Origin: a virus
Virus record (IMG/VR): IMGVR_UViG_3300027857_000022
Location: 1 to 55,055 of that record
Length of the DNA stretch: 55,055 nt
Direction: 5' to 3' (one strand)
Shown: positions 1 to 55,055 of the stretch, in pieces
Layout of the letters: each line of letters opens with the position of its first letter
Position numbering within the stretch: the stretch's first letter is position 1
Program-made: the position numbers and the translations under genes
The notes under the pieces: model-generated
Database searches by the model: none
Told to the model about the DNA's origin: nothing
Seen by the model: only the letters and a program-made list of their open reading frames with translations

Positions 1-32
1 CGCTCACAGGTCAGGGGGATCCACTCGAGCAT
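1..32 (-). CDS. 5' part of junction-spanning zinc-finger gene
   Basis: This is the N-terminal coding piece of the gene listed at 54668-55055, seen only if the molecule is circular. The ATG at 30-32 follows AAAGGAG at a 7-base spacing. Reading leftward through base 1 into base 55055 gives MLEWIPLTCERCGR, which creates a Cys-x2-Cys pair split by the sequence ends. It overlaps the 3' end of the 4-243 gene by 29 bases in another frame, an overlap similar in size to others in this operon. Confidence 0.75.
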   Translation of the reverse strand, partial: MLEWIPLTCE

Positions 33-243
33 TGGCTCGCTCCTTTCCCGCTGTTAGGCAGTCGACCCATCTGTCTAAAATCTGCTGCTGCCGACTCCCA
101 TTATACGATGGCTGCGGGCATTCCCGGTGCCAGGCCTTCTTGAATACCGGATCGTAGAAGATTCCACTACCGACTTCGATCCGATAGCCACACCTGGGAC
201 ACGTGCCTGCGAATTTCGCGTACATGAGATACGCACCTGGCAT
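4..243 (-). CDS. small zinc-finger-like protein
   Basis: This 79-residue protein of unknown role is the last leftward gene before base 1. It has a Cys-x2-Cys pair (CPRC) near residue 13, followed by a conserved-looking AWHREC stretch (His-x2-Cys), the pattern of a small treble-clef or PARP-type zinc knuckle. The frame is open upstream to 327, but the ATG at 243 has AGAAAGGA seven bases before it while the upstream ATG has no ribosome site, so the shorter start is preferred. It probably binds nucleic acid; this is not proven. Confidence 0.6.
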   Translation of the reverse strand: MPGAYLMYAKFAGTCPRCGYRIEVGSGIFYDPVFKKAWHRECPQPSYNGSRQQQILDRWVDCLTAGKERANARVDPPDL

Positions 244-370
244 CAAACGATCCTTTCTATTGTTGAGCTTTACACTCAAGTATTGCTCACTGAGAGCCAC
301 TATTTTTGCGAAATATGGACGAGACATCCCAATCTATCAATTTGTTGAGTCATAGCCCTTCTCGTCCATT

Positions 371-808
371 TTAGCGCGATTCTGAGGCATCCTTACGCAG
401 CTGCGTCCTGTGGAACAAACTGACGGCCACCTCGCATCGCGGTCTCTCTCGATCCACGAGCTTGCGTGTGTATTTCTCCACGATCAGATTATCATTCAAT
501 CCGATGCAATCGAATATCGCATCTATCACCGCTTTCTCACCTCCATCGATATCGCGACGCCAGAGCGTTGGAAAGTAGAAATCAATCGTGATTGAGAGTG
601 GTATTTTGCCTTTGGCTTTCTGGATATGATAGATCGTCATCCAGTCGAAGTTGCCCTTTTGCATATAAAGCTTGGCATGTGCCTCTTGCTTGAATGATCT
701 CAGTTCATCTGACCCGTAGAACCTGCCCCTACCAGATTTATAGCTGGCATTGATCCCTGGTGGCAAGGGCAGTGTCACACGGAGTACCTCACCAATCATT
801 GTCTGCAT
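371..808 (-). CDS. rusA: RusA-family Holliday junction resolvase
   Basis: A 145-residue RusA-type endonuclease, which cuts four-way DNA junctions formed in phage recombination and replication. The N-terminal LPLPPGINASYK matches the family's opening strand and loop. The catalytic block runs RRDIDGGEKAVIDAIFD then GLNDN, supplying Asp86, Asp88 and Asp106, the same spacing as the three active-site aspartates of the E. coli enzyme. Length is close to the family norm of about 120-140. GAAAGGATG lies before the ATG, and the start overlaps the preceding gene by 20 bases. It sits downstream of DnaB in the replication operon, as in many phages. Confidence 0.92.
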   Translation of the reverse strand: MQTMIGEVLRVTLPLPPGINASYKSGRGRFYGSDELRSFKQEAHAKLYMQKGNFDWMTIYHIQKAKGKIPLSITIDFYFPTLWRRDIDGGEKAVIDAIFDCIGLNDNLIVEKYTRKLVDRERPRCEVAVSLFHRTQLRKDASESR

Positions 809-1031
809 CTTCTCTCATCCTTTCCTCGTATTGTACGACACACGGACAGCACCATATCTTGAGTCTTTCATGCCATACAAACTTCTCGACACTTCTCAGG
901 CACGTAATGCGTTCGCAGTAGCCGTGCTTGCCGCAGTAGAGCGTGCCTGACGGGCTCTTGAGCGTGGCATCCTTGCCACACGTGATACACGGTCCCAGTG
1001 ATGGCACGGCAAACAATTGCTCTTGGATCAT
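789..1031 (-). CDS. small zinc-ribbon protein
   Basis: An 80-residue Cys-rich protein with CITCGKDAT near residue 15, then YCGKHGYCERITC and a late CCPC. At least four Cys-x2-Cys-like pairs suggest two small zinc sites. The sequence between them (basic and aromatic) resembles zinc-ribbon proteins carried by phage replication operons; no enzymatic motif is visible. GAGAGG precedes the ATG. It lies between dnaB and rusA with a 20-base overlap into rusA, so the three are co-translated. The function is unknown; a nucleic-acid accessory role is a guess. Confidence 0.7.
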   Translation of the reverse strand: MIQEQLFAVPSLGPCITCGKDATLKSPSGTLYCGKHGYCERITCLRSVEKFVWHERLKIWCCPCVVQYEERMREDADNDW

Positions 1032-1033
1032 TG

Positions 1034-2392
1034 TTAGTCCTCTCTTCCTTGGGTTAATTTCTGTTCAAGATTGTAAAACGCTGTAAGCTCTGAGTTGAAG
1101 TACAGCTGTACAGGCTCGCTGGTTGTCGGGCCGTTGCGATGCTTAGCAATCGAGATCTCTGCAATATTGCGCCGCTCAGCAGGAAGCTCGTCAAGCTTGC
1201 CAGCCCGAGCTGCATAATATTCCTCTCGATAGACAAACATTACGATATCCGCATCCTCTTCTATGGCACCGCTATCGCGTAAATCTGCCAGTTGTGGATG
1301 CTTGTCAGGTCGGTCCTCTACTTTCCTGGAAAGCTGAGCAAGAGAAAGCACAGGTACGTTAAATTCACGCGCCATGTTCTTGAGGCCCTTGCTGATCTTG
1401 TTGACCTCCTGCACACGATTCTCAGTCGGCTCGTCGGGAGCAACTAAGCCCAGGTAGTCAACAATCACTAAATCCATCTGACCATACTGTCTAGTCAGAC
1501 GGCGCATCTGGCTTCGCATGGAAGAAAGCGGATTGCCTGCGACATCGTTGATGTAGAGCGGTAGACTTGCAAGCCTACCCGCCGTCTCAATCACCTTGTC
1601 CCATTGCTCATCGGAGAGCCATCCCGACTTTAAGAGATGGAGTGGAATACCAGCAGCAATGGACATCATACGATCATTCAGCTGCGGGCGGTTCATTTCA
1701 AGCGTGAAGATAGCAACGCTTGAACCATGCATTGCCGCATTGTAGGCCATTGTAAAGGCCAGAGCACTCTTTCCCATCGAAGGCCGACCTGCCAGGATGA
1801 CCAAGTCCGACTTCTGCCAACCGCTGGTCATCAAATCCAGATCAGTAAAGCCCGATGCAACCCCCGTGAACGTGCCACGATTGGCATGCAGATGCCCCAG
1901 ATGCACAAGGTACTCGGCCATGGAGTCCGCCATGGTCACAAAGTCCCCTGAGACCGAGCCGCGCTCAACTGCTGTCAGCATGCTCGCAGCTTTCTCTAGC
2001 ATCTGGCTATCTTGTTCATAGGCCAGGGCTGCTACTTCACCAGCATAATGGATAAGCCTGCGGGCTGTAGCAGTTCTCCCCACGATGTCGGCATAGTACT
2101 CAACATTGCCACTGGTCGGCACACAGTTGGTGAGTCCCGTAATATAGCTGGCTCCATCAGCCTCACCCAGCTTGCCACGCCGCTCCAAATCATCACAGAG
2201 CGTCATGTAATCCGCAGGAGTCCCCGCTGCACTCAACTGGACGATCGCCTCGTAGATCACGCGGTGTGCATTTCGGTAAAAGTCGGATGCCTGAAGGAGA
2301 TCACTTACCAAGTCGTAGGCCTCTGGATCAATGATGAGGCTGCCTAAAACCCCCATCTCAGCATCGATATTGTGTGGAAGCAATTTCTCCAT
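1034..2392 (-). CDS. dnaB: replicative DNA helicase DnaB
   Basis: A 452-residue hexameric 5'-3' fork helicase. The N-terminal domain (residues 1-110, starting LLPHNIDAEMGVLGSLI) is the DnaB collar. A linker follows, then the RecA-like motor with Walker A AGRPSMGKS (201-209), Walker B LVIVDYLG (308-315), the SLAQLSRKVEDRPDK block, LRDSGAIEEDADIV, and the KHRNGPT arginine-finger region near the C terminus. It is full length. Its ATG overlaps the initiator's stop (TGATG), so initiator and helicase are translationally coupled. Carrying its own DnaB means the phage needs host primase and polymerase but not the host helicase. Confidence 0.97.
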   Translation of the reverse strand: MEKLLPHNIDAEMGVLGSLIIDPEAYDLVSDLLQASDFYRNAHRVIYEAIVQLSAAGTPADYMTLCDDLERRGKLGEADGASYITGLTNCVPTSGNVEYYADIVGRTATARRLIHYAGEVAALAYEQDSQMLEKAASMLTAVERGSVSGDFVTMADSMAEYLVHLGHLHANRGTFTGVASGFTDLDLMTSGWQKSDLVILAGRPSMGKSALAFTMAYNAAMHGSSVAIFTLEMNRPQLNDRMMSIAAGIPLHLLKSGWLSDEQWDKVIETAGRLASLPLYINDVAGNPLSSMRSQMRRLTRQYGQMDLVIVDYLGLVAPDEPTENRVQEVNKISKGLKNMAREFNVPVLSLAQLSRKVEDRPDKHPQLADLRDSGAIEEDADIVMFVYREEYYAARAGKLDELPAERRNIAEISIAKHRNGPTTSEPVQLYFNSELTAFYNLEQKLTQGRED

Positions 2393-3465
2393 CAGTTCAC
2401 CCCCTGGCTCATGAACTGTGCCCCAAGTGCTCGCATTTTGGCAAGTGGATCAATAATCGTACTTTGCTTCTTTGGCTCTTTAAGCTTCTCAGCACGCCGT
2501 CGGGCTTGCTGCCACCCATTGAGATATTTTGCATTGGCAAGGTTGCCTGGACTGACCGTTTTGTCCTTAAGGTTAGAGTCGCTGCTAATCTGCTTGTCAG
2601 TAAAGTCGTAGAGGCTCTTGAAGTCCTCAAAGCTATGGACATGCTCAGAGAGCATCCCCCAGTGCTCTTTGTTGGTGAGGTTGACCTTAACGGCAAGGCC
2701 AAGCTCACGCCACCACTGATGCATTTGCTTCTCTTGCTCGTTATAGATGGCTAATGGGTCCAGTTTATCCGTATTCCTGGTCTGTGGTGGCTTGCTCGCT
2801 TGCTTTTCCACAGTGGTGGATAACTCGGAGGAGATTGTGGACAAATGTTCGACACTGGATTCAGAGGTTTCGCCGTTTGAAACGGAAGTACTCGAAGAGC
2901 TAGAAAGAGAGTGAGTGGATGAGGGAGCGAATGAATCCGATTTTTCCGAATCGGGAGCCATTCTTTCTTTCTTTCTAAAGTGTTTTTCTAAAGTGTCTTT
3001 CTCTGATCGAGGGGTAGATTTTGTACCTCCGAGGGGTAGATTGTACCCCTCTGATGGGTAGTTTCTACCGGGGGTAGTTTCTACCGGGGGGTACAATCTA
3101 CCCCCGTCTTCTACCATCTTAAGCGCATATGATTTTTTCGTTCTTGCTTGATCACTGGTGTCAACTTCACAAATGAGATAGCCGTGATCGACCGCTGCTT
3201 TAATGCCATCTTTCACACTGCGATCGCTCTTTAGCCCAGTGCCTTTGTCCATTCTAGTCCCATCAGCTCGTTTTCTCCCATGCATGAATTCATCAACAGA
3301 GATAGTTTTGGGAATACCGTATTCGTGATATCCCCAGGTGTGTCGCAAAACATATTGGACTACTTTCAATTCGGAGAGGTTGTTAATGCCCGCACAAATA
3401 TCAATCCACTCGTTGGGCATGTGGAAAAAGTTTTTAGTTGGGGGAGTAAATCCTTCAAACATCAT
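2392..3465 (-). CDS. lambda-O-like replication initiator
   Basis: This 357-residue protein is read as the origin-binding initiator that recruits DnaB. Residues about 10-115 form a winged-helix-type domain (NEWIDICAGINNLSELKVVQYVLRHTWG...DEFMHGRKRADGTRMDKGTGL). A low-complexity Ser/Thr-rich linker follows, then a C-terminal domain with WWRELGLAV and NAKYLNGWQQARRRAEK. The linker DNA holds the iteron array at 3009-3105, the arrangement known from lambda O. Start: the upstream ATG at 3513 lacks a ribosome site; the ATG at 3465 follows AAAGGATGG. The N-terminal domain is homologous to the 127-residue protein at 11185-11568. Exact family membership was not tested. Confidence 0.85.
   Translation of the reverse strand: MMFEGFTPPTKNFFHMPNEWIDICAGINNLSELKVVQYVLRHTWGYHEYGIPKTISVDEFMHGRKRADGTRMDKGTGLKSDRSVKDGIKAAVDHGYLICEVDTSDQARTKKSYALKMVEDGGRLYPPVETTPGRNYPSEGYNLPLGGTKSTPRSEKDTLEKHFRKKERMAPDSEKSDSFAPSSTHSLSSSSSTSVSNGETSESSVEHLSTISSELSTTVEKQASKPPQTRNTDKLDPLAIYNEQEKQMHQWWRELGLAVKVNLTNKEHWGMLSEHVHSFEDFKSLYDFTDKQISSDSNLKDKTVSPGNLANAKYLNGWQQARRRAEKLKEPKKQSTIIDPLAKMRALGAQFMSQGVN
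3009..3105. repeat. iteron array inside initiator gene, candidate origin
   Basis: Five imperfect palindromic units built on GGGGTAGA-TTNTACCCC lie at about 3009-3030, 3031-3052, 3053-3070, 3071-3085 and 3086-3105. Spacing is two units of 22 bp, then units of about 16 bp. On the coding strand the array is followed by GATCAGAGAAAG and a purine-rich run (repeated AGAAAG and ACTTTAGAAA), a likely unwinding element. Position in the middle of the initiator gene, palindromic units and a flanking easily melted tract all match lambdoid origins. Confidence 0.8.
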
Positions 3466-3643
3466 GGATACACCATCCTTTCGTGTACCCGCGATTTGCA
3501 TAGCCGTTGACATTTCTTGGTCAAGGATGCTATGCTACAAATGTGCAGGGTACACCCAGGGTTGTCTCTTCTAAGTTTTCCAGGCTCGAGAGGCAACCTG
3601 ACTGCCAAATTTTCAATTGTTTGCCACCAAGGGGTGGCTTTAT

Positions 3644-3841
3644 TTATTTCTGGTCTTCTTTTGCTTTGGTATTCTTTACAAGGTAATCCTCTATCGCCTC
3701 CGGTCTTACCCTCCAGCGACCTCCAACCTTGACGGCTTCCAATGTCCCATTGTCGATGAACTTCTGGACTGTACGCCGTTTGATCCTGAGCATACTGGCG
3801 ACCTCGTCCAGTGTAAGCAATGCCTCTGCCATAACGATCAT
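3644..3841 (-). CDS. excisionase-like HTH DNA-binding protein
   Basis: A 65-residue MerR/excisionase-type winged helix (HTH_17). LLTLDEVASMLRIKRRTVQKFIDNGTLEAVKVGGRWRVRPEAIEDYL is nearly the whole protein. An upstream in-frame ATG exists at 3904, but the ATG at 3841 follows GGAAAGGAG at eight bases and lies downstream of a good promoter, so it is preferred. It sits directly before the initiator gene, so it may set replication gene expression. With no integrase in the genome, a true excisionase role is unlikely. A GCCACC/GGTGGC hairpin (3623-3638) follows its stop. Confidence 0.85.
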   Translation of the reverse strand: MIVMAEALLTLDEVASMLRIKRRTVQKFIDNGTLEAVKVGGRWRVRPEAIEDYLVKNTKAKEDQK

Positions 3842-3873
3842 GTCTTTCTCTCCTTTCCTCATAGTCTGATGTA

Positions 3874-3901
3874 AGTATAGCACAAAGATGTGAAAGCACA
3901 A
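3874..3901 (-). promoter_or_regulatory. promoter for HTH/initiator/dnaB genes
   Basis: Leftward promoter with -35 TTGTGC (3896-3901), a 16-base spacer and -10 TATACT (3874-3879) preceded by TG, an extended -10. It lies in the short gap after the HNH gene's stop, about 33 bases before the HTH gene start, and could drive replication genes independently of the 8.0 kb promoter. Confidence 0.6.
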
Positions 3902-3936
3902 CATCTTTTCGCGTGATACCCATAAAATTCATAAAC

Positions 3937-4317
3937 TCACTCATATCGTTTACGCTGCCTTTTCTTCTCTTTCTTGAACTTCAACGGTAGCTCTAGTTGT
4001 CCAGCTTGTAGCTTTTTATCGCGTTCTTTGCGATAGTGAGTACTTCTCGCTTTTCTGGCATGCTCAAACACGTCGTGCTCTAGGTGACAGACTTGACAGA
4101 GGATGATAAGCTTAGCTCTAGCATTTTGGGGGTCATGGTTGACGTGAGCAGCAATTGCCATGACTTTGTAGGGACGCCCGTGCTTGCTTATCCTGATTTC
4201 CCCCTGCTTGGCTCCGCATTTCTGGCAAGCATAGCCAGCCCGCTTTTTGTGCCAGCGGGCTCGTCGTGCAAAATTGGGATGATAGTGGCTCTTATCCCAT
4301 CGCTGCCATCCACTCAT
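3937..4317 (-). CDS. HNH-type endonuclease-like protein
   Basis: A 126-residue basic protein with an HNH treble-clef signature: CQKCG near residue 31, AAHVNHDPQNARAKLIILCQVCHLEHD at about 56-81, giving the His...Asn...His arrangement plus two Cys-x2-Cys zinc pairs. The C-terminal 40 residues are Lys/Arg-rich. Its ATG overlaps the previous stop (ATGA) and GGAGGTTG precedes it. It is probably a DNA nicking or cutting enzyme, either a free-standing homing-type nuclease or a replication accessory. It is not next to the terminase, which argues against a packaging role. Confidence 0.8.
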   Translation of the reverse strand: MSGWQRWDKSHYHPNFARRARWHKKRAGYACQKCGAKQGEIRISKHGRPYKVMAIAAHVNHDPQNARAKLIILCQVCHLEHDVFEHARKARSTHYRKERDKKLQAGQLELPLKFKKEKKRQRKRYE

Positions 4318-5534
4318 CCAACAACCTCCGCATCTACAATGTCAGTGCCGTTGTAGGAGAAGGGAACTGCGTCTACAGAGCTATCTATGAACGGATCGGC
4401 TTGGTTGTTACGCATCTGTCCTAGAGCTGAGAGGGCTCGCTCTAGGATCTCGACACATTGCGCTTGTCTTGCCCAGTCGTCACCTTCTAGGGACTCCTGA
4501 TCAATGAGAGAGGGCATTTCAGAGACGAACTTTGCTATAGCTACATGGAGGTCTGATGTGTCCTTACGCCACTTTTGACGGATACGAGCACGCCCTACAG
4601 AGGCTTGGGTCTCAGCAGACATCAGGCGTGCCTCTTCAGAGAGCCGCTTGTTGGTTTCGGCTATCTTTGCATTGTAGCTACGGATCTCTTCAAGACTCTT
4701 CTCTTTTGCGTCTACCAGCGTCTTGTAGGTTGCAAGTTGAGTCTGAAGCTCTCTCATTTTGTCTTGAGCTTCCTGTGGAATAGTCCCTTTTGTGGTGTCA
4801 AGTTCTGCCTGTAATTCGTCTATCTTGCCTTGCATCTCTGCTATGTTGTTCTTGACCGACTCAGGTAAAACTTCCTTTTCAATCTCCCTGATCTCGATTT
4901 GAGGGGCTGTGATAGCTTCTAGCTTCTTGATCTTTGCGTCAAACTGCTCTTTCAGGGTTTCAAATTCTGTCTGGAAGGATGCTTCTTTCAGGGTAAGTTG
5001 CTGCTGTGCCGCTCTAGCGTCTGCTTTGGCTTTAATTGCATCTGCTTTAGCTTTAGCTTCTGATATCCTTGCCTCTTTCTCTGCTTTCTTAGCCTCTGTA
5101 ATATCTCTGACTGTAGGACGTATGTCACCTGCAATTACTTGATCAACAATCTCATCAGACGCAGAGGTTAATTCTTGAATAACTCTGGGAGAAAAAGTCG
5201 ACACATGTCGACTTTTTTCGTTTCCAAATCTATTGAATGCTTTCATTGCATAAAACGCGCTTGACCTCTCCAATCCAACTTTTTTTAACCATCCTTCAAA
5301 CTTGCCGTGCAATCCTGCATTTGCTTTTATTAGTCTATCTTGTACTAATAAGAGTCTTTCTCCAGACTCCATAATTTCATTAGCAGCTCTTTTCCAGCTA
5401 GCCCGTATTTCATACTCCTTTTCCATGACAAATTCACGATCTTCAGGGTCAAGGACCTCATAGCGAAATTCGTCAACCTCTTGCTCTTGTGGCAGCTCGT
5501 TATCAAATAGGGTCAAGTTCATCTCGTTATTCAT
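4314..5534 (-). CDS. DUF3102-like coiled-coil protein
   Basis: A 406-residue protein. Residues about 35-115 (IRASWKRAANEIMESGERLLLVQDRLIK...FEGWLKKVGLERSSAFYAMKAFNRF) match the pattern of DUF3102 proteins found on phages and plasmids. Residues about 145-300 form a long Ala/Glu/Lys-rich coiled coil, and the rest is acidic. No catalytic motif is visible. The ATG follows AGAGAGG, the stop of the upstream gene overlaps its start, and its own stop overlaps the HNH start, so the genes are tightly coupled. It is probably a DNA-binding partition or regulation-type protein; the role is not known. Confidence 0.65.
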   Translation of the reverse strand: MNNEMNLTLFDNELPQEQEVDEFRYEVLDPEDREFVMEKEYEIRASWKRAANEIMESGERLLLVQDRLIKANAGLHGKFEGWLKKVGLERSSAFYAMKAFNRFGNEKSRHVSTFSPRVIQELTSASDEIVDQVIAGDIRPTVRDITEAKKAEKEARISEAKAKADAIKAKADARAAQQQLTLKEASFQTEFETLKEQFDAKIKKLEAITAPQIEIREIEKEVLPESVKNNIAEMQGKIDELQAELDTTKGTIPQEAQDKMRELQTQLATYKTLVDAKEKSLEEIRSYNAKIAETNKRLSEEARLMSAETQASVGRARIRQKWRKDTSDLHVAIAKFVSEMPSLIDQESLEGDDWARQAQCVEILERALSALGQMRNNQADPFIDSSVDAVPFSYNGTDIVDAEVVG

Positions 5535-6507
5535 TAGTAGCCTCTCTCAATTTCTTCTGGACTTCTTCTCGTTTGATCAATTCATTGCGTATGAACTGTT
5601 GTGCTTCTCTTGAGGAATCATGGAACATTTCAACAACAGGGGCTTGTAGCTGTTGCACAATGCGAATATCCTTTTTCGCGATATCCGCATATTTACCAGC
5701 AAGATTGGCCACGCCTGTTCTGAACTTCAAGAGCTTTTCCATGAGTGCAAGTTTTCTCTCAGGGTCGAGATCCATGCTCTTAATTTGTACGAGAATATCT
5801 TCAGTGTCTATGGCCTCAAGTTCTGCCATAGCAATTGCTCTTGCTTGGGCTCCGATGCCAAGTTCATTGTGTGCATGATGAGTTGTTCTAATGTTGTTAG
5901 CGGGTGCCTCCCAATGGGCTCGCAGCATCGTAAAAGACGCTCTCGTTTCTGGCAGGAAGGCACGTCGTCCTTGGGGAAAGAAATGATTGACTTGTCCATC
6001 TAGGGTTATCAGCTCACAGACAAGATCGAACCATGCAAGTTGCTCATTGGTTACAAGCGACCACTTTGCAGGCTTGCCGTTCTTATCCGTTTTTGCGCGA
6101 AACCATGCACTGAGTACGTTGGTGATTTCTTCTGTATGAGGATAAAAGCGATAATTATTCAGCTTATCTACAATAAACGGATTAAGCTGCAAAAATCCTC
6201 TATCCTCAAATTGCTTCTTTCTTTCCTTGCCAGGGTCCTGCTTTTCGACAACAGACCACATACCAGCCATGCCACGGGCCGTAATGGGTATCTCTTCCTC
6301 TTCCTCTACTCTATGTCCACCAACGATGACTTTCTTCATATGCTTTACCATGATCGATGCAGGTTGCCTTAGCTTCACAAGTCTTTCTTCAATGGAAGTA
6401 GGAAAGAGTACATCAAGAGCCTTTAACTGTAACTTAAACTCTTTCTCCCTCCAGTCCTCAATAACATCGTTTGCTATGCTGGGAAGGTAGGATGCTAGAT
6501 CTAACAT
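5527..6507 (-). CDS. hypothetical protein, early operon
   Basis: A 326-residue soluble, charged, mostly helical protein that I do not recognise. It has an Asp/Glu-rich turn (VEEEEEIPI) near residue 67, an aromatic middle segment (PFIVDKLNNYRFYPHTEEI, then AWFDLVCELITL) and a helical C terminus rich in Lys and Gln. It has no P-loop, zinc or HTH signature. AGAAAGG precedes the ATG, and its stop overlaps the next gene. Size and position between regulatory and replication genes suggest an early DNA-metabolism or host-takeover factor, which is only inference. Confidence 0.6.
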   Translation of the reverse strand: MLDLASYLPSIANDVIEDWREKEFKLQLKALDVLFPTSIEERLVKLRQPASIMVKHMKKVIVGGHRVEEEEEIPITARGMAGMWSVVEKQDPGKERKKQFEDRGFLQLNPFIVDKLNNYRFYPHTEEITNVLSAWFRAKTDKNGKPAKWSLVTNEQLAWFDLVCELITLDGQVNHFFPQGRRAFLPETRASFTMLRAHWEAPANNIRTTHHAHNELGIGAQARAIAMAELEAIDTEDILVQIKSMDLDPERKLALMEKLLKFRTGVANLAGKYADIAKKDIRIVQQLQAPVVEMFHDSSREAQQFIRNELIKREEVQKKLREATNE

Positions 6508-6519
6508 GTTTAAACCTTT

Positions 6520-6726
6520 CTATGCACTTTGTGCACTGATAATACTCCGTCGTAGCGCATCCGATGGCCGACAAACGATGTCGTGATAGTAGAAGTCCAT
6601 CGCGGCGCAGTCGTCGCAAATGACGATTCGTTCGTCGGGAACGTCGGGATTCTCGTAGTGTGCAAGGTCGTCGCGACCTCCGCAATCGATGCACACATTC
6701 GTCTCGTGGTCGAAGATGTAGTTCAT
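6520..6726 (-). CDS. small zinc-ribbon protein
   Basis: A 68-residue acidic protein with CIDCGGRDD and ICDDCAAMD, two Cys-x2-Cys pairs about 23 residues apart, a classic four-Cys zinc ribbon. The preferred ATG at 6726 follows AAGGAGCAACGGCT; an upstream in-frame ATG at 6756 lacks a site. Two other frames are also open here but lack the Cys pattern and start signals. Its role is unknown; small zinc ribbons are common in phage early operons. Confidence 0.65.
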   Translation of the reverse strand: MNYIFDHETNVCIDCGGRDDLAHYENPDVPDERIVICDDCAAMDFYYHDIVCRPSDALRRSIISAQSA

Positions 6727-6768
6727 AGCCGTTGCTCCTTGCTCAGTCGTACGCAATATGCGTACACC

Positions 6769-6999
6769 TCATAGATCTTCCCATGTATGGATCGTGACAA
6801 CTGCATCTTGTGTCTGATCTAGCCACTTCAAGCCAAAGGACTGACCACAAGCACAAGAAAAGACATGATGTGCACTAATTGTGTAAAATGACCGATAAGG
6901 TTCAAATACGGGCATTCGACATTTCGGGCAGACGAGCCAGATGCTATGCGCGTGGATCGTCCACGACTCAATAGGTGTGCCGTGCTCAAGGTCACTCAT
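6769..6999 (-). CDS. small zinc-ribbon protein
   Basis: A 76-residue protein with VCPKCRMPVFEPYRSFY and, about 25 residues later, FSCACGQSFGLKW, a four-Cys zinc ribbon similar in layout to a rubredoxin-type knuckle. The start at 6999 follows GGGAGCAACAGCC; the frame is open further upstream, but that segment is the reverse of the neighbouring gene. It overlaps the upstream gene's stop by four bases. The function is unknown; it is the second of three Cys-ribbon proteins in this operon. Confidence 0.6.
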   Translation of the reverse strand: MSDLEHGTPIESWTIHAHSIWLVCPKCRMPVFEPYRSFYTISAHHVFSCACGQSFGLKWLDQTQDAVVTIHTWEDL

Positions 7000-7322
7000 G
7001 GCTGTTGCTCCCGTAAGAATGCTTCCATCGCGTCGAGATGCTTTCTTGCATTTTCCACGATGGCTTGCACGTTTTCTCTGTGCATCGTGCCATCCATGTC
7101 GACGCTGTCCTTGAGCTGCCATTCAGCATGACCTACCATGGCACGGGCATTGTCGACAATGTGCTGGAAGTGCCAAAGAAGCCCGTGGTGGCTAATGCGT
7201 GTGTGGATGAGCTTTTTCATTTTTCTCTCCTGTCGCAGCTGATGCACGAGTATGAATGCAATGCGCAGTGGTAGTGGCAGTAGCGCAAAAAATATGATAA
7301 GCACGTCAAAAAAGAGATTCAT
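6996..7322 (-). CDS. small membrane-anchored helical protein
   Basis: A 108-residue protein with a hydrophobic N-terminal segment (LFFDVLIIFFALLPLPLRIAFILVH, residues 3-27), then basic residues (QLRQERKMKK) that would face the cytoplasm, then a soluble helical tail ending in DAMEAFLREQQP. The ATG overlaps the upstream stop (ATGA), arguing for the long form. A second ATG at 7220 has a strong AGGAGA site and would give a soluble 74-residue form, so two products from one frame are possible. The function is unknown. Confidence 0.55.
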   Translation of the reverse strand: MNLFFDVLIIFFALLPLPLRIAFILVHQLRQERKMKKLIHTRISHHGLLWHFQHIVDNARAMVGHAEWQLKDSVDMDGTMHRENVQAIVENARKHLDAMEAFLREQQP

Positions 7323-7732
7323 GCGCTTACAACCTCAAAGCTGCTCTCCACGAACTCTGCACTGAAGCATTTGAATAGATCCTCAGTGGCGAGCGAGAGC
7401 ATGTCGCCCCAAGGCAAGGCGTCTTCTTTAGCCTCTTGCCAGTACTCATACTCATCACCATGTAGCGCATCAATAGCTGGCTCAAAGAGGTGATGACTGT
7501 TTGTATTAACACGTGGGAGAAATTCATCAACAAATGACTCATGGACTTCAAGTGCATTTGTGCATGCATTCACCATCATGTGCAGGAGCATCTCCTTGTC
7601 AGCTGTGAGAAAGCTCAACAGAAGCGCAAGATCGTACTTGGCCTGATCATTGTGTATTGGCGCATCGTTGCACGTGACATCAAAGTCGAAGCTTATGCGG
7701 ATACGCTGCTTGAGCAACTCTTGTCCTATCAT
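7319..7732 (-). CDS. hypothetical acidic protein
   Basis: A 137-residue acidic protein with no family I recognise. It has helical segments (YDLALLLSFLTADKEMLLHMMVNACTNAL) and several aromatic and acidic clusters (GDEYEYWQEAKEDALPWGDM). It is coupled to both neighbours by four-base ATGA overlaps, so it is made together with the LuxR-type regulator upstream. Its high acidity would suit a DNA-mimic or an anti-host protein, but nothing in the sequence shows that. Confidence 0.5.
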   Translation of the reverse strand: MIGQELLKQRIRISFDFDVTCNDAPIHNDQAKYDLALLLSFLTADKEMLLHMMVNACTNALEVHESFVDEFLPRVNTNSHHLFEPAIDALHGDEYEYWQEAKEDALPWGDMLSLATEDLFKCFSAEFVESSFEVVSA

Positions 7733-7950
7733 GCAGATATTTCCTTCCTGCCATAGCCGTGCTCAATTGCATACTTGATGAGCAGCTCTTTCTTGTGCTG
7801 CCCTGTCTTGCGCATAAGCTTATAGGTATAGTCGTATACAGTGGAAATGCTAATGCGAAGTTTGCTGCCTATATCTTTGTAGGTGTGAAGTTCTGCAAGT
7901 AGACAGAGAACTTGCTGTTCTCTTGGTGTAATGGGACTTTTACGTCTCAT
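7729..7950 (-). CDS. LuxR-type HTH regulator
   Basis: A 73-residue protein that is essentially one GerE/LuxR helix-turn-helix. ITPREQQVLCLLAELHTYKDIGSKLRISISTVYDYTYKLMRKTGQHKKELL contains the family's TxRExxVL start and the SxxTVxxYxxxLxxK recognition helix region. It lacks any receiver or ligand domain. It is the first gene of the leftward operon, 44 bases from the -10 box, and AGGGGG precedes the ATG. The single-domain size and position suggest an autoregulator or early-gene activator. Confidence 0.85.
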   Translation of the reverse strand: MRRKSPITPREQQVLCLLAELHTYKDIGSKLRISISTVYDYTYKLMRKTGQHKKELLIKYAIEHGYGRKEISA

Positions 7951-7993
7951 AAGAGGACCCCCTTCTCCCCAAAAATGCGAAGTAATACCAGCA

Positions 7994-8042
7994 ATTATAC
8001 CGTAATGGTGACAATTTTGTCATCACAGGAAAATTACGGTAT
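7994..8042 (-). promoter_or_regulatory. main leftward promoter with nested dyads
   Basis: Leftward promoter: -35 ATGACA (8018-8023 on the complement), 18-base spacer, -10 TATAAT (7994-7999). It is covered by two nested palindromes: outer arms ATACCGTAAT (7997-8006) and ATTACGGTAT (8033-8042), and inner TGACAATTTTGTCA (8009-8022). The inner dyad overlaps the -35 and the outer arm overlaps the -10, so a repressor bound here would block transcription of the 8-0 kb operon. Confidence 0.75.
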
Positions 8043-8306
8043 TTATGGATATCGAGTTAGCTCAGACGTACGGAGAAGCGGAGTTAGGCAGAAGAGGGTG
8101 GATCAGAATCTCGTAAGGTCGTGCGGACATGTTGTGTGGGTACTGCTCTGTTCATGTGATAATCCCCCTAGTTTCTTTGGCTGTGCGGAGTTTCGTGCAA
8201 TAGCCATTTTTCTTAATTATGCATTATTGCAAGAATATTCTTTGGGGGGTAGTTGTAGAGAAATGGTAATGATATGGTTGTAATTTTGAAAAAGGCATGA
8301 AGAAAT
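8043..8306. other. non-coding gap upstream of leftward promoter
   Basis: About 260 bases without a convincing gene. The frame open across it on the plus strand has no ribosome site and runs into the LuxR-type gene antisense. The middle is G-rich on the plus strand. I see no clear repeat beyond the dyads described at 7994-8042. It could hold regulatory sites or a small RNA that I cannot define. Confidence 0.4.
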
Positions 8307-8330
8307 GCACAGACCTTGTTTGGCCTGCGC
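8307..8330 (-). terminator. terminator after XRE repressor gene
   Basis: About 10 bases past the repressor stop, the complement strand reads GCGCAGGCC, a six-base loop, then GGTCTGTGC, a nine-pair stem with two G-U pairs. It is followed by ATTTCTTC and then CCTTTTTC. The T-rich tail is imperfect, so the terminator is plausible rather than certain. Confidence 0.45.
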
Positions 8331-8340
8331 AACAGTTGAC

Positions 8341-8550
8341 TTATATCTTTCTGAAAATGTCTTCTGGCTCTATCTCAAAGGCGTTTGCTAGCTTTTCTAG
8401 TGTCTCAGGTTTGGGCCAACGGAGCCCATGCTCTAGTTGTTGAATGTATCGCGGTGAAAGATCTGCCTCAGCAGCCAATCTTTCTTGTGTCCACTCCCTG
8501 TCTTTTCGGAGTTGTACTATTCGTAATCCTAGTGACCTCGGTAATGACAC
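8341..8550 (-). CDS. XRE-family HTH repressor
   Basis: A 69-residue Cro/CI-type protein. LGLRIVQLRKDREWTQERLAAEADLSPRYIQQLEHGLRWPKPETLEKLANAFEIEPEDIF is a full five-helix XRE fold with WTQERLA and SPRYIQQLE as the HTH. It starts at GTG (8548-8550) after TAGGA. It lacks a dimerisation or protease domain, so it resembles short repressors of Bacillus-type phages. It is divergent from the rightward gene at 8665, the classic lysis-lysogeny switch layout, and is the best candidate immunity repressor in the genome. Confidence 0.88.
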   Translation of the reverse strand: MSLPRSLGLRIVQLRKDREWTQERLAAEADLSPRYIQQLEHGLRWPKPETLEKLANAFEIEPEDIFRKI

Positions 8551-8602
8551 TGACCATGTCCTACATTATTTTGCAGGGATTGTAGCCTTGTTACAGAGCT
8601 TA

Positions 8603-8631
8603 GAACACGTGCAGATTGTTCGTGCTATAAT
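8603..8631 (+). promoter_or_regulatory. rightward promoter in repressor intergenic region
   Basis: A perfect -10 TATAAT at 8626-8631 with a poor -35 (GAACAC, 8603-8608, 17-base spacer), about 34 bases before the GTG of the small rightward gene. The weak -35 suggests a need for activation. CACGTG occurs twice nearby, around 8606 and 8662. Confidence 0.45.
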
Positions 8632-8664
8632 AGAGAGATAGATATTTGTGGAAGGAAATTGCAC

Positions 8665-8886
8665 GTGAATCAAAGTGAAATCGCTATTATCTGCACATCG
8701 ATTGAGCGAGAGTACGAAGCGGCGTGGCGGGCACTCTACGAGTATACCGAGGTAGCAGCTCATCAGGTCATCAATGCGAAGTACGAGCGGATGGGGGAAC
8801 TGATGGAGAATCTCAGCTGTCATGTGGGGAAGGAAGAGGCTGCGAAGATCCTGCTGCGGACAATGGAAAAGGCCCCAGAGCATTGA
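8665..8886 (+). CDS. small helical protein opposite repressor
   Basis: A 73-residue acidic, all-helical protein (SIEREYEAAWRALYEYTEVAAHQVINAKYERMGELMENL). GTG at 8665 is preferred because GGAAGGAA lies seven bases upstream; the TTG at 8659 is too close to that site. It has no recognised family. Being the first gene transcribed away from the XRE repressor, it stands where a Cro-like or antirepressor protein would be, but it has no HTH, so a protein-protein antirepressor is one possibility. Confidence 0.55.
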   Translation: MNQSEIAIICTSIEREYEAAWRALYEYTEVAAHQVINAKYERMGELMENLSCHVGKEEAAKILLRTMEKAPEH

Positions 8887-8898
8887 AACCCTGGGGCC
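8871..8898. terminator. GC-rich hairpin at convergent gene ends
   Basis: GGCCCCAG (8871-8878) pairs with CTGGGGCC (8891-8898) across the stop of the rightward gene and just before the end of the leftward 8912-9085 gene. It has no T-run on either strand, so it is a transcription or mRNA-end block of uncertain efficiency. Confidence 0.4.
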
Positions 8899-8911
8899 TG
8901 GCGATTATCTA

Positions 8912-9085
8912 TTATCGCTTGTACCACGTTGTCATAACTCTCACGATGATATGTTCTTTCCTGCATGATCTGCACTGAAATTTCATCGTAGCGCGTACAA
9001 CGCCTTCAAAATCGAGGTGGAAGTAATGGAGGAAGCATGCAGCTTTGAGCTGACGGAGCTGCTTCCTAGTGACCACGAATCTCAT
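8912..9085 (-). CDS. small Cys-x2-Cys protein coupled to bet
   Basis: A 57-residue protein whose ATG overlaps the stop of the bet gene (ATGA at 9082-9085). It begins MRFVVTRKQLRQLKAACFLHYF and has FQCRSCRKEHIIVRV near residue 37, a Cys-x2-Cys followed by His, and ends WYKR. The tight coupling and basic character support a real gene despite its size. A role with the annealing protein (nuclease partner or DNA binding) would be a guess. A 9031-9067 inverted repeat (GGAAGC and GCTTCC arms) lies inside it. Confidence 0.55.
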   Translation of the reverse strand: MRFVVTRKQLRQLKAACFLHYFHLDFEGVVRATMKFQCRSCRKEHIIVRVMTTWYKR

Positions 9086-9864
9086 GACGCCTCCGCCATT
9101 TCTACGTGCTCAATTTCTTGTTCGAGAGCCCACAACTGGCCCTCATCCAAGCTGATGAGATCATCGGCCTCCAGATCTAGCTCAAGGGCTGCGGAGATGT
9201 ACTCTACCATCTCCTGTTTGTTGGCGTAGAGCCCCTTGGCACGCCCCGCCTTGAAGAGCTGGTTCAGGCGTGCCTTCTTCTTGTCGGCTTCAGTTGCCTC
9301 GTGGATTTCTACCACGGGCATGCTTACATGGTCAGCTTGTTGCATCTCTTCGTTGGTGTAAATCCCGCTCATCTCAGCAGGAAAGGCACGTCTGAATGCA
9401 AGACTTTCAGCGCACTTAGCAGTCATCACATCGGGCATTTTTTGCCAAATCGTGCTGCTAGGCTGGGCATAGCTGGTATAGCGTGCAACGCCCCAAACAG
9501 GCTGCTCAAAATCCTTGCGCAAGATGCCAATGCGTGCCGCTGCTGGTGGCTCGGGCTTCAACCACACGTCAACCCATTCACCGTCAAGCCCACACCACTG
9601 AGGACCGATCTGGCCAGCATATAAGCCTGTTCTCTCTGCCATGAGCCTAAAGCCGTCAATGCTCGTTTGCACAACCATTTGGCCCCCACGCACAACAGCG
9701 TAAATCTGCCTTGCCATGGGATTGAGACGATAATGCTTGCACACTTCGATGAAAAGCAGAAATTGTTCTGGTGTTGTGCCTTTTGCAACGGTCTTACGAA
9801 TAAGTTCTAATTGCTCGTTATCAAACTGCTGCCGTGGGACTAATGTCCTGATGTTATTCTCCAT
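9082..9864 (-). CDS. bet: Bet/RecT-family ssDNA annealing protein
   Basis: A 260-residue single-strand annealing recombinase. VAKGTTPEQFLLFIEVCKHYRLNPMARQIYAVVRGGQMVVQTSIDGFRLMAERTGLYAGQ is the hallmark Bet block, and a later TAKCAESLAFRRAFP is also family-typical. The C-terminal 80 residues are acidic and helical, probably the SSB-contact region. GGAGTATAGCAT precedes the ATG. No exonuclease partner is evident in the window, so it may use a host nuclease. RusA at 371-808 may resolve the products. Confidence 0.93.
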   Translation of the reverse strand: MENNIRTLVPRQQFDNEQLELIRKTVAKGTTPEQFLLFIEVCKHYRLNPMARQIYAVVRGGQMVVQTSIDGFRLMAERTGLYAGQIGPQWCGLDGEWVDVWLKPEPPAAARIGILRKDFEQPVWGVARYTSYAQPSSTIWQKMPDVMTAKCAESLAFRRAFPAEMSGIYTNEEMQQADHVSMPVVEIHEATEADKKKARLNQLFKAGRAKGLYANKQEMVEYISAALELDLEADDLISLDEGQLWALEQEIEHVEMAEAS

Positions 9865-9902
9865 ATGCTATACTCCTTGTCCTACTGTGTTATTATTCTA
9901 TC

Positions 9903-9973
9903 GGGACTGGCCTTCGACAACCAGTCCCTTCCATCCCAGGGGAAGGCTTATTCCGACTACTTTAGGCCTTCCC
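9903..9973 (-). promoter_or_regulatory. two-hairpin leader before bet
   Basis: Two perfect 8-bp stems lie in the 116-base gap before bet: GGGACTGG/CCAGTCCC (9903-9910, 9921-9928) and GGGAAGGC/GCCTTCCC (9940-9947, 9966-9973). Neither has a T-run, so they look like an mRNA leader structure or processing site rather than intrinsic terminators. Confidence 0.5.
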
Positions 9974-9980
9974 ATCCACG

Positions 9981-10190
9981 CTACCGATCCACAGGGTACA
10001 CGCCGTACACCTGTGTCGACTCATCCCAGACGACAAGTCCGCCAGGGATCTTCTCTTGCAACGCATCCGCTTCTTTCTGCAAGATACGATCAAGATCAAT
10101 AATATTCTCCAGTTCAACGATTTTGCTAGTGAAGTGTCGGCGAACACTTGAGATGATCGCCAGCTCCTCCATCATTTCTTCAATGGTCAT
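9981..10190 (-). CDS. small hypothetical protein
   Basis: A 69-residue protein starting MTIEEMMEELAIISSVRRHF, helical over its first 45 residues with heptad-like hydrophobics, then GLVVWDESTQVYGVYPVDR, a short beta segment. AGAAAGGAC precedes the ATG. I do not recognise it. It lies between the SWIM protein and bet in the same leftward operon, so a recombination accessory role is possible. Confidence 0.55.
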   Translation of the reverse strand: MTIEEMMEELAIISSVRRHFTSKIVELENIIDLDRILQKEADALQEKIPGGLVVWDESTQVYGVYPVDR

Positions 10191-10202
10191 ATTTGTCCTT
10201 TC

Positions 10203-10604
10203 TTATGAAACCCTAAGTATCGAGAATGGGCGATTCCCGTTCAACGGCGCACTCAGCATATCGCGCCGCTTCGAGATGTCTACTATCTTCGAGACAACGG
10301 GCTGTACAGGCAACTTGTCCTGCGATTGTGCAACCTTCGCAGCTGCAACCAACTTTTCGTGTCGGCACGGCTTCGTCGCAGCACAACTGCACTTCTTCTC
10401 ACCAGTCACATCTCGAACGATGTACCACATGTTCTCGCCCAAGCTTGCGGCCCTGACGGCTGTGAACTTCTCACCTTGCTTCAAGGTGACGACCGCGCCG
10501 TTCTCACCCTTGATCGTCATGTCCTTGCGGGCTGTCATCGCGACTTTGTCGGTCCTGCTATCGAAACTGAAATTGACTGCGACGTATCCTCTCGTGGTTG
10601 CCAT
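10203..10604 (-). CDS. SWIM zinc-finger protein
   Basis: A 133-residue protein. YIVRDVTGEKKCSCAATKPCRHEKLVAAAKV fits the SWIM pattern Cys-x-Cys...Cys-x-His, a zinc fold that binds DNA or protein and occurs with recombination factors. The first 65 residues form beta strands (VTLKQGEKFTAVRAA) like an SH3-type barrel. It is the first gene of the leftward recombination operon and is expressed from the divergent promoter at 10657-10685. The protein is basic near its C terminus. Confidence 0.75.
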   Translation of the reverse strand: MATTRGYVAVNFSFDSRTDKVAMTARKDMTIKGENGAVVTLKQGEKFTAVRAASLGENMWYIVRDVTGEKKCSCAATKPCRHEKLVAAAKVAQSQDKLPVQPVVSKIVDISKRRDMLSAPLNGNRPFSILRVS

Positions 10605-10656
10605 TGTCGTTGCCTCTCTCGCTGTGGTTCGCGTCCCTCGTTCTTGGGACAGTCAT

Positions 10657-10801
10657 AGTATGCCACAAAAATATTTGTCTGTCAATGGTTTTTGAGACCA
10701 ATTTTGAGCAATTTATAAAAATCAAAAATATTGGCAGGCAAATATTGACAGACAAACTTTGGTGCTGTATTCTATGAGGGGCAGGGATATTTGCCTGTGA
10801 A
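10657..10801. promoter_or_regulatory. divergent promoters with four operator copies
   Basis: Leftward promoter: -35 TTGACA (10680-10685 complement), 17-base spacer, -10 CATACT (10657-10662). Rightward promoter: -35 TTGACA (10745-10750), 17-base spacer, -10 TATTCT (10768-10773). A 12-base motif TTTGTCTGTCAA occurs at 10674-10685, inverted and exact at 10745-10756, inverted with changes at 10731-10742, and again with changes at 10790-10801. Both -35 boxes lie inside operator copies, so one bound protein would shut off both directions. Confidence 0.8.
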
Positions 10802-10834
10802 ATATCCCTCATGTTTCATGAAAGGAGGGCATAA

Positions 10835-11071
10835 ATGAAGAAGGAGTGGATAACAGCGAAAGAAGCTGCTGAAATTATCTCAGCAAATAGCGGTCGTCCC
10901 ATCATTCAGCAGTATGTCCGAGAACTAGCACAAAAGGGTAAAATCACGTATAAGCCATTTGATGGACGTACTAATGTCTACCTGCGCTCGGATGTGGAAA
11001 AGATCAAGGTTCGCATCAAGAAGGTAGCAGACAGGCCAGACCAGAAAACAAAACCAGAGGAAGCGGCTTAG
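10835..11071 (+). CDS. HTH protein A, likely autoregulator
   Basis: A 78-residue protein with WITAKEAAEIISANSGRPIIQQYVRELAQKGKITYKPFDGRTNVYLRSDVEKIKVR, a MerR/excisionase-type winged helix with a wing-like FDGRTNVYL turn, and a basic tail. It is a distant paralog of HTH protein B at 19834-20103 (shared EW-TA-EAA, SG, Y-L, GR, DV-KV positions). AAAGGAGGG precedes the ATG. It is transcribed from an operator-studded promoter and lies before the initiator-like gene and its iterons, so it probably controls that module and itself. Confidence 0.8.
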   Translation: MKKEWITAKEAAEIISANSGRPIIQQYVRELAQKGKITYKPFDGRTNVYLRSDVEKIKVRIKKVADRPDQKTKPEEAA

Positions 11072-11074
11072 GCC

Positions 11075-11149
11075 GAACACGCGGTACTTGCCCTTGTTGA
11101 GGACCCTAGGAAAGTTTATCGACACGGTTAGCCACCGCGTGTTCTCAAC
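11075..11149 (+). ncRNA. structured RNA element, possible pseudoknot
   Basis: Directly after the HTH A stop, GAACACGCGGT (11075-11085) pairs perfectly with ACCGCGTGTTC (11134-11144), an 11-bp stem around a 48-base loop. Within the loop, GTTGAG (11096-11101) can pair with TCAAC just 3' of the stem, which would make an H-type pseudoknot. It ends about 35 bases before the initiator-like gene, so it could be a leader that controls its translation. A separate small RNA is also possible. Confidence 0.45.
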
Positions 11150-11184
11150 CCTGTAGCCTTAGTATAACATGGGGAATTTTTACG

Positions 11185-11568
11185 ATGGCAGACGAGGAAG
11201 TATTCCCGGGTTTCTGGCATCCTAACAACAATGAAGGATTTTCCAAATTGCCACATGAACTGATAGACCGTCTCAATAAGATTGAAAGCCTCTCAGAGCT
11301 AAAAATCATCCTGTACATCATGCGCCACACGTGGGGATTCCAGGAATTTGAGAGAGGCAAAAAAATCACTACAGATGAGTTCATGCATGGCAGAAAGAAA
11401 GCAGATGGTACTCGCATGGATAATGGAACCGGACTTAGTGACTGGGGCGTTAAGGATGGTATTGCTAAAGCTCTGAAGCATGGGTATGTTCTTTGCGAGA
11501 TAGATAACCGCGACAAGGGCCGCATTAGGAAGTACTATAAGATCAATATCTACGTTGATCCTCAGTAA
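11185..11568 (+). CDS. stand-alone initiator DNA-binding domain
   Basis: A 127-residue homolog of the N-terminal domain of the initiator at 2392-3465. Shared stretches include LSELK, YIMRHTWGFQEFE versus YVLRHTWGYHEYG, DEFMHGRKKADGTRMDNGTGL versus DEFMHGRKRADGTRMDKGTGL, and VKDGI-KA--HGY-LCE. It has no C-terminal DnaB-recruiting part. GGGGAA precedes the ATG. Five iterons start five bases after the stop. It may bind them as a repressor, a copy-number control or a second-origin factor, or compete with the full initiator. Confidence 0.85.
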   Translation: MADEEVFPGFWHPNNNEGFSKLPHELIDRLNKIESLSELKIILYIMRHTWGFQEFERGKKITTDEFMHGRKKADGTRMDNGTGLSDWGVKDGIAKALKHGYVLCEIDNRDKGRIRKYYKINIYVDPQ

Positions 11569-11572
11569 GTTA

Positions 11573-11678
11573 GATGGGAGAAATTCTCCCATCTGGTAGG
11601 AGATCTGCTCTCATCAGTCAGAGATTTACTCTCATCACATAGAGCAGATCTCCTATCGATCAGAGAAAGAAACTCATA
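11573..11678. repeat. second iteron array
   Basis: Five tandem units begin at 11573, 11595, 11616, 11637 and 11658, a regular 21-22 bp period. The first is a perfect palindrome (GATGGGAG, AAATT, CTCCCATC); later ones follow G-T-GGAGA...CTCTCATC with more divergence. The last unit begins GATCAGAGAAAG, identical to the sequence after the first array, and a purine-rich tract (AGAAAGAAA, GGAAAGAAACGAG) follows. The match in period, order and flanking tract to 3009-3105 is direct. Confidence 0.8.
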
Positions 11679-11767
11679 TAGAAAGAAACCTGAAGGAAAG
11701 AAACGAGTGAGAGAAGCCGCATTCGCGTTCCTCGCTCTCGCTCGCCCGCATTCGCCCACTCACTCTT

Positions 11768-11956
11768 TCACTCCTTATGTTCTCCATACACTTGCAAGCT
11801 GAACTTCTGCATGAATCTCCCAAGATGCTGCATCATAGCATCGCGGCTCTCTGATGGTCGCTCTAATTCGAGTTGTGCCAAGGTATCAATGAGAGCCTTC
11901 ATAACAACTTCTGCCTCTTCTGAAGAAACGATGAAGTCTATATGCTTATCTTGCAC
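11768..11956 (-). CDS. small hypothetical protein
   Basis: A 62-residue helical protein (SSEEAEVVMKALIDTLAQLELERP...AMMQHLGRFMQKFSLQV) with a GTG start (11954-11956) placed five bases after AGGAGG. It is the last gene of a short leftward operon. No family is recognised; the helical repeat suggests a protein-protein contact role. Beyond its stop lies a repeat-rich segment with two copies of CCGCATTCGC and then the second iteron array. Confidence 0.6.
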   Translation of the reverse strand: MQDKHIDFIVSSEEAEVVMKALIDTLAQLELERPSESRDAMMQHLGRFMQKFSLQVYGEHKE

Positions 11957-12117
11957 TGTTTCCTCCTCATTTTCTCAGTGTGAATAGAGTGGCCTGTAAT
12001 TGCCGCCATGGTCTGAACAGCTGCCAGATCTACCACCCGATTTCGAGAATGTATCATCGTTGCATTCCTCTTGTTGGGATCATAGGGCGGTTGTGGCCCG
12101 TTCGGATACTGGTTCAT
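11938..12117 (-). CDS. small hypothetical protein
   Basis: A 59-residue protein starting MNQYPNGPQPPYDPNKRN, a Pro/Asn-rich head, then a helical part (NRVVDLAAVQTMAAITGHSIHTEKMRRKQCK). The frame is open up to 12192, but the ATG at 12117 is the most sensible start; AAAGGG lies upstream at a long spacing. It overlaps the next gene by 19 bases, and its 3' end encodes that gene's ribosome site. The function is unknown. Confidence 0.45.
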   Translation of the reverse strand: MNQYPNGPQPPYDPNKRNATMIHSRNRVVDLAAVQTMAAITGHSIHTEKMRRKQCKISI

Positions 12118-12203
12118 TTGTGTCAAAATACCCTTTCTTTGTGCAAAGAGACTAGACGTGCAGAGTTGCAAATATGCACTATATATACGCATATATAGCT
12201 CAA

Positions 12204-12512
12204 TTATACCAAGGGCATAGGCGTTGGGGTAGCAGGCGGATAAGTCGGCGTTGGCTTAGGCCTCGTGGTAGGTGTTGGAGTAAGCGGACTGTGGGAGAAG
12301 TGGCTCACTGCAGGATGGAAACTCCCCTGCGAATGCAGCCGACTTCCCGTGATGCTCTCTCCAATACCATTCGGATTTGAGCTACCCTTCTTGCTTGCAC
12401 GCAATGATTTGACGAATGCAGGCCTGGGTGCTTGCGCCTGGCTCGTTGCGACGAAATAGGCCGCAGGCACAAGAAAAGCAAATAACGAGAGTAGAACAAT
12501 TATTCGTTTCAA
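12204..12512 (-). CDS. exported Pro/Thr-rich protein
   Basis: A 102-residue protein with a signal peptide: MKRIIVLLSLFAFLVPAAYF followed by VATSQAQA, a likely cleavage site after AQA, then a basic segment (RPAFVKSLRASKKG) and a C-terminal tail of Thr-Pro repeats (PTPTTRPKPTPTYPP). The start is a TTG (12510-12512) eight bases after AAGGAG; the ATG further upstream has no site. It is probably secreted or surface-bound, and Pro/Thr tails are typical of wall-spanning linkers. Expressed leftward away from the repressed cluster, it could be a lysogenic-conversion gene. Confidence 0.65.
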   Translation of the reverse strand: MKRIIVLLSLFAFLVPAAYFVATSQAQAPRPAFVKSLRASKKGSSNPNGIGESITGSRLHSQGSFHPAVSHFSHSPLTPTPTTRPKPTPTYPPATPTPMPLV

Positions 12513-12648
12513 AACAATTCTCCTTGTTTCAAGATGGTAATGCAAATATTGCACATGAATCAGAACGAGTGAATGAGGCGATGATAACAGACGGGCATAA
12601 CGAGTTTTACGAGTTTGCGAAAACTGATCAAAATTGGTCGAAAACCCC

Positions 12649-12678
12649 TTGACAATGCGACGCAGAAAGTCGTATAAT
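12649..12678 (+). promoter_or_regulatory. rightward promoter P1
   Basis: -35 TTGACA (12649-12654), 18-base spacer, -10 TATAAT (12673-12678), both perfect. The AAGTCGTATAAT end and an upstream AAAATTGGTCGAAAAC are shared with P2 and P3, but here only half of the GACTTATAAGTC dyad is present. It serves the genes at 12717-13410. Confidence 0.85.
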
Positions 12679-12716
12679 ATCTATAGATGATAGAATTACT
12701 TGAAAGGACGAGGAAG

Positions 12717-13148
12717 ATGAATATTTCTGAACTGAGCGAGCATAATGGAGTCGAGACTTATTTCCACGTCACCACAGCGTGGAATTGCAATGAGATTGCC
12801 AGACATGCTCTTGAATCCGGCAAAGTTGAGCTAATTGGGCGTCCGATGGGAGATCACGAAGAGATCCGTCGCGGGGCTGAATGGTCGGAATATTCAAGCT
12901 GGTCTGAAGGCGTTGCGTACGCCACGGATTTCTACAATCGTGATAACTGTTGGGAATATGCGGGTCAGGATCGGCATACGGGTGCCATGTTCGTGTTGGG
13001 ATGGAATGGTGCTGATAAGGAAGCAGAAGATGAGGGTGGCGAGTATGTTGTTCCTCTGGACGGCTACGACGTGATAGCCGTCGTGACCCTGGATGAGGAT
13101 GATCAAGAGATTGTTCAGAATCCGATGGAGTGGGCAATTGGCAGATAG
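12717..13148 (+). CDS. hypothetical protein, ADP-ribosyltransferase-like features
   Basis: A 143-residue acidic protein. ETYFHVTTAWNCNEIARHALESGKVEL early and SSWSEGVAYATDFYNRDN in the middle resemble the His-x-Thr-Thr strand and the GVxxATD segment of ADP-ribosyltransferase or Tpt1-like folds. A convincing catalytic glutamate could not be assigned, so this is a weak fold guess. The ATG at 12717 is preferred because the ATG at 12687 falls at the transcription start predicted from P1. AAAGGACGAGG precedes it. Confidence 0.5.
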   Translation: MNISELSEHNGVETYFHVTTAWNCNEIARHALESGKVELIGRPMGDHEEIRRGAEWSEYSSWSEGVAYATDFYNRDNCWEYAGQDRHTGAMFVLGWNGADKEAEDEGGEYVVPLDGYDVIAVVTLDEDDQEIVQNPMEWAIGR

Positions 13149-13410
13149 CGAGTATCAGTCGGCAGAGCGGGTGCTGAGTCTGCTGCTCTATCTCCTTCAA
13201 AAGCAGCAGGGAGCAACACGTGAGGAAGTCTATCAGCATGTGCCATCCTATCGGCAAGCTCCCTCTGAGTCGGCTCAGCGTAGGATGTTTGAGCGCGATG
13301 TCAAGCAGATTGAGCAGGTCGGGTTCAAAGTTGAGCGCCAACGGGGTGGTCCGAGCTTGGTAGTGAGGCAGAATGCCAAGCACGCAATTTACAAAGTCTC
13401 AATGCCGTAG
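13138..13410 (+). CDS. winged-helix protein, WYL-regulator N-terminus-like
   Basis: A 90-residue protein. RVLSLLLYLLQKQQGATREEVYQHVPSYRQAPSESAQRRMFERDVKQIEQVGFKVERQRGG resembles the DeoR/HTH_11 winged helix that starts PafB-type WYL regulators (a layer of helices, then FERDVKQIEQ as the family's RDLKxLRxxG). It has no WYL domain. TTG at 13138 follows GGAGTGGG and overlaps the previous gene by 11 bases. It is a DNA-binding regulator of unknown target, followed directly by a strong terminator. Confidence 0.65.
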   Translation: MADSEYQSAERVLSLLLYLLQKQQGATREEVYQHVPSYRQAPSESAQRRMFERDVKQIEQVGFKVERQRGGPSLVVRQNAKHAIYKVSMP

Positions 13411-13438
13411 AGCTGCTAGGAGATAGCAGCTCTTTTTT
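13410..13438 (+). terminator. intrinsic terminator
   Basis: GAGCTGCTA, loop GGAGA, TAGCAGCTC, then TTTTTTG. A perfect 9-bp stem with a six-T tail, overlapping the stop of the winged-helix gene and ending the P1 transcript. Confidence 0.95.
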
Positions 13439-13518
13439 GTGCGCTACAATGGCGCAGAACAGGCATTTGCGACTTTCTAGCAAATCTAAAAATTGGTCAA
13501 AAATCAATGCAAAAGGTA

Positions 13519-13547
13519 TTGACAAACAGACTTATAAGTCGTATAAT
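13519..13547 (+). promoter_or_regulatory. rightward promoter P2 with internal dyad
   Basis: -35 TTGACA (13519-13524), 17-base spacer, -10 TATAAT (13542-13547). The spacer holds the perfect palindrome GACTTATAAGTC (13529-13540), an operator in the middle of the promoter. From the -35 onward the sequence is identical to P3. Confidence 0.9.
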
Positions 13548-13600
13548 AAAGATAGTTAAGCGATGGGCTTACACAGAAGTTCAAAAACAAGGAGAAAACA

Positions 13601-13999
13601 ATGGCAACCAATCTTCAACTCCCAGAAGGATACACAGTTCGCAAAGTCGGCAATGTTCTCAAGGTCGTCCCGATGAGAAAGGTTGCCATTGTGAAGAAGA
13701 AAGCAATGCCCAAGAAGATCGAAGTGTCAATTCATCCGTTCGGCTCATATCGTGAGCAGTTATGGATTGGGAAAGTCGTTAATGGGGAATTCGTCAAAGA
13801 GTCCCCTCTCTATAAGGAAGTTCAGGCAGGAAAGATAGTTGCCAAGAAAACATACACTGGGAAGTTTGGAAAACCCTCCACATCGGAGGACTGGGAGATT
13901 ACCATCCCAGATGGTTTTCCGATGGCTCTTGCCAAAAGTCGTCTGTCTGATACCAGCTTTGTCCGAAGAGATACAGAATACGAGGTGTTGTGTGGGTAA
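13601..13999 (+). CDS. hypothetical basic protein
   Basis: A 132-residue Lys-rich protein (KVVPMRKVAIVKKKAMPKKIEVSIH) followed by a beta-rich half (EQLWIGKVVNGEFVKESPLYKEVQAGKIVAKKTYTGKFG). No family is recognised. AAGGAGAAAACA precedes the ATG. It is the first gene read from P2, and its stop overlaps the start of the next gene. Nucleic-acid binding is likely from charge only. Confidence 0.6.
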   Translation: MATNLQLPEGYTVRKVGNVLKVVPMRKVAIVKKKAMPKKIEVSIHPFGSYREQLWIGKVVNGEFVKESPLYKEVQAGKIVAKKTYTGKFGKPSTSEDWEITIPDGFPMALAKSRLSDTSFVRRDTEYEVLCG

Positions 14000-14222
14000 A
14001 ATCGAAGAGTATCTGCCAGTCGGTCAAAGAGTTCGGTTTGAGTCAGAGGGCATGCGGGTATGGCAATATGGTCAGATTGAGGGCCATTATGCCACGCGTC
14101 ATCAGGGGAATATGGTTGCCCGTATTCGCCATGATGACGGGCAAATCACGGACATGCCGCATTGGTTTATTGATGCACACGAGCCTCGTAATTCCCTAGT
14201 GAAGAAGGTGAAAAATGCCTAG
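13992..14222 (+). CDS. small hypothetical protein
   Basis: A 76-residue protein (starting GKIEEYLPVGQRVRFESEGMRVWQYGQIEGHYATRHQGNMVARIRHDDGQITDMPHWFI in shorter runs of strand-turn-strand). The beta-rich pattern with Gly turns resembles a KOW/SH3-like barrel. The GTG at 13992 follows GAGGTG and overlaps the previous stop by eight bases; its own end overlaps the next ATG by eight. The function is unknown. Confidence 0.6.
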   Translation: MGKIEEYLPVGQRVRFESEGMRVWQYGQIEGHYATRHQGNMVARIRHDDGQITDMPHWFIDAHEPRNSLVKKVKNA

Positions 14223-14691
14223 ATCAGGCCGGCCCGTATCCAAGGGCCGCACACAGCGGAATTACCAGTTCGATAGAGGCATTGCTGCCTTTATCGACAA
14301 TCTTCCGAATGGGAGCCGCTCCGATTTCGTTGCAGATCTCCTTGAGAAGGGTTTGCAGCGGAAGCTTGAAGAGGGGCTAGAGGCATTCCTTGTCTCTCCC
14401 GACTTCCAAGATGCCGTAGAGAGCGCGACAATTGTTTCATGGAAAGGGGATGAAGTCCGTATTGAAATTTTGCCAGATGGCTCCTGGCGCAAGATCTACT
14501 ATGGCCATGGGGAATTTGCCCAAATGAAGTATGAGTCCCCCGGGGCAATGCTCCTCATCCCCTCTCTTGATTGTGGCGAAATGCCACAATTCATCGAGCA
14601 GGGTGGCACAGAGCAAGAGTGGTTCGATCTCACCTTTGCCAATGAGCGGGATGAAATCGAGAAGGAACTTCGGAAGGAATTAGTTGGGTAA
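14215..14691 (+). CDS. ribbon-helix-helix-like protein
   Basis: A 158-residue protein. A basic head (RSGRPVSKGRTQRNYQF) leads into NYQFDRGIAAFIDNLPNGSRSDFVADLLEKGLQRK, which fits a ribbon-helix-helix fold (strand, helix, SRSDF turn, helix). The rest is acidic with WRKIYYGHGEFAQ and ends EKELRKELVG. It could be a regulator that binds the P2/P3 dyads, which lie on both sides of it; this is inference from position. Confidence 0.6.
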   Translation: MPRSGRPVSKGRTQRNYQFDRGIAAFIDNLPNGSRSDFVADLLEKGLQRKLEEGLEAFLVSPDFQDAVESATIVSWKGDEVRIEILPDGSWRKIYYGHGEFAQMKYESPGAMLLIPSLDCGEMPQFIEQGGTEQEWFDLTFANERDEIEKELRKELVG

Positions 14692-14734
14692 AATGGGTTT
14701 TTAATGGATGTGAAAAATTCATCAAAAACCCATT
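14692..14734 (+). terminator. inverted repeat before P3
   Basis: AATGGGTTTTT (14692-14702) and AAAAACCCATT (14724-14734) form a perfect 11-bp stem directly after the stop codon. The right arm ends in the TT of the P3 -35 box. It has no T-run after the stem, so termination is uncertain; it may instead couple termination and P3 activity. Confidence 0.5.
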
Positions 14735-14761
14735 GACAAACAGACTTATAAGTCGTATAAT
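14733..14761 (+). promoter_or_regulatory. rightward promoter P3 with internal dyad
   Basis: -35 TTGACA (14733-14738), 17-base spacer holding GACTTATAAGTC (14743-14754), -10 TATAAT (14756-14761). It is identical to P2 over the whole core. It probably drives the chain of small genes from 14838 to 17541. Confidence 0.9.
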
Positions 14762-14837
14762 AAAAGTATCGAGAGGGATTACTCCCTCTCACAGTGCCCG
14801 TCCCGCGAGACGAGCAGAAAGGAAAAGGAACACAACC

Positions 14838-15125
14838 ATGTACACATACAATTTGGAGTCCTCGATGGCTGATCGTCTCAATCTCGATGAGTTCGCGAGC
14901 AGTCGCGGATATGAGGATGCGCGAATACTAGAAGGAGAGTTTGATATAGAGCAATATGCGCATTCGCTGGTCGATTTGTCACTAGACGAAGACGATCAAC
15001 TAACAGACGATCCAGAAGAGTTTCGCTTACGATTCGTAGATTCGTATGTCAAGGCTTTCCTCGAGGGGAGAAAATCTCTTCAGGAGCAAGCGCTGCGAGT
15101 GCAGCGAGAAAGGATTGAACGATGA
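14838..15125 (+). CDS. small acidic hypothetical protein
   Basis: A 95-residue acidic protein (FDIEQYAHSLVDLSLDEDDQLTDDPEEFRLRF) with a basic, Gln-rich helical end (RKSLQEQALRVQRERIER). AAAGGAAAAGGAAC precedes the ATG at 14838; the frame upstream overlaps the promoter and is not used. The stop overlaps the next ATG by four bases. No family is recognised. Confidence 0.6.
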   Translation: MYTYNLESSMADRLNLDEFASSRGYEDARILEGEFDIEQYAHSLVDLSLDEDDQLTDDPEEFRLRFVDSYVKAFLEGRKSLQEQALRVQRERIER

Positions 15126-15310
15126 GAAACGACATTTATATCTCTAGCAGAGAGAGTTACGAAGAAAGTGATCGGGCCTCAGCTTACCTCATAAAGGAGT
15201 ATATCGATGTTAGTACAATTCATGAGATTGTGATACATCGAGAGGATGGATCTGAATATCATATATTAGGTCCTGAGCAGATAGGGGAGTATTTGAGAAG
15301 AAATTCTTGA
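15122..15310 (+). CDS. small hypothetical protein
   Basis: A 62-residue protein (MRNDIYISSRESYEES then AYLIKEYIDVSTIHEIVIHREDGSEYHILGPEQIGEYLRR). It is coupled by an ATGA overlap to the gene before it. The short beta-hairpin (EIVIHREDGSEYHIL) resembles a regulator or antitoxin fragment, but no assignment is possible. Confidence 0.55.
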   Translation: MRNDIYISSRESYEESDRASAYLIKEYIDVSTIHEIVIHREDGSEYHILGPEQIGEYLRRNS

Positions 15311-15349
15311 TTATTATCGGGGTTCTATATTGTTTCAATAAGTTGATCG

Positions 15350-15375
15350 ATGCCTCTCCAAAAGTCGAGAGGCAT
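15350..15375 (+). other. intercistronic hairpin 1
   Basis: ATGCCTCTC (15350-15358) pairs with GAGAGGCAT (15367-15375), a 9-bp stem ending seven bases before the next gene's ribosome site. One of a series of hairpins in this operon. Confidence 0.7.
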
Positions 15376-15388
15376 TAGGGGAAATAAC

Positions 15389-15739
15389 ATGAAAGACGAA
15401 CTGACACAGCAAGAGCAGGCAGATGTGGATTTCTACAATAAGATACATCTGTTTAATTCTCACAAAGTGAATGGTATCTGGCAGGAGAGGTATCCCGAGA
15501 AGCAAATCATCTCTGGTCTCTCAGAAATAGATCAAGGGCGATATTATAGGGGACGAGAGTTTGATTTTTTAGGGCATTCTTCTATGAATGGAGTGCCCGT
15601 AACAGCAGAGGATATCCGAAGTCAGTTACGGAAAGAAGGAAAATATCCGTATTGCCTAACATGTGGTTCCTGCAATAAAAATATATCGCAGGAAGAGATA
15701 AAAGAGTATTGTCTCTTTATCAATGGGAGTGGCGTCTGA
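15389..15739 (+). CDS. hypothetical protein with Cys cluster
   Basis: A 116-residue hydrophilic protein with several aromatic turns (VDFYNKIHLFNSHKVNGIW) and a C-terminal YPYCLTCGSCNKNISQEEIKEYC, three closely spaced Cys that could hold zinc. AGGGGAAATAAC precedes the ATG at 15389; an upstream ATG lies inside hairpin 1. The function is unknown. Confidence 0.6.
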   Translation: MKDELTQQEQADVDFYNKIHLFNSHKVNGIWQERYPEKQIISGLSEIDQGRYYRGREFDFLGHSSMNGVPVTAEDIRSQLRKEGKYPYCLTCGSCNKNISQEEIKEYCLFINGSGV

Positions 15740-15759
15740 AAAGGTAGTTCATCGGTTTT

Positions 15760-15781
15760 TGCCAGTTCTACGGGACTGGCA
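15760..15781 (+). other. intercistronic hairpin 2
   Basis: TGCCAGT (15760-15766) pairs with ACTGGCA (15775-15781), loop TCTACGGG. A second small stem CGGG-TGAAGTG-CCCG follows directly, before the 15833 gene. Confidence 0.65.
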
Positions 15782-15832
15782 GCATCGGGTGAAGTGCCCG
15801 AAATACTTTAGTAGTCGAGAAAGGACTAACAA

Positions 15833-16210
15833 ATGCAATTCCGTAATTTAACCCCACATGCCATTCGCATCCGCTTGGATGCAAGCAATGAGCCTCAGCC
15901 TTTGGAGAGCGATATTGTTCTTGAGGCCGAGAAATCTCCTCTCCGTATCTTGGAGAAAGTCGTTGAGCATCATCGTCAAGGCGATGTCCTCATTCGCACT
16001 ACGCAACTTGGTGATATTGAGGGTCTCCCTGAGTATGAGGATGGCGTCAGGCTGGTTGTCTCGATGCCCGTTGCCGAACGAGCGTATGCCCTGGGGCGGC
16101 GCGATGTACTTTCCCCCGATACGGGTGCGGATGCCATTCGGTTCAAGTTGCCAAATGGCAATGAAGGGATCTATGCCGTGCGTGCATTGCGCTATATCGT
16201 CGGAAAGTAG
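15833..16210 (+). CDS. NLTPH-type phage hypothetical protein
   Basis: A 125-residue protein opening MQFRNLTPHAIRIRLD and later LPEYEDGVRLVVSMPVAERAYALGRRDVLSPDTGADAIRF then IYAVRALRYI. This layout (NLTPH start, V-S-x-PVA, R-DxL-PD) recurs in unnamed proteins of actinobacterial and other phages; the function is unknown. AGAAAGGAC precedes the ATG. It is compact and beta-rich, with no catalytic motif. Confidence 0.65.
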   Translation: MQFRNLTPHAIRIRLDASNEPQPLESDIVLEAEKSPLRILEKVVEHHRQGDVLIRTTQLGDIEGLPEYEDGVRLVVSMPVAERAYALGRRDVLSPDTGADAIRFKLPNGNEGIYAVRALRYIVGK

Positions 16211-16223
16211 TCCTCAGTTAGTT

Positions 16224-16291
16224 CTTGCCGATCTTGCGGGGTCGGCAAGCGCAAGCCAAGTCGGCTTGGTAGTCCTCTCAAGCCTGAGAGG
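16224..16291 (+). other. intercistronic hairpins 3 and 4
   Basis: CTTGCCGA (16224-16231) pairs with TCGGCAAG (16242-16249), and CCTCTCA (16274-16280) pairs with TGAGAGG (16285-16291). The second stem's 3' arm overlaps an AGGAG ribosome site, so it could mask translation of the mini-gene at 16299. Confidence 0.65.
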
Positions 16292-16298
16292 AGAAAGG

Positions 16299-16406
16299 AT
16301 TCGAGAAGAGGAAATAGGTGCAATCATCATAGATGATGGGGATGTCATTGGAGAAGATATAGAGTGTGTTGAGTGTGGTATCGTCATTCTTCCCAAGAAT
16401 GTGTAG
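16299..16406 (+). CDS. candidate mini-gene with ATT start
   Basis: A 35-residue frame (REEEIGAIIIDDGDVIGED then CVECGIVILPKNV) following AGGAGAAAGG at normal spacing, but beginning at ATT; no ATG, GTG or TTG is better placed. The CVEC pair and the hairpin-plus-ribosome-site layout match its neighbours. Without it, about 290 bases of this otherwise packed operon would be empty. Confidence 0.35.
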   Translation: MREEEIGAIIIDDGDVIGEDIECVECGIVILPKNV

Positions 16407-16419
16407 TTCTTTGTCGATC

Positions 16420-16445
16420 CTGCCCATATCGTGCGGTGTGGGCAG
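16420..16445 (+). other. intercistronic hairpin 5
   Basis: CTGCCCA (16420-16426) pairs with TGGGCAG (16439-16445) between the mini-gene and the 16498 gene; 12-base loop. Confidence 0.6.
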
Positions 16446-16497
16446 CAGTGGGCAAACGGGCCCTAGAGTGGTTTCAAAAAGAAAGGAGCGCTTAAAA

Positions 16498-16743
16498 ATG
16501 AGCGCAAGTCAGCAAGATCACACGAAGTTCGGCAATCTCATGCTGAGCATGGCCCAGCAGACGGGCCGCATTCCCAGTGCAGAAGACGCACAAAAGATGC
16601 ATGAAGTTTTGGATATCTTCGCTGCGGATATGCAGCAGGAAGATCCCAATGGAAGCATCTATTGCAATTGTCATGGGGAGCCATGGCGCAATCGTGATGT
16701 TGATATCTGGGGGAATTGCCCCTGGACGAGAGGAGAAGAGTGA
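16498..16743 (+). CDS. small Cys-containing hypothetical protein
   Basis: An 81-residue protein: a helical first half (FGNLMLSMAQQTGRIPSAEDAQKMHEVLDIF) and a Cys/Trp-rich end (IYCNCHGEPWRNRDVDIWGNCPWTRGEE). The Cys-x-Cys-His and late Cys could bind metal. AAAGGAGCGC precedes the ATG at 16498. Its stop overlaps the next ATG (TGATG). The function is unknown. Confidence 0.6.
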   Translation: MSASQQDHTKFGNLMLSMAQQTGRIPSAEDAQKMHEVLDIFAADMQQEDPNGSIYCNCHGEPWRNRDVDIWGNCPWTRGEE

Positions 16744-16934
16744 TGAATAATCAATCGTCAGCTCCCTGTAAATATTGTGGGAGCAAAACAGAGAATTTGG
16801 ATCAGTATGGAGAGCATGCGTGCCAGGGATGTATCGAATTCTTCATGGTGCATCCCACGCCTCCGGTTGCTCCTCCTGAAGGATCAGTCTTGATCCCCCT
16901 AGCAGGGGAGACGATCAAAGCGTTGAAAAAGTAG
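16743..16934 (+). CDS. small zinc-ribbon protein
   Basis: A 63-residue protein with CKYCGSKTENLDQYGEHACQGC, two Cys-x2-Cys pairs 15 residues apart, a compact zinc ribbon, followed by a Pro-rich linker (HPTPPVAPPEG). AGGAGAAGAGTG precedes the ATG, which overlaps the previous stop. The role is unknown. Confidence 0.65.
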   Translation: MNNQSSAPCKYCGSKTENLDQYGEHACQGCIEFFMVHPTPPVAPPEGSVLIPLAGETIKALKK

Positions 16935-16938
16935 TAGT

Positions 16939-16954
16939 GGGGCAGCAATGCCCC
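16939..16954 (+). other. intercistronic hairpin 6
   Basis: GGGGCA (16939-16944), loop GCAA, TGCCCC (16949-16954), followed within nine bases by the AGGAGG of the next gene. Confidence 0.65.
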
Positions 16955-16968
16955 TTTCAGGAGGAATC

Positions 16969-17154
16969 ATGTACGCAGTTGCATTTTTAAATGCGCGGGA
17001 GCGCTTAGTGGTTTGGGCCGTAAAGGCTGATAATGAGGAAGAGGCAATTAAAAGAGCCTTCCAATTAAATGAAGAGGGCGTCTACCCTCTTGTGCCTCCA
17101 AGAGTTACCATTATCGAGGAAGATTTCTGCATCTATCATGCAGATAATGATTAA
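16969..17154 (+). CDS. small hypothetical protein
   Basis: A 61-residue protein (MYAVAFLNARERLVVWAVKADNEEEAIKRAFQLNEEGVYPL). The strand-helix pattern, with a helix rich in acidic residues and alternating hydrophobics, resembles small ferredoxin-fold proteins. CAGGAGGAATC precedes the ATG at 16969. No family is assigned. Confidence 0.6.
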   Translation: MYAVAFLNARERLVVWAVKADNEEEAIKRAFQLNEEGVYPLVPPRVTIIEEDFCIYHADND

Positions 17155-17163
17155 GGAGGAATG

Positions 17164-17541
17164 ATGCAGTATCAATTCTCAGCTCAGTTTTTGTCTCAAA
17201 TCGTGCTTCTTGCAAAAGAGATCGCGTTCCATCAGCGTGGAGAGCGCAAATTGCAGGATGTGGGTGTGCTCATCGCAAAATATGAGCACGAGCAGGAAGA
17301 ATTGACAGAGTCGGAGCATCCAGAGGAAGAATGGCCAGATCTCCTCTACTACGCGCTCTGTATAGCGGCTCAAGGAGAGCCAGTGTATCTTTCTCAAGTT
17401 CAGCATGAGCTAGAGCGCTCTGGGATATCTCAAGAGCAAATTGAGAGAGCTACGCTCGCAAAGTATCGCATCCGCGCTGAAGGCCCCAATTCTAAAGATT
17501 TCATTCGAGAGCGTGCTGCAATCCAAGCCGCTCTCCAGTAG
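17164..17541 (+). CDS. MazG-like NTP pyrophosphohydrolase fold protein
   Basis: A 125-residue helical protein. KYEHEQEELTESEHPEEEWPDLLYYALCIAAQG gives the Glu-x2/3-Glu ... Glu-x2-Asp pattern of MazG/dUTPase-type metal-binding helices, and RATLAKYRIRAEGPNSKDF resembles the C-terminal part of related phage proteins. Such enzymes hydrolyse (d)NTPs and may blunt (p)ppGpp or nucleotide-based defence. The second of two adjacent ATGs (17164) has the better spacing from AGGAGG. It converges with the 17569 gene. Confidence 0.55.
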   Translation: MQYQFSAQFLSQIVLLAKEIAFHQRGERKLQDVGVLIAKYEHEQEELTESEHPEEEWPDLLYYALCIAAQGEPVYLSQVQHELERSGISQEQIERATLAKYRIRAEGPNSKDFIRERAAIQAALQ

Positions 17542-17568
17542 TGCCACATTGGGAGGCTTATTCGTTGC

Positions 17569-18294
17569 TCACAGCTTGCCATGCCTCCTCAGCAGCTCTC
17601 GTGCCTTCTCTGCTTGCTCGGGGGTGAAGTAGTTGGTGTATCGTCCCTCTCGCGCAGTCGGTACCCTCATTCTCTCCAGTTGCTCACCGCGTATGCCATT
17701 CTTGAGCCAGCCCTCAAAAACGGTGAGCTTGATGCCGATCTGCTCTGCAAAGTCGGTCGAATGTAATGTCCCCTCTGGCAAATCAGCAGGTACGCTGAAT
17801 CGCGCCACAATGCGATTCTGGGCTTGTTGCTGGGCTTTTGCCTCCTCTGCATCACCTCGCACTCTCAAGGGCGTATTTTGGGGTTCTGGTCGCGATGTCG
17901 AGATTATGTAGGGACTGGTAGGGACTAATAGGGAGGTATTGGACAAGGCTTGTTCTAAGGTCTCTATTCTGTGGGCTTGAGCTGCAACCATCTCTTCAAG
18001 CTGAGCAATCCTGTCCTCTAGCCTCCTTATGCTGTCCATGGCATCCCTGGTATCCATGCCCAAGGATGGTGCAGACTCCGCTCCTATGGACTCCTTGGCC
18101 AGCCATGGACGCGCAAATTTTGCTTGTTCCTCCTCCCATCTGATCTTGGCATACTCGACTTGTCCGCCTGGAATAGCCAGCCATCCACGCTCTGTGCGTT
18201 CGGCTACAAGCTCCCCTCGTTTCAGCATGCGCCGTACTGTCTTTGGATCACACCCAATATATTTAGCTGCCTGAATTGCATTATAGAATGGCAA
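17569..18294 (-). CDS. HTH/coiled-coil DNA-binding protein
   Basis: A 241-residue protein in three parts: an N-terminal MerR-type HTH (YNAIQAAKYIGCDPKTVRRMLKRGELVAERTERGWLAIP), a central coiled coil (IRRLEDRIAQLEEMVAAQAHRIETLEQAL, about 100-130), and a C-terminal HTH-like domain (HSTDFAEQIGIKLTVFEGWLKNGI...YFTPEQAEKARELLRR). The TTG start at 18294 is chosen because AAGGAGAGGAG lies just upstream; the ATG at 18321 would encode that ribosome site. It has its own promoter and looks like a dimeric DNA-bridging or partition-type protein. Confidence 0.7.
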   Translation of the reverse strand: MPFYNAIQAAKYIGCDPKTVRRMLKRGELVAERTERGWLAIPGGQVEYAKIRWEEEQAKFARPWLAKESIGAESAPSLGMDTRDAMDSIRRLEDRIAQLEEMVAAQAHRIETLEQALSNTSLLVPTSPYIISTSRPEPQNTPLRVRGDAEEAKAQQQAQNRIVARFSVPADLPEGTLHSTDFAEQIGIKLTVFEGWLKNGIRGEQLERMRVPTAREGRYTNYFTPEQAEKARELLRRHGKL

Positions 18295-18332
18295 GATAGT
18301 TCTCCTCTCCTTAGACATCATGAGACAAGGAG

Positions 18333-18361
18333 ACTATGCCATTACGCGGGCGACGAGTCAA
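18333..18361 (-). promoter_or_regulatory. promoter of the HTH/coiled-coil gene
   Basis: Leftward -35 TTGACT (18356-18361), 17-base spacer, -10 CATAGT (18333-18338), lying between the upstream terminator and the TTG start. Confidence 0.55.
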
Positions 18362-18383
18362 CGAATTTGTGTTCGTGGGCATG

Positions 18384-18409
18384 AAAAAGCCCGGGCTACT
18401 CACCCGGGC
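18384..18409 (-). terminator. intrinsic terminator of the 19.5-18.4 kb operon
   Basis: On the complement GCCCGGG, loop TGAGTAG, CCCGGGC, then TTTTTC. A perfect 7-bp GC stem with a T-run, about 50 bases after the stop of the 18455-18904 gene. Confidence 0.92.
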
Positions 18410-18454
18410 CGACGTACATTGACCTGCACCTGCGTACCGATACGCAGAGATTGA

Positions 18455-18904
18455 TCAACGCACGTTCACTGTTTGCTCAAAGCCTGTACCAACGACTTTC
18501 ACCGATTGCCCTGGTCGCATGACGAGATTCAATGCGTACTCCGATGATTCAACATAGGGCAGGGCAAAATGCACGATGGTGCGATTGCCTTGGAACTCCT
18601 CCGCCTTGAAGGACTGAGAATGTGAGAAACCAACTTCGACCGCATGTTTGCGGCCTGCGATGACATAGAATGGAAGGTCGCGGCTGATCGTTATGGTAAG
18701 CGCATCGGTAGTCTTGACAACTACCGATGCGTGCGCAGGAACACTGGCGAGAGCGCACTGGGTGATTGGCGCGTCATTGCCAATCACCCCAGAGAGCAAA
18801 TCTCCACTCTTCATCAGAATCCATACAGAGAATTCACGAAGTCCTGTGATGGAGAGAGAGAAATTGCCAGAAGTGATGCGGGGACACACAATGAGATCAT
18901 TCAT
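18455..18904 (-). CDS. beta-rich hypothetical protein
   Basis: A 149-residue protein with alternating hydrophobic strands throughout (TITISRDLPFYVIAGRKHAVEVGF, RTIVHFALPYVESSEYALNLVMRPGQSVKVVGTGF), an Ig-like or jelly-roll appearance, and no signal peptide with the chosen start. The ATG at 18904 follows AAGGAGG, while the frame further upstream overlaps the neighbouring gene. It is the last gene of a four-gene leftward operon. The function is unknown; a virion accessory or surface-binding role is possible. Confidence 0.6.
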   Translation of the reverse strand: MNDLIVCPRITSGNFSLSITGLREFSVWILMKSGDLLSGVIGNDAPITQCALASVPAHASVVVKTTDALTITISRDLPFYVIAGRKHAVEVGFSHSQSFKAEEFQGNRTIVHFALPYVESSEYALNLVMRPGQSVKVVGTGFEQTVNVR

Positions 18905-19154
18905 CACTTGCCTCCTTGCTTGCGATCTGTGCCATGTCCATTGCAGATCGCATCCTTTGCACCGCACGAAGCTTTAGGATGAATGCCACGCTATATGCAA
19001 TTACAGCACTTGCAAGGTACGCGGCAATAAGTGCACTCATCGCGTGCAGCGTGTCAAGATGCATATTTACTGCCAATGCTGTGAATAACGTGATAAGACA
19101 AGCATGCAGGCAAAGATTGTCGGCGAGCTTCATGAGCTTGGTAATCCGTCTCAT
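18897..19154 (-). CDS. two-helix membrane protein
   Basis: An 85-residue protein with two membrane segments (about 10-32, LCLHACLITLFTALAVNM; 40-62, SALIAAYLASAVIAYSVAFIL) and a basic then helical tail (KLRAVQRMRSAMDMAQ). The ATG at 19154 overlaps the previous stop (TGATG) and follows GAGGTG. Size and topology fit a superinfection-exclusion or holin-like protein, but its early-region position favours a lysogeny-expressed membrane factor. Confidence 0.6.
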   Translation of the reverse strand: MRRITKLMKLADNLCLHACLITLFTALAVNMHLDTLHAMSALIAAYLASAVIAYSVAFILKLRAVQRMRSAMDMAQIASKEASDE

Positions 19155-19294
19155 CAAAACACCTCACGCTCTACATAGGATGGAATACGATTGAACTCAT
19201 CCAATTCTTGCATCTCATATATCGGATACACATTTGTGAGGCCATTGGGGAACCGCTCGTTGTACCGCTGCTCCCAATGATCAAGGTTTCGCAT
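19154..19294 (-). CDS. small hypothetical protein
   Basis: A 46-residue protein (MRNLDHWEQRYNERFPNG, then VYPIYEMQELDEFNRIP) with a strong AGAAGGAGC site before its ATG and a stop that overlaps the next gene. It is charged and aromatic-rich, with no family. It fills the only gap in this operon, which supports it. Confidence 0.6.
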   Translation of the reverse strand: MRNLDHWEQRYNERFPNGLTNVYPIYEMQELDEFNRIPSYVEREVF

Positions 19295-19342
19295 CTAATG
19301 CTCCTTCTGGAGAGTACCATTCCGGCACCCTCCAGCTCCTTT

Positions 19343-19543
19343 CTAGGCATAAATGTCGAACAAACTGACATACTGACTACGGGCTTGCGCCTCAACGTAC
19401 CACGCCTTCTCCTGCTCACTGAGCATATCCCATGCCCAGACACCAAAGGCGCCGTTGTGATGCGTGCGCACGATACGGATAGGCGTTGGGACTTGCTGTT
19501 CGGGACGCTCGTCGGTTTGGGTTGCGACGATGGTGGTTTGCAT
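19343..19543 (-). CDS. small hypothetical protein
   Basis: A 66-residue protein (MQTTIVATQTDERPEQQVPTP, then IVRTHHNGAFGVWAWDMLSEQEKAWYVEAQARSQYVSLFDIYA). The aromatic helix-rich C terminus looks like a compact binding domain. AAGGAGATATTACC precedes the ATG. It is the first gene read leftward from the divergent promoter at 19659-19687. The function is unknown. Confidence 0.65.
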   Translation of the reverse strand: MQTTIVATQTDERPEQQVPTPIRIVRTHHNGAFGVWAWDMLSEQEKAWYVEAQARSQYVSLFDIYA

Positions 19544-19597
19544 GGTAATATCTCCTTAGTTTGTGGTAACTTGCTAGGAGCCAGGTGGCTCCGACTA

Positions 19598-19633
19598 GGC
19601 CCGCTCCTCGCCAAAGTAAGCGGGCCTTTTTTT
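19598..19633 (+). terminator. intrinsic terminator or leader hairpin
   Basis: GGCCCGCT (19598-19605) pairs with AGCGGGCC (19619-19626), followed on the plus strand by seven T. As a rightward terminator it would stop read-through toward the HTH B promoter. On the complement it forms part of the leader of the 19343-19543 gene, next to a second stem (GGAGCCACCTGGCTCC). Confidence 0.8.
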
Positions 19634-19658
19634 GTGCCCTCCAATTGAGGACATTCTT

Positions 19659-19785
19659 AGTATACCGCATGTACGGCAATTTGTCAATAGTTTTTGCCGT
19701 GAAAATACCGCACATAACGAAATTTGGCAATTTTGAGAAACTCGTCCCCAAACCACTTGACAAAATGCCGTTTGTGCGGTACTAT
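19659..19785. promoter_or_regulatory. divergent promoters with TRCCG/CGGYA dyads
   Basis: Leftward: -35 TTGACA (19682-19687 complement), 17-base spacer, -10 TATACT (19659-19664). Rightward: -35 TTGACA (19757-19762), 17-base spacer, -10 TACTAT (19780-19785). Each spacer carries a dyad TRCCG-N6-CGGYA (19663-19678 and 19766-19781), and half-sites lie at 19695-19699 and 19706-19710. The near-identical spacers in both directions indicate a single controlling protein, probably HTH protein B. Confidence 0.85.
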
Positions 19786-19833
19786 CTAACTGTGCACTAG
19801 CACACGAGTGGTTTGACTTAAGGAGATGTGGCT

Positions 19834-20103
19834 ATGCCAGAGGAGCAACAGCCGACTAGTGAGGGAGATGACAAGCTACAAGAGTGGTATACCGCTAGTG
19901 AAGCCGCAAAAAAGCTAAGCGAAACCAGCGGGAAACGGATTGATCCTGACTATCTGTTCAAGCTTGGTCGTATGAAGAAAGTTCGCACTATGAAGCTGGG
20001 TAAACGGGTAACTCTCTACAGCAAAAATGATGTGGATAGTTACAAAGTCGGAGGTAGGGGAAGAAAGCCTACCAAGGATAGTAACTCATCAAAAGCGGCA
20101 TAG
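19834..20103 (+). CDS. HTH protein B, likely autoregulator
   Basis: An 89-residue protein: an acidic head, then EWYTASEAAKKLSETSGKRIDPDYLFKLGRMKKVRTMKLGKRVTLYSKNDVDSYKV, a MerR-type winged helix with a wing and DV-x-KV end like HTH protein A, and a basic tail (GGRGRKPTKDS). The ATG at 19834 is eight bases after AAGGAG; the GTG at 19828 overlaps that spacing. It sits at the promoter whose dyads differ from those of module A, consistent with two regulators of distinct specificity. Confidence 0.8.
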   Translation: MPEEQQPTSEGDDKLQEWYTASEAAKKLSETSGKRIDPDYLFKLGRMKKVRTMKLGKRVTLYSKNDVDSYKVGGRGRKPTKDSNSSKAA

Positions 20104-20107
20104 CCCG

Positions 20108-20142
20108 GCGTGCGTCATAGCTTGGGAGCCGACGACGCACGC
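20108..20142 (+). other. GC-rich hairpin after HTH B
   Basis: GCGTGCGTC (20108-20116) pairs perfectly with GACGCACGC (20134-20142). It starts four bases after the stop, as the module A stem does, and has no T-run. It could be a leaky terminator, attenuator or mRNA stabiliser. Confidence 0.55.
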
Positions 20143-20269
20143 ACATAGACTACTTAGTTGAAAGTATAAATGCCTTGCAGCATGTATGCAATGTGACATA
20201 TGTTCTATAGCGAACAGTGCACCGTGTGTGCAAGAAACGCAAGTTCCAATGAAGGGAGGCAACAGTCTG

Positions 20270-20563
20270 ATGAACCTGAAGAAAGCGCTCTTCTTGAGCA
20301 AAAGCGGCAAAGTATCGCTGGTTGAAGGTCCATATTGCATTTCGGTTTCTCTGGCTCAAGAGGAAAGGCCTTTCATGAGACAAGAAGAAGGGCCTTTCTA
20401 TCGGGATGTTCTCATTCTTGAGGTATCTCATTGTGGTTCAGATCCTCATGTGCATGAGAAGTTCTATGATATTGATAGTATTGATAGTATTGAGACATTT
20501 CTTCATGACAAAGGTATTTCCACGGAAGGATGGGATACCGGAGATAAAGGGGTGAATGAGTGA
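20270..20563 (+). CDS. hypothetical protein
   Basis: A 97-residue protein (NLKKALFLSKSGKVSLVEGPYCISVSLAQEERPF, then DVLILEVSHCGSDPHVHEKFYDI). A DIDSIDSIE stretch is encoded by a tandem ATTGATAGT repeat (around 20470-20495), a slippage-prone sequence. GGGAGG precedes the ATG at 20270. It is beta-rich at first, then acidic. Its stop overlaps the next start. No family is recognised. Confidence 0.55.
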   Translation: MNLKKALFLSKSGKVSLVEGPYCISVSLAQEERPFMRQEEGPFYRDVLILEVSHCGSDPHVHEKFYDIDSIDSIETFLHDKGISTEGWDTGDKGVNE

Positions 20564-20895
20564 ATCATCCGACACGTGAAGAATTCAATGCCCTGGCCGA
20601 AAAAGTGCATCGGCTCGAACAACAACAAACCGAGCCGATGCGGGTGACGCGCATTGAGGTCGAGCAAAAGGATCTGGTTCTCACCTTGGAGAAGCACACG
20701 GCGATGCTGCAAATGTTGTCTGAGCAGTCCGATCGGCACACAGTAGCATTCCAGCAGATCCAAGTGCTCATCGCTGCTCAGACAGAGGTTATTAGTGCAT
20801 TGCAGGCTGAAATGATCAGTATGCGAGCAACACAATCCGATCATGGCGAGTTGCTCAGAGAGATCTTAGCACGATTACCAGAGAAAGGAGCATGA
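20560..20895 (+). CDS. coiled-coil protein
   Basis: A 111-residue, almost entirely helical protein with heptad hydrophobics (REEFNALAEKVHRLEQQQTEPM, LVLTLEKHTAMLQMLSEQSDRHTVAFQQIQVLIAAQTEVISALQAEM). The GTG start (20560-20562) overlaps the previous stop and follows AAAGGGG. It probably forms a dimer or trimer. Without other domains a role cannot be named; small coiled-coil proteins next to DNA-binding genes often act as adaptors. Confidence 0.6.
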   Translation: MNHPTREEFNALAEKVHRLEQQQTEPMRVTRIEVEQKDLVLTLEKHTAMLQMLSEQSDRHTVAFQQIQVLIAAQTEVISALQAEMISMRATQSDHGELLREILARLPEKGA

Positions 20896-21143
20896 TGGAA
20901 GAGATCAAGTATCCGATCAACGGCTTCAGCAATGCTCACGAGGTCATTGCTGAAGCCGAGAGAACTAGGAGGCCGATCCGTGATCTGATCGGTAGGGGAC
21001 TGCCAGAGGACTACACTCGCGAGCAAATTCTAGAAGCGTATCGCAAGGGCGAGTGTAGTGAAGGGTATGTAGCGCAAAGGCTCAAGATAAGCCGCATAGA
21101 GATTAGAAGTATTGTAGGTGAATTGTCAGAGAAAGGGGAATAG
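20892..21143 (+). CDS. small HTH-like protein
   Basis: An 83-residue protein. DYTREQILEAYRKGECSEGYVAQRLKISRIEIRSIVGEL fits a helix-turn-helix (YVAQRLKISRIEIRSIV), with a basic N-terminal half (RTRRPIRDLIGRGL). The layout resembles UPF0175-type antitoxins or small transcription factors. ATGATG overlaps the previous stop. The partner is unknown; the neighbouring 21153 gene could form a pair with it. Confidence 0.55.
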   Translation: MMEEIKYPINGFSNAHEVIAEAERTRRPIRDLIGRGLPEDYTREQILEAYRKGECSEGYVAQRLKISRIEIRSIVGELSEKGE

Positions 21144-21152
21144 ATGAAATAG

Positions 21153-21323
21153 ATGAATATTAGCATCTACTTAGATGACGAGCAAGAGCAGGCAAATAAA
21201 ATGATTCTGCCAGATGATGTTGTTGCGATAATCGACAAATTGCGCAAAGATGGAGAATCGCGCAAAGATGTCATTATTCGTGTAATGCGTGAGTTGCCTG
21301 CTGCTAGGTCCTTGTCCGACTAG
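21153..21323 (+). CDS. small ribbon-helix-helix-like protein
   Basis: A 56-residue protein (MNISIYLDDEQEQANKM then VVAIIDKLRKDGESRKDVIIRVMRELPAARSLSD): short strand, helix, SRKD turn, helix, as in ribbon-helix-helix proteins. The ribosome site (AAAGGGG) lies farther than usual, and a tiny ATG-AAA-TAG frame sits between, so re-initiation may be needed. Its last codons lie inside hairpin 7, so ribosomes finishing the gene would open that stem. Confidence 0.5.
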   Translation: MNISIYLDDEQEQANKMILPDDVVAIIDKLRKDGESRKDVIIRVMRELPAARSLSD

Positions 21324-21381
21324 CAGCAGGCTCACCCTAGATGTAGTAGGGCTATCAGCAGTCTACCAGAGCCTGATAGCC
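21296..21381 (+). other. intercistronic hairpins 7 and 8
   Basis: GCCTGCTGCTA (21296-21306) pairs with TAGCAGCAGGC (21321-21331), 11 bp and perfect, and GGCTATCA (21350-21357) pairs with TGATAGCC (21374-21381), the latter ending six bases before AGGAGG. No T-run follows either stem. Confidence 0.7.
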
Positions 21382-21403
21382 AAAGCAAGGAGGTATCAGG
21401 CTA

Positions 21404-21727
21404 ATGACCTACAGAGTATTCATTCCAAGCGAGAGTCTGGTCAAAACGGCCCGATGGACGCTGCAAGCCCTCGCAACAATCTGCGCCGTGACAGCCTGTG
21501 CGCTAGTCTTGATTGGCGCACTGCACGTCATGGCTTGGCTGTGCAGCTCGCTCATTGTGGTTATCCATGCGATGGCCTCGGTGTGCCATGAAGCCATCGC
21601 TGCTATCGGTGGCAGCCCCGAGAACGTCGTCGTTGTGTGCATCGTGTGGCTATTACTTGTTTTGAGTGTCAAAGCCACATGTATTCTGTTCTCGTCTTTT
21701 TTTCAAGCGGAAGGGGCAAGGGCATGA
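21404..21727 (+). CDS. membrane protein, two to three helices
   Basis: A 107-residue protein with membrane spans at about 19-42 (LQALATICAVTACALVLIGAL), 43-60 (MAWLCSSLIVVIHAMASV) and 75-96 (VVVVCIVWLLLVLSVKATCIL). AGGAGG precedes the ATG at a ten-base spacing. The stop overlaps the ATG of the FtsK-like ATPase (ATGA), so the two are translationally coupled, and it is a likely membrane partner of that ATPase. No family is recognised. Confidence 0.65.
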   Translation: MTYRVFIPSESLVKTARWTLQALATICAVTACALVLIGALHVMAWLCSSLIVVIHAMASVCHEAIAAIGGSPENVVVVCIVWLLLVLSVKATCILFSSFFQAEGARA

Positions 21728-23277
21728 ATAACCGAGATGCCGTCCTTATTGGACTCTGTTTGTTTGCCGTGATCATGCTCGGCTCGTTCCTGCTCCTGCT
21801 TGACCCGAGTGTCCATCTCCGGTTCCTTGAGGCGGTTGATGCTGTGGGCAGAGGGATAGAGATCCTTTTCGCTGTGGGCATCACCCTGGGCAGTGCTGGG
21901 ATCGGCGTCAAAATCTGGCGCGGGCGTCATGTGCTGGTGGTCAAAGATGGCAAGGATGGGCAGATTGCGCGGGCTGTTGTGGTACGTGGGTCTCAAATTG
22001 TGCAGATCGGATCTGCTGAGCTTGGACTGAGCGAGCTGCTGAAGTTGCAAGGCGATCTCGTCAGTCAGCAGAAGGAGCATATGCGCGTGATTGATGCGGA
22101 GTCCAAGGCCATACGCACAATGCTGCCACTTCTGGAAGCATATGGTGACGATGAGGACACAGTGGAAGATCAGCAAAGAATTGAAGCTCCTCAGCTCTAT
22201 ACGCTCTCTGATCAGCTGGCATGTGGCCAAACAAGTCTGAACGAAGAAGATAGTCTTGTGGGCTATGTCGATGATGAGCCGCTACGGGGGAAGCTCTTCG
22301 ATGATGACGGGAATATGTTCGACTCGGTGTTCGTCTTCGGTGACCAGGGCTTTGGCAAATCCACCTTTGCCACGTACCTTGCAGCTCTCACCGTGTTGCA
22401 TCACGGTCGCTTCATCGTGATCGACCCAGATGCTGAGTTTGGGCAGTCGCTCTCTGTTCGACTCGGGCCATTAGCCAACGAGATCTTCTTGCTCTGTCCG
22501 ATAGCGGATACTCCACAAAAGGCCGCCCATGCCGTCGCTCTTGCAAGAGATGAGCTAGAAAGCCCTGGGGACTATCCAGTGTTGTGGCTCATTGATGAAT
22601 TTAGCATGATTGCTCGTCAAGCTACAGGTGGTACAGGCAAATGGTCAGAGGTTGGGAAAGAACTGATTGAGCTGACGGAGGACTGGGCGACCCGTGGGCG
22701 CAAACGAAGACGGCGCGTCGTCGCCTTCGGTCAAATTCCCAACGCGAAGCGATCCGGTGGAACGGAGTTCCGTGACTCGACCACAACCGTCTGCTTTCAC
22801 CTGAAGAAAAAGCGAGCACAGATGGTCCTTGAGGATGAGGCGGAGATAGCACCGGATCTCGGCCCTGGTGAGGTGATTGTTGTACCAGCGAGGTCATCGG
22901 AGGCAAGTTACCGCATGCAACTGCCAATGCCGGATCGTGACGGATTGGTTCAGGTAGCAAGGACTATGGCTCAAATGGCTTTTGAAGGGGGTGCAGATGG
23001 TTCAGAGTATGTCAAACTAGAACGATCGAGCACCCCCTTGGCACCCGTTCAGCACCCTTCGAGCACCCTCTATGAACCGTTTGTCGTTGACCATGAGACT
23101 GCTTTCAAAGTGAAAGTTCAGCGGATACGTGAAATGCGTGCCCAGAACAAAAATCAGGAGCAGATCATTGAGGCAATTTACGGTGTGAGGAAGGGCGGGA
23201 ACGCAAAGTATGCAACAGCTCGCGATGAGTACCTCTCTATCATGCAACTGCTTGCGTCAACGGAAGGAGAGGTATGA
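21724..23277 (+). CDS. FtsK/HerA-type membrane-anchored ATPase
   Basis: A 517-residue protein: two N-terminal membrane helices (6-28, 42-65), a linker, then a RecA-like motor with Walker A GDQGFGKST (206-214), Walker B VLWLIDEF (286-293) and VVAFGQIPN (about 333-341). A C-terminal helical part (VQRIREMRAQNKNQEQIIEAI) may contact DNA. The layout fits FtsK/SpoIIIE/TraB pumps that move double-stranded DNA through a membrane, or the HerA/TraG side of the superfamily. Its neighbours (coupled membrane protein, basic protein, Spd-like protein) favour DNA transfer or segregation. Such ATPases are unusual in tailed phages. Confidence 0.8.
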   Translation: MNNRDAVLIGLCLFAVIMLGSFLLLLDPSVHLRFLEAVDAVGRGIEILFAVGITLGSAGIGVKIWRGRHVLVVKDGKDGQIARAVVVRGSQIVQIGSAELGLSELLKLQGDLVSQQKEHMRVIDAESKAIRTMLPLLEAYGDDEDTVEDQQRIEAPQLYTLSDQLACGQTSLNEEDSLVGYVDDEPLRGKLFDDDGNMFDSVFVFGDQGFGKSTFATYLAALTVLHHGRFIVIDPDAEFGQSLSVRLGPLANEIFLLCPIADTPQKAAHAVALARDELESPGDYPVLWLIDEFSMIARQATGGTGKWSEVGKELIELTEDWATRGRKRRRRVVAFGQIPNAKRSGGTEFRDSTTTVCFHLKKKRAQMVLEDEAEIAPDLGPGEVIVVPARSSEASYRMQLPMPDRDGLVQVARTMAQMAFEGGADGSEYVKLERSSTPLAPVQHPSSTLYEPFVVDHETAFKVKVQRIREMRAQNKNQEQIIEAIYGVRKGGNAKYATARDEYLSIMQLLASTEGEV

Positions 23278-23729
23278 TGTCGCTCTACGAGAGGTACCGA
23301 CTTGAGCGGGCTGTCAAGACGGACATGGAAGATCTGCCAATGAAACCAAGATCAGCACCGACGGTCAAGCGCAAGCCTGCATCATCGGCATCGAAGAGTC
23401 CTCGTCGCCGATCCACTGCAACCAGGAACCAAACAGCCAAGACCACGGCAAGGCCTGTAAAGCCGCTGCCACCGTTGGGAGCAAAGCAGACAGAGCAACC
23501 ACGGGACCGATTGGGGCGCTTCGCTCGCAAGACGGGTGCTGTGCTCTGGTCTGGTGCCAAAGCTACAGGCCGTGCGATCCGTGGTACTGCTCGGGGTGTC
23601 AAGCGCATACGTTCTGATATGCGGCGACGGGCACGCCTTGAGGAACGGGAACGGCGGGTAGCCCTTGCCGAGCGTGAAAAGAAGCTTGGATTACGCAAGA
23701 AAACAGTAATTCGTAGGAGGAAACGATAA
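23274..23729 (+). CDS. very basic DNA-binding-like protein
   Basis: A 151-residue protein exceptionally rich in Arg, Lys, Ala and Thr. Residues 20-70 are disordered and Pro/Lys-rich (VKRKPASSASKSPRRRSTA), 75-110 is a basic helix (RDRLGRFARKTGAVLW), and the end is an Arg-rich coiled helix (RRRARLEERERRVALAEREKK). It looks like a histone-H1-type DNA coater. It overlaps the ATPase stop and the next start, so the three are made together; it may load or compact DNA for the ATPase. Confidence 0.65.
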   Translation: MMSLYERYRLERAVKTDMEDLPMKPRSAPTVKRKPASSASKSPRRRSTATRNQTAKTTARPVKPLPPLGAKQTEQPRDRLGRFARKTGAVLWSGAKATGRAIRGTARGVKRIRSDMRRRARLEERERRVALAEREKKLGLRKKTVIRRRKR

Positions 23730-24730
23730 TGAACTGGCAAGCTGTGTATAGAGTTGGAATACGCTTGGTATTCTTGTTTGCATTTGTTGCATTTTTGAGT
23801 GCATCTATATCGCACGTAGCCGTATTCTATCACAACTTTGAGGCCGACAAATCGAATTGGGTAAGCCCGTATATGTTGGCTATTTCCATCGATTTGACAG
23901 CGCTTATGCTGACCATTGGTGTGATGTTTTTCGGCAAAGGAATGCCCATTCATGCCAAGATTATCATCTGGCTTTTTATCTTTGCATTAACGGGGTTTTC
24001 CTGGGCTGTTAACTGGGAGTATGCGAGTACGTATCAGGGGACAACAGACATCAAAGCAAGTCCGTTTTTACAGATGCTCAATCCGATTTTAGCTTCTAGT
24101 TTTGCCTTTCTTAATCTGGCCTATTCGTTTGTTTCTGGCTACTTCGATTCGAATGAGAAAACAGCAGCCGAATTACAGGCTGAAGCTGATCGTTTAGAGG
24201 GTCTTGAAAAGGCCCAAAAACGTATCGATGCGTACAGGGAACGGACCCGCAAAAAGAGCTTGATCCAGGCAGCCAAAGAGACACTCATTGAAGCCAAAGA
24301 GGCCGTAAACGAGCTGAAAAATGGAAGTGATGAGGAAGTCGAGAGTTCCCCTAAAGTGGAAGTGAGAGCCGAGTCAAATGTGGAAGTTTTGGAGGAAGTC
24401 GACATGGAAGTTTTCCCCCAAGAAAATGGAAGTGATGAGGAAGTTGATACCGACCCAGAAGTGGAAGTCTTAAGTGTTGTTCCCTTCCATCCATATGGAA
24501 CTGCTGACTTCCCCAAGACTTCCATCAAAGAGAAGATTGCACGGAAGAAGTTGTTCACGATTGCCCAGGCTGCGGAGGAACTCCAGTGTACCCCGAGGCA
24601 TGTAAGAAACCTCCGCAAAGATGGAACTCTTGCTGCCGATGAAAGCGGCCTTATCATAGCAGCAAGTCTTAAATCTTATAAAGCTAAGAGAAAGTCAAAA
24701 ATGGATAGAGACGCTATTGACAGCCACTGA
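23729..24730 (+). CDS. DUF2637/SpdB-like membrane protein with C-terminal HTH
   Basis: A 333-residue chimera. Residues 1-135 contain four membrane helices, with SISHVAVFYHNFEADKSNWVSPYMLAISIDLTALML resembling the His and Ile-Asp signatures of DUF2637/SpdB proteins that spread actinobacterial plasmids. Residues 140-200 form a coiled coil, 195-255 an acidic Glu/Val repeat region, and 275-320 a MerR-type HTH (FTIAQAAEELQCTPRHVRNLRKDGTL). It could tether DNA to the membrane beside the ATPase. GTAGGAGGAAACG gives a strong start. The acidic region is encoded by the GGAAGT array. Confidence 0.7.
   Translation: MNWQAVYRVGIRLVFLFAFVAFLSASISHVAVFYHNFEADKSNWVSPYMLAISIDLTALMLTIGVMFFGKGMPIHAKIIIWLFIFALTGFSWAVNWEYASTYQGTTDIKASPFLQMLNPILASSFAFLNLAYSFVSGYFDSNEKTAAELQAEADRLEGLEKAQKRIDAYRERTRKKSLIQAAKETLIEAKEAVNELKNGSDEEVESSPKVEVRAESNVEVLEEVDMEVFPQENGSDEEVDTDPEVEVLSVVPFHPYGTADFPKTSIKEKIARKKLFTIAQAAEELQCTPRHVRNLRKDGTLAADESGLIIAASLKSYKAKRKSKMDRDAIDSH
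24323..24468 (+). repeat. phased GGAAGT repeat array
   Basis: Nine copies of GGAAGT (24323, 24334, 24358, 24382, 24394, 24406, 24428, 24439, 24463), most within the octamer RWGGAAGT, spaced 11, 24, 24, 12, 12, 22, 11 and 24 bases, near whole turns of the helix. Two inverted copies follow (about 24506 and 24517). The hexamer is read in two codon frames (Gly-Ser and x-Glu-Val), so protein repetition alone does not explain it. Part of it is a 20-plus-base direct repeat (24318 and 24423 regions). Confidence 0.75.
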
Positions 24731-24788
24731 TACAATTCTGGCAGGATATGTAGAGCATCCATGCAAGTGAGTGAAAGGAAGAAATATC

Positions 24789-24974
24789 ATGTCGAACGAA
24801 AGTGGACTCTTAACTGTGAGTGAAGTGGCTCAGCTTCTGCGTGTGGATTCGACAACTGTGCGGCGTTGGATTCAGAACGGTGTCCTTGAGGCAATTGTCT
24901 TACCTCATAGAAACAAGCGCCAAGCATACCGGATTAAGCGTGAGACGCTTGATAGTCTGCTGCAAGCTGCATGA
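24789..24974 (+). CDS. excisionase-like HTH DNA-binding protein
   Basis: A 61-residue MerR/excisionase-type HTH: LLTVSEVAQLLRVDSTTVRRWIQNGVLEAIVLPHRNKRQAYRIKRETLDSLL. GAAAGGAAGAAATATC precedes the ATG at 24789. It differs from the HTH at 3644 and from the HTH at the end of the Spd-like protein, but all share the fold. A terminator follows within about 20 bases, so it closes the transfer-like operon and may regulate it or bind the repeat array. Confidence 0.82.
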   Translation: MSNESGLLTVSEVAQLLRVDSTTVRRWIQNGVLEAIVLPHRNKRQAYRIKRETLDSLLQAA

Positions 24975-24992
24975 GGCTTGCCAGATGCGAGG

Positions 24993-25027
24993 AAGACCAG
25001 CTAATGTGCTGGTCTTTCTTGTCTTTT
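24993..25027 (+). terminator. intrinsic terminator
   Basis: AAGACCAGC (24993-25001), loop TAATGT, GCTGGTCTT (25008-25016), then TCTTGTCTTTT. A perfect 9-bp stem with a T-rich tail, ending the rightward transfer-like operon. Confidence 0.88.
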
Positions 25028-25108
25028 GGCATATGCGCGATATGGTATACTTGCTCTATGTGGTCGGACATTCGCAATTTAGGATGTATGTGCAAGGAGT
25101 ATTCACAT

Positions 25109-25636
25109 ATGTATTACGAGCAATCAGCCTACAATGATTATACAAGGCCAGGATACTACGCAAGAGAGTATCGCAAGAGAACAGGAAAGATGCGTAGGAT
25201 ACATGCAGAAGAACTCGCGAAGAAGATGGAAAAGCGCACGGGTCCCCTTGCAATTGAGGACATGCCGACGACGCTTGTCCAGAGTGTGCGCTTGCCACAA
25301 GAGCAAATCGAGCAGATGATCGATGAATCGAAGAATTTGCATTCTCAGAAGATAGAGATTCCCCAGCCTTCAATGCCGATTGACGTGCATGGGAGGCCGT
25401 ATTTGGGGATCATCAATCCGTACGAGGATACCGTACGGCTGGCCGAGCAATTGGTGCTAAAGTTCCATGCGATGCGAGGGGGCTATCCTGGCATGATCTA
25501 TCTATCAGCATTTCGCTATCTTACGCGCAATAGCAGTCATTTCTGCATAGGGAATACGCTTATCCCCTATGCCTATGATCCCCATAGCGTCACTTTCGAT
25601 GTCATGGTGCGTGGGGAGAAGATCTTCTCATTGTGA
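25109..25636 (+). CDS. hypothetical protein
   Basis: A 175-residue soluble protein: a Tyr-rich start (MYYEQSAYNDYTRPGYYAREYRKRTG), a basic helical part, then a mixed domain (PTTLVQSVRLPQEQIEQMIDESK..., IINPYEDTVRLAEQLVLKFHAMRGGYPGMIYLSAFRYL). No family is recognised. AAGGAG precedes the ATG. It lies after the terminator, with a possible -10 TATACT at 25046-25051 for its own promoter, and converges with the late operon. It is the last rightward gene. Confidence 0.6.
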   Translation: MYYEQSAYNDYTRPGYYAREYRKRTGKMRRIHAEELAKKMEKRTGPLAIEDMPTTLVQSVRLPQEQIEQMIDESKNLHSQKIEIPQPSMPIDVHGRPYLGIINPYEDTVRLAEQLVLKFHAMRGGYPGMIYLSAFRYLTRNSSHFCIGNTLIPYAYDPHSVTFDVMVRGEKIFSL

Positions 25637-25827
25637 GTCCTAAATTAGCTGTTAGTATATATGTTGTGATGCTTCTATTATACGTAGGAGCTTGTTTTAT
25701 TGGCATGAATGGCATCCATTGATATGCAAGACAATGACACATCCAGGCTCTATAACATCTCAGGTTTTCTCTTGCGATGCAGAGAACAAGAGGTTCTGCA
25801 CCGCATCCCGATCATCATCTACTATCA

Positions 25828-26145
25828 TTATTTCATTCCTGATACAGCAAGCAGCACATGCCACATGCAGATAAGCATGATCAAAAGCGCAAATGTACCC
25901 AAGCATATCCAGGTGATGCGGGCTGCCAGCTTCTCAGGATCGAGTGGCTCTTTGAAGATGATCGGGAGATCTTGCTGATAGGCAGGCTTGGGGAGCCCAT
26001 CATGCCAATTTGGCTTTTGCGCTTTTTCTTTCCTCTGAATCTGATCCCAGGTTGCGAGTCCAGGCGCAACGGGCATTTCGCCCGTGTCGGCCCAGGATGG
26101 ATCAATGCTTGGTGGACCTTGCAAATGATGTGGCTCTTTGATCAT
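25828..26145 (-). CDS. tail-anchored membrane protein
   Basis: A 105-residue protein with a Pro-rich soluble part (MIKEPHHLQGPPSIDPSWADTGEMPVAPG) and a single C-terminal membrane helix (about 80-100, ITWICLGTFALLIMLICMWHVLL). GAGGTGCGAT precedes the ATG at 26145. As the last gene of the lysis cassette it could be a spanin-like or holin-modulating protein. An inverted repeat sits just upstream. Confidence 0.55.
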   Translation of the reverse strand: MIKEPHHLQGPPSIDPSWADTGEMPVAPGLATWDQIQRKEKAQKPNWHDGLPKPAYQQDLPIIFKEPLDPEKLAARITWICLGTFALLIMLICMWHVLLAVSGMK

Positions 26146-26162
26146 ATCGCACCTCGTGAAGC

Positions 26163-26235
26163 ATGCCAATCCAGACGCACTTAGAAATAAGGGCTGAACA
26201 AATTTCAGGTGCAGACCACTGGACTGGATTGGCAT
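26163..26235. repeat. 12-bp perfect inverted repeat
   Basis: ATGCCAATCCAG (26163-26174) and CTGGATTGGCAT (26224-26235) flank 49 bases in the gap between two lysis-region genes. With no T-run it is not a standard terminator. It could be an mRNA processing stem or a protein site. Confidence 0.7.
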
Positions 26236-26266
26236 AGATCAATTGTACAAGCAATGGAACGTCTGG

Positions 26267-26470
26267 TCAAGCTTGTTTCGGTGGCATTTCCACTGGTGTG
26301 GGCTGCGGACCTGTGAGTTGATTGCTATACCCAAACCAGTGCCCCACAGCTAATCCTGCCATGATGAGAGCTGCCTCGTGTGTTCCTTGGTCTTGTGTGA
26401 AGACGAGTAGGATTCCACAAAAGATCAGTGTGGTGATCGTCACTGCAAGATAGACAAATGTTGTGTTCAT
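26267..26470 (-). CDS. small two-helix membrane protein, holin-like
   Basis: A 67-residue protein with two membrane helices (TFVYLAVTITTLIFCGILLVF at 4-24; AALIMAGLAVGHWFGY at 33-48) and a short Pro-rich tail. This size and topology is typical of class II holins. TAGGAGAAAATATTC precedes the ATG, which overlaps the DUF1003 stop. It lies beside another holin-like gene (27732), so one may be an antiholin. Confidence 0.55.
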   Translation of the reverse strand: MNTTFVYLAVTITTLIFCGILLVFTQDQGTHEAALIMAGLAVGHWFGYSNQLTGPQPTPVEMPPKQA

Positions 26471-26931
26471 GAATATTTTCTCCTATTAGAACGTTGGATA
26501 AGATCAATGAGCATTTTCGTCTGCTTGAGCAGCTCCTCATCTTGCGCTTCCAAATGATGCATGATTTGCAAGATATCTTCAAATGTCTTATTCGTTGTAT
26601 TGAATGACTCTTCTGCCTGTAACTCAGCTTTCCGGCTGAGTACATTCTGGCCGACTGAGAGCACCGGAAGAGCCCAAAGCTGCACAAGATTACTTAGAAA
26701 CAATAAGAAGGTAAATGGGTATGGATCGCTTTTGAATCTCCAAATGCCAAAGGATGCTAATGCCATCCATAAAAGCATCCAAGCAACTAAGATGTAAAAT
26801 GCTTGCATGCTTCCAAATCCCTTCGTGATCATCACAGCTACCCGCTGATTGAAGCCAGTTTGCTCAGCTGCATGTAAATGGTTCACGTTCTGCGGCTTAT
26901 GTAGATGAGGATGATGCTCAAATAATGCCAT
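26467..26931 (-). CDS. DUF1003-family membrane protein
   Basis: A 154-residue protein: a His-rich head (FEHHPHLHKPQNVNHLHAAEQTG), FNQRVAVMITKGFGSMQAFYILVAWMLLWM, FKSDPYPFTFLLFLSNLVQLWALPVLSVGQNVLSRKAELQAEE, then a helical tail. FGSxxF, the PYPFxFLxxLSN block and the P-x-L-x-x-GQN motif match DUF1003, usually a chromosomal membrane family of unknown function often found near ion-transport genes. It is unusual in a phage. It lies next to the VIT-type transporter, so the pair may have been acquired together. Confidence 0.8.
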   Translation of the reverse strand: MALFEHHPHLHKPQNVNHLHAAEQTGFNQRVAVMITKGFGSMQAFYILVAWMLLWMALASFGIWRFKSDPYPFTFLLFLSNLVQLWALPVLSVGQNVLSRKAELQAEESFNTTNKTFEDILQIMHHLEAQDEELLKQTKMLIDLIQRSNRRKYS

Positions 26932-26941
26932 AGCACATCTC

Positions 26942-27388
26942 CTAATGTAATGCTACGCCAATAAGAACTCCTGCAAGCGTTCCTGCAGTCACAATGGCGA
27001 GAAAGAAGAGGGCAGATCGTAATGCGCCGCCCGCCTCGTTGTCATAGCGTGCCTTGATCCATCCAAAGAGAAGTGCGACGAGGGCCGTGCACGCGTAGCT
27101 CCACCACTGGACATAGGACAAATGCAGAACAACAGGCAGAAGAGGCGCAAGCCCACCGATGAGGAACGCACCTCCTGTCGAGAGCCCAGCCATCCACTCG
27201 TTTTGGTCGGCCACAGAACGCGCCGCTGCATATCCGCCTAGCCCCATGCTGATTGCAGAGGCAGCTACAACCCCGATCATGGTCGAGAGCAAGTGGCTTC
27301 CAACAACCCCGCTTACCGTCATGATCGTAACTAATGTCGTCACCAGCCCGTCATCAAGGCCCAGCACAACACCGCGTAACCATTTCAT
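26942..27388 (-). CDS. VIT1/CCC1-family transporter, minimal form
   Basis: A 148-residue membrane protein. VVLGLDDGLVTTLVTIMTVSGVVG and VVAASAISMGLGGYAAARSVADQ match the first two helices of VIT1/CCC1 iron-manganese carriers, and TGGAFLIGGLAPLLPVVL plus GWIKARYDN...FFLAIVTAGTLAGVLIG match the last helices. The cytoplasmic metal-binding domain usually found between helices two and three is absent, giving a short form. It overlaps the gene before it by four bases within the lysis cassette. Either it carries metal ions or its pore helices serve lysis. Confidence 0.85.
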   Translation of the reverse strand: MKWLRGVVLGLDDGLVTTLVTIMTVSGVVGSHLLSTMIGVVAASAISMGLGGYAAARSVADQNEWMAGLSTGGAFLIGGLAPLLPVVLHLSYVQWWSYACTALVALLFGWIKARYDNEAGGALRSALFFLAIVTAGTLAGVLIGVALH

Positions 27389-27735
27389 GCGATCTCCTCC
27401 TCATGAAGCGAGATGGTTGTGCTCTTTTTGTTGTCTTCTATATCTACTGAGTTATCTGATATGGTGATGATTATCCCTCTCCTTTCAAGCGCTTTGCGTA
27501 TAACTTCTATGATACGATTGAGATGAACATTATCCTTCCTTATATCTTCTATCTTTCCTCGCAAAAGCATTAGCTCGGCTTGCATTGCAGCAATTGCACG
27601 TTGTTGTGCGTTACTTGCCTCCTCACTTATTTTGCTTTTTGACATGGACTTGCCTGATATGATTGCCACAATAAAGACAATCAGGATCGAGAGCAAGCCC
27701 GCAATGGAATTAAGACTTTCGATAATGGCATTCAT
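27385..27735 (-). CDS. membrane coiled-coil protein, spanin- or holin-accessory-like
   Basis: A 116-residue protein with one N-terminal membrane helix (SIAGLLSILIVFIVAIISG) followed by a long charged coiled coil (SEEASNAQQRAIAAMQAELMLLRGKIEDIRKDNVHLNRIIEVIRKALERRG) and an acidic end. The topology resembles phage Rz-type or holin-accessory proteins. It is coupled by four-base overlaps to the holin before it and the VIT-type gene after it. The lysis role is inferred from context. Confidence 0.6.
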   Translation of the reverse strand: MNAIIESLNSIAGLLSILIVFIVAIISGKSMSKSKISEEASNAQQRAIAAMQAELMLLRGKIEDIRKDNVHLNRIIEVIRKALERRGIIITISDNSVDIEDNKKSTTISLHEEEIA

Positions 27736-28052
27736 ACGCCCTCTTTGGGAAGCATAAAGACGGCGGCTTCGATGGCGCTCTCCACAGCAGATATGTCAGG
27801 CAGAGGCAGATGGAAGGCAAAGAAAAGCTGGGTCACAATCGTGATAGCAAGCTGTTTCTTGGCAGACCCTAACAGCGACCCGCTCTGCTGCTCAACTTGC
27901 CGCACGGCCATTTCTGCAAATTGCGCAAGAGCAGGGCGTGTGTGGTCTGGCAGCTTTTGTGCCCATACACGAGAAAGCCAGATTGCCTCAAGAACCGAGA
28001 GAAATGTCCCAAAGACGAATATCAATGTATTAACGACTTGAGCCCAATTCAT
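27732..28052 (-). CDS. LLH-type phage holin
   Basis: A 106-residue protein: an N-terminal membrane helix (VVNTLIFVFGTFLSVLEAIWL) then an amphipathic domain (FAEMAVRQVEQQSGSLLGSAKKQLAITIVTQLFFAF...ISAVESAIEAAVFML). The V-R-x-VEQ, GSAKK and IEAAV pattern matches the phage LL-H holin family. It directly follows the amidase gene, the usual place for a holin. Confidence 0.75.
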   Translation of the reverse strand: MNWAQVVNTLIFVFGTFLSVLEAIWLSRVWAQKLPDHTRPALAQFAEMAVRQVEQQSGSLLGSAKKQLAITIVTQLFFAFHLPLPDISAVESAIEAAVFMLPKEGV

Positions 28053-28061
28053 GACAATCTC

Positions 28062-29027
28062 CTATTGCACCTGTACAAGCTTCATAATCAAAGCGATGTC
28101 ATCGGAGATTTGTTTGCCAATTGTGCCAATCTGTCCAATGTTCGATGAGGCAAGCAGTGCCTTCAATTGAGCAATCTCGGCTGTCATTGCTGCATACTGC
28201 TTTTGATACCACAGCAGCTCTTGGCCCAGCCAACCCTCAAATACTCCCATCTTTTCTGTATATTCAAGCCGCTTCCAGCGAAACATTTGCGCTTGGCCTC
28301 CTCCAAGGCTCGTGTTACTCTGCTCTAGAAGGTCGAGATGCTGTTCTGGCTCAAGTGGCCAGTTTGCTGGGTCCCAATTAGGATCTGCCAATATATGATC
28401 GCGAAATCCTAAAATAACAGAAATTCCATTAGGGGCTGTGAGAATTTTGCTGGTTGCGTTGTCACTCCAACCAGTGGGAACGTTATTCATGTTTGTATTT
28501 CCTTTTAGGTAGTTGTATAAGTCTGACCAGGGATAGGTGCCAGGGCAGCGTGCACGATTCACAGGGTCCATAGAATAGTGCCCGGTAATTCCCCCACTAC
28601 TATCTGCCCATCGCATTGGGATCCCGTTTCGCTGGCAGATGTCGGCAATAAGAGCAAAGCTTGCTGCTTTCTGCGCAGGCGTGAGATCTGTAGCGTTGGC
28701 ATCGTCAGGCTTGACGTGCTCAATGCTGATCGTGACATTGTTGGGGTTGGGATTACCGTCAACATTCCACCATGGATCATGGCCCGTCGTAACGACTCCA
28801 TTTGCCCACGCGCCATCACCTTCATCATTGCACTGCACTATTTGCCCGTCTTGACCTATCACATAATGGGCACTAACGGGATTGTCTGATCCTTGCGTAC
28901 TTTGAAAGTAGGATGCAATAGCTTGTGCAGAAGTGCCTCCTGCTGTACCATGCAAAATGACCCATCGTGGCTTAAGGCCATCGCGCCCCAGGAATGCGTT
29001 GCTGTTACGCATTTGAATAATGTTCAT
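28062..29027 (-). CDS. N-acetylmuramoyl-L-alanine amidase endolysin
   Basis: A 321-residue endolysin that cuts the peptidoglycan amide bond at cell lysis. Residues 15-175 form an Amidase_2 domain: WVILHGTAGG (zinc ligand His26), SAHYVIGQDGQIVQ, NNVTISIEH (Glu103), and ITGHYSMDPVNRARCPG (ligands His150 and Cys161). The C-terminal 130 residues (a linker, then EYTEKMGVFEGWLGQELLWYQKQYAAMTAEIAQLKALL) lack a known wall-binding repeat and end as a coiled coil. It lies directly before the holin. Confidence 0.94.
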   Translation of the reverse strand: MNIIQMRNSNAFLGRDGLKPRWVILHGTAGGTSAQAIASYFQSTQGSDNPVSAHYVIGQDGQIVQCNDEGDGAWANGVVTTGHDPWWNVDGNPNPNNVTISIEHVKPDDANATDLTPAQKAASFALIADICQRNGIPMRWADSSGGITGHYSMDPVNRARCPGTYPWSDLYNYLKGNTNMNNVPTGWSDNATSKILTAPNGISVILGFRDHILADPNWDPANWPLEPEQHLDLLEQSNTSLGGGQAQMFRWKRLEYTEKMGVFEGWLGQELLWYQKQYAAMTAEIAQLKALLASSNIGQIGTIGKQISDDIALIMKLVQVQ

Positions 29028-29427
29028 AAGGATGCTCCTTTCTCATTCGGAGCTTTCGCCTTCTCAGCTTGGCCCTTTCCCTCGTCATTTTCTCTTTGCA
29101 TTGAGCGCAATATTTCTGCGCACGCTTTGGCATTGGAGCAAAGCAGAGAAGGCAAGGCCTTTGCGGCCTCTCCTTCTCTGCATACTCTCTGCGGTTCTTT
29201 GCATTGATAAACTCCTTGTGCTCTTGGTGGTATCGTGCACTCCGTTGTGCAATATGCGCTTTATGTTCAATCGTGTATTGCCTCTTTTGAGCCTTGATGT
29301 ACTCTTTGTTGTCCTGATAACGTTGTCTCTCGCGTTCGTTGTAGCACGCAGAGCAGAGGAGACCAAACTTTGGGAATGGAGCACCTGTCTGCTCGCTCGC
29401 GTGACATACTTTGCAGAATCGACTCAT
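29005..29427 (-). CDS. zinc-finger basic protein, endonuclease-VII-like head
   Basis: A 140-residue protein: FCKVCHASEQTGAPFPKFGLLCSACYNERERQRYQ, then a Lys/Arg/Tyr-rich helical stretch, then CLLCFAPMPKRAQKYCAQCKEKM. Four Cys-x2-Cys pairs form two zinc knuckles, like the heads of T4 endonuclease-VII-type and HNH phage proteins, but no nuclease core follows. The ATG at 29427 lacks a ribosome site, unlike its neighbours, and its end overlaps the amidase start. It may be a late insertion. It is similar in layout to the junction gene at the window ends. Confidence 0.65.
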   Translation of the reverse strand: MSRFCKVCHASEQTGAPFPKFGLLCSACYNERERQRYQDNKEYIKAQKRQYTIEHKAHIAQRSARYHQEHKEFINAKNRREYAEKERPQRPCLLCFAPMPKRAQKYCAQCKEKMTRERAKLRRRKLRMRKEHPYEHYSNA

Positions 29428-29436
29428 TTTATTACA

Positions 29437-29673
29437 CTATACATCGCTAATATAGTGCCAAGTATACGTGTCGGTTATGGTGGAGCTGTAATTGATATTA
29501 CACGAATTAATATCATAAGGATCTGATGTATCTGTAAATACAAACAGATTTACTTGTCCTTCTTCAGTGTATAATGGCCCAAAACTCGTAACATATGCTA
29601 TATGAATTGCGCCATTAGCATCCGTAAAACGGACCTCCTGATTAATCGTGGGTAATGTTGATGGTGCTGCCAT
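29437..29673 (-). CDS. small virion-region hypothetical protein
   Basis: A 78-residue, beta-rich protein (INQEVRFTDANGAIHIAYVTSFGPLYTEEGQVNLFVFTD), with Asn/Ser-rich turns, in line with a small tail-tip or host-recognition accessory. GAAAGGG precedes the ATG. It lies between fibre and lysis genes. No family is recognised. Confidence 0.55.
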   Translation of the reverse strand: MAAPSTLPTINQEVRFTDANGAIHIAYVTSFGPLYTEEGQVNLFVFTDTSDPYDINSCNINYSSTITDTYTWHYISDV

Positions 29674-29688
29674 AATTTTTGCCCTTTC

Positions 29689-30234
29689 TTAGCTAAATCC
29701 GCCTGAAACAAGACATAATACAGTAACAAGATTGCTATCAGTAAATGCCCCAAATGATGATGGAAGTACTGTCAATCCCGTTGTGGATGATATGACAGAA
29801 TCTATCATACCAGCGCCTGATGCCTGCCTGCCGAATACGCTATTTGCGATAGTAGATAGGAATGCTATCCAATAGTTACCGGGAGAGAGCAATACATTGG
29901 CTGTCAAGCTTTTTGTGAATACACCTGTTGCTGCTGCATTCGCTCCCGTGTGTCCCTGCAAATTACCAGGTCCTCCATTTGTGCCCGTTGAATCATAAAT
30001 GCCCAGGTCAATATTTCCTGTTGGCGATCCTGAAAAACAACATCGCATCTGTGTAAGAGTAACAGATGCCAGCAATGTGTATAATGATGCATAGGCTTGT
30101 CCTGCACTTACTGTAAAAGTCCCCGTTGAATTTTCTATGCCGGGTGTAAATACAACAAGTGGAGCGACTAGCCCATTATCAACTGTCGTCGGATATCCCA
30201 TCAGAGCGCCTCCAATCGTATTCGGATAAGGCAT
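29689..30234 (-). CDS. tail-tip accessory protein, lectin-like
   Basis: A 181-residue Gly/Ser/Thr-rich beta protein. TFTVSAGQAYASLYTLLASVTLTQMRCCFSGSPTGNIDLGIYDSTGTNGGPGNL and ALSPGNYWIAFL-type strands resemble carbohydrate-binding jelly rolls used as receptor-binding modules. It follows the long fibre gene. GAGGTGATAT precedes the ATG. The binding target is unknown. Confidence 0.6.
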   Translation of the reverse strand: MPYPNTIGGALMGYPTTVDNGLVAPLVVFTPGIENSTGTFTVSAGQAYASLYTLLASVTLTQMRCCFSGSPTGNIDLGIYDSTGTNGGPGNLQGHTGANAAATGVFTKSLTANVLLSPGNYWIAFLSTIANSVFGRQASGAGMIDSVISSTTGLTVLPSSFGAFTDSNLVTVLCLVSGGFS

Positions 30235-30243
30235 ATATCACCT

Positions 30244-32625
30244 CTATTTCCCGTAAACATTCAAACTATGCGTGAATGTAGGCGTCGCTGTCCCGCCTAC
30301 AATCCAGCGCAATCTACCTGTTAATCCTAAACTCTGATTGTATGCCATGCCAGCACCTATACTCGTGCTAAGCGTGTTTGTTGCTGCTGTCAGTACTGCT
30401 GATTGCCAAAGAACGTAGTAGATACCATCAGCGCCTTTACGTTCCCAAAAGTACTGGATTGTCGGATTTGTTCCTGATTGCGCGGTAGTATTGATATCGA
30501 TGGAAATCTCAGTATACGGTCCTACTGTGAGATCTCCACTATTTTGTGTTGAGCCTGATGTTTGTGTAGATGCCAATGTGTAGACAGCGACACTATTGCG
30601 CTGTATTGCTACCTGTCCTGCACTCCCGAGGAGAATAGGCGTGTCACCTGCTGTGCTATTCTTTCCGTAGATGGACGTTCTCAGCTCAGTATTGCTCTGA
30701 TCAGCAGCAAGTGCTGTTCCCCCAACTGCCTGAATAATACTGGTAAGGCGCCCACCTGCATCGATGCCAAGCTTGTTTGTCCCCCCACTATCAACAAGAA
30801 ACGAATTGACAACCCATGGTGCAAATGTTTGCGGAATAGCATGAGCACTGACAGTTACATTACCGCTACTATAACCTGAAATGCGTGCACGTATTTGTTG
30901 CAATCCTGCACACGACGCAACAAACACACCAGTGCCACCAGAGGCAGTTCCAATGAAATTAATACCCAGCTGAGAAGCTTCAAGCGCATTGAATGTGCTT
31001 CCATCTTCATTGCCTTCAAAATTAATGAGCGCACTAAATGATCCTGTTATCGTGAAGACAACAGTGGACATGCCCAGTACACTGAGAACAGTACCATTGC
31101 CATTTGTGGAGGCTGCGCTCTGAAGCGTTGCTGAGATAGAGCCAGAAGCCTGCAATGAGACGTTTCCTGCGCCAGCGCTACCCTTCCAGCGATCCATCGT
31201 GGAGCCATTCCAGATCGCCGGATTCTCCATCACGACATTCGCCGCTGCAACCCCATCACCAGTTGCACTCCGCTCTAGGTAGAATTTGCCGTCCACCGGG
31301 TTGTACAAAGCCTCTTCTTCGATGCCAACGCCTGCCGCTGTAAAACCATTCAATCCAGGGCCAAGGCCAGAGAATTGATCCCACTCGACTGTTGAGTTTT
31401 GTGCATGAGAGAAAGCTGTTGCATTCTGAAGCGGCACACTGGTTGATCCTGCTGTGTACCCTGTTCCGACATAGTTTGCTTCTGGATTTGCACCTGCTCG
31501 ATCAAGGATGATTTGCTGGCCAGCCATAAGCGTGGTTGGAGCTGAGTTAAGGGTGAGTGTCGTGGAGCCAGCGGCTAGCGGATTATTCGAGATGGAGCCA
31601 CTGCCAAGCGCTTTGCCCTGTACATTGCGAGCACGGTCAAACTGGAGACCTGAGATCACGTTGGAATTGTTGAGCGGGCCACCTGCATTCCACTCGTATT
31701 CTGCTGCAACCGCCGTGCCCTGTCCTGATGCACCGTCTTTTTCACCATTGGCAGAACGGTCAAACTCAAAGTTGCCTGCAATGCTGTTATAGAGATAGGT
31801 TGCACTTGGTGAAAGTCCTGTACCAGAAACCATATCCCCAACAGTTGCATCACGCGCTTGATTGAAGTGATACCACGTGATGCTTTGCCCATTGGCATGA
31901 TTGTTCTTGAGGATCGCGTGAATATGCGTTCCATCGTCTACGGTAACGACCTCGGTAGACTCAACATTATCTGAGGTTGTGATAATGTCTCCGGCTTTCA
32001 GGCTAGCCGTGGATGCCAAGACGATGGACTGTGAGCTTGACGATCCGGTAACAGCCCCATTGAATGTCGTTGTGAGAGCAGGTCCGGCAAGCTGCTGACT
32101 GCCTGATGGAATTCCTACCGCTGCAACAGCATCAAGCCCCGTGCCACGCTGTCTATCAAGCAGCCCGCCAGGATTGAGAATTTGTGCTACACCGCCAGTA
32201 AGCAGTCCGTTCCCTGATCCGAGGCTTTGATTGTCCGCACTGTGGAACTGCGTAACAGTTGCTTCATTGCCTGCTTGATAGATGCCCATCCGCAAGTTAG
32301 GATGGGATGAGCTTTCGACAAGAGCACCCTGTAAGTTTGTGCCATCTGAGCCGCCAATCTGAGTAGAAGAGGCAGGCGCTGCACTACCATCGGTTCCCAC
32401 GCTTGGATTAGAAGCGGAGATGGAGCCTGTGATTGGGAGTGGCGCAGAGTTGGATACAGCAGTCTCCGTCCCCGCATTGTTGAATACGACCTGTGTTCCA
32501 ATCGGGTGCGTAGGCGCGGCACTGCCATCGGTGTACTGCGTCCCTGATGTTCCTCCAGCCTGAAGCTGAGCAAGGATTGCCTCTTGTGTGCTTTCCCATG
32601 CTCCCGTTCCTGGTGGTACTGTCAT
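30244..32625 (-). CDS. long tail fibre protein
   Basis: A 793-residue, Ser/Thr/Gly/Asn-rich protein with no catalytic motif. The N terminus (MTVPPGTGAWESTQEAILAQL) looks like a baseplate-attachment helix. Repeated strand-turn blocks with DGSAAPTHPIGTQVVFNN, DGSAAPASSTQIGG and several D-R-x-G-N or NSAPTTLMAGQQIILDR segments follow; these are typical of fibre shafts. A C-terminal domain (VAVYTLASTQTSGSTQNSGDLTVGPYTEISIDINTT) resembles a jelly-roll tip. It is probably the main host-adhesion fibre. Confidence 0.7.
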   Translation of the reverse strand: MTVPPGTGAWESTQEAILAQLQAGGTSGTQYTDGSAAPTHPIGTQVVFNNAGTETAVSNSAPLPITGSISASNPSVGTDGSAAPASSTQIGGSDGTNLQGALVESSSHPNLRMGIYQAGNEATVTQFHSADNQSLGSGNGLLTGGVAQILNPGGLLDRQRGTGLDAVAAVGIPSGSQQLAGPALTTTFNGAVTGSSSSQSIVLASTASLKAGDIITTSDNVESTEVVTVDDGTHIHAILKNNHANGQSITWYHFNQARDATVGDMVSGTGLSPSATYLYNSIAGNFEFDRSANGEKDGASGQGTAVAAEYEWNAGGPLNNSNVISGLQFDRARNVQGKALGSGSISNNPLAAGSTTLTLNSAPTTLMAGQQIILDRAGANPEANYVGTGYTAGSTSVPLQNATAFSHAQNSTVEWDQFSGLGPGLNGFTAAGVGIEEEALYNPVDGKFYLERSATGDGVAAANVVMENPAIWNGSTMDRWKGSAGAGNVSLQASGSISATLQSAASTNGNGTVLSVLGMSTVVFTITGSFSALINFEGNEDGSTFNALEASQLGINFIGTASGGTGVFVASCAGLQQIRARISGYSSGNVTVSAHAIPQTFAPWVVNSFLVDSGGTNKLGIDAGGRLTSIIQAVGGTALAADQSNTELRTSIYGKNSTAGDTPILLGSAGQVAIQRNSVAVYTLASTQTSGSTQNSGDLTVGPYTEISIDINTTAQSGTNPTIQYFWERKGADGIYYVLWQSAVLTAATNTLSTSIGAGMAYNQSLGLTGRLRWIVGGTATPTFTHSLNVYGK

Positions 32626-32679
32626 CGTGCTATTCCTTTCGTGTTACTATTGTGAGATATCACACGTTTTATTCAGAAA

Positions 32680-32925
32680 CTACTCCCCCTGAATCGAGAT
32701 CGAAAATAGGGCTCCAGGGCTACTTGAGCCACCTATCTGCCATCGCACACGTCCCGACGCTGTAATCTCCTCAGTTGTGGCACACCCAGGGCCGATTGAG
32801 CGTTTATAGTCGACCATAAGACCTCTTAATGGCATATTGCCGCTTTTGTCGATTTGTGCTAGACTTGCGGCTATGAAGAATCGCCTCATATCCGTGTGAT
32901 ATGTCTTAAAGACGATCTGTATCAA
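32680..32925 (-). CDS. small hypothetical protein between fibre genes
   Basis: An 81-residue protein (MIQIVFKTYHTDMRRFFIAASLAQIDKSGNMPLRG, ending GALFSISIQGE). The TTG start (32923-32925) follows AGGAGG, so translation is likely. It is too small for a fibre; it could be a fibre-assembly chaperone or connector, inferred only from its place between two fibre genes. Confidence 0.5.
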   Translation of the reverse strand: MIQIVFKTYHTDMRRFFIAASLAQIDKSGNMPLRGLMVDYKRSIGPGCATTEEITASGRVRWQIGGSSSPGALFSISIQGE

Positions 32926-32937
32926 TAGCGTCCCCTC

Positions 32938-34575
32938 CTATACAATGCCTACCCATGTGCTGCTACCTGTCTTGACGTAAATGCGTTGATTTGCTATTGA
33001 CGGCGTGTCTGTACGAAAGTAGTAGTCACCTTGGCTTCCGATTCCGCTTCCTGGTGCTCCACTGCCAGACATGAGAGACGAACCGCCATTGAGGTTACAA
33101 GGTCCACCGATAACAGTGAATCCGCCGTCATCAACGCGAAAGATTGTTGATGAAAATGCTGCATTCAGCAATTGGAATGACCCGTTGCTATTCCTGAGCC
33201 ATTTCTGCTTACCCGGGTTTGTCGGGTCGTCCAATCCAAACGAGGAGGATGATCCACTTCCAGGAGCCTCTACCGTAAGCGGGCCAAACTGCTGTACGAC
33301 GGTCCCTCTCGAATAAAGTGCTGACTGCGTATCGGTAAGCGGCTGCCCGCCAAAAATGTTGTAGAAATTGACGAAGTTGTTTGCTCCAGAAGATCCTTGA
33401 TGCACGTGAGCAGTAACGTTGTTGCCATCAAAATCAAACTGGTCGAACTGATTATCGTGTTGTGTGCCATTGATTGCTATATTGTACGTTCCTGCTCCTG
33501 ATCCTGTATTCACAATGTAGGCTTGCAGGAAGTCATTCATGTACCCATCACCGTCAAGCAGGAGAACAGCCTTACCCGGCGTTGCGAGATTTGCAAACCA
33601 TGATTGGATAAAACGGTTATGGTGTGCATTGTGGATTTGTATACCATTGACAGCAGTGTAACTATCAATGATCGTATTCATAAACCAGTGGAAAGTACCT
33701 ACTGAAGATACTGCTGCACTAGCATCGATATTGATGCCTCCCAATCCCTGTGTATTGTAAAGTGCAGAAAAATCGTTGAAATAAACACCGCCTGTATCAG
33801 TGAGTGTTGTTCTCGCATAGTGGTACCCATAACCACCATTATTGCGACATGTCACATGTGCGAAATGTATCTCATTGCCAATTGTCGCATCTCCTTGTAC
33901 GAAAATGGCGTCACCTGATAGCCCGGTGATATGCAAGTTCTGAAAGCGTGAATCCAAATCGCCACTAATAGAGAGTCCAATTGCGCCACCGTTGATACTG
34001 CCATCAATCTTGAGATTGCTCACATGACAGCGTGTGCCATTTGTGATGGTAATAGCTGTGTGCCCGGAAGTTGGGGCAAGGATAGAGGCAGTTCCTACCC
34101 CTATTATGCTCACATCAGTAAGCCCGGAAAGCGTAATTCCTGAGTATTTATAGATGCCGTCAGGAAAGAGAATGGACCCGCCACTTGCAGGAAGAGCAGC
34201 AAATGCCCTTGCAATGGATGTGTCACAAAGTGACGCGCCCGTTATGTCTGGATTATAGTCTTTGATATTGACAGTTACACTTGCACTTGTAGAGGCATCA
34301 AGATCTGCGATCCATCGGCTTGCTTCACCACTCCAGACAAGAGAGAGAGAAGCATAGGCAACAACAGTAACACCTGAATCGCTGCCACTCACGAGACTCT
34401 GTGCAGGATTGGTATGAAAAGTCATCGCATAGGGAGAAGTATTCACAATCTTGAGTGGCTGATCTTCCCGCCATCCCCCCTGCAACTGAACTCCGGTAAC
34501 GTTCCCACTGAGCGTGATAGTGATACTATTGCCAGTCACCGCGATGATCGAACCATTTACCACGGCTATACTCAT
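32938..34575 (-). CDS. beta-helix tailspike, pectate-lyase-like fold
   Basis: A 545-residue protein. Residues 120-370 show right-handed beta-helix repeats (FPDGIYKYSGITLSGLTDVSIIGVGTASIL, ITITNGTRCHVSNLKIDGSI, FQNLHITGLSGDAIFVQGDA, EIHFAHVTCRNNGGYGYHY), the fold of tailspikes and pectate-lyase-type depolymerases. The N-terminal 110 residues form a beta attachment domain, and the C terminus ends with a short head (GSGIGSQGDYYFRTDTPSIANQRIYVKTGSSTWV). It probably binds or digests host surface polysaccharide; active residues cannot be assigned. Confidence 0.8.
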   Translation of the reverse strand: MSIAVVNGSIIAVTGNSITITLSGNVTGVQLQGGWREDQPLKIVNTSPYAMTFHTNPAQSLVSGSDSGVTVVAYASLSLVWSGEASRWIADLDASTSASVTVNIKDYNPDITGASLCDTSIARAFAALPASGGSILFPDGIYKYSGITLSGLTDVSIIGVGTASILAPTSGHTAITITNGTRCHVSNLKIDGSINGGAIGLSISGDLDSRFQNLHITGLSGDAIFVQGDATIGNEIHFAHVTCRNNGGYGYHYARTTLTDTGGVYFNDFSALYNTQGLGGINIDASAAVSSVGTFHWFMNTIIDSYTAVNGIQIHNAHHNRFIQSWFANLATPGKAVLLLDGDGYMNDFLQAYIVNTGSGAGTYNIAINGTQHDNQFDQFDFDGNNVTAHVHQGSSGANNFVNFYNIFGGQPLTDTQSALYSRGTVVQQFGPLTVEAPGSGSSSSFGLDDPTNPGKQKWLRNSNGSFQLLNAAFSSTIFRVDDGGFTVIGGPCNLNGGSSLMSGSGAPGSGIGSQGDYYFRTDTPSIANQRIYVKTGSSTWVGIV

Positions 34576-34578
34576 GAC

Positions 34579-34944
34579 CTAAATCTTCCTAATCTCTATC
34601 TGTGAAGGTAAACTATCGTACACAAGACTACTAATCGTTGCCTCTGCCAGGACCTCAAATAGCTCAACACCCGGAAGTGCGCCGCCGACTGCTGAACCAA
34701 GTGCCGAAGCTGCATAGGCATTTGTCATATCAGAGGAGGAGAGGTTGTAGGTAACAACCCCTGTGCTCTGATTTGGACTTGAGAACGTGCCACCACCAGC
34801 GACTTTCTGCCCCGTCGAGAGGCTGCGAAACTTGAGCGTAAACGCGCCAGTCGTAAAGCTCGCTGGGATGTTCCCATAGGAGTCGACAAACGAAACCGGA
34901 ATAGGCGGCGCATCTGATGTTGTGAAGTAGAATGGGACACTCAT
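34579..34944 (-). CDS. BppU-like baseplate/fibre adaptor domain protein
   Basis: A 121-residue beta-sandwich-type protein (PIPVSFVDSYGNIPASFTTGAFTLKFRSLSTGQ, GTFSSPNQSTGVVTYNLSSSDMTNAYAASALGS, LAEATISSLVYDSLPSQIEIRKI), which resembles the N-terminal Ig-like domain of BppU upper-baseplate proteins. It lies directly before the tailspike, so it could dock the spike on the tail tip. AAAAGGAGG precedes the ATG. Confidence 0.55.
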   Translation of the reverse strand: MSVPFYFTTSDAPPIPVSFVDSYGNIPASFTTGAFTLKFRSLSTGQKVAGGGTFSSPNQSTGVVTYNLSSSDMTNAYAASALGSAVGGALPGVELFEVLAEATISSLVYDSLPSQIEIRKI

Positions 34945-35095
34945 CTACATAGCCTCCTTTTGTGTTACTACTGGGATTTGTGCACGTTTATCTATTATGA
35001 ATAAATTGTTACATATAGTTACTGCGATCCTCTTCATGGCGTTCCTTGCCTTCATAGCCTGGATTGTCATCCTCATGCTGTGGTATGGCGGATAG

Positions 35096-35548
35096 CTACA
35101 TGACATAGCCGTAGATCATCCACTGCTGCAAAACGATATTTCCACTTGCGGCCTTGACATCGATTTGTCCACCGGATGAAACAGGCGCAATAACCATGCC
35201 ACCAACTGTGTACTGATTGGCAACAGGCCCGCTCAATCCCCAATATTGGCCAAAGGTTCCCCCGTGAGGTGCGCCCTGCATATAGCCCCCAGCTGTACTG
35301 GCAAAGATGCCAATGCCTAGCAACACGGCAAGAACACCCGATGATGGGATACCCCCAACACCTGTGCATGTGAGGGTGGTTGTATTACCAGCATTCACAG
35401 TTGGATTGGTCGTGAGCTGATAGGGCGAGCCGAGAAAGTAAATTGCACCTGCGCCCACTAGGCACGTCTCAATATTGTTGAACAGGCCCGCGTCCAGGCC
35501 CGGGGCTGCCCCGGATGTAAACGGGCCCGTTTTAGTATATAATGCCAT
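35096..35548 (-). CDS. short tail fibre/attachment protein
   Basis: A 150-residue protein. MALYTKTGPFTSGAAPGLDAGLFNNIETCL is a common start of phage tail-fibre proteins (T-x-G-x-AP-LDA--FNNIE), then a Gly/Thr-rich beta body. The ATG at 35548 follows GAAAGGACATTAC. It ends without a catalytic motif and is likely a virion component at the tail tip. Confidence 0.65.
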   Translation of the reverse strand: MALYTKTGPFTSGAAPGLDAGLFNNIETCLVGAGAIYFLGSPYQLTTNPTVNAGNTTTLTCTGVGGIPSSGVLAVLLGIGIFASTAGGYMQGAPHGGTFGQYWGLSGPVANQYTVGGMVIAPVSSGGQIDVKAASGNIVLQQWMIYGYVM

Positions 35549-35627
35549 GTAATGTCCTTTCTGCATGTTTTCTAGATATGCTAAAAATCTCGTAAACTTG
35601 CTTCTGAAGCGGGGTTATGCTATTCAT
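35532..35627 (-). CDS. mini-gene overlapping fibre start
   Basis: A 31-residue frame (MNSITPLQKQVYEIFSISRK then HAERTLHGIIY) with an excellent AAAGGAGGAAC site. It overlaps the next gene's first 17 bases in another frame, so it may act as a translated leader that couples expression of the fibre to the hub gene. Confidence 0.4.
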   Translation of the reverse strand: MNSITPLQKQVYEIFSISRKHAERTLHGIIY

Positions 35628-35641
35628 GTTCCTCCTTTCTG

Positions 35642-35673
35642 GCGTTAGGTGTTTTGCATCTAACGCATTTTTT
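35642..35673 (+). terminator. rightward terminator opposing late transcription
   Basis: GCGTTAG (35642-35648) pairs with CTAACGC (35660-35666), followed by ATTTTTT on the plus strand. It would stop antisense transcripts in the late block; on the complement the stem lacks a T-run, so late transcripts should pass. Confidence 0.55.
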
Positions 35674-35678
35674 GTATG

Positions 35679-37154
35679 CTAACCTGGGTACAATTGTGGC
35701 GATGGATAGAGCGTGGGACTGGGAATCGGAGCAGCATACGCTACTTTACTTCCTGCATTCAATGCATTCTGAGGCACGTTATACCCTAGCCACTTCGAGA
35801 AAAAAATGATCCAGTTTGTGTCGAACGCACCAGAAATACATGTGATAGTATACCAAATATTCAATCCATCCTTGTCTTCGATATCCACGCTCTCAATGAG
35901 CATTTGTGTATTCATAAAGCCAAATGGCCCGTAGTTCACCGTGATGAGCTGACCAGGCACATAGCCATACACAAGCGTGGTGAACTGGAATTGAATGCCC
36001 TGGTTGCCATAGCGGTTCAGCAATGCAGATGCTTCAGTCAGTGCCTCATTGCCAGTTGAAAGTGATGTGTCATTGGTGACGTGTTCAACTATCCCGCTTG
36101 ATCCATCGAGAGCTGCCTGTGTTGTGATCTGAGCAGGATTACTCTGTACGGCTGTACTTGGGTACTGACCAATATAGGTCACCGAGAGCGTATCCGAGCT
36201 GGTGAGCTTTGTCTGAGATGAATCCTGCGTGATAATTGGTGAGTTGAGTGCCCAGTAATATTGGGAGTTGCCAGATCCCTGGATGCCTACTGTTTTTGGA
36301 GTACCATTTACGGTGATGGTTGGAGCGGAGGCTAGCCCAAAGGCCATTGTCCACGTTGTGAGCTTGCCATCGCCTTGCCTGGTCTCAGTGATAGATCCCG
36401 TTTGCGTGTATCCACCTGTCACATACTGCGTATTCCTGTAAGTAGGATTTTGACGTGTTACCTGCGGTGGATAGTTCATTTGCTCTACTTGTGTGCCATC
36501 TACGATATTATTATTGATAATGGTGGTATAGGGTACGAACCATAGTTCTTTATTCTGATCAATCATCCAATAGTAGGGAATACCCGATATGCCTGCTGCT
36601 GTAGCAAGTTGGTCAAGACATTGTGCGACCGTATTGTAGTAGAAGTTTGCAGATGGAATAAGGCCCGATCCTGATGGATAGAGCGTTGGCGATGGATAGA
36701 GTGTTGGACTTGGTTCCACTCCATCATAGATCTGACCAACAGTCACACCTTCAGCAACTAGGATCTGGTTGAGAATGGCTGTCACGATGACACCAGCCGT
36801 TCTATTGGTGTACTGCCCATAAAACACCCGCTTATCGGCCAAGTAGTGCTGGTCAACGCAAGTAAGCTGATGGAGTAAGTAATTTGCAAATCCTGGCTTG
36901 GTCGTGACTGGCTGGGTGATGTAGCCAGAAAAGACAAGGATCAATTGCCTATCGTATATTTGTATTTGCTGATATTGGGAAAACAGTGTATAAATATCGG
37001 TTTGAACGGTGAGTGTTGCCTGTGAGCGTCTCCCTACAGCGCGAGTAATTTTGAGCGTTGTTGGAAGCACAGTGACAGCCTTCCCGCCAATTTGCACGGT
37101 ATATGTCGTGTTATATTGAATTGTTGGTGAGAAAAGTGGAGTGTACTGTGGCAT
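35679..37154 (-). CDS. tail hub/minor tail protein
   Basis: A 491-residue siphophage tail-tip protein. The N-terminal domain (TYTVQIGGKAVTVLPTTLKITRAVGRRSQATLTVQT) and DADKRVFYGQYTNRTAG-like segment, plus the C-terminal NYGPFGFMNTQMLIESVDIEDKDGLNIWYTITC, match hub-type minor tail proteins. It carries SPTLYPSPTLYPSGSG near residue 150 and SPTLYPSPQLYPG at its very end; the repeated DNA (GGCGATGGATAGAG) shows duplication of this motif. It follows the distal tail gene. Confidence 0.75.
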   Translation of the reverse strand: MPQYTPLFSPTIQYNTTYTVQIGGKAVTVLPTTLKITRAVGRRSQATLTVQTDIYTLFSQYQQIQIYDRQLILVFSGYITQPVTTKPGFANYLLHQLTCVDQHYLADKRVFYGQYTNRTAGVIVTAILNQILVAEGVTVGQIYDGVEPSPTLYPSPTLYPSGSGLIPSANFYYNTVAQCLDQLATAAGISGIPYYWMIDQNKELWFVPYTTIINNNIVDGTQVEQMNYPPQVTRQNPTYRNTQYVTGGYTQTGSITETRQGDGKLTTWTMAFGLASAPTITVNGTPKTVGIQGSGNSQYYWALNSPIITQDSSQTKLTSSDTLSVTYIGQYPSTAVQSNPAQITTQAALDGSSGIVEHVTNDTSLSTGNEALTEASALLNRYGNQGIQFQFTTLVYGYVPGQLITVNYGPFGFMNTQMLIESVDIEDKDGLNIWYTITCISGAFDTNWIIFFSKWLGYNVPQNALNAGSKVAYAAPIPSPTLYPSPQLYPG

Positions 37155-37768
37155 TAGAACTCAATCCATTTAAGAGTAATTGCATACTCCTGGCTATTAG
37201 CGACATTGACCAGGGCTGTTAGACCATTACTACTCCCATTTGGTAAATAAATACCGGTATTGTTCGTTAATACCTCGGAAGCAGCTACCGTCATATCGAA
37301 AAGCCCGCTTCCTGGGAAGCTGATGGAAGCTGAATTGGTTGTAACATTTCCAGAAGTCAGAGCAGATGCACTTCCACCTGCTTTTAAATTCGTTGGAGTA
37401 AGGTTTGTATTATATGATGGATTTGATGTAGTAAGGTACAACCACGTCGTAGTATTCCCGTAATTTGCCATGCATTTAATGCTATAGATGAGTACATTCT
37501 TTCCAGATGTAGAAGGATTAAAAACAGAGATGGCGTATTGTCCACCCCCTGAGCTGCCGACTGTTTGGTTTTGTAATATGGAATAGGCCATGCCGTTTAG
37601 AGCAGATTCGATCAACATATTCGACATTACAGCCGGAGCCGTGGTGTTGGATGAGCTATCGGTGTTCTTGAGGATTGAGGATTGCATTCCCTCAAAGCCA
37701 ATACCAGGACTATAACCCTGGGCTATCGGTGTGCCTACTTGATCTTTGAGAAGTGTTCCAAATGACAT
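37154..37768 (-). CDS. tail-tip structural protein
   Basis: A 204-residue beta-rich protein (GQYAISVFNPSTSGKNVLIYSIKCMANYGNTTTWLYLTTS, TGIYLPNGSSNGLTALVNVANSQEYAITLKWIEF), located between the tape measure and the hub, where siphophages encode the distal tail protein. It could be the distal-tail ring or a carbohydrate-binding accessory. AAAGGAGTAAATC precedes the ATG, and the stop overlaps the next gene. Confidence 0.55.
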   Translation of the reverse strand: MSFGTLLKDQVGTPIAQGYSPGIGFEGMQSSILKNTDSSSNTTAPAVMSNMLIESALNGMAYSILQNQTVGSSGGGQYAISVFNPSTSGKNVLIYSIKCMANYGNTTTWLYLTTSNPSYNTNLTPTNLKAGGSASALTSGNVTTNSASISFPGSGLFDMTVAASEVLTNNTGIYLPNGSSNGLTALVNVANSQEYAITLKWIEF

Positions 37769-37780
37769 GATTTACTCCTT

Positions 37781-40540
37781 TTACATTTTTGTTGCGACAC
37801 TATAACGGATAGCATTCGCCATGTACGGCATAAGACCGTTAGCCAGGAGCTGTCCGTTCAGATAAAGTGGCGGGGAATTGACAACGACGGTTATGTTTGC
37901 CTGGTTGCTCAATTGACTAGGGATAGTAGTGAGTCCTGGCATCGTGATGCTCGGATTTGACGCTGGAGAGAGTTGCATCGCAATAGGCTTCACAAGTTGG
38001 CCGATCGCTGTTTGCAGCTTGGGAAGAGAAGAAAGCATCCCCTGCGATAGTTGCTCCGTGATGAGTGAGCCTTGGAGGCCAAGATCAGTAAGGGGCCCGA
38101 TCTTGGCAGGCGAATGCGGGAGATGGCTACTTATGAAGCTTGTAACAGAATTCATTGCATCCCCGACCGCTCCTATCGCGCCCTTGATCCCATTCGCAAT
38201 GCCATTGACAATGTTTGTCCCTGCATTTGTTGCATTATTAATTATACCATTCCAGAAATCTGTTAATTTACCGGGCAAAGACTGAAGTGCATTCATTGCT
38301 CCTTGTGGCAAATTCCCAAACCAACTAATGATACTATTGATCATATCCGGTATGATCGAATGCCCCACGAGCTTTTCCTTCATATCAGTAGCCTTATCTA
38401 ATGCATTTTTATGTAAATTCTCCATTTGAGTAGTGACACCTACCTGCATCTCCAATGCGTGCTTTTGAACAGGATCTGATGTGTCCTTCATTTTCTGAAT
38501 AAGCTGCTGACGTGTATTATCAAGATTTTTAACCATTTTATCTTGCATATCAATTGTGGCTTGAATTGTCTTTGATTTCATATCATTTGCACTTTGCGAT
38601 GCACCATCACTCATGTCACCAAACGACTTTAGCACGCTTTTTGCCATATCACCTGCTGGTCCCGGAATATTGGACATAGCCTCAAGCAGTGGTTTGAACA
38701 TGCCAACAAGTGCTTCTATTCCGCCTTTTACCCATTGTTTGATCCCATCCCAGACTCCTTTGAGCATATCCTTGAAATCATTCCATGCTTGCTTCCAATT
38801 CCCTCCCAAGATGTCCAAACCAATCTTGATGTAGCCTGATATCAATGCCCATGCTATCTTTACTACACCTTGAATCTCATCCCACACACCCTTGAGGACT
38901 GCCAAAATCATCGGCCACGCCTGATTCCACGCAGTCATGAAACCTTGTACTAATGGTGTGAGTGCTTTAATCCATCCAGAAATGATAGGCGCAACACGAG
39001 AAGCAATATCTTCAGCAAATTGAACAACAGCTTGCGCGGCTTGCTTCACTACCGCGCCGATTTGATTCATAAAATCGCGAAAGGGCTTGACATTATTGTA
39101 GAGATACAGAAATCCCGCAACCAATCCCGCGATCGCTGCACCAATCAGCAGGAAAGGCCATGCAGCAGCCAAGGTCGCGACCGCAGCCGCGCCAGCAGCA
39201 GCCGCCCAAGACCAAAAGGCAAACACCAGGATACCCGCGATCGCACCCGCGACCGGAATGAGTACAGTTTGTAGTGTCGCAAGAGCTGCGTGATTCTTTT
39301 CAAAGAAATTGGCTAGATTCGATCCGACATCGACAACCTTCTGGATACCATTGATCAGACCAAGTAAGGCTCCCGTCACAAAGCCTGCAACAGCCGTCGC
39401 AAAACTTTGGAATGCAGGTGAGGAGAATCCGTCCATCAGCTTGCCAAGCGCTGGCAAGAGTGCCGTACCGATTTTGATGCCCAGTGTCTCAAGGGTCGCT
39501 TTGGCTTGATCCATCTTGAAATTGAAGGTGCTCTGAACATTGGTCCAACCTGTGATCGAGTCGCCACCCTTCTTCACCGCGTCGCTGATACTGGAAACAT
39601 TGCCCTTGAAGGTATCCAAGTGGCTCCCTGTCAGCTCCAGCACGCCCTGCATCTGTTTACTTCCGCCTGCGATATCCGCCAAAGCTTTCACATAGGCTGC
39701 ACTGCCTTCTGGGAACTTATTCTTGAGATGATCAGTGATGAGGGTGAGTGTATCAGGCAGGCTCTTCTTCATCTCTGAAGCGACATCGGAGGAGGAAAGA
39801 CCAATAGACCTAAGAGCATCGGCACCTTTCTTGGCAGGATTTTCCAGTGACATGATGGTCTGTCTGAGATAGGTTGCAGCGTCCGCCGCTGGCGTTCCTT
39901 CTCCCGTCATTGTCGCCATCGCACCCGCTGTATCGCGCAGTGAAACACCCGCAGCGGATGCTGTAGGAAGAATTGAGGAGAGAGACTGTGCAAGATCGGT
40001 CATGTGCGTTTTGCCAGCCGCGACCGTTGCCACCAGCGTGTTGGTGACCTCTGTCGCTTTAGAGGCTGGCATGGCATAATCGGTGAGAGCAGTGGTCACA
40101 CCATTGGCCACGCTAGCCAGGTCAGCATTGCCGACTTTCGCACCCTCCGCAGCGGCTTTGAGTACCTGCAAGCCATCGGCCCCATGAAAACCCGCGGACT
40201 CGATCATGTACATGCCATCGGTCAAAGCTTTGGTCGTCGTGCCGACCGCAGGAGCCATAGCCAGAATTCCGTCGCTCACCATCTTGATGTTTTTCTGGCT
40301 CTCCCCTGCCCCCGTCACCAGCGAAGTCATCCCAGCTTGGAAGTCACCAGCCATCTTGACGGATGCCACACCAATCCCGATCAGAGCCGCAGCGCCAACA
40401 ACAGCCGCGCCGATCGCAAACGAGCGAATGCTCGCCGCACCTTTATCAACAGAGCTGCTCACACCCTCTACTTGTGCTTTGGTTGTGTCAGCTCCTGTGG
40501 CATTGATTGCGACTGAGAGCTGAGCTGCTGTGATTCCCAT
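37781..40540 (-). CDS. tail tape measure protein
   Basis: A 919-residue protein. The N-terminal third is a TIGR01760-type core (FQAGMTSLVTGAGESQKNIKMVSDGIL, AESAGFHGADGLQVLKAAAEGAK, DLAQSLSSILPTASAAGVSLRDTAGAMATMTGEG). Hydrophobic stretches in the middle (residues about 380-500, including ILVFAFWSWAAAAGAAAVATLAAAW) would cross the host membrane during DNA injection. Long helices follow, and it ends GLMPYMANAIRYSVA. At about 1.5 angstrom per residue it would predict a tail near 140 nm, a siphovirus-scale estimate from family knowledge. Confidence 0.92.
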   Translation of the reverse strand: MGITAAQLSVAINATGADTTKAQVEGVSSSVDKGAASIRSFAIGAAVVGAAALIGIGVASVKMAGDFQAGMTSLVTGAGESQKNIKMVSDGILAMAPAVGTTTKALTDGMYMIESAGFHGADGLQVLKAAAEGAKVGNADLASVANGVTTALTDYAMPASKATEVTNTLVATVAAGKTHMTDLAQSLSSILPTASAAGVSLRDTAGAMATMTGEGTPAADAATYLRQTIMSLENPAKKGADALRSIGLSSSDVASEMKKSLPDTLTLITDHLKNKFPEGSAAYVKALADIAGGSKQMQGVLELTGSHLDTFKGNVSSISDAVKKGGDSITGWTNVQSTFNFKMDQAKATLETLGIKIGTALLPALGKLMDGFSSPAFQSFATAVAGFVTGALLGLINGIQKVVDVGSNLANFFEKNHAALATLQTVLIPVAGAIAGILVFAFWSWAAAAGAAAVATLAAAWPFLLIGAAIAGLVAGFLYLYNNVKPFRDFMNQIGAVVKQAAQAVVQFAEDIASRVAPIISGWIKALTPLVQGFMTAWNQAWPMILAVLKGVWDEIQGVVKIAWALISGYIKIGLDILGGNWKQAWNDFKDMLKGVWDGIKQWVKGGIEALVGMFKPLLEAMSNIPGPAGDMAKSVLKSFGDMSDGASQSANDMKSKTIQATIDMQDKMVKNLDNTRQQLIQKMKDTSDPVQKHALEMQVGVTTQMENLHKNALDKATDMKEKLVGHSIIPDMINSIISWFGNLPQGAMNALQSLPGKLTDFWNGIINNATNAGTNIVNGIANGIKGAIGAVGDAMNSVTSFISSHLPHSPAKIGPLTDLGLQGSLITEQLSQGMLSSLPKLQTAIGQLVKPIAMQLSPASNPSITMPGLTTIPSQLSNQANITVVVNSPPLYLNGQLLANGLMPYMANAIRYSVATKM

Positions 40541-40735
40541 TTAATACGTCTTTCCTCTGTTACGTTCTTCAATTTGCTTTTGTGCGCTATGCTCTGCTGA
40601 CATTGCAATGAGCGCTTTGTCCGTCCAAAACACCGACTGCTCTATCAAATCCCACGGTGCCACTCCCAGATATTTGGCTGCCTGAATGAGTGCGTACCAA
40701 TCGGGTGGCTCTCCAATCAAGCCATCCGTGGCCAA
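40541..40735 (-). CDS. tail assembly chaperone second part, candidate frameshift product
   Basis: A 64-residue frame (GEPPDWYALIQAAKYLGVAPWDLIEQSVFWTDKALIAMSAEHSAQKQIEE) typical of the T-part of tail assembly chaperones, located between the G-part and the tape measure. Its only start is a TTG with no ribosome site. The same frame is open upstream through the end of the G-part (SELRTLGRYLATDG) in the -1 frame, so it is probably made as a frameshift fusion. A textbook slippery heptamer was not found. Confidence 0.7.
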   Translation of the reverse strand: MATDGLIGEPPDWYALIQAAKYLGVAPWDLIEQSVFWTDKALIAMSAEHSAQKQIEERNRGKTY

Positions 40736-40752
40736 GTAGCGCCCCAGTGTCC

Positions 40753-41106
40753 TTAATTCTGAGGCGCGACCATTTCCGGGCGAATATCCCCAGCGATGGC
40801 ATTGAAAACCGTCATCCTGAATGCAAGCGGTAATTCAGCAAAGCGGCTTGCATCGATCGGGAACATGATAGTCTGAGCTTCGTCCTCATAGACATCCCAT
40901 GATCTGATAAGATTCGCAAGTGTCTCATTAAATGATTTAAATCCCGAGACGATCGTGTCTCCATTTAAATGTGAAATAGCTTCAACATCACCTATCATCT
41001 TCTCTGTAAAGCGTCCCGGGTAATACATGATATTGATGGTATCTTCCCCCCACGTGATGGCAAGAGAAGCGGTATTAGTTGCGATTTGGTGTAGTGATAC
41101 TGGCAT
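40753..41106 (-). CDS. tail assembly chaperone first part
   Basis: A 117-residue protein (LAITWGEDTINIMYYPGRFTEKMIGDVEAI, ANLIRSWDVYEDEAQTIMFPIDASRFAELPLAFRMTVFNAIAGDIRPE) between the major tail protein and the tape measure, the canonical position. It helps polymerise the tail tube on the tape measure. Its end overlaps an open -1 frame leading into 40541-40735. Confidence 0.8.
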   Translation of the reverse strand: MPVSLHQIATNTASLAITWGEDTINIMYYPGRFTEKMIGDVEAISHLNGDTIVSGFKSFNETLANLIRSWDVYEDEAQTIMFPIDASRFAELPLAFRMTVFNAIAGDIRPEMVAPQN

Positions 41107-41113
41107 ACAACTC

Positions 41114-42406
41114 CTAAAGTGATGTGATTAAGTTCGTAACGGTAACTTTTTGGGACTGACCACCTGAGCCCCAAGCCGGATCTTCGACAATATTGGCCTC
41201 CCATTCGGTTGCGAATACACCTTGCTCATCTTTGAAGTCTGTTGGTTTGTTGAGCTTGCAGGCCATATCATGCTGGAAGATATTATTGACGACTTGTGAG
41301 GTGAGTGAGGCATTGGCTGGTGTGCCAAGACCTGTGAACGTCCCGGTCAATGCATTAGTGGAATTGGCAAGAGCCCCGGTAAAGGTAACGGTGTATGGTC
41401 CACCTGCGCTTCCTGAGACGGTCACATTGCCGGTACCAATGGTTGAGAGTGCAATAAGCGCAGATTGCACAGTAGCAGATGTGGCATTATATGCAATATT
41501 TGTGGTTGTCTGCCCATTATATGTCAATGTGAAGTTACCACTCGACTGCGTACCAAGTGTGACGAGATACGTGTTATCGATGATATTTCCTTGAGCCAGC
41601 ACGCGGATATAGACCGTGTTGCCTTGCTGCAAATTGACCTGCTGCGCGGCCAGGCCCGTCGCATCTGCCTCAACGAGGAACTTCAACGTTGTCTTGGGCA
41701 CAGTATCGATATGCGCGGTATAAGATAGATTAGCGCGATTGAGTGGATAGAACGCTGCATACACGGCATCAAAAGCATAATCAAGGCTAAAACAGCGGGT
41801 GAGCTGGGTCGTGCCAATATTGGCAGAAGAGCTGTCTAGATAGACATTGAAGAATTTGCCGACCACAGGCGCAAGAGCAACGGCTGTTGGGGAGCCCGTG
41901 AGCGTGATGCCATCGCTCATGATCTGCCCAAAGCCTTTACCCGATACAGTGAATGGTGTTTTACGTGTGCCCTTGTAACCAAAGTTGTTGAGGATGCCAT
42001 ACGAGAAAGAACGGGCACGCACACTATCCCCTTGTTGGATGGTATAGGTCTGAGGGACGATGGAGCCTGTTGTCGGCGGCGTAAAGACCCAGTCTTTAGC
42101 GGTTGTCGATGTGCCGTGAGCTGCTGCTGAGACGGAGCCCATGGTTGAGGCTAGCAGATAGAGCACGCCATTGAAGTCGAGATCCCCATCAACAGTAATG
42201 TTGCTCTCTTCAAAGTTCTCTTCCTGGATCGTGTCGTATTTGTGCCCGACAGGCCGAAAGAACGACACGTTCGGCATAATACCGAAGACCCAGTTAAAGC
42301 AATTCAGTAATTTACCAGCAGGTACAGCAGTGCCTAAAGCAGATGTGCTTTCGGCTCCTATTTGCACACGTTGGTTTATATAACTTACTTCAGGTGTCCA
42401 TGTCAT
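41114..42406 (-). CDS. major tail tube protein with Ig-like insertion
   Basis: A 430-residue tail protein. The first 270 residues are tube-like (GAESTSALGTAVPAGKLLNCFNWVFGI, EENFEESNITVDGDLDFNGVLYLLASTMGS, GFGQIMSDGITLTG). Residues about 285-370 (FTLTYNGQTTTNIAYNATSATVQSALIALSTIGTGNVTVSGSAGGPYTVTFTGALANS) form a separate beta domain of a type often seen on virion surfaces. The ending QGVFATEWEANIVEDPAWGSGGQ returns to the tube fold. The inserted domain probably projects from the tail. GGAGGTGATTAA precedes the ATG. Confidence 0.85.
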   Translation of the reverse strand: MTWTPEVSYINQRVQIGAESTSALGTAVPAGKLLNCFNWVFGIMPNVSFFRPVGHKYDTIQEENFEESNITVDGDLDFNGVLYLLASTMGSVSAAAHGTSTTAKDWVFTPPTTGSIVPQTYTIQQGDSVRARSFSYGILNNFGYKGTRKTPFTVSGKGFGQIMSDGITLTGSPTAVALAPVVGKFFNVYLDSSSANIGTTQLTRCFSLDYAFDAVYAAFYPLNRANLSYTAHIDTVPKTTLKFLVEADATGLAAQQVNLQQGNTVYIRVLAQGNIIDNTYLVTLGTQSSGNFTLTYNGQTTTNIAYNATSATVQSALIALSTIGTGNVTVSGSAGGPYTVTFTGALANSTNALTGTFTGLGTPANASLTSQVVNNIFQHDMACKLNKPTDFKDEQGVFATEWEANIVEDPAWGSGGQSQKVTVTNLITSL

Positions 42407-42424
42407 TTAATCACCTCCAATGCA

Positions 42425-42883
42425 CTAATATACTTGTCCTAGTTCCATACGATACAACCCGCCAATGTTCGTCCACAGCTCTCCTGTCACAAGTTCGTCT
42501 ACCTCTAGCGGCGAATCCCGATAGCAAGAGTAAAGATAGCCCTGTGTCACGCCACCAATGACAATCCCGATAGCACCAGGCGGAAGGCTTGGCGGGCTGC
42601 CAAGCAATGCATCGATACGAGCAGCAGCAGCAGCAAGCTGAGATGTGTTATTTGCTGGTCCCACGACCTTGACCTGGAATACCAGATTTGTGAGCACACG
42701 GAAGGCATTCATGGTCACCGTGTCGATACCCGTATGAAAAGCCGTGATGATGTACGGGATGGCTGTGTTGGGCTGCGCAAGCGCACGGTTCACGCCCCCA
42801 GGTGCAAGGCTTGCCAGGGTTGCATCATTGCCCAGAGTGTTCTGAAGGTAGGCGTAACCCAAAAAAACTTCATGCCCAGCCAT
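42425..42883 (-). CDS. tail completion protein, DUF3168-like
   Basis: A 152-residue protein (YLQNTLGNDATLASLAPGGVNRALAQPNTAIPYIITAF, AFRVLTNLVFQVKVVGPANNTSQLAAAAARIDALL, GYLYSCYRDSPLEVDELVTGELWTNIGGLYRMEL). The strand-helix layout matches tail-terminator proteins of the DUF3168/gpU type, which cap the tail and join it to the head. It lies just before the tail tube gene. Confidence 0.75.
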   Translation of the reverse strand: MAGHEVFLGYAYLQNTLGNDATLASLAPGGVNRALAQPNTAIPYIITAFHTGIDTVTMNAFRVLTNLVFQVKVVGPANNTSQLAAAAARIDALLGSPPSLPPGAIGIVIGGVTQGYLYSCYRDSPLEVDELVTGELWTNIGGLYRMELGQVY

Positions 42884-43278
42884 CAGATCGCACCTCGTAG
42901 CTTGTCCTCTAAGCTGCTCATTGCATCGATGAAAGGCTGCCTATTTGCCTCAATCGCTGGATAGAAATATGGTTGTGCTGGCATACGCCTAGTACCCATC
43001 TCGACATAAATACCATAATTCGCCCCAACTGCCACATATGCCTCATACTGGTTTGGTGGTTGTTTGATCAATGGAAAGAAGCCTTTGCCTCGCGTCTTGT
43101 CATGCCGATCATGGCTTGTGTAGGTCCTTTCATAGATGGAAGCTTGCAAAGCGCCTGTGTCGACTGGAGCATTCTCAGCAGCTTGAGCTTCGATATCAAA
43201 TGCTGTTTTCGTTACCACTCGTGCAATAGCCGATGCAAGCGCATTAGCAAGTGCATTCAAATGATTGAAGTCCTCCAT
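42883..43278 (-). CDS. HK97 gp10-like head-tail connector
   Basis: A 131-residue protein: FDIEAQAAENAPVDTGALQASIYER, NQYEAYVAVGANYGIYVEMGTRRMPAQPYFYPAIEANRQPF. The AP-DTGALxxSI and YxxYVExGTxxMxAQPxxxPAI motifs define the HK97 gp10 family. The ATG at 43278 overlaps the previous stop; the frame upstream is antisense to the neighbouring gene and not used. Confidence 0.88.
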   Translation of the reverse strand: MEDFNHLNALANALASAIARVVTKTAFDIEAQAAENAPVDTGALQASIYERTYTSHDRHDKTRGKGFFPLIKQPPNQYEAYVAVGANYGIYVEMGTRRMPAQPYFYPAIEANRQPFIDAMSSLEDKLRGAI

Positions 43279-43643
43279 TAGAGTATCTCCGTAGCAATAA
43301 CGCTCAATAATGCATGATACGAGCGTGGATCTAAGATAACCTGCACAACCAGCGTTTGTGCACCGATCAGCAAATGATCTTGATGCTCGACATTTGTTCC
43401 AATAGGTAATCTGACATGCCAAGCTGCTAAGCTTCCGATCAGATAGTCATAGTTGGCAAGCTGGCCTGCTGTGGGCTCCGTCATGCCTGCTACCGTCGTC
43501 GCTACCGTGCTGAAGATTTCCGTCTCCGATCCATACGCGTCTTTTGTCGGCGTCTTGCGCTTAATCACACAAGGTTGGTCGCAAGCAGCAAACTCGACAT
43601 CATATTGTATGTGCGCTAATTCGGATGACGAGATTGGGAGCAT
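43278..43643 (-). CDS. head-tail stopper/closure-like protein
   Basis: A 121-residue protein (ACDQPCVIKRKTPTKDAYGSETEIFSTVATTVAGMTEP, AAWHVRLPIGTNVEHQDHLLIGAQTLVVQVILDPRSYHAL). The beta barrel with LP-GT-V-x-xD-L-IG-x-x-xVV follows head-closure proteins of the SPP1 gp16/HK97 gp9 type. It overlaps the gp10-like start. Its position between connector and gp10 is canonical. Confidence 0.75.
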   Translation of the reverse strand: MLPISSSELAHIQYDVEFAACDQPCVIKRKTPTKDAYGSETEIFSTVATTVAGMTEPTAGQLANYDYLIGSLAAWHVRLPIGTNVEHQDHLLIGAQTLVVQVILDPRSYHALLSVIATEIL

Positions 43644-43650
43644 TTCTTCC

Positions 43651-43797
43651 TCACTTGTGCTTATGATGTACAGTATGATGATGATGCGCTACATGATGGT
43701 GATGTTTCACATGATGGTGATGTTTCACATGATGATGATGCTTGACATGGTGTTTCACGTGAGCATGATGGTGATGTGCTACATGATGTACTGCCAT
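43651..43797 (-). CDS. poly-histidine protein
   Basis: A 48-residue protein with 28 His. It starts MAVHHVAHHHHAHVKHHVK and continues with three KHHHHV units, a VAHHHH unit and a VHHKHK end. GGAGGAGTAACAC is a strong ribosome site, it is the only sensible frame, and it fits the 157-base gap between two connector-region genes. Val/Lys/Ala are the only other common residues. It should bind Ni, Zn, Co or Cu strongly and be protonated at low pH. No family is known to me. Confidence 0.7.
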   Translation of the reverse strand: MAVHHVAHHHHAHVKHHVKHHHHVKHHHHVKHHHHVAHHHHTVHHKHK

Positions 43798-43800
43798 GTG

Positions 43801-44082
43801 TTACTCCTCCGGAAAGTGCCAGGTACCAGGCTTTTTTTCAGCATCATGCTCTACCTGTGCAGCATCAAAATGGCCCCAAGCAAAACCAGGATCGAATACG
43901 CGCAAATTAACCGCTGGTCGATCCGCAAAGACAACCATAACCACAGCATCTAGCTCTGCAAATGGTTCACTGCCTGCCCAATTATCGACATAATGCACTT
44001 TATCTCCGAACTCAGGCTTCCTCTGAGGAGCTACAACAGCGGGCATATCATCTATTGCAGATTCTTCACTGAAATCGTTCAT
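43801..44082 (-). CDS. connector-region hypothetical protein
   Basis: A 93-residue acidic protein (EFGDKVHYVDNWAGSEPFAELDAVVMVVFADRPAVNLRVFDPGFAWGHFDAAQVEHDAEKKPGTWHFPEE). The strand pattern with a GTWHFPE ending is common in small proteins next to siphophage connectors. AAAGGAGC precedes the ATG, which touches the previous stop. It is probably a virion or assembly accessory. Confidence 0.6.
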   Translation of the reverse strand: MNDFSEESAIDDMPAVVAPQRKPEFGDKVHYVDNWAGSEPFAELDAVVMVVFADRPAVNLRVFDPGFAWGHFDAAQVEHDAEKKPGTWHFPEE

Positions 44083-44750
44083 TATGCTCCTTTGACTATA
44101 TCGTCACTATCTAAGAGCCTCATCTTCCGTGCAGTGATCTCAGTCTGGACATCATCGCGAACCATCTTCACGACCCTCGGTTTGGCCTTACGCCTGTACT
44201 GCTCGGCTAACGTCAGCTTGGCCGTCATCAGCTGGGAACGTCGGAGATTCTGCCCGTCCACTGCAATGTCATAGGCAGAGGAGAGCGCCGCACCCCAGAA
44301 CTCAAGCAAGTCAGCAGATGCGAGATAGAGGTCATGCACACGTCCAGTAATGAAAACTGGAGGATACTGACCTGGAACCGTTGGTGATGTAAATTCCGTT
44401 GATGACGATTCAAACCAGAAATGCCCATTGATGAAATCACTCTCTGTGGGCGTGAGCACAATCCATGCTGCATGAGTTGATGTATTTACACCTTCGAGTA
44501 CGGCATCTGATTCAAACCACTGAAAACGCGAAAAATACTCGATAAAGATCACTGATGGCTGGTTATTCGTAGAAGCTGTGTTAATGATCGTCGGTGCTAT
44601 TCGCATAGGTTCGTACCGCACAAAATCCATATACTGATCACACGTATCTTGTATATCTTGATCCGCAAAGAACTGGCTTGCTCCTGATAGATCTTGAATC
44701 ATGAATCGTACACGTGAGATAATTTGTGACATACTTGCACGAACTGCCAT
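44082..44750 (-). CDS. head-tail adaptor protein
   Basis: A 222-residue protein: MSQIISRVRFMIQDLSGASQFFADQDIQDTCDQYMDFVRYEPM, then a beta part and a long helical end (LYLASADLLEFWGAALSSAYDIAVDGQNLRRSQLMTAKLTLAEQYRRKAK). The helical ring-forming layout (IISRVRxMIxD ... DIQDTxDxYxxxV) fits gp6/gp15-type adaptors that dock on the portal. AGGAGCGG precedes the ATG. Confidence 0.75.
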   Translation of the reverse strand: MAVRASMSQIISRVRFMIQDLSGASQFFADQDIQDTCDQYMDFVRYEPMRIAPTIINTASTNNQPSVIFIEYFSRFQWFESDAVLEGVNTSTHAAWIVLTPTESDFINGHFWFESSSTEFTSPTVPGQYPPVFITGRVHDLYLASADLLEFWGAALSSAYDIAVDGQNLRRSQLMTAKLTLAEQYRRKAKPRVVKMVRDDVQTEITARKMRLLDSDDIVKGA

Positions 44751-44761
44751 CTAATCCGCTC

Positions 44762-45160
44762 CTATCGCGTCTTCTTTGCGGTATTCGGAACGCCTTGATC
44801 AGCTTCCATCTTTGCACGCAGTTCCTGTAGCTCGTGCATGAAATTCTCACGCTCGGCTTTTGTCTGATCCAGCTCTGCACGCAATGCCGCCTCAGTGGAT
44901 GCTAGCTCAACGTTCTGATCTGGCACAACGCCCACAGGTCCATTGCTGTACATTGCATCTTCAGAGAGCAGCCGCTTGATGTGTGCACCTGGAACATACC
45001 CTGCAATTTCATCCTTCCCTGTGCGCTCATTCTTCATGTATTGCGGCTCAAATGGCACATACACAGGTGGGATGCTTCGATCAGGGAGTTGTATCCATGC
45101 TCCCGGAACTGGTTTTGTGAGCGGTGCAGGTGCAGGTCGCTCCTCTACTTCTGTTGTCAT
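44762..45160 (-). CDS. hypothetical virion-region protein
   Basis: A 132-residue protein with a Pro-rich head, a mid part (YVPFEPQYMKNERTGKDEIAGYVPGAHIKRLLSEDAMY) and a C-terminal coiled coil (TEAALRAELDQTKAERENFMHELQELRAKMEAD). The HIKRLL-EDAM segment resembles the HIKRLMLEGY of the next gene, so the two may be related. It lies between the capsid and connector genes. The role is unknown. Confidence 0.55.
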   Translation of the reverse strand: MTTEVEERPAPAPLTKPVPGAWIQLPDRSIPPVYVPFEPQYMKNERTGKDEIAGYVPGAHIKRLLSEDAMYSNGPVGVVPDQNVELASTEAALRAELDQTKAERENFMHELQELRAKMEADQGVPNTAKKTR

Positions 45161-45420
45161 TTCTTTGCTCCTCTCCTAGGTTTAGTTTCAGGCTCCTCTT
45201 TCTTATCAGACTCCTCGTCCGCATCTATATCATCCTCATCAGGATTGCCAGGCTCCTTATTTAGCATCTCCTCAACAACTGGCAAACGTGGATCTGCAAC
45301 GATCTGATAGCCTTCTAGCATGAGTCGCTTGATGTGATCTGGGTTGACCACGTAATGCGGCGTACCTGTTCCACCCATTGCAAGCCACTCTCCATCGGGA
45401 GTCATTGGCCGTATATCCAT
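45157..45420 (-). CDS. small acidic virion-region protein
   Basis: An 87-residue protein (MDIRPMTPDGEWLAMGGTGTPHYVVNPDHIKRLMLEGYQIVADPRL) ending in a strongly acidic then basic tail (DEDDIDADEESDKKEEPETKPRRGAKK). The DHIKRLMLEGY motif echoes the next gene's HIKRLLSED. It overlaps it by four bases. It is probably a small head or connector accessory. Confidence 0.55.
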   Translation of the reverse strand: MDIRPMTPDGEWLAMGGTGTPHYVVNPDHIKRLMLEGYQIVADPRLPVVEEMLNKEPGNPDEDDIDADEESDKKEEPETKPRRGAKK

Positions 45421-45432
45421 GCTTCCGTCCTT

Positions 45433-45852
45433 TTAGTAGTTGTTCTTCGGCAATTGGAACACGGTTAAAACGCCTGTTAAGCCAGTTCCGAAGTCTAGGT
45501 TGACCGAACCATCCAATTGTGCAAATCGCGCACTTTCAAGAGGTCCGACTATGCATCCACCTGATGCTGTGTGACAGACGACGGTCAAGTCTCCGATGCC
45601 AGATCGGAACGCGGGGCCAGGAGTAGCACCTCCACCAACCCCTGCGCGAACAATGACGTTCTTATCAGAACCTGCTGTATTAGTGATGTAAAGGAAGGTA
45701 TCACGCTCATTTGGCCCCGATGGGATTGCACTCGTTGATATCGGGATATTGACGCCGTTCGTGACCAGCGTGCTATTAATCGTAGTACCTGCTGGTATGT
45801 CGATGCCACCATTGGCAGTGAGAGCCGTTGGGCTTACGCTTGTGCGTGCCAT
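45433..45852 (-). CDS. head decoration-like protein
   Basis: A 139-residue protein: MARTSVSPTALTANGGIDIPAGTTI, DTFLYITNTAGSDKNVIVRAGVGGG, CIVGPLESARFAQLDGSVNLDFGTGLTGVLTVFQLPK. This beta-rich pattern recurs beside capsid genes in many siphophages and fits a capsid-surface decoration protein. It lies directly after the capsid gene. AAGGAGG precedes the ATG. Confidence 0.7.
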   Translation of the reverse strand: MARTSVSPTALTANGGIDIPAGTTINSTLVTNGVNIPISTSAIPSGPNERDTFLYITNTAGSDKNVIVRAGVGGGATPGPAFRSGIGDLTVVCHTASGGCIVGPLESARFAQLDGSVNLDFGTGLTGVLTVFQLPKNNY

Positions 45853-45864
45853 GATGCTTCCTCC

Positions 45865-46785
45865 TTATGGATGCTGTAGGTATGCAGCACACAGCGCATA
45901 CGGGCGGACAGTTTTCGCTCCGTAGAGCACAAGAGATTTCACGGCATCAGAGAAGCGGTATGGCGGTCGGTAGGCTTCCGTCTCGCTCAGACCTTCTGCT
46001 TTTGTCAGGGCCATTGGATGTCCTGCTAGGATCACGTCCTGTGAACCAGCAGCTCCTGTTGTGCCACCAAGATGGACAGCATTCAGGCTCTCGTAGACAT
46101 CGAAGCCTTCGATCTTGCCCAAGTAGGCATCGCTACTCATACCAGCGGAGGCATCAAGCTTTCCTGACAGGATGGTTTGACGGCCTGCATCGGTATTGAA
46201 GCTGGTGAAGCGGATGTCCTGGGTAAGATACGTTTTGATCCACGGAGGCACAACACACCAGCGCCCCGACTTGGGAACGGCTTGCTCAGTCAACTTCTGA
46301 CCCATCTGCACGATATAGTCGTAGGCGGTCGTGCCCGCGCCGACATTTGTGCTGGTAGGAACTGAGATAGTTTGGAAGCTGCTAGAGGAACCGATGAGGT
46401 TGGTTGCATCTGTATAGAAACCCGCGTAGTATTGATCCATCGTGAGCGCGAGCTTGTAGCCCGCCCACGAGATCATCTCTGCGTAGGCATCAGGATGTGC
46501 TTGTGCACGATCTACATCATCTATCGCGACGTTATAGTATTTCGCCTGTGATATAGTGAGCATTGTTTGAGCATCTGTCATGCTCTGCGGTGCGTTGATA
46601 TCGGTGTCTTTGGTGTAGGAGTATACAGTCACATCACCTATTGCATTAATTCTAACTGTATCCCCCATTTGCTTCAGTTCCCCTTCATAATCGCCGTTGA
46701 AGAGATTGCCGAAGACGAGGTTTACTCGTAGAGCAGCAAGGATTGTATCTGCCCATATTTGAGGTATAAACGAGTTGAGAGACAT
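45865..46785 (-). CDS. major capsid protein, P22-coat-like HK97 fold
   Basis: A 306-residue protein: FIPQIWADTILAALRVNLVFGNLFNGDYEGELKQMGDTVRINAIGDVTVYSYTKDTDI, AKYYNVAIDDVDRAQAHPDAYAEMISWAGYKLALTMDQYY, then YKTKGVPP-like loops and ending RPYALCAAYLQHP. The opening block (F-P-IWxxxIL, YEGE, GDTVRIN) follows P22-coat-type HK97-fold capsids. It has no fused protease; it follows scaffold and precedes decoration. TAGGAGATTTGA precedes the ATG. Confidence 0.9.
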   Translation of the reverse strand: MSLNSFIPQIWADTILAALRVNLVFGNLFNGDYEGELKQMGDTVRINAIGDVTVYSYTKDTDINAPQSMTDAQTMLTISQAKYYNVAIDDVDRAQAHPDAYAEMISWAGYKLALTMDQYYAGFYTDATNLIGSSSSFQTISVPTSTNVGAGTTAYDYIVQMGQKLTEQAVPKSGRWCVVPPWIKTYLTQDIRFTSFNTDAGRQTILSGKLDASAGMSSDAYLGKIEGFDVYESLNAVHLGGTTGAAGSQDVILAGHPMALTKAEGLSETEAYRPPYRFSDAVKSLVLYGAKTVRPYALCAAYLQHP

Positions 46786-46870
46786 TCAAATCTCCTATCA
46801 TCCTCTGCCTAACATCTCTTAGAAAGGTGCTAAGCACAAGATACAAAAGACGATCTATTCAATTGTTCGA

Positions 46871-47575
46871 TTAGCGTCTGATAATCGTGCCACCACCACG
46901 GACGAATTCGCTAATGCGTAGCTGCTCTTCAGGAGAGAGCGCAGCCCAGGCCTGCGGGCCGCCTTTCATGATTTGAGCAACATATTCCTTTGTGATTTGC
47001 TGTGGCCCGCTCGTTTGCGAGCGCGATGGATTGGTAGCACCGCCACTTGTCTGGACTTGCGGCTTGCCGACTAACCAAGAACGTTGCTTCACCAAATCCT
47101 TGAGCAGAGCGTCAATATTGGTTGGGTTGCCAGCATCGTCGTATTCAATGCGCGATCCATCAATGAGCTTGGATGCAGCATCAACATCGATGATATTGAG
47201 CTTGGATGCTTGCTTGAATACTTCGTTATTGATACGTGCTTCCTGTAGCTCTCTGAGCAACGCGCTATTCTGGGATTGGTGTTCGGCTAATTGTTGCTCA
47301 AGTTTCCGACTCGCGGCCTCACGCTTCTCAGCATCAGAGAGCTTTTCAGTTTCTGTGCGCTCTTTGAATGTCTTCAGTTCGTTGTGAGCCGCGTCAAGCT
47401 CTTTGAGTCGCTTGCGTAGATTGGCAGACTCTGAGCGTAGTTTCTTGGCTTCTTCAAGAGAAATCGTTTCGCCTTCGCCCGCCTGGGGTTCTGGTGTGGT
47501 GTTTGTGCCCGCCTGGGGCTGTGGATCTTCAGCATTTCCCGCCTGGGGATCAACTGGAGGGGTTTGTTCTGCCAT
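46871..47575 (-). CDS. scaffolding protein
   Basis: A 234-residue protein: an acidic Pro/Gln-rich head with three QAG repeats, a long coiled coil (LEEAKKLRSESANLRKRLKELDAAHNELKTFKERTETEKLSDAEKREAASRKLEQQLAEHQSQ in its regular heptads), then FKQASKLNIIDVDAASKLIDGSRIEYDDAGNPTNIDALLKDL, the GP20/DUF4355 scaffold signature. It ends with an arginine-rich tail (VRGGGTIIRR). It lies before the capsid gene, and assembles then leaves the head. Confidence 0.88.
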   Translation of the reverse strand: MAEQTPPVDPQAGNAEDPQPQAGTNTTPEPQAGEGETISLEEAKKLRSESANLRKRLKELDAAHNELKTFKERTETEKLSDAEKREAASRKLEQQLAEHQSQNSALLRELQEARINNEVFKQASKLNIIDVDAASKLIDGSRIEYDDAGNPTNIDALLKDLVKQRSWLVGKPQVQTSGGATNPSRSQTSGPQQITKEYVAQIMKGGPQAWAALSPEEQLRISEFVRGGGTIIRR

Positions 47576-47602
47576 AACTATAATTCATCCTTTGCTACGT
47601 TG

Positions 47603-47923
47603 TCAAGAGCCCGCAATCCGCTTGAGTGAATCCGGAGCATCTTCTTTCATTTGACCATAATACCTGATAAGTGCCTTTGCTGCTTTTTTCTTTTCGGCTG
47701 GTGGCGCATTGACACCACCACGTCCGCCCGCAAGTGCAGCCGCAGCAGCATGCACAGCATTTCTATTCACATTCCCGTTGGTATCCTTGACAGGAAGCTT
47801 ACACTTCGATTGCACTTTATCCTGTCCTGACGGATTTAAATCTATAAGGCATGCACTACAATACGCTTCAGTGCTAGAATACTGACTAGCACTTCCATCC
47901 CATGATGAATCTGAAAAGCCCAT
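47603..47923 (-). CDS. DUF6582-like small protein
   Basis: A 106-residue protein: AYCSACLIDLNPSGQDKVQSKCKLPVKDTNGNVNRNAVHAAAAALAGGRGGVNAPPAEKKKAAKALIRYYGQM. The Cys-bearing CLIDLN ... CKLPV ... AV-AA-A-LAG-RGGV pattern resembles a domain seen next to head genes or prohead protease in phages, where it is of unknown function. AAAGGAGC precedes the ATG. Confidence 0.6.
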   Translation of the reverse strand: MGFSDSSWDGSASQYSSTEAYCSACLIDLNPSGQDKVQSKCKLPVKDTNGNVNRNAVHAAAAALAGGRGGVNAPPAEKKKAAKALIRYYGQMKEDAPDSLKRIAGS

Positions 47924-47924
47924 G

Positions 47925-48116
47925 TTATGCTCCTTTTACTTTCTTTACACTATGATGCGCTACTTTCTGGACAGGCTTTGCTGTGTATATTGCTGTCTTC
48001 TGGTTCGTAGCTTTAGCCTTTGCCACTGGTGCCTTGTGCGGCTTGGGTACAGACACGTGAGGCGTCTTGACATGCGGAGTCGTGACGGATGCACCCGACT
48101 TCTTATGCCAGGTCAT
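47925..48116 (-). CDS. basic Lys/His/Pro-repeat protein
   Basis: A 63-residue protein (MTWHKKSGASVTTPHVKTPHVSVPKPHKAPVAKAKA then KTAIYTAKPVQKVAHHSVKKVKGA). TPHV and PH-K repeats give a strongly positive chain. GAGGAGGCAAATC precedes the ATG. It lies between the morphogenesis and scaffold genes. It could coat packaged DNA or, with the poly-His protein, contribute metal or pH-sensitive contacts; both are inference. Confidence 0.6.
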   Translation of the reverse strand: MTWHKKSGASVTTPHVKTPHVSVPKPHKAPVAKAKATNQKTAIYTAKPVQKVAHHSVKKVKGA

Positions 48117-48423
48117 GATTTGCCTCCTCTCTACTCTTAACAGCTTCAGAGATACGAGTGACTAGCTCTTGCTTGAGAGTAGTGTTATCGGACATTTCGC
48201 CTTCTGGTAGGTTAGTTATATTGAGCAAGATTCTTACTCGCAATTTAGGTCTTCCAATGAATGGCTTTACAGAGATATTCTCAATAGACTCAACACGAAG
48301 ATGTTGGCCTTCTAATTTGGAGAAAGGCCAGACTAGAGCCTCTTCTAGCACGGCAGGATCCTCTACGAGTTGCGGGTCAAGTTCAAGACTGATATACTTT
48401 TGTGAGCTTTCTACAACTTCCAT
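48103..48423 (-). CDS. hypothetical protein, head region
   Basis: A 106-residue protein (MEVVESSQKYISLELDPQLVEDPAVLEEALVWPFSKLEGQHLRVESIENISVKPFIGRPKLRVRILLNITN), mixed strands and helices, no family. AAAGGAGGCAAGTAG precedes the ATG. Its 3' end overlaps the basic-repeat gene by 14 bases. The role is unknown. Confidence 0.55.
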   Translation of the reverse strand: MEVVESSQKYISLELDPQLVEDPAVLEEALVWPFSKLEGQHLRVESIENISVKPFIGRPKLRVRILLNITNLPEGEMSDNTTLKQELVTRISEAVKSREEANHDLA

Positions 48424-48594
48424 CTACTTGCCTCCTTTCTTTGGTGACATCGGTTTCTGCTGTGCTGGTGGCACTGGTTTCGTTGGAGCTGGCTTGTTTT
48501 CCTTCAGCCGTTTGTCAGCTTTTGTTCCTTTGCTGGGGGGTCCACCACAGAACATCAGTAGTGATAGAGCAACCACAGCGATGATTTTTCCCAT
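48424..48594 (-). CDS. small Pro/Lys-rich membrane or lipoprotein-like protein
   Basis: A 56-residue protein: MGKIIAVVALSLLMFCGGPPSKGTKADKRL then KPAPTKPVPPAQQKPMSPKKGGK. The hydrophobic head ending in Cys16 with Gly after it resembles a lipobox, though the Phe before Cys is atypical. The Pro/Lys tail could cross the cell wall. AAAGGAGAAATGAACA precedes the ATG. It is odd among head genes; spanin-like or exclusion roles are possible. Confidence 0.55.
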   Translation of the reverse strand: MGKIIAVVALSLLMFCGGPPSKGTKADKRLKENKPAPTKPVPPAQQKPMSPKKGGK

Positions 48595-48597
48595 TGT

Positions 48598-48888
48598 TCA
48601 TTTCTCCTTTCTAATGCACTCTTGTACCATTTCACAGAAAGTACCTATGATGCCACTGCACTCAGGCTGATTCAGAATTTCGAGAAACTCGTGAATACTC
48701 GAGCCTCTTTCCGCTCCTGTGATTTCAAGGTGTACATTACGCTTCTGATCTTTGCACAAGAGATATAACGCCTTCAATGCATGGAAAATTGCACGTCGTT
48801 CACATAACTCATCTGAACATCCTGCTTGTTGAGATTCCTCTAAACTACGTTGAACAATATTATAAATAATAGGCAAGTCAATGGTCAT
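48598..48888 (-). CDS. hypothetical helical protein
   Basis: A 96-residue helical protein (LPIIYNIVQRSLEESQQAGCSDELCERRAIFHALKALYLL, ILNQPECSGIIGTFCEMVQECIRK) with five Cys but no zinc spacing. The ribosome site is weak. It is transcribed with the head genes. No family is recognised. Confidence 0.55.
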   Translation of the reverse strand: MTIDLPIIYNIVQRSLEESQQAGCSDELCERRAIFHALKALYLLCKDQKRNVHLEITGAERGSSIHEFLEILNQPECSGIIGTFCEMVQECIRKEK

Positions 48889-48891
48889 ATT

Positions 48892-49125
48892 TTATCCATT
48901 TCTGCTTGCTTGTACAACTTTAAGTATATCTTGCGCATTTCTACGCTGTTCACGCCACAGCTTGACAACTTGATCCATCGAGTCCGCATCAATCACCTGA
49001 GTGATGGTCGTGGTAGGGCCAAGTTGGATTGCGACGACCAGACCTTGCGGGATGATCTGTATCCCGATATGCGGGAACTGCGGTGGCTGGTGCGGCGCTC
49101 AGATGAGCGGGATTGGTTGTGCCAT
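48892..49125 (-). pseudogene. morphogenesis-region gene with in-frame TGA at codon 9
   Basis: AAGAAAGGATACATAAC leads to an ATG (49123-49125) reading MAQPIPLI, then TGA (49099-49101), then an open frame of 68 codons (APHQPPQFPHIGIQIIPQG, LVVAIQLGPTTTITQVIDADSMDQVVKLWREQRRNAQDIL) ending at TAA (48892-48894). The downstream protein looks genuine and resembles short virion proteins with the same Pro-rich start and Ile-Thr-Gly-Pro strand, yet has no start codon of its own. Options are stop read-through, recoding, a recent mutation or a sequencing error. TGA ends many other genes here, so the whole genome is not recoded. Confidence 0.65.
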
Positions 49126-49126
49126 G

Positions 49127-49477
49127 TTATGTATCCTTTCTTAATGCCAGTATTGCATCTGATAGCTTTCTGTATCCTTTAAGTACCGCTTGCCATACCT
49201 TCTGCTCAGTATCGTTTCTGTATCCTTTGCTACTGAAAGTCCCGTCTGGGTCGGCTAAATTGAGCGCGGCACCAAGCGATTGCATACGAGCGTCTACCTC
49301 GTCAAGATCTCCATACGTACCATTGATACCACGATAGATCCGATAGGAGTTCATTATGCTGTCAATCGGAATACGCGTATGAGCTATGTCATCTGACATA
49401 TCAGGCGTTGGGTCTATCATCACGTGTAAGCAGTCAACACCCTGATGCTCTATAATCTCGTATCTGTGGTCACTCAT
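49127..49477 (-). CDS. hypothetical protein, head region
   Basis: A 116-residue acidic protein (MSDHRYEIIEHQGVDCLHVMIDPTPDMSDDIAHTRI, SYRIYRGINGTYGDLDEVDARMQSLGAALNLADP). AAGGAGAGAAAGA precedes the ATG at 49477; the upstream frame is antisense overlap. It sits between the head-morphogenesis and scaffold genes. No family is recognised. Confidence 0.6.
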   Translation of the reverse strand: MSDHRYEIIEHQGVDCLHVMIDPTPDMSDDIAHTRIPIDSIMNSYRIYRGINGTYGDLDEVDARMQSLGAALNLADPDGTFSSKGYRNDTEQKVWQAVLKGYRKLSDAILALRKDT

Positions 49478-49488
49478 TCTTTCTCTCC

Positions 49489-50256
49489 TTATGCTGTTAC
49501 TAATCGTTGCTGACATCTGCAATTCGGATGTGAGTCCAGATCCTCTGAAATATCGTGTACGCTTCCATCCATCGATTTGCAGAAAGGACACGCGCCTGCT
49601 TGTGCTACCCATTGCCACTGTTGCACGTCATTCTGCTGAGCCGTCAGTGACCATGCATCTCTGTAAGCATTCATCTCCTCAGTTCTCGATATCGTGAGCG
49701 AACGAAAGAGACAGATGAGCAGAGCAGCCATGATAGCACGGTCTATCATATCCGGCTGCTGGCCTATGGAGACACCTGCTATCAAAGCCTTGCCTACTCT
49801 ATCACTGGCTTCCTCTCCGAAGCCATCCATCAGATCGTCTATCGGCTTACCTTGCTGAGTGTAGCCTATGATCTTGCCAGCAGACAACGGAGGCGTCTTG
49901 ATCGTGTGAGCAGGTGCGACGGTTGCCAGTTGCGCATGAGCTGATTGCAGACCGAGCCCTGCACCGTGCGTTTGTGCTGTGAGTACCTGAGCCTTGGCAT
50001 TGCCTCCGAAGCTGTTGACTTGGCTCTTGACCAGATGCTTAACATTGCCTAGCTTATCGCCAGTATAGAGCCAGTGCAGAGGGACAGGATTGTCGGCAGC
50101 TTTTGCCTCTCCGATCTGTTTCAAGAGCGGCGTAATGTGCGGCATGACAACCAAGAGCATATGAGCATGAGCCGAGCGAATTGCTTGGGCTGTATGTTGC
50201 TCCAAAGTGATGAGCCTCTCACGATAGGATTGTACGATTTGACCAAGGCTTATCAC
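49489..50256 (-). CDS. MuF-like head morphogenesis protein
   Basis: A 255-residue protein. The C-terminal half holds SLTISRTEEMNAYRDAWSLTAQ, WQWVAQAGACPFCKSMDGSVHD and DSHPNCRCQQRLV, the R-T-E...CPFC...HPNCRC signature of Phage_Mu_F/SPP1 gp7, with a Cys/His metal site. The N-terminal half is helical (HAHMLLVVMPHITPLLKQIG). The GTG start (50254-50256) follows AAAGGAG. It lies after the portal, as usual, and aids capsid assembly; some are cargo carriers. Confidence 0.88.
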   Translation of the reverse strand: MISLGQIVQSYRERLITLEQHTAQAIRSAHAHMLLVVMPHITPLLKQIGEAKAADNPVPLHWLYTGDKLGNVKHLVKSQVNSFGGNAKAQVLTAQTHGAGLGLQSAHAQLATVAPAHTIKTPPLSAGKIIGYTQQGKPIDDLMDGFGEEASDRVGKALIAGVSIGQQPDMIDRAIMAALLICLFRSLTISRTEEMNAYRDAWSLTAQQNDVQQWQWVAQAGACPFCKSMDGSVHDISEDLDSHPNCRCQQRLVTA

Positions 50257-50570
50257 TCTTGCTCCTTTGGCAGTTCAGTCATGTCTGGGATAGACTCGAC
50301 CTTTTCTTTCAATGACCGATAATATTTGTCACCACAGAAGTGATAACGAGTAGAGTGTTCTACCAAGTCGTAGGCCCAACGCGCTATGATACTCTCCCAC
50401 TCTTCACGCCAATCATCTTGGAACGGCGTTCTTACCTCTACAATGCTTCCCTGGAGAAGTTCAGCGAGAAGCGCCTTTGCAAAACCCTGGAATTGGGTAT
50501 CCCTACTCATTTGTGCTGCAGATGGCCGTAGATGCTCAATAATCCAATCTCTCATTCTGTCTTCATTCAT
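50253..50570 (-). CDS. hypothetical protein between portal and MuF genes
   Basis: A 105-residue acidic helical protein (DRMRDWIIEHLRPSAAQMSRDTQFQGFAKALLAELLQG, WREEWESIIARWAYDLVEHSTRYHFCGDKYYRSL). The ATG at 50570 overlaps the portal stop; an ATG at 50582 is also possible. It may be an assembly accessory. No family is recognised. Confidence 0.6.
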   Translation of the reverse strand: MNEDRMRDWIIEHLRPSAAQMSRDTQFQGFAKALLAELLQGSIVEVRTPFQDDWREEWESIIARWAYDLVEHSTRYHFCGDKYYRSLKEKVESIPDMTELPKEQE

Positions 50571-51987
50571 TCCCCATGCCATCCTTCTGTGCTATCTGGC
50601 TATCCTGCTGTATTGCCTGTTGAGCTTGTCGTACTGGTGGCAGGCCTGTGCCATTTGCATAGTTCTGCATCTTCTGCTGATCCTCTGCTTGACTCTTCTC
50701 TGCCTCAGCATCAGGATCGAAACCAGCACCCTGAATGAGCGTCGCATTCGAGACACCAAGCTGTTGCCAGAGAATAGCCGTTTGAGCAGCAGCAAGATCA
50801 TCTACAGGCAAAAGATTCTGCCAATGTAGATCTATCGAATAATCTGCATATTCTTCAATCGAGAGCTTGCCACACAGAACAAGCGCTGCTCGTGACAGCT
50901 CCCGTATCAGCTTGCCATAGAGTCGCTGCTTGAGGATCGTCTTCTCGATGATAGGTTGGAACAAAAGTTGAAGTGCTACACCTGAGATATTGCCTTTGGG
51001 AAGATCGACCAGCCTACCAAGGGCAACTGCTGGGATACGGCTTTGCTCATCCATATCTGAGCGAAGATCGGCCACGACGGAGAGCAGGCCCGTAAAGTTT
51101 TCCATCGCCGCGATCTTCTCGATCTTGGCACTCTCCGATTGCAGGACGATGAGATTGTCGATATCCATCTTGATCTGCGAGGCGCCTATGCCACTGGCCC
51201 ATGTGACGGGATGCCCGTGGTACTTTACTACGCGTGAAATGTTGGACAGAATAAAGTTGAGCACCTTGTTCATCTCAATCAGATCTTGCGTGAGATCCGG
51301 TATTCCCCAGGGCTCATTCGGATTGGGTAAATTCTGACAGGTAAAGATCGGCGCAAACGGATAGGGCCAGTCTTGTGGCGTACCGTCCTGCGACCATGTG
51401 CCGTTATCGCCTCTACGAGTATAATTCGTGATTGTCCATGTATCTTCTACGTCTTTCTCACCAAGCGCGTACAGATCATTCCTTGGGTCCACACGTGCGA
51501 TGATCTGCCTCTTCTGCATGTGCGTATTGACCGGATATTCGATGATATAGGCGATGTGCAGTTCGCAGTCGTCGGGAAGCGTGATAATACGCAAGAGCAT
51601 CGGATCGAGGATGACCATACGCGGTGGCACGCCGTCTTCTGATGGGATAAGCTTCACGAATGGCTGGCCACAGACGCCGCCATTCATTGCCAGCTTGGTA
51701 AGCGTCGTCATCTTGTCGTCGTCGTCGCCCCAGAAACTGTCTAGATCCTCTTGGTCATCGCACTCGATTTTGAGCGTCTGACCGAAGAGAAAGCTCACAC
51801 CCTTATCGACGATCGGCGCACATCTGTTCGACTTCACATTGTCATTTGGCTGGTCTTTGGCAACTTTGAGCGGGTCCTGCAACTCACCACGATACGCCTT
51901 CCACGCTTGCTGCATGCACTGGCGACGCTTGGTGTCGGCTTGTGTTGCAGGTGCCTCTGCTAATGTTTGGGCTTGTGTGGCTAGCAT
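50563..51987 (-). CDS. portal protein, SPP1 gp6-like
   Basis: A 474-residue portal. The N-terminal wing (AWKAYRGELQDPLKV, NRCAPIVDKGVSFLFGQTLKIE), the stem-type segment (EPWGIPDLTQDLIEMNKVLNFILSNISRVVKYHG), then FTGLLSVVADLRSDMDEQSRIPAVALGRL and the C-terminal crown match SPP1 gp6 (Phage_prot_Gp6). Length is normal. It is the dodecameric channel for DNA packaging and ejection. GGGGGAATAGCAC precedes the ATG. Confidence 0.93.
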   Translation of the reverse strand: MLATQAQTLAEAPATQADTKRRQCMQQAWKAYRGELQDPLKVAKDQPNDNVKSNRCAPIVDKGVSFLFGQTLKIECDDQEDLDSFWGDDDDKMTTLTKLAMNGGVCGQPFVKLIPSEDGVPPRMVILDPMLLRIITLPDDCELHIAYIIEYPVNTHMQKRQIIARVDPRNDLYALGEKDVEDTWTITNYTRRGDNGTWSQDGTPQDWPYPFAPIFTCQNLPNPNEPWGIPDLTQDLIEMNKVLNFILSNISRVVKYHGHPVTWASGIGASQIKMDIDNLIVLQSESAKIEKIAAMENFTGLLSVVADLRSDMDEQSRIPAVALGRLVDLPKGNISGVALQLLFQPIIEKTILKQRLYGKLIRELSRAALVLCGKLSIEEYADYSIDLHWQNLLPVDDLAAAQTAILWQQLGVSNATLIQGAGFDPDAEAEKSQAEDQQKMQNYANGTGLPPVRQAQQAIQQDSQIAQKDGMGNE

Positions 51988-51990
51988 GTG

Positions 51991-52401
51991 CTATTCCCCC
52001 TCCAGTAGCTCAGGATGCTCGTAAATGTTGCCGATGACTTCTAGCTCTCCCCATGAAATAGAGCCATTCTCATAATAGCCACGATCATACTCCACGCCAC
52101 GGTCATTCTTCATATCCCACTCATCAATATTCCAGTACACTTGAAAGATCGTGGCTTCTGAAACAATCGCATGGTAGCTCCGTACAATATCCCCCTCGTA
52201 GATCTCTTGTCCTTTGCAATCCTTGAGCCCCGTGTACTGCATGAGTTCAAGGTCATCTGAGTCATGCCAACGATAGAGATCAGTATCTGCTAGAGTGTTA
52301 TAGCGGAACTCATCACAGTAACTTCCCAGCAGGTGTTCCAAGCTAAAATCAACCATTTTCTTCTGCCTCTTATGCCACGCTCTGAACTTGATCTCTCTCA
52401 T
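51991..52401 (-). CDS. YopX-family protein
   Basis: A 136-residue YopX protein: REIKFRAWHKRQKKMVDF, MQYTGLKDCKGQEIYEGDIVR, ISWGELEVIGNIYEHPEL. KFRAW, YTGLKDxxGxEIYEGDIV and EVIGNIYE are the family's hallmarks. Function is unknown; YopX genes are cargo in many Bacillota phages. It is unusual between the terminase and portal genes, which suggests acquisition as cargo. GGAGGTAGGT precedes the ATG at 52401. Confidence 0.9.
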   Translation of the reverse strand: MREIKFRAWHKRQKKMVDFSLEHLLGSYCDEFRYNTLADTDLYRWHDSDDLELMQYTGLKDCKGQEIYEGDIVRSYHAIVSEATIFQVYWNIDEWDMKNDRGVEYDRGYYENGSISWGELEVIGNIYEHPELLEGE

Positions 52402-52403
52402 AC

Positions 52404-53723
52404 CTACCTCCATATGCTCTGAATGTATGACACACCACTCTGCTGTAAATCGAAGTGTGCAACTAAGTACCGTAACGCGTCATTTCCATCATCCTGTTCT
52501 TTCACAGGATGTTCTCCTTTTTTCATGCCTTGCCTCGTATCCCAAATATATCCTTCCATTTCATCGGATAGCTCAGTTGGCTGTTTGGCGGCTTGTAAGT
52601 CTTTATCCCGTTCGACTAAGCTATCTCGCATGACGTAGATACGTGGCTTGCCATCACCAGACGGTCTCAAGCGTGAGGCAACGGCTTGAATACCATCGGA
52701 GACGGACTTGTGCGCAGGCGTGACATAGAGACCAAGGTGCCGTTCCAAAGTCGCTCTGTCTTCCGCGTCGTGGTCGCAAATCACGGCACGTGGCATGGGA
52801 TCGCCACCTCGCTCGCCCCAGTGGGATACTGCTTTGATCGTTCGTGCATGATCCTCTACCAGCGTCTTGGTCTTGTAGATCTGCCTGTAGACATAAAGCC
52901 TGCCATCGGGATCTTCAGCAGCCCACAAGCACACAAATGGATGAGTATATCCGAAGTCGATAGCCAGGTAGCGCGGCCACTCGATGGGAGGAGTATAGTG
53001 GTTGATGATGTTACGGGCAGGGTCCCAGCAATCTTCGTACACCATACCCTCAGCTGATACCCACAAACCTAGCCGATATCTCGCGTACCGAACACCTGTG
53101 AGCTGGTCGAGCTTTTCGAGATAGCGCTCACCTTCCACTGTCATCGTGCCATCGCGATTGAAGAGCATCGGGTTGTCTTCGTGGCGTGTCTCAAGCAGAA
53201 GTAAGCGCCCCATAGACTCACGTTGCCGTATCCAGTGGTTGGCAGGCCCGGGATTGACATCACCAAGCAACTGCTGAAATGGAAGCTTACCATTGCGAAG
53301 ACGAATGCTGCAGGACTCCCAATCATTTTCTTCACACTCGGTCGTCTCCTGGATATAGATGATATCCCACTCAGATGACATGATCTTGCTAGGTTTGTCA
53401 AGCCCGCCTACTGCGATGATAGAGCTGTTGGGATATTGATACTGTTGCATCGATGTCTTGAAGCGGACGCCCTGAGCAGGATGCAAGACCTTTTGTTCTA
53501 ATGTGACCATACCGGATTCAGTGAGGGAACGGCGTGTCTTTCTTGCCATAAGAGCACGCACGCCGGAATACTCCATACAGCAGTAATTGATGTATTCCAG
53601 GATACCGCGAGACTTGCCAGTCCCGGCAGGCCCTGCGATGATCAACTCAGGAGGATGCTCTATGAAGATTCTACCTATGTTTCCATAGGCTGTGTAGGTC
53701 TCCTCAATCGTTGCTACTGCCAT
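52404..53723 (-). CDS. terL: terminase large subunit
   Basis: A 439-residue packaging motor: Walker A AGPAGTGKS (30-38), Walker B WDIIYIQET (119-127, with the catalytic Glu), then RNase-H-like nuclease motifs YLAIDFGYTHP (Asp256), VICDHDAED (Asp317/319) and DDGNDALRYL (Asp415). Full length for the PBSX/Terminase_3 type. GGAGGTG precedes the ATG. Its start overlaps the small subunit by 20 bases, and it drives DNA into the head through the portal. Confidence 0.96.
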   Translation of the reverse strand: MAVATIEETYTAYGNIGRIFIEHPPELIIAGPAGTGKSRGILEYINYCCMEYSGVRALMARKTRRSLTESGMVTLEQKVLHPAQGVRFKTSMQQYQYPNSSIIAVGGLDKPSKIMSSEWDIIYIQETTECEENDWESCSIRLRNGKLPFQQLLGDVNPGPANHWIRQRESMGRLLLLETRHEDNPMLFNRDGTMTVEGERYLEKLDQLTGVRYARYRLGLWVSAEGMVYEDCWDPARNIINHYTPPIEWPRYLAIDFGYTHPFVCLWAAEDPDGRLYVYRQIYKTKTLVEDHARTIKAVSHWGERGGDPMPRAVICDHDAEDRATLERHLGLYVTPAHKSVSDGIQAVASRLRPSGDGKPRIYVMRDSLVERDKDLQAAKQPTELSDEMEGYIWDTRQGMKKGEHPVKEQDDGNDALRYLVAHFDLQQSGVSYIQSIWR

Positions 53724-54156
53724 CTACACCTCCTGGCATCAGCACGATTTTCTTGACGTAGTTCTGGTTCGCAAAGTCTTGTTCTGGAGTCACGTCCAAA
53801 TTGAGCAACTTCCGTCTATCCTTGCTCAGCTCAATCAATCGGTCCACTGCCCATAAGTTTGTCTTAATCTCTCCATCTTTATTTTTCGTTTCAAACGCTT
53901 CTGCCCATACTTTCTGGTGTATTGCGTCTAATATATCTTTTTCTTGTTCTCTATATTCATCAATATTCGGATGTATTCTTCGTTGCAATTCTCGTTGTAC
54001 TGCTTTGTGCGCACTTCCCCTATCGGAATACCCGCAACGTTTCGCAATCTCATCATATGTCAAACGCTGCTTCAATAGATCAATCGCCATAGCTACACGT
54101 TCAACAGCATTTACATCACGGCGTTGTACCTTCTGTGTTGGCTTGCTATTCCCCAT
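53704..54156 (-). CDS. terS: terminase small subunit
   Basis: A 150-residue protein: RVAMAIDLLKQRLTYDEIAKRCGYSDRGSAHKAVQRELQRR is an HTH for the packaging site, then a helical part (DEYREQEKDILDAIHQKVWAEAFE) for ring assembly. It is directly upstream of and overlapping terL. GCGAGGTGAAAC precedes the ATG. It probably recognises a pac or cos site that is not visible by eye. Confidence 0.9.
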   Translation of the reverse strand: MGNSKPTQKVQRRDVNAVERVAMAIDLLKQRLTYDEIAKRCGYSDRGSAHKAVQRELQRRIHPNIDEYREQEKDILDAIHQKVWAEAFETKNKDGEIKTNLWAVDRLIELSKDRRKLLNLDVTPEQDFANQNYVKKIVLMPGGVDGSSND

Positions 54157-54352
54157 GTTTCACCTCGCACTTACACTGTTTCACAGGTGGCATCCATGGT
54201 ATTTTTCCAGGCGCTCGATGCATGACAATCGATATGCAGCCACCACACACATTATGCATTACAAACAGGAAACCACCATGAGAGATGTAGAAGCGGCCTC
54301 CTGTGCGCAGGATAAATGTTCGCGGGTGGTCTATGGCGGTAATCTCAGTCAT
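54146..54352 (-). CDS. small Cys-containing hypothetical protein
   Basis: A 68-residue protein (MTEITAIDHPRTFILRTGGRFYISHGGFLFVMHNVCGGCISIVMHRAPGKI ... QCKCEVKHGE) with a Cys-x2-Cys and a Cys-x-Cys-x-x-x-His that could bind zinc. AAGGAGC precedes the ATG. It overlaps terS by 11 bases and the upstream gene by eight. The role is unknown; possibly a packaging accessory. Confidence 0.6.
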   Translation of the reverse strand: MTEITAIDHPRTFILRTGGRFYISHGGFLFVMHNVCGGCISIVMHRAPGKIPWMPPVKQCKCEVKHGE

Positions 54353-54506
54353 GCTCGTAATGCTCCTTGAGGAAGAGATACAGCGCCTCTAGCTCTTGCG
54401 GCTCCAATGCAATACACGTGTTGCCAACGCGAAGAAGCGCCTCACCGTGTTCCAAGATCTGCGCTATCATCTCTCCTGTTTGCAGCGTTTTGCGTTCTGC
54501 TTGCAT
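54345..54506 (-). CDS. first late-operon small protein
   Basis: A 53-residue acidic helical protein (MQAERKTLQTGEMIAQILEHGEALLR then ALEPQELEALYLFLKEHYEHD). AGAGGAGAGCAC precedes the ATG, which lies 33 bases after the late -10 box. It is the first gene of the late block; the function is unknown. Confidence 0.65.
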   Translation of the reverse strand: MQAERKTLQTGEMIAQILEHGEALLRVGNTCIALEPQELEALYLFLKEHYEHD

Positions 54507-54538
54507 GTGCTCTCCTCTTGACATCAGGGATACACGCT

Positions 54539-54572
54539 AGTATAGCATAAATTCTACAGAAATCTATAGATT
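54539..54572 (-). promoter_or_regulatory. late leftward promoter with palindrome
   Basis: -10 TATACT (54539-54544 on the complement) preceded by TGC, an extended -10. No good -35 exists. Instead, the palindrome AATCTATAGATT (54561-54572) lies where the -35 would be, and two AGATTTT copies lie further upstream. That layout suggests activator-dependent late transcription of the morphogenesis genes. Confidence 0.6.
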
Positions 54573-54667
54573 GAGAACGAATATTCTGGAGATTTTAGAG
54601 ATTTTGAATTGCAACTAATGGCGGTTAGTTGGCATTCTCTCATTCCACTAGGCGATGATTTGAGCAT
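54573..54667. other. A/T-rich gap between junction gene and late promoter
   Basis: Non-coding. Holds GAATATTC around 54579, two copies of GAGATTTT (about 54590-54606) and A/T-rich sequence upstream of the late promoter. No gene is seen. Confidence 0.5.
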
Positions 54668-55055
54668 TCATGCTTCGCGCTTCTTTTGCCTTGCACGCCG
54701 CCTCCATTCTCTGGAATACTTCCTATGCGCCTCTCTCTGTTCATCTGTCATGTTATGATAGTGTGCCCTGCGTTGCGCATTTCGTCGTAGTCGTGCCTCT
54801 TTTGATAGTTTTTTCCCCTTATATGGGTGTCGCTCTCTATATCTTTCATTCCGTACTTTGACTTTATCTTTGTTTTCCATGCGCCATGCAGTATGATACT
54901 CATTTATGCAGAGTCTGCATATCTGGCCACGCTTAGCAAAAGGATTTTCACCGGATTCTGGCTCACCGCACTTAGAGCAGGTGCGACTGGTCGAGGTACA
55001 TGCGGGACAGAGCGCGGTATCCCACTCCTCTTCCTCCGACTCAATGCGACCGCAG
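54668..55055 (-). CDS. double zinc-ribbon protein, cut by the window end
   Basis: The window's right end cuts this gene. The visible frame reads CGRIESEEEEWDTALCPACTSTSRTCSKCGEPESG, FAKRGQICRLCINEYHTAW, then a Lys/Arg-rich helical tail. Adding bases 32-1 gives an ATG with a ribosome site and CERC, completing two four-Cys zinc ribbons in a 139-residue protein if the molecule is circular. Its layout resembles the 29005-29427 protein and the zinc heads of endonuclease-VII/HNH phage proteins. The C terminus (RYRERHPYKGKKLSKEARLRR) probably binds nucleic acid. Confidence 0.7.
   Translation of the reverse strand, partial: CGRIESEEEEWDTALCPACTSTSRTCSKCGEPESGENPFAKRGQICRLCINEYHTAWRMENKDKVKVRNERYRERHPYKGKKLSKEARLRRNAQRRAHYHNMTDEQREAHRKYSREWRRRARQKKREA

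Follow-up and report, generated by a model that had tools for sequence, protein, structure and literature searches.

Arrays of the HH, HHxHH and HHHH types are established strong binders of Ni, Zn, Cu, and Co, as exploited in metal-affinity chemistry. To our knowledge, natural proteins in which half or more of the residues are His are rare. Hpn and Hpn-2 (Hpn-like) of Helicobacter are small nickel-binding proteins composed of about half His, with CC motifs in Hpn and a Gln-rich tail in Hpn-2 (PMC4671568). In phages, HxH motifs of tail fibres (T4 gp37; Alteromonas phage R22Y) have been demonstrated or proposed to carry iron (PMC11705849). Hpn-type His-rich metal peptides and patchily distributed phage accessory genes are both already known. 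The novelty of the locus described here is a poly-His accessory gene that recurs at one neck-gene junction and that is undescribed in the libraries and open-access papers searched.

The window, i.e. the entire stretch of 55,055 nucleotides that was analyzed, is a virus record (IMGVR_UViG_3300027857_000022). The poly-His ORF (43651..43797, minus strand) encodes, from ATG to TGA, a 48-residue product, MAVHHVAHHHHAHVKHHVKHHHHVKHHHHVKHHHHVAHHHHTVHHKHK, which contains 28 His, five HHHH blocks, 0 acidic residues, and 0 Cys. The start context is CCGGAGGAGTAACAC-ATG, in which a Shine-Dalgarno-like GGAGGAG (43801..43810, minus strand) overlies the final codons of the gene upstream. The stop codon of the latter gene (43801-43803) is followed after 3 nt by the poly-His ATG, and the poly-His stop is separated by 7 nt from the next ATG (43643). 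The first-pass annotation, which had described 28 His out of 48 residues in HHHH blocks, a strong ribosome site, and an exact fit between genes, was borne out in these respects. Part of the ORF consists of an 18-bp tandem repeat (43675..43749, minus strand; 4.2 units, 85% match) coding for HHHHVK-type units, suggesting that the gene of the window grew partly by repeat duplication.

The late genes of the window are located on the minus strand in the order portal, capsid, decoration, adaptor, PGTWH(W/F)P, poly-His, and head closure. The portal matched SPP1_portal (2.7e-29) and the major capsid protein (45865..46785, minus strand), which was the query used to find relatives, matched PHROG 267 (E 2e-57). 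A putative head decoration gene (45433-45852) lies between the capsid and adaptor genes. The putative head-tail adaptor (44082..44750, minus strand), which forms the upstream border of the slot and is conserved across relatives (alignment A1), was named by position only, as its structure model was weak and had no significant structural match. The slot also contains the gene of a small PGTWH(W/F)P protein (43801..44082, minus strand), and about 10 further loci likewise carry it between their adaptor and head-closure genes. The downstream gene (43278..43643, minus strand), which always directly follows the His-rich ORF, is predicted to have an SPP1 gp16-type head-closure (stopper) fold: its AlphaFold model (pLDDT 82.6) matched chain 7z4w_1 of the SPP1 gp6/gp15/gp16 connector (Foldseek, E 5e-5, prob 1.00) and many other phage stopper proteins. 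The next gene (42883..43287, minus strand) encodes a tail completion / Neck1 protein (PHROG 5, E 5e-21). Thus, the head-tail connector setting proposed in the first-pass annotation is confirmed downstream, by the fold of one gene and the PHROG 5 match of the next; upstream, the adaptor is placed by position only.

Several further features were observed in the window and its relatives. A PGTWHWP-like motif ends the small protein family present in the slots of L049, L050, L059, L060, L069, L084, L138, L307, L365, and the window (43801-44082); its gene is located just 5' of the H-rich gene in the window and in L307. The major tail protein of the window (41114-42406, minus strand) contains an additional domain (~95 residues, at positions ~278-372) that is missing in several relatives and corresponds to the stretch matching tail-protein PHROGs. 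Among the relatives, a papain-family cysteine protease gene (PF00112, 1.6e-11) lies directly 3' of the head-closure gene in L013 (8828-9577), L005 (3846-5511) has the putative head decoration gene, homologous to that of the window, in four diverged copies arranged in tandem, and a group I intron (Rfam RF00028, 73 bits, E 1.4e-18) is located within the major capsid protein gene of L019 (6096-6311).

The phage collection contained no DNA-level relative of the window and no match to the adaptor, and the capsid protein found matches there at no more than about 40%. No prophage emerged when bacterial genomes were scanned twice using the capsid protein and the adaptor as queries. The DnaB and FtsK-like proteins provided no clue to the host, and the window contains no tRNA.

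Searches with the capsid protein identified 21 viral contigs among the matches listed, and profile searches that started from alignments of the adaptor and of the capsid protein widened this set, adding L029, L071, and L300. His-rich ORFs were present in the same slot in three capsid-found relatives, L006 (31 His in 65 residues), L016 (39/60), and L017 (19/40), and in the three profile-found loci L029 (36/64), L071 (28/58), and L300 (32/132), the last being also rich in K/R. The first-pass annotation had proposed a search for such frames in related phages, a lack of conserved frame or histidines counting against it. On this point it stands: His-rich frames occur at this position in six further viral contigs, and three of these are close relatives according to the major capsid protein. 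The slot was then surveyed in 132 distinct adaptor proteins with a downstream head-closure gene, among the matches listed, the contigs of which are in many cases fragmentary. It was empty in 102 pairs and strongly His-rich in seven, including the window, again among the matches listed. The seven His-rich ORFs (19-39 His in 40-132 residues) all occupy the last position in the slot, directly before head closure, with a gap of -1 to 12 nt. The remaining slots contain other stretches or genes, such as the PGTWH(W/F)P family, a CxxC protein (L077; in L029, the CxxC gene precedes the His ORF), a LAGLIDADG endonuclease (L066), and DUF3310 (L346). Searching further close relatives of the carriers did not reveal any new carrier beyond the known loci.

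The His-richness of the ORF is far beyond chance. The best 30-residue segments of the seven slot ORFs contain 14, 18, 18, 20, 21, 21, and 22 His, versus 9 or fewer in each of the remaining ORFs on the same strand (4,551 in total, of at least 30 residues, in the 132 loci listed, 902 kb). In the whole contigs of 16 relatives, the pattern HHxHHxHH, which misses some members, matched only L006 and L071, in both cases at the slot. The pattern HHxHHxHHxH had many matches in the whole collection; among those listed, L006 was the only member of the slot family and most of the others appeared by eye to be shadow frames of repeats.

Six members qualify as poly-His, with 47-65% His in 40-65 residues, 0-1 acidic residue, 0 Cys, and few hydrophobic residues. 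Cys is absent from all seven His-rich members, and the composition common to the carriers is His-rich with A/K/V/T/P and almost no acidic residues. The calculated net charge of the six poly-His peptides is +2 to +8 at pH 7.5, +17 to +23 at pH 6, and +25 to +38 at pH 5. Metal binding and pH-dependent charge are both expected from this composition. The slot peptides of L299, L307, and L300 are less His-rich (10% in L299 and 24% in L300) and richer in Lys/Arg. Neither the window copy nor the six other His-rich members matched Pfam or PHROG entries at an E value of 0.1, and no phage poly-His protein is described in the open-access literature searched. The absence of any known similar phage family, noted in the first-pass annotation, holds for these sources.

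Production of a protein is supported by several observations. When the six poly-His genes were read in six frames, only the His frame combined start and stop codons with a well-placed ribosome site at this position in every gene. The CAT:CAC ratios were 22:6, 20:11, 25:14, 14:5, 17:19, and 17:11, and switches between the two codons in neighboring His positions were close to the shuffled expectation. The mixed usage and near-shuffled switching indicate that the genes are not fresh triplet expansions. The sister phages L299 and L307 encode H/K-rich peptides likewise as the final slot gene ahead of head closure. Comparison of this pair, which differs in composition from the poly-His genes, gave dN 0.25, dS 0.86, and a dN/dS ratio of about 0.29 (48 aligned codons), as expected for purifying selection acting at the protein level on an H/K-rich slot peptide that is itself not poly-His.

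The poly-His ORF is thus a real, apparently undescribed accessory gene. Its absence from 102 of the 132 slots listed implies that it is dispensable. On the adaptor trees, which were quickly built, contain many weak branches, and do not distinguish gain from loss, the carriers are scattered, requiring 6 changes for the seven carriers or 7 if L299 is counted, and L016 and L017 are the only sister carriers (SH-aLRT 99). This distribution indicates that the gene was repeatedly gained or lost. The gene resembles phage morons and late-operon accessory genes as a patchy extra gene at a fixed structural-gene junction, and shares with morons the absence from close relatives. It differs from them because the same composition recurs at one site and because a consensus scan, which a non-sigma70 promoter could escape, found neither a promoter nor a terminator flanking the gene on its strand.

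Metal chelation was judged the most likely function because HH and HHHH arrays strongly bind Ni, Zn, Cu, and Co, as in Hpn; we place the chance that the peptide acts mainly as a transition-metal chelator, chemically similar to Hpn, a little short of even. This proposal includes four inferences: translation into a peptide, a disordered state, an affinity for metal, and the purpose that binding would serve. The accessory gene would be translated late, together with the head-closure gene, to produce a small, disordered, polycationic peptide. The peptide would chelate transition-metal ions (Ni, Zn, Cu, Co, or Fe), and chelation would serve metal buffering late in infection or metal loading on or near the neck. 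The six phage members resemble Hpn and Hpn-2 as small proteins, within the range of 40-80 residues, with about half or more His. In contrast to Hpn and Hpn-2, the phage peptides have neither Cys nor a Gln-rich tail, contain A/K/V/T/P spacers and almost no acidic residues, and are encoded in a phage late operon; the proposed likeness is a chemical one. The iron-carrying tail fibres of T4 and R22Y are likewise phage proteins with paired His, but they are folded and their HxH motifs are isolated, whereas the locus described here is a free gene for a small peptide, located at the neck-gene junction. The dispensability of the gene counts against the proposal.

The window also encodes a VIT1-family membrane protein (26942-27388, minus strand; PF01988, 3.4e-16) and a DUF1003 membrane protein (26470-26931, minus strand; 7.9e-15), which adjoin amidase and holin genes; VIT1 is additionally present in the L002 and L030 contigs. 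The VIT1-type protein of the window would lend weak, indirect support to the interaction with host metal stores suggested in the first-pass annotation. A link between VIT1 and poly-His as a general rule was rejected, since the two do not co-occur across relatives: two phages have VIT1 but a slot lacking poly-His, and the 51-kb contig of L017 had no VIT1 match.

The main alternative, which we regard as rather unlikely, is that the peptide is a pH-switched polycation, weakly charged in the cell and strongly positive below pH 6, that would bind nucleic acid, membrane, or the virion neck in a protamine-like or histatin-like role, metal binding being incidental. The steep rise in calculated charge from pH 7.5 to pH 5 and the near absence of acidic residues are in agreement with this possibility. 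Because this slot is also occupied by K/R/H-rich variants (L300 and L299/L307), the property in common could be positive charge and not metal affinity. Upstream from the capsid gene of the window lies another small ORF of low complexity that is rich in K/H and has a good ribosome site (47925-48116, minus strand; 63 residues); it fits the same reading. However, Lys and Arg would be better suited at neutral pH, and yet the poly-His members contain just 2-8 of these residues.

It is more doubtful still that the peptide is a minor structural part of the neck, or an assembly helper at the head-closure/adaptor interface, perhaps cross-linked by metal. The fixed site between adaptor and head closure, directly before the latter in seven of seven cases, is compatible with such a role, as is the presence of Asp66 in the head-closure protein of 6 of 7 carriers versus 7 of 125 others (Fisher 1.7e-6, a value that ignores kinship). 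However, the Asp66 association is not independent of kinship, since the one to three supported independent pairs are too few. Moreover, most close relatives lack the gene, so that the neck does not need it, and the slot also hosts unrelated genes (LAGLIDADG endonuclease, DUF3310).

A regulatory ORF analogous to the hisL leader peptide, in which runs of His codons would allow translation of the downstream gene to sense charged tRNA-His, is very improbable: it would account for the runs directly before a head-closure gene that they overlap or nearly touch, as in hisL, but the phage ORF is in the middle of an operon rather than at its start, is much longer (40-132 codons), and has recurrent A/K/V/T spacers. 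An RNA element or attenuator was rejected, as RNA folding of the region is unremarkable (z +0.83), no terminator-like site is present beside the gene, and the window had no Rfam match. Equally remote is a spurious ORF arising from repeat DNA with no protein made, since the partial 18-bp repeat of the window copy and the resemblance by eye of most other listed HHxHHxHHxH matches in viral contigs to repeat shadow frames are outweighed by conservation of slot and strand in seven diverged loci, the ribosome sites, the mixed synonymous His codons, and the purifying selection on the L299/L307 peptide.

It is possible, although unlikely in our estimate, that tailed phages have repeatedly evolved or exchanged a poly-His gene tied to head closure whose product loads transition metal on or near the virion neck or takes host metal late in infection. 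In that case, it would be the first Hpn-like metal protein known to us from a phage. That such a gene recurs at a single exact junction in phages that have diverged implies selection, late in infection, for a simple chemistry, metal binding or pH-dependent charge. Such selection would tie these phages to metal or acid biology and would open intact virions or lysates to direct probing by nickel-affinity capture.
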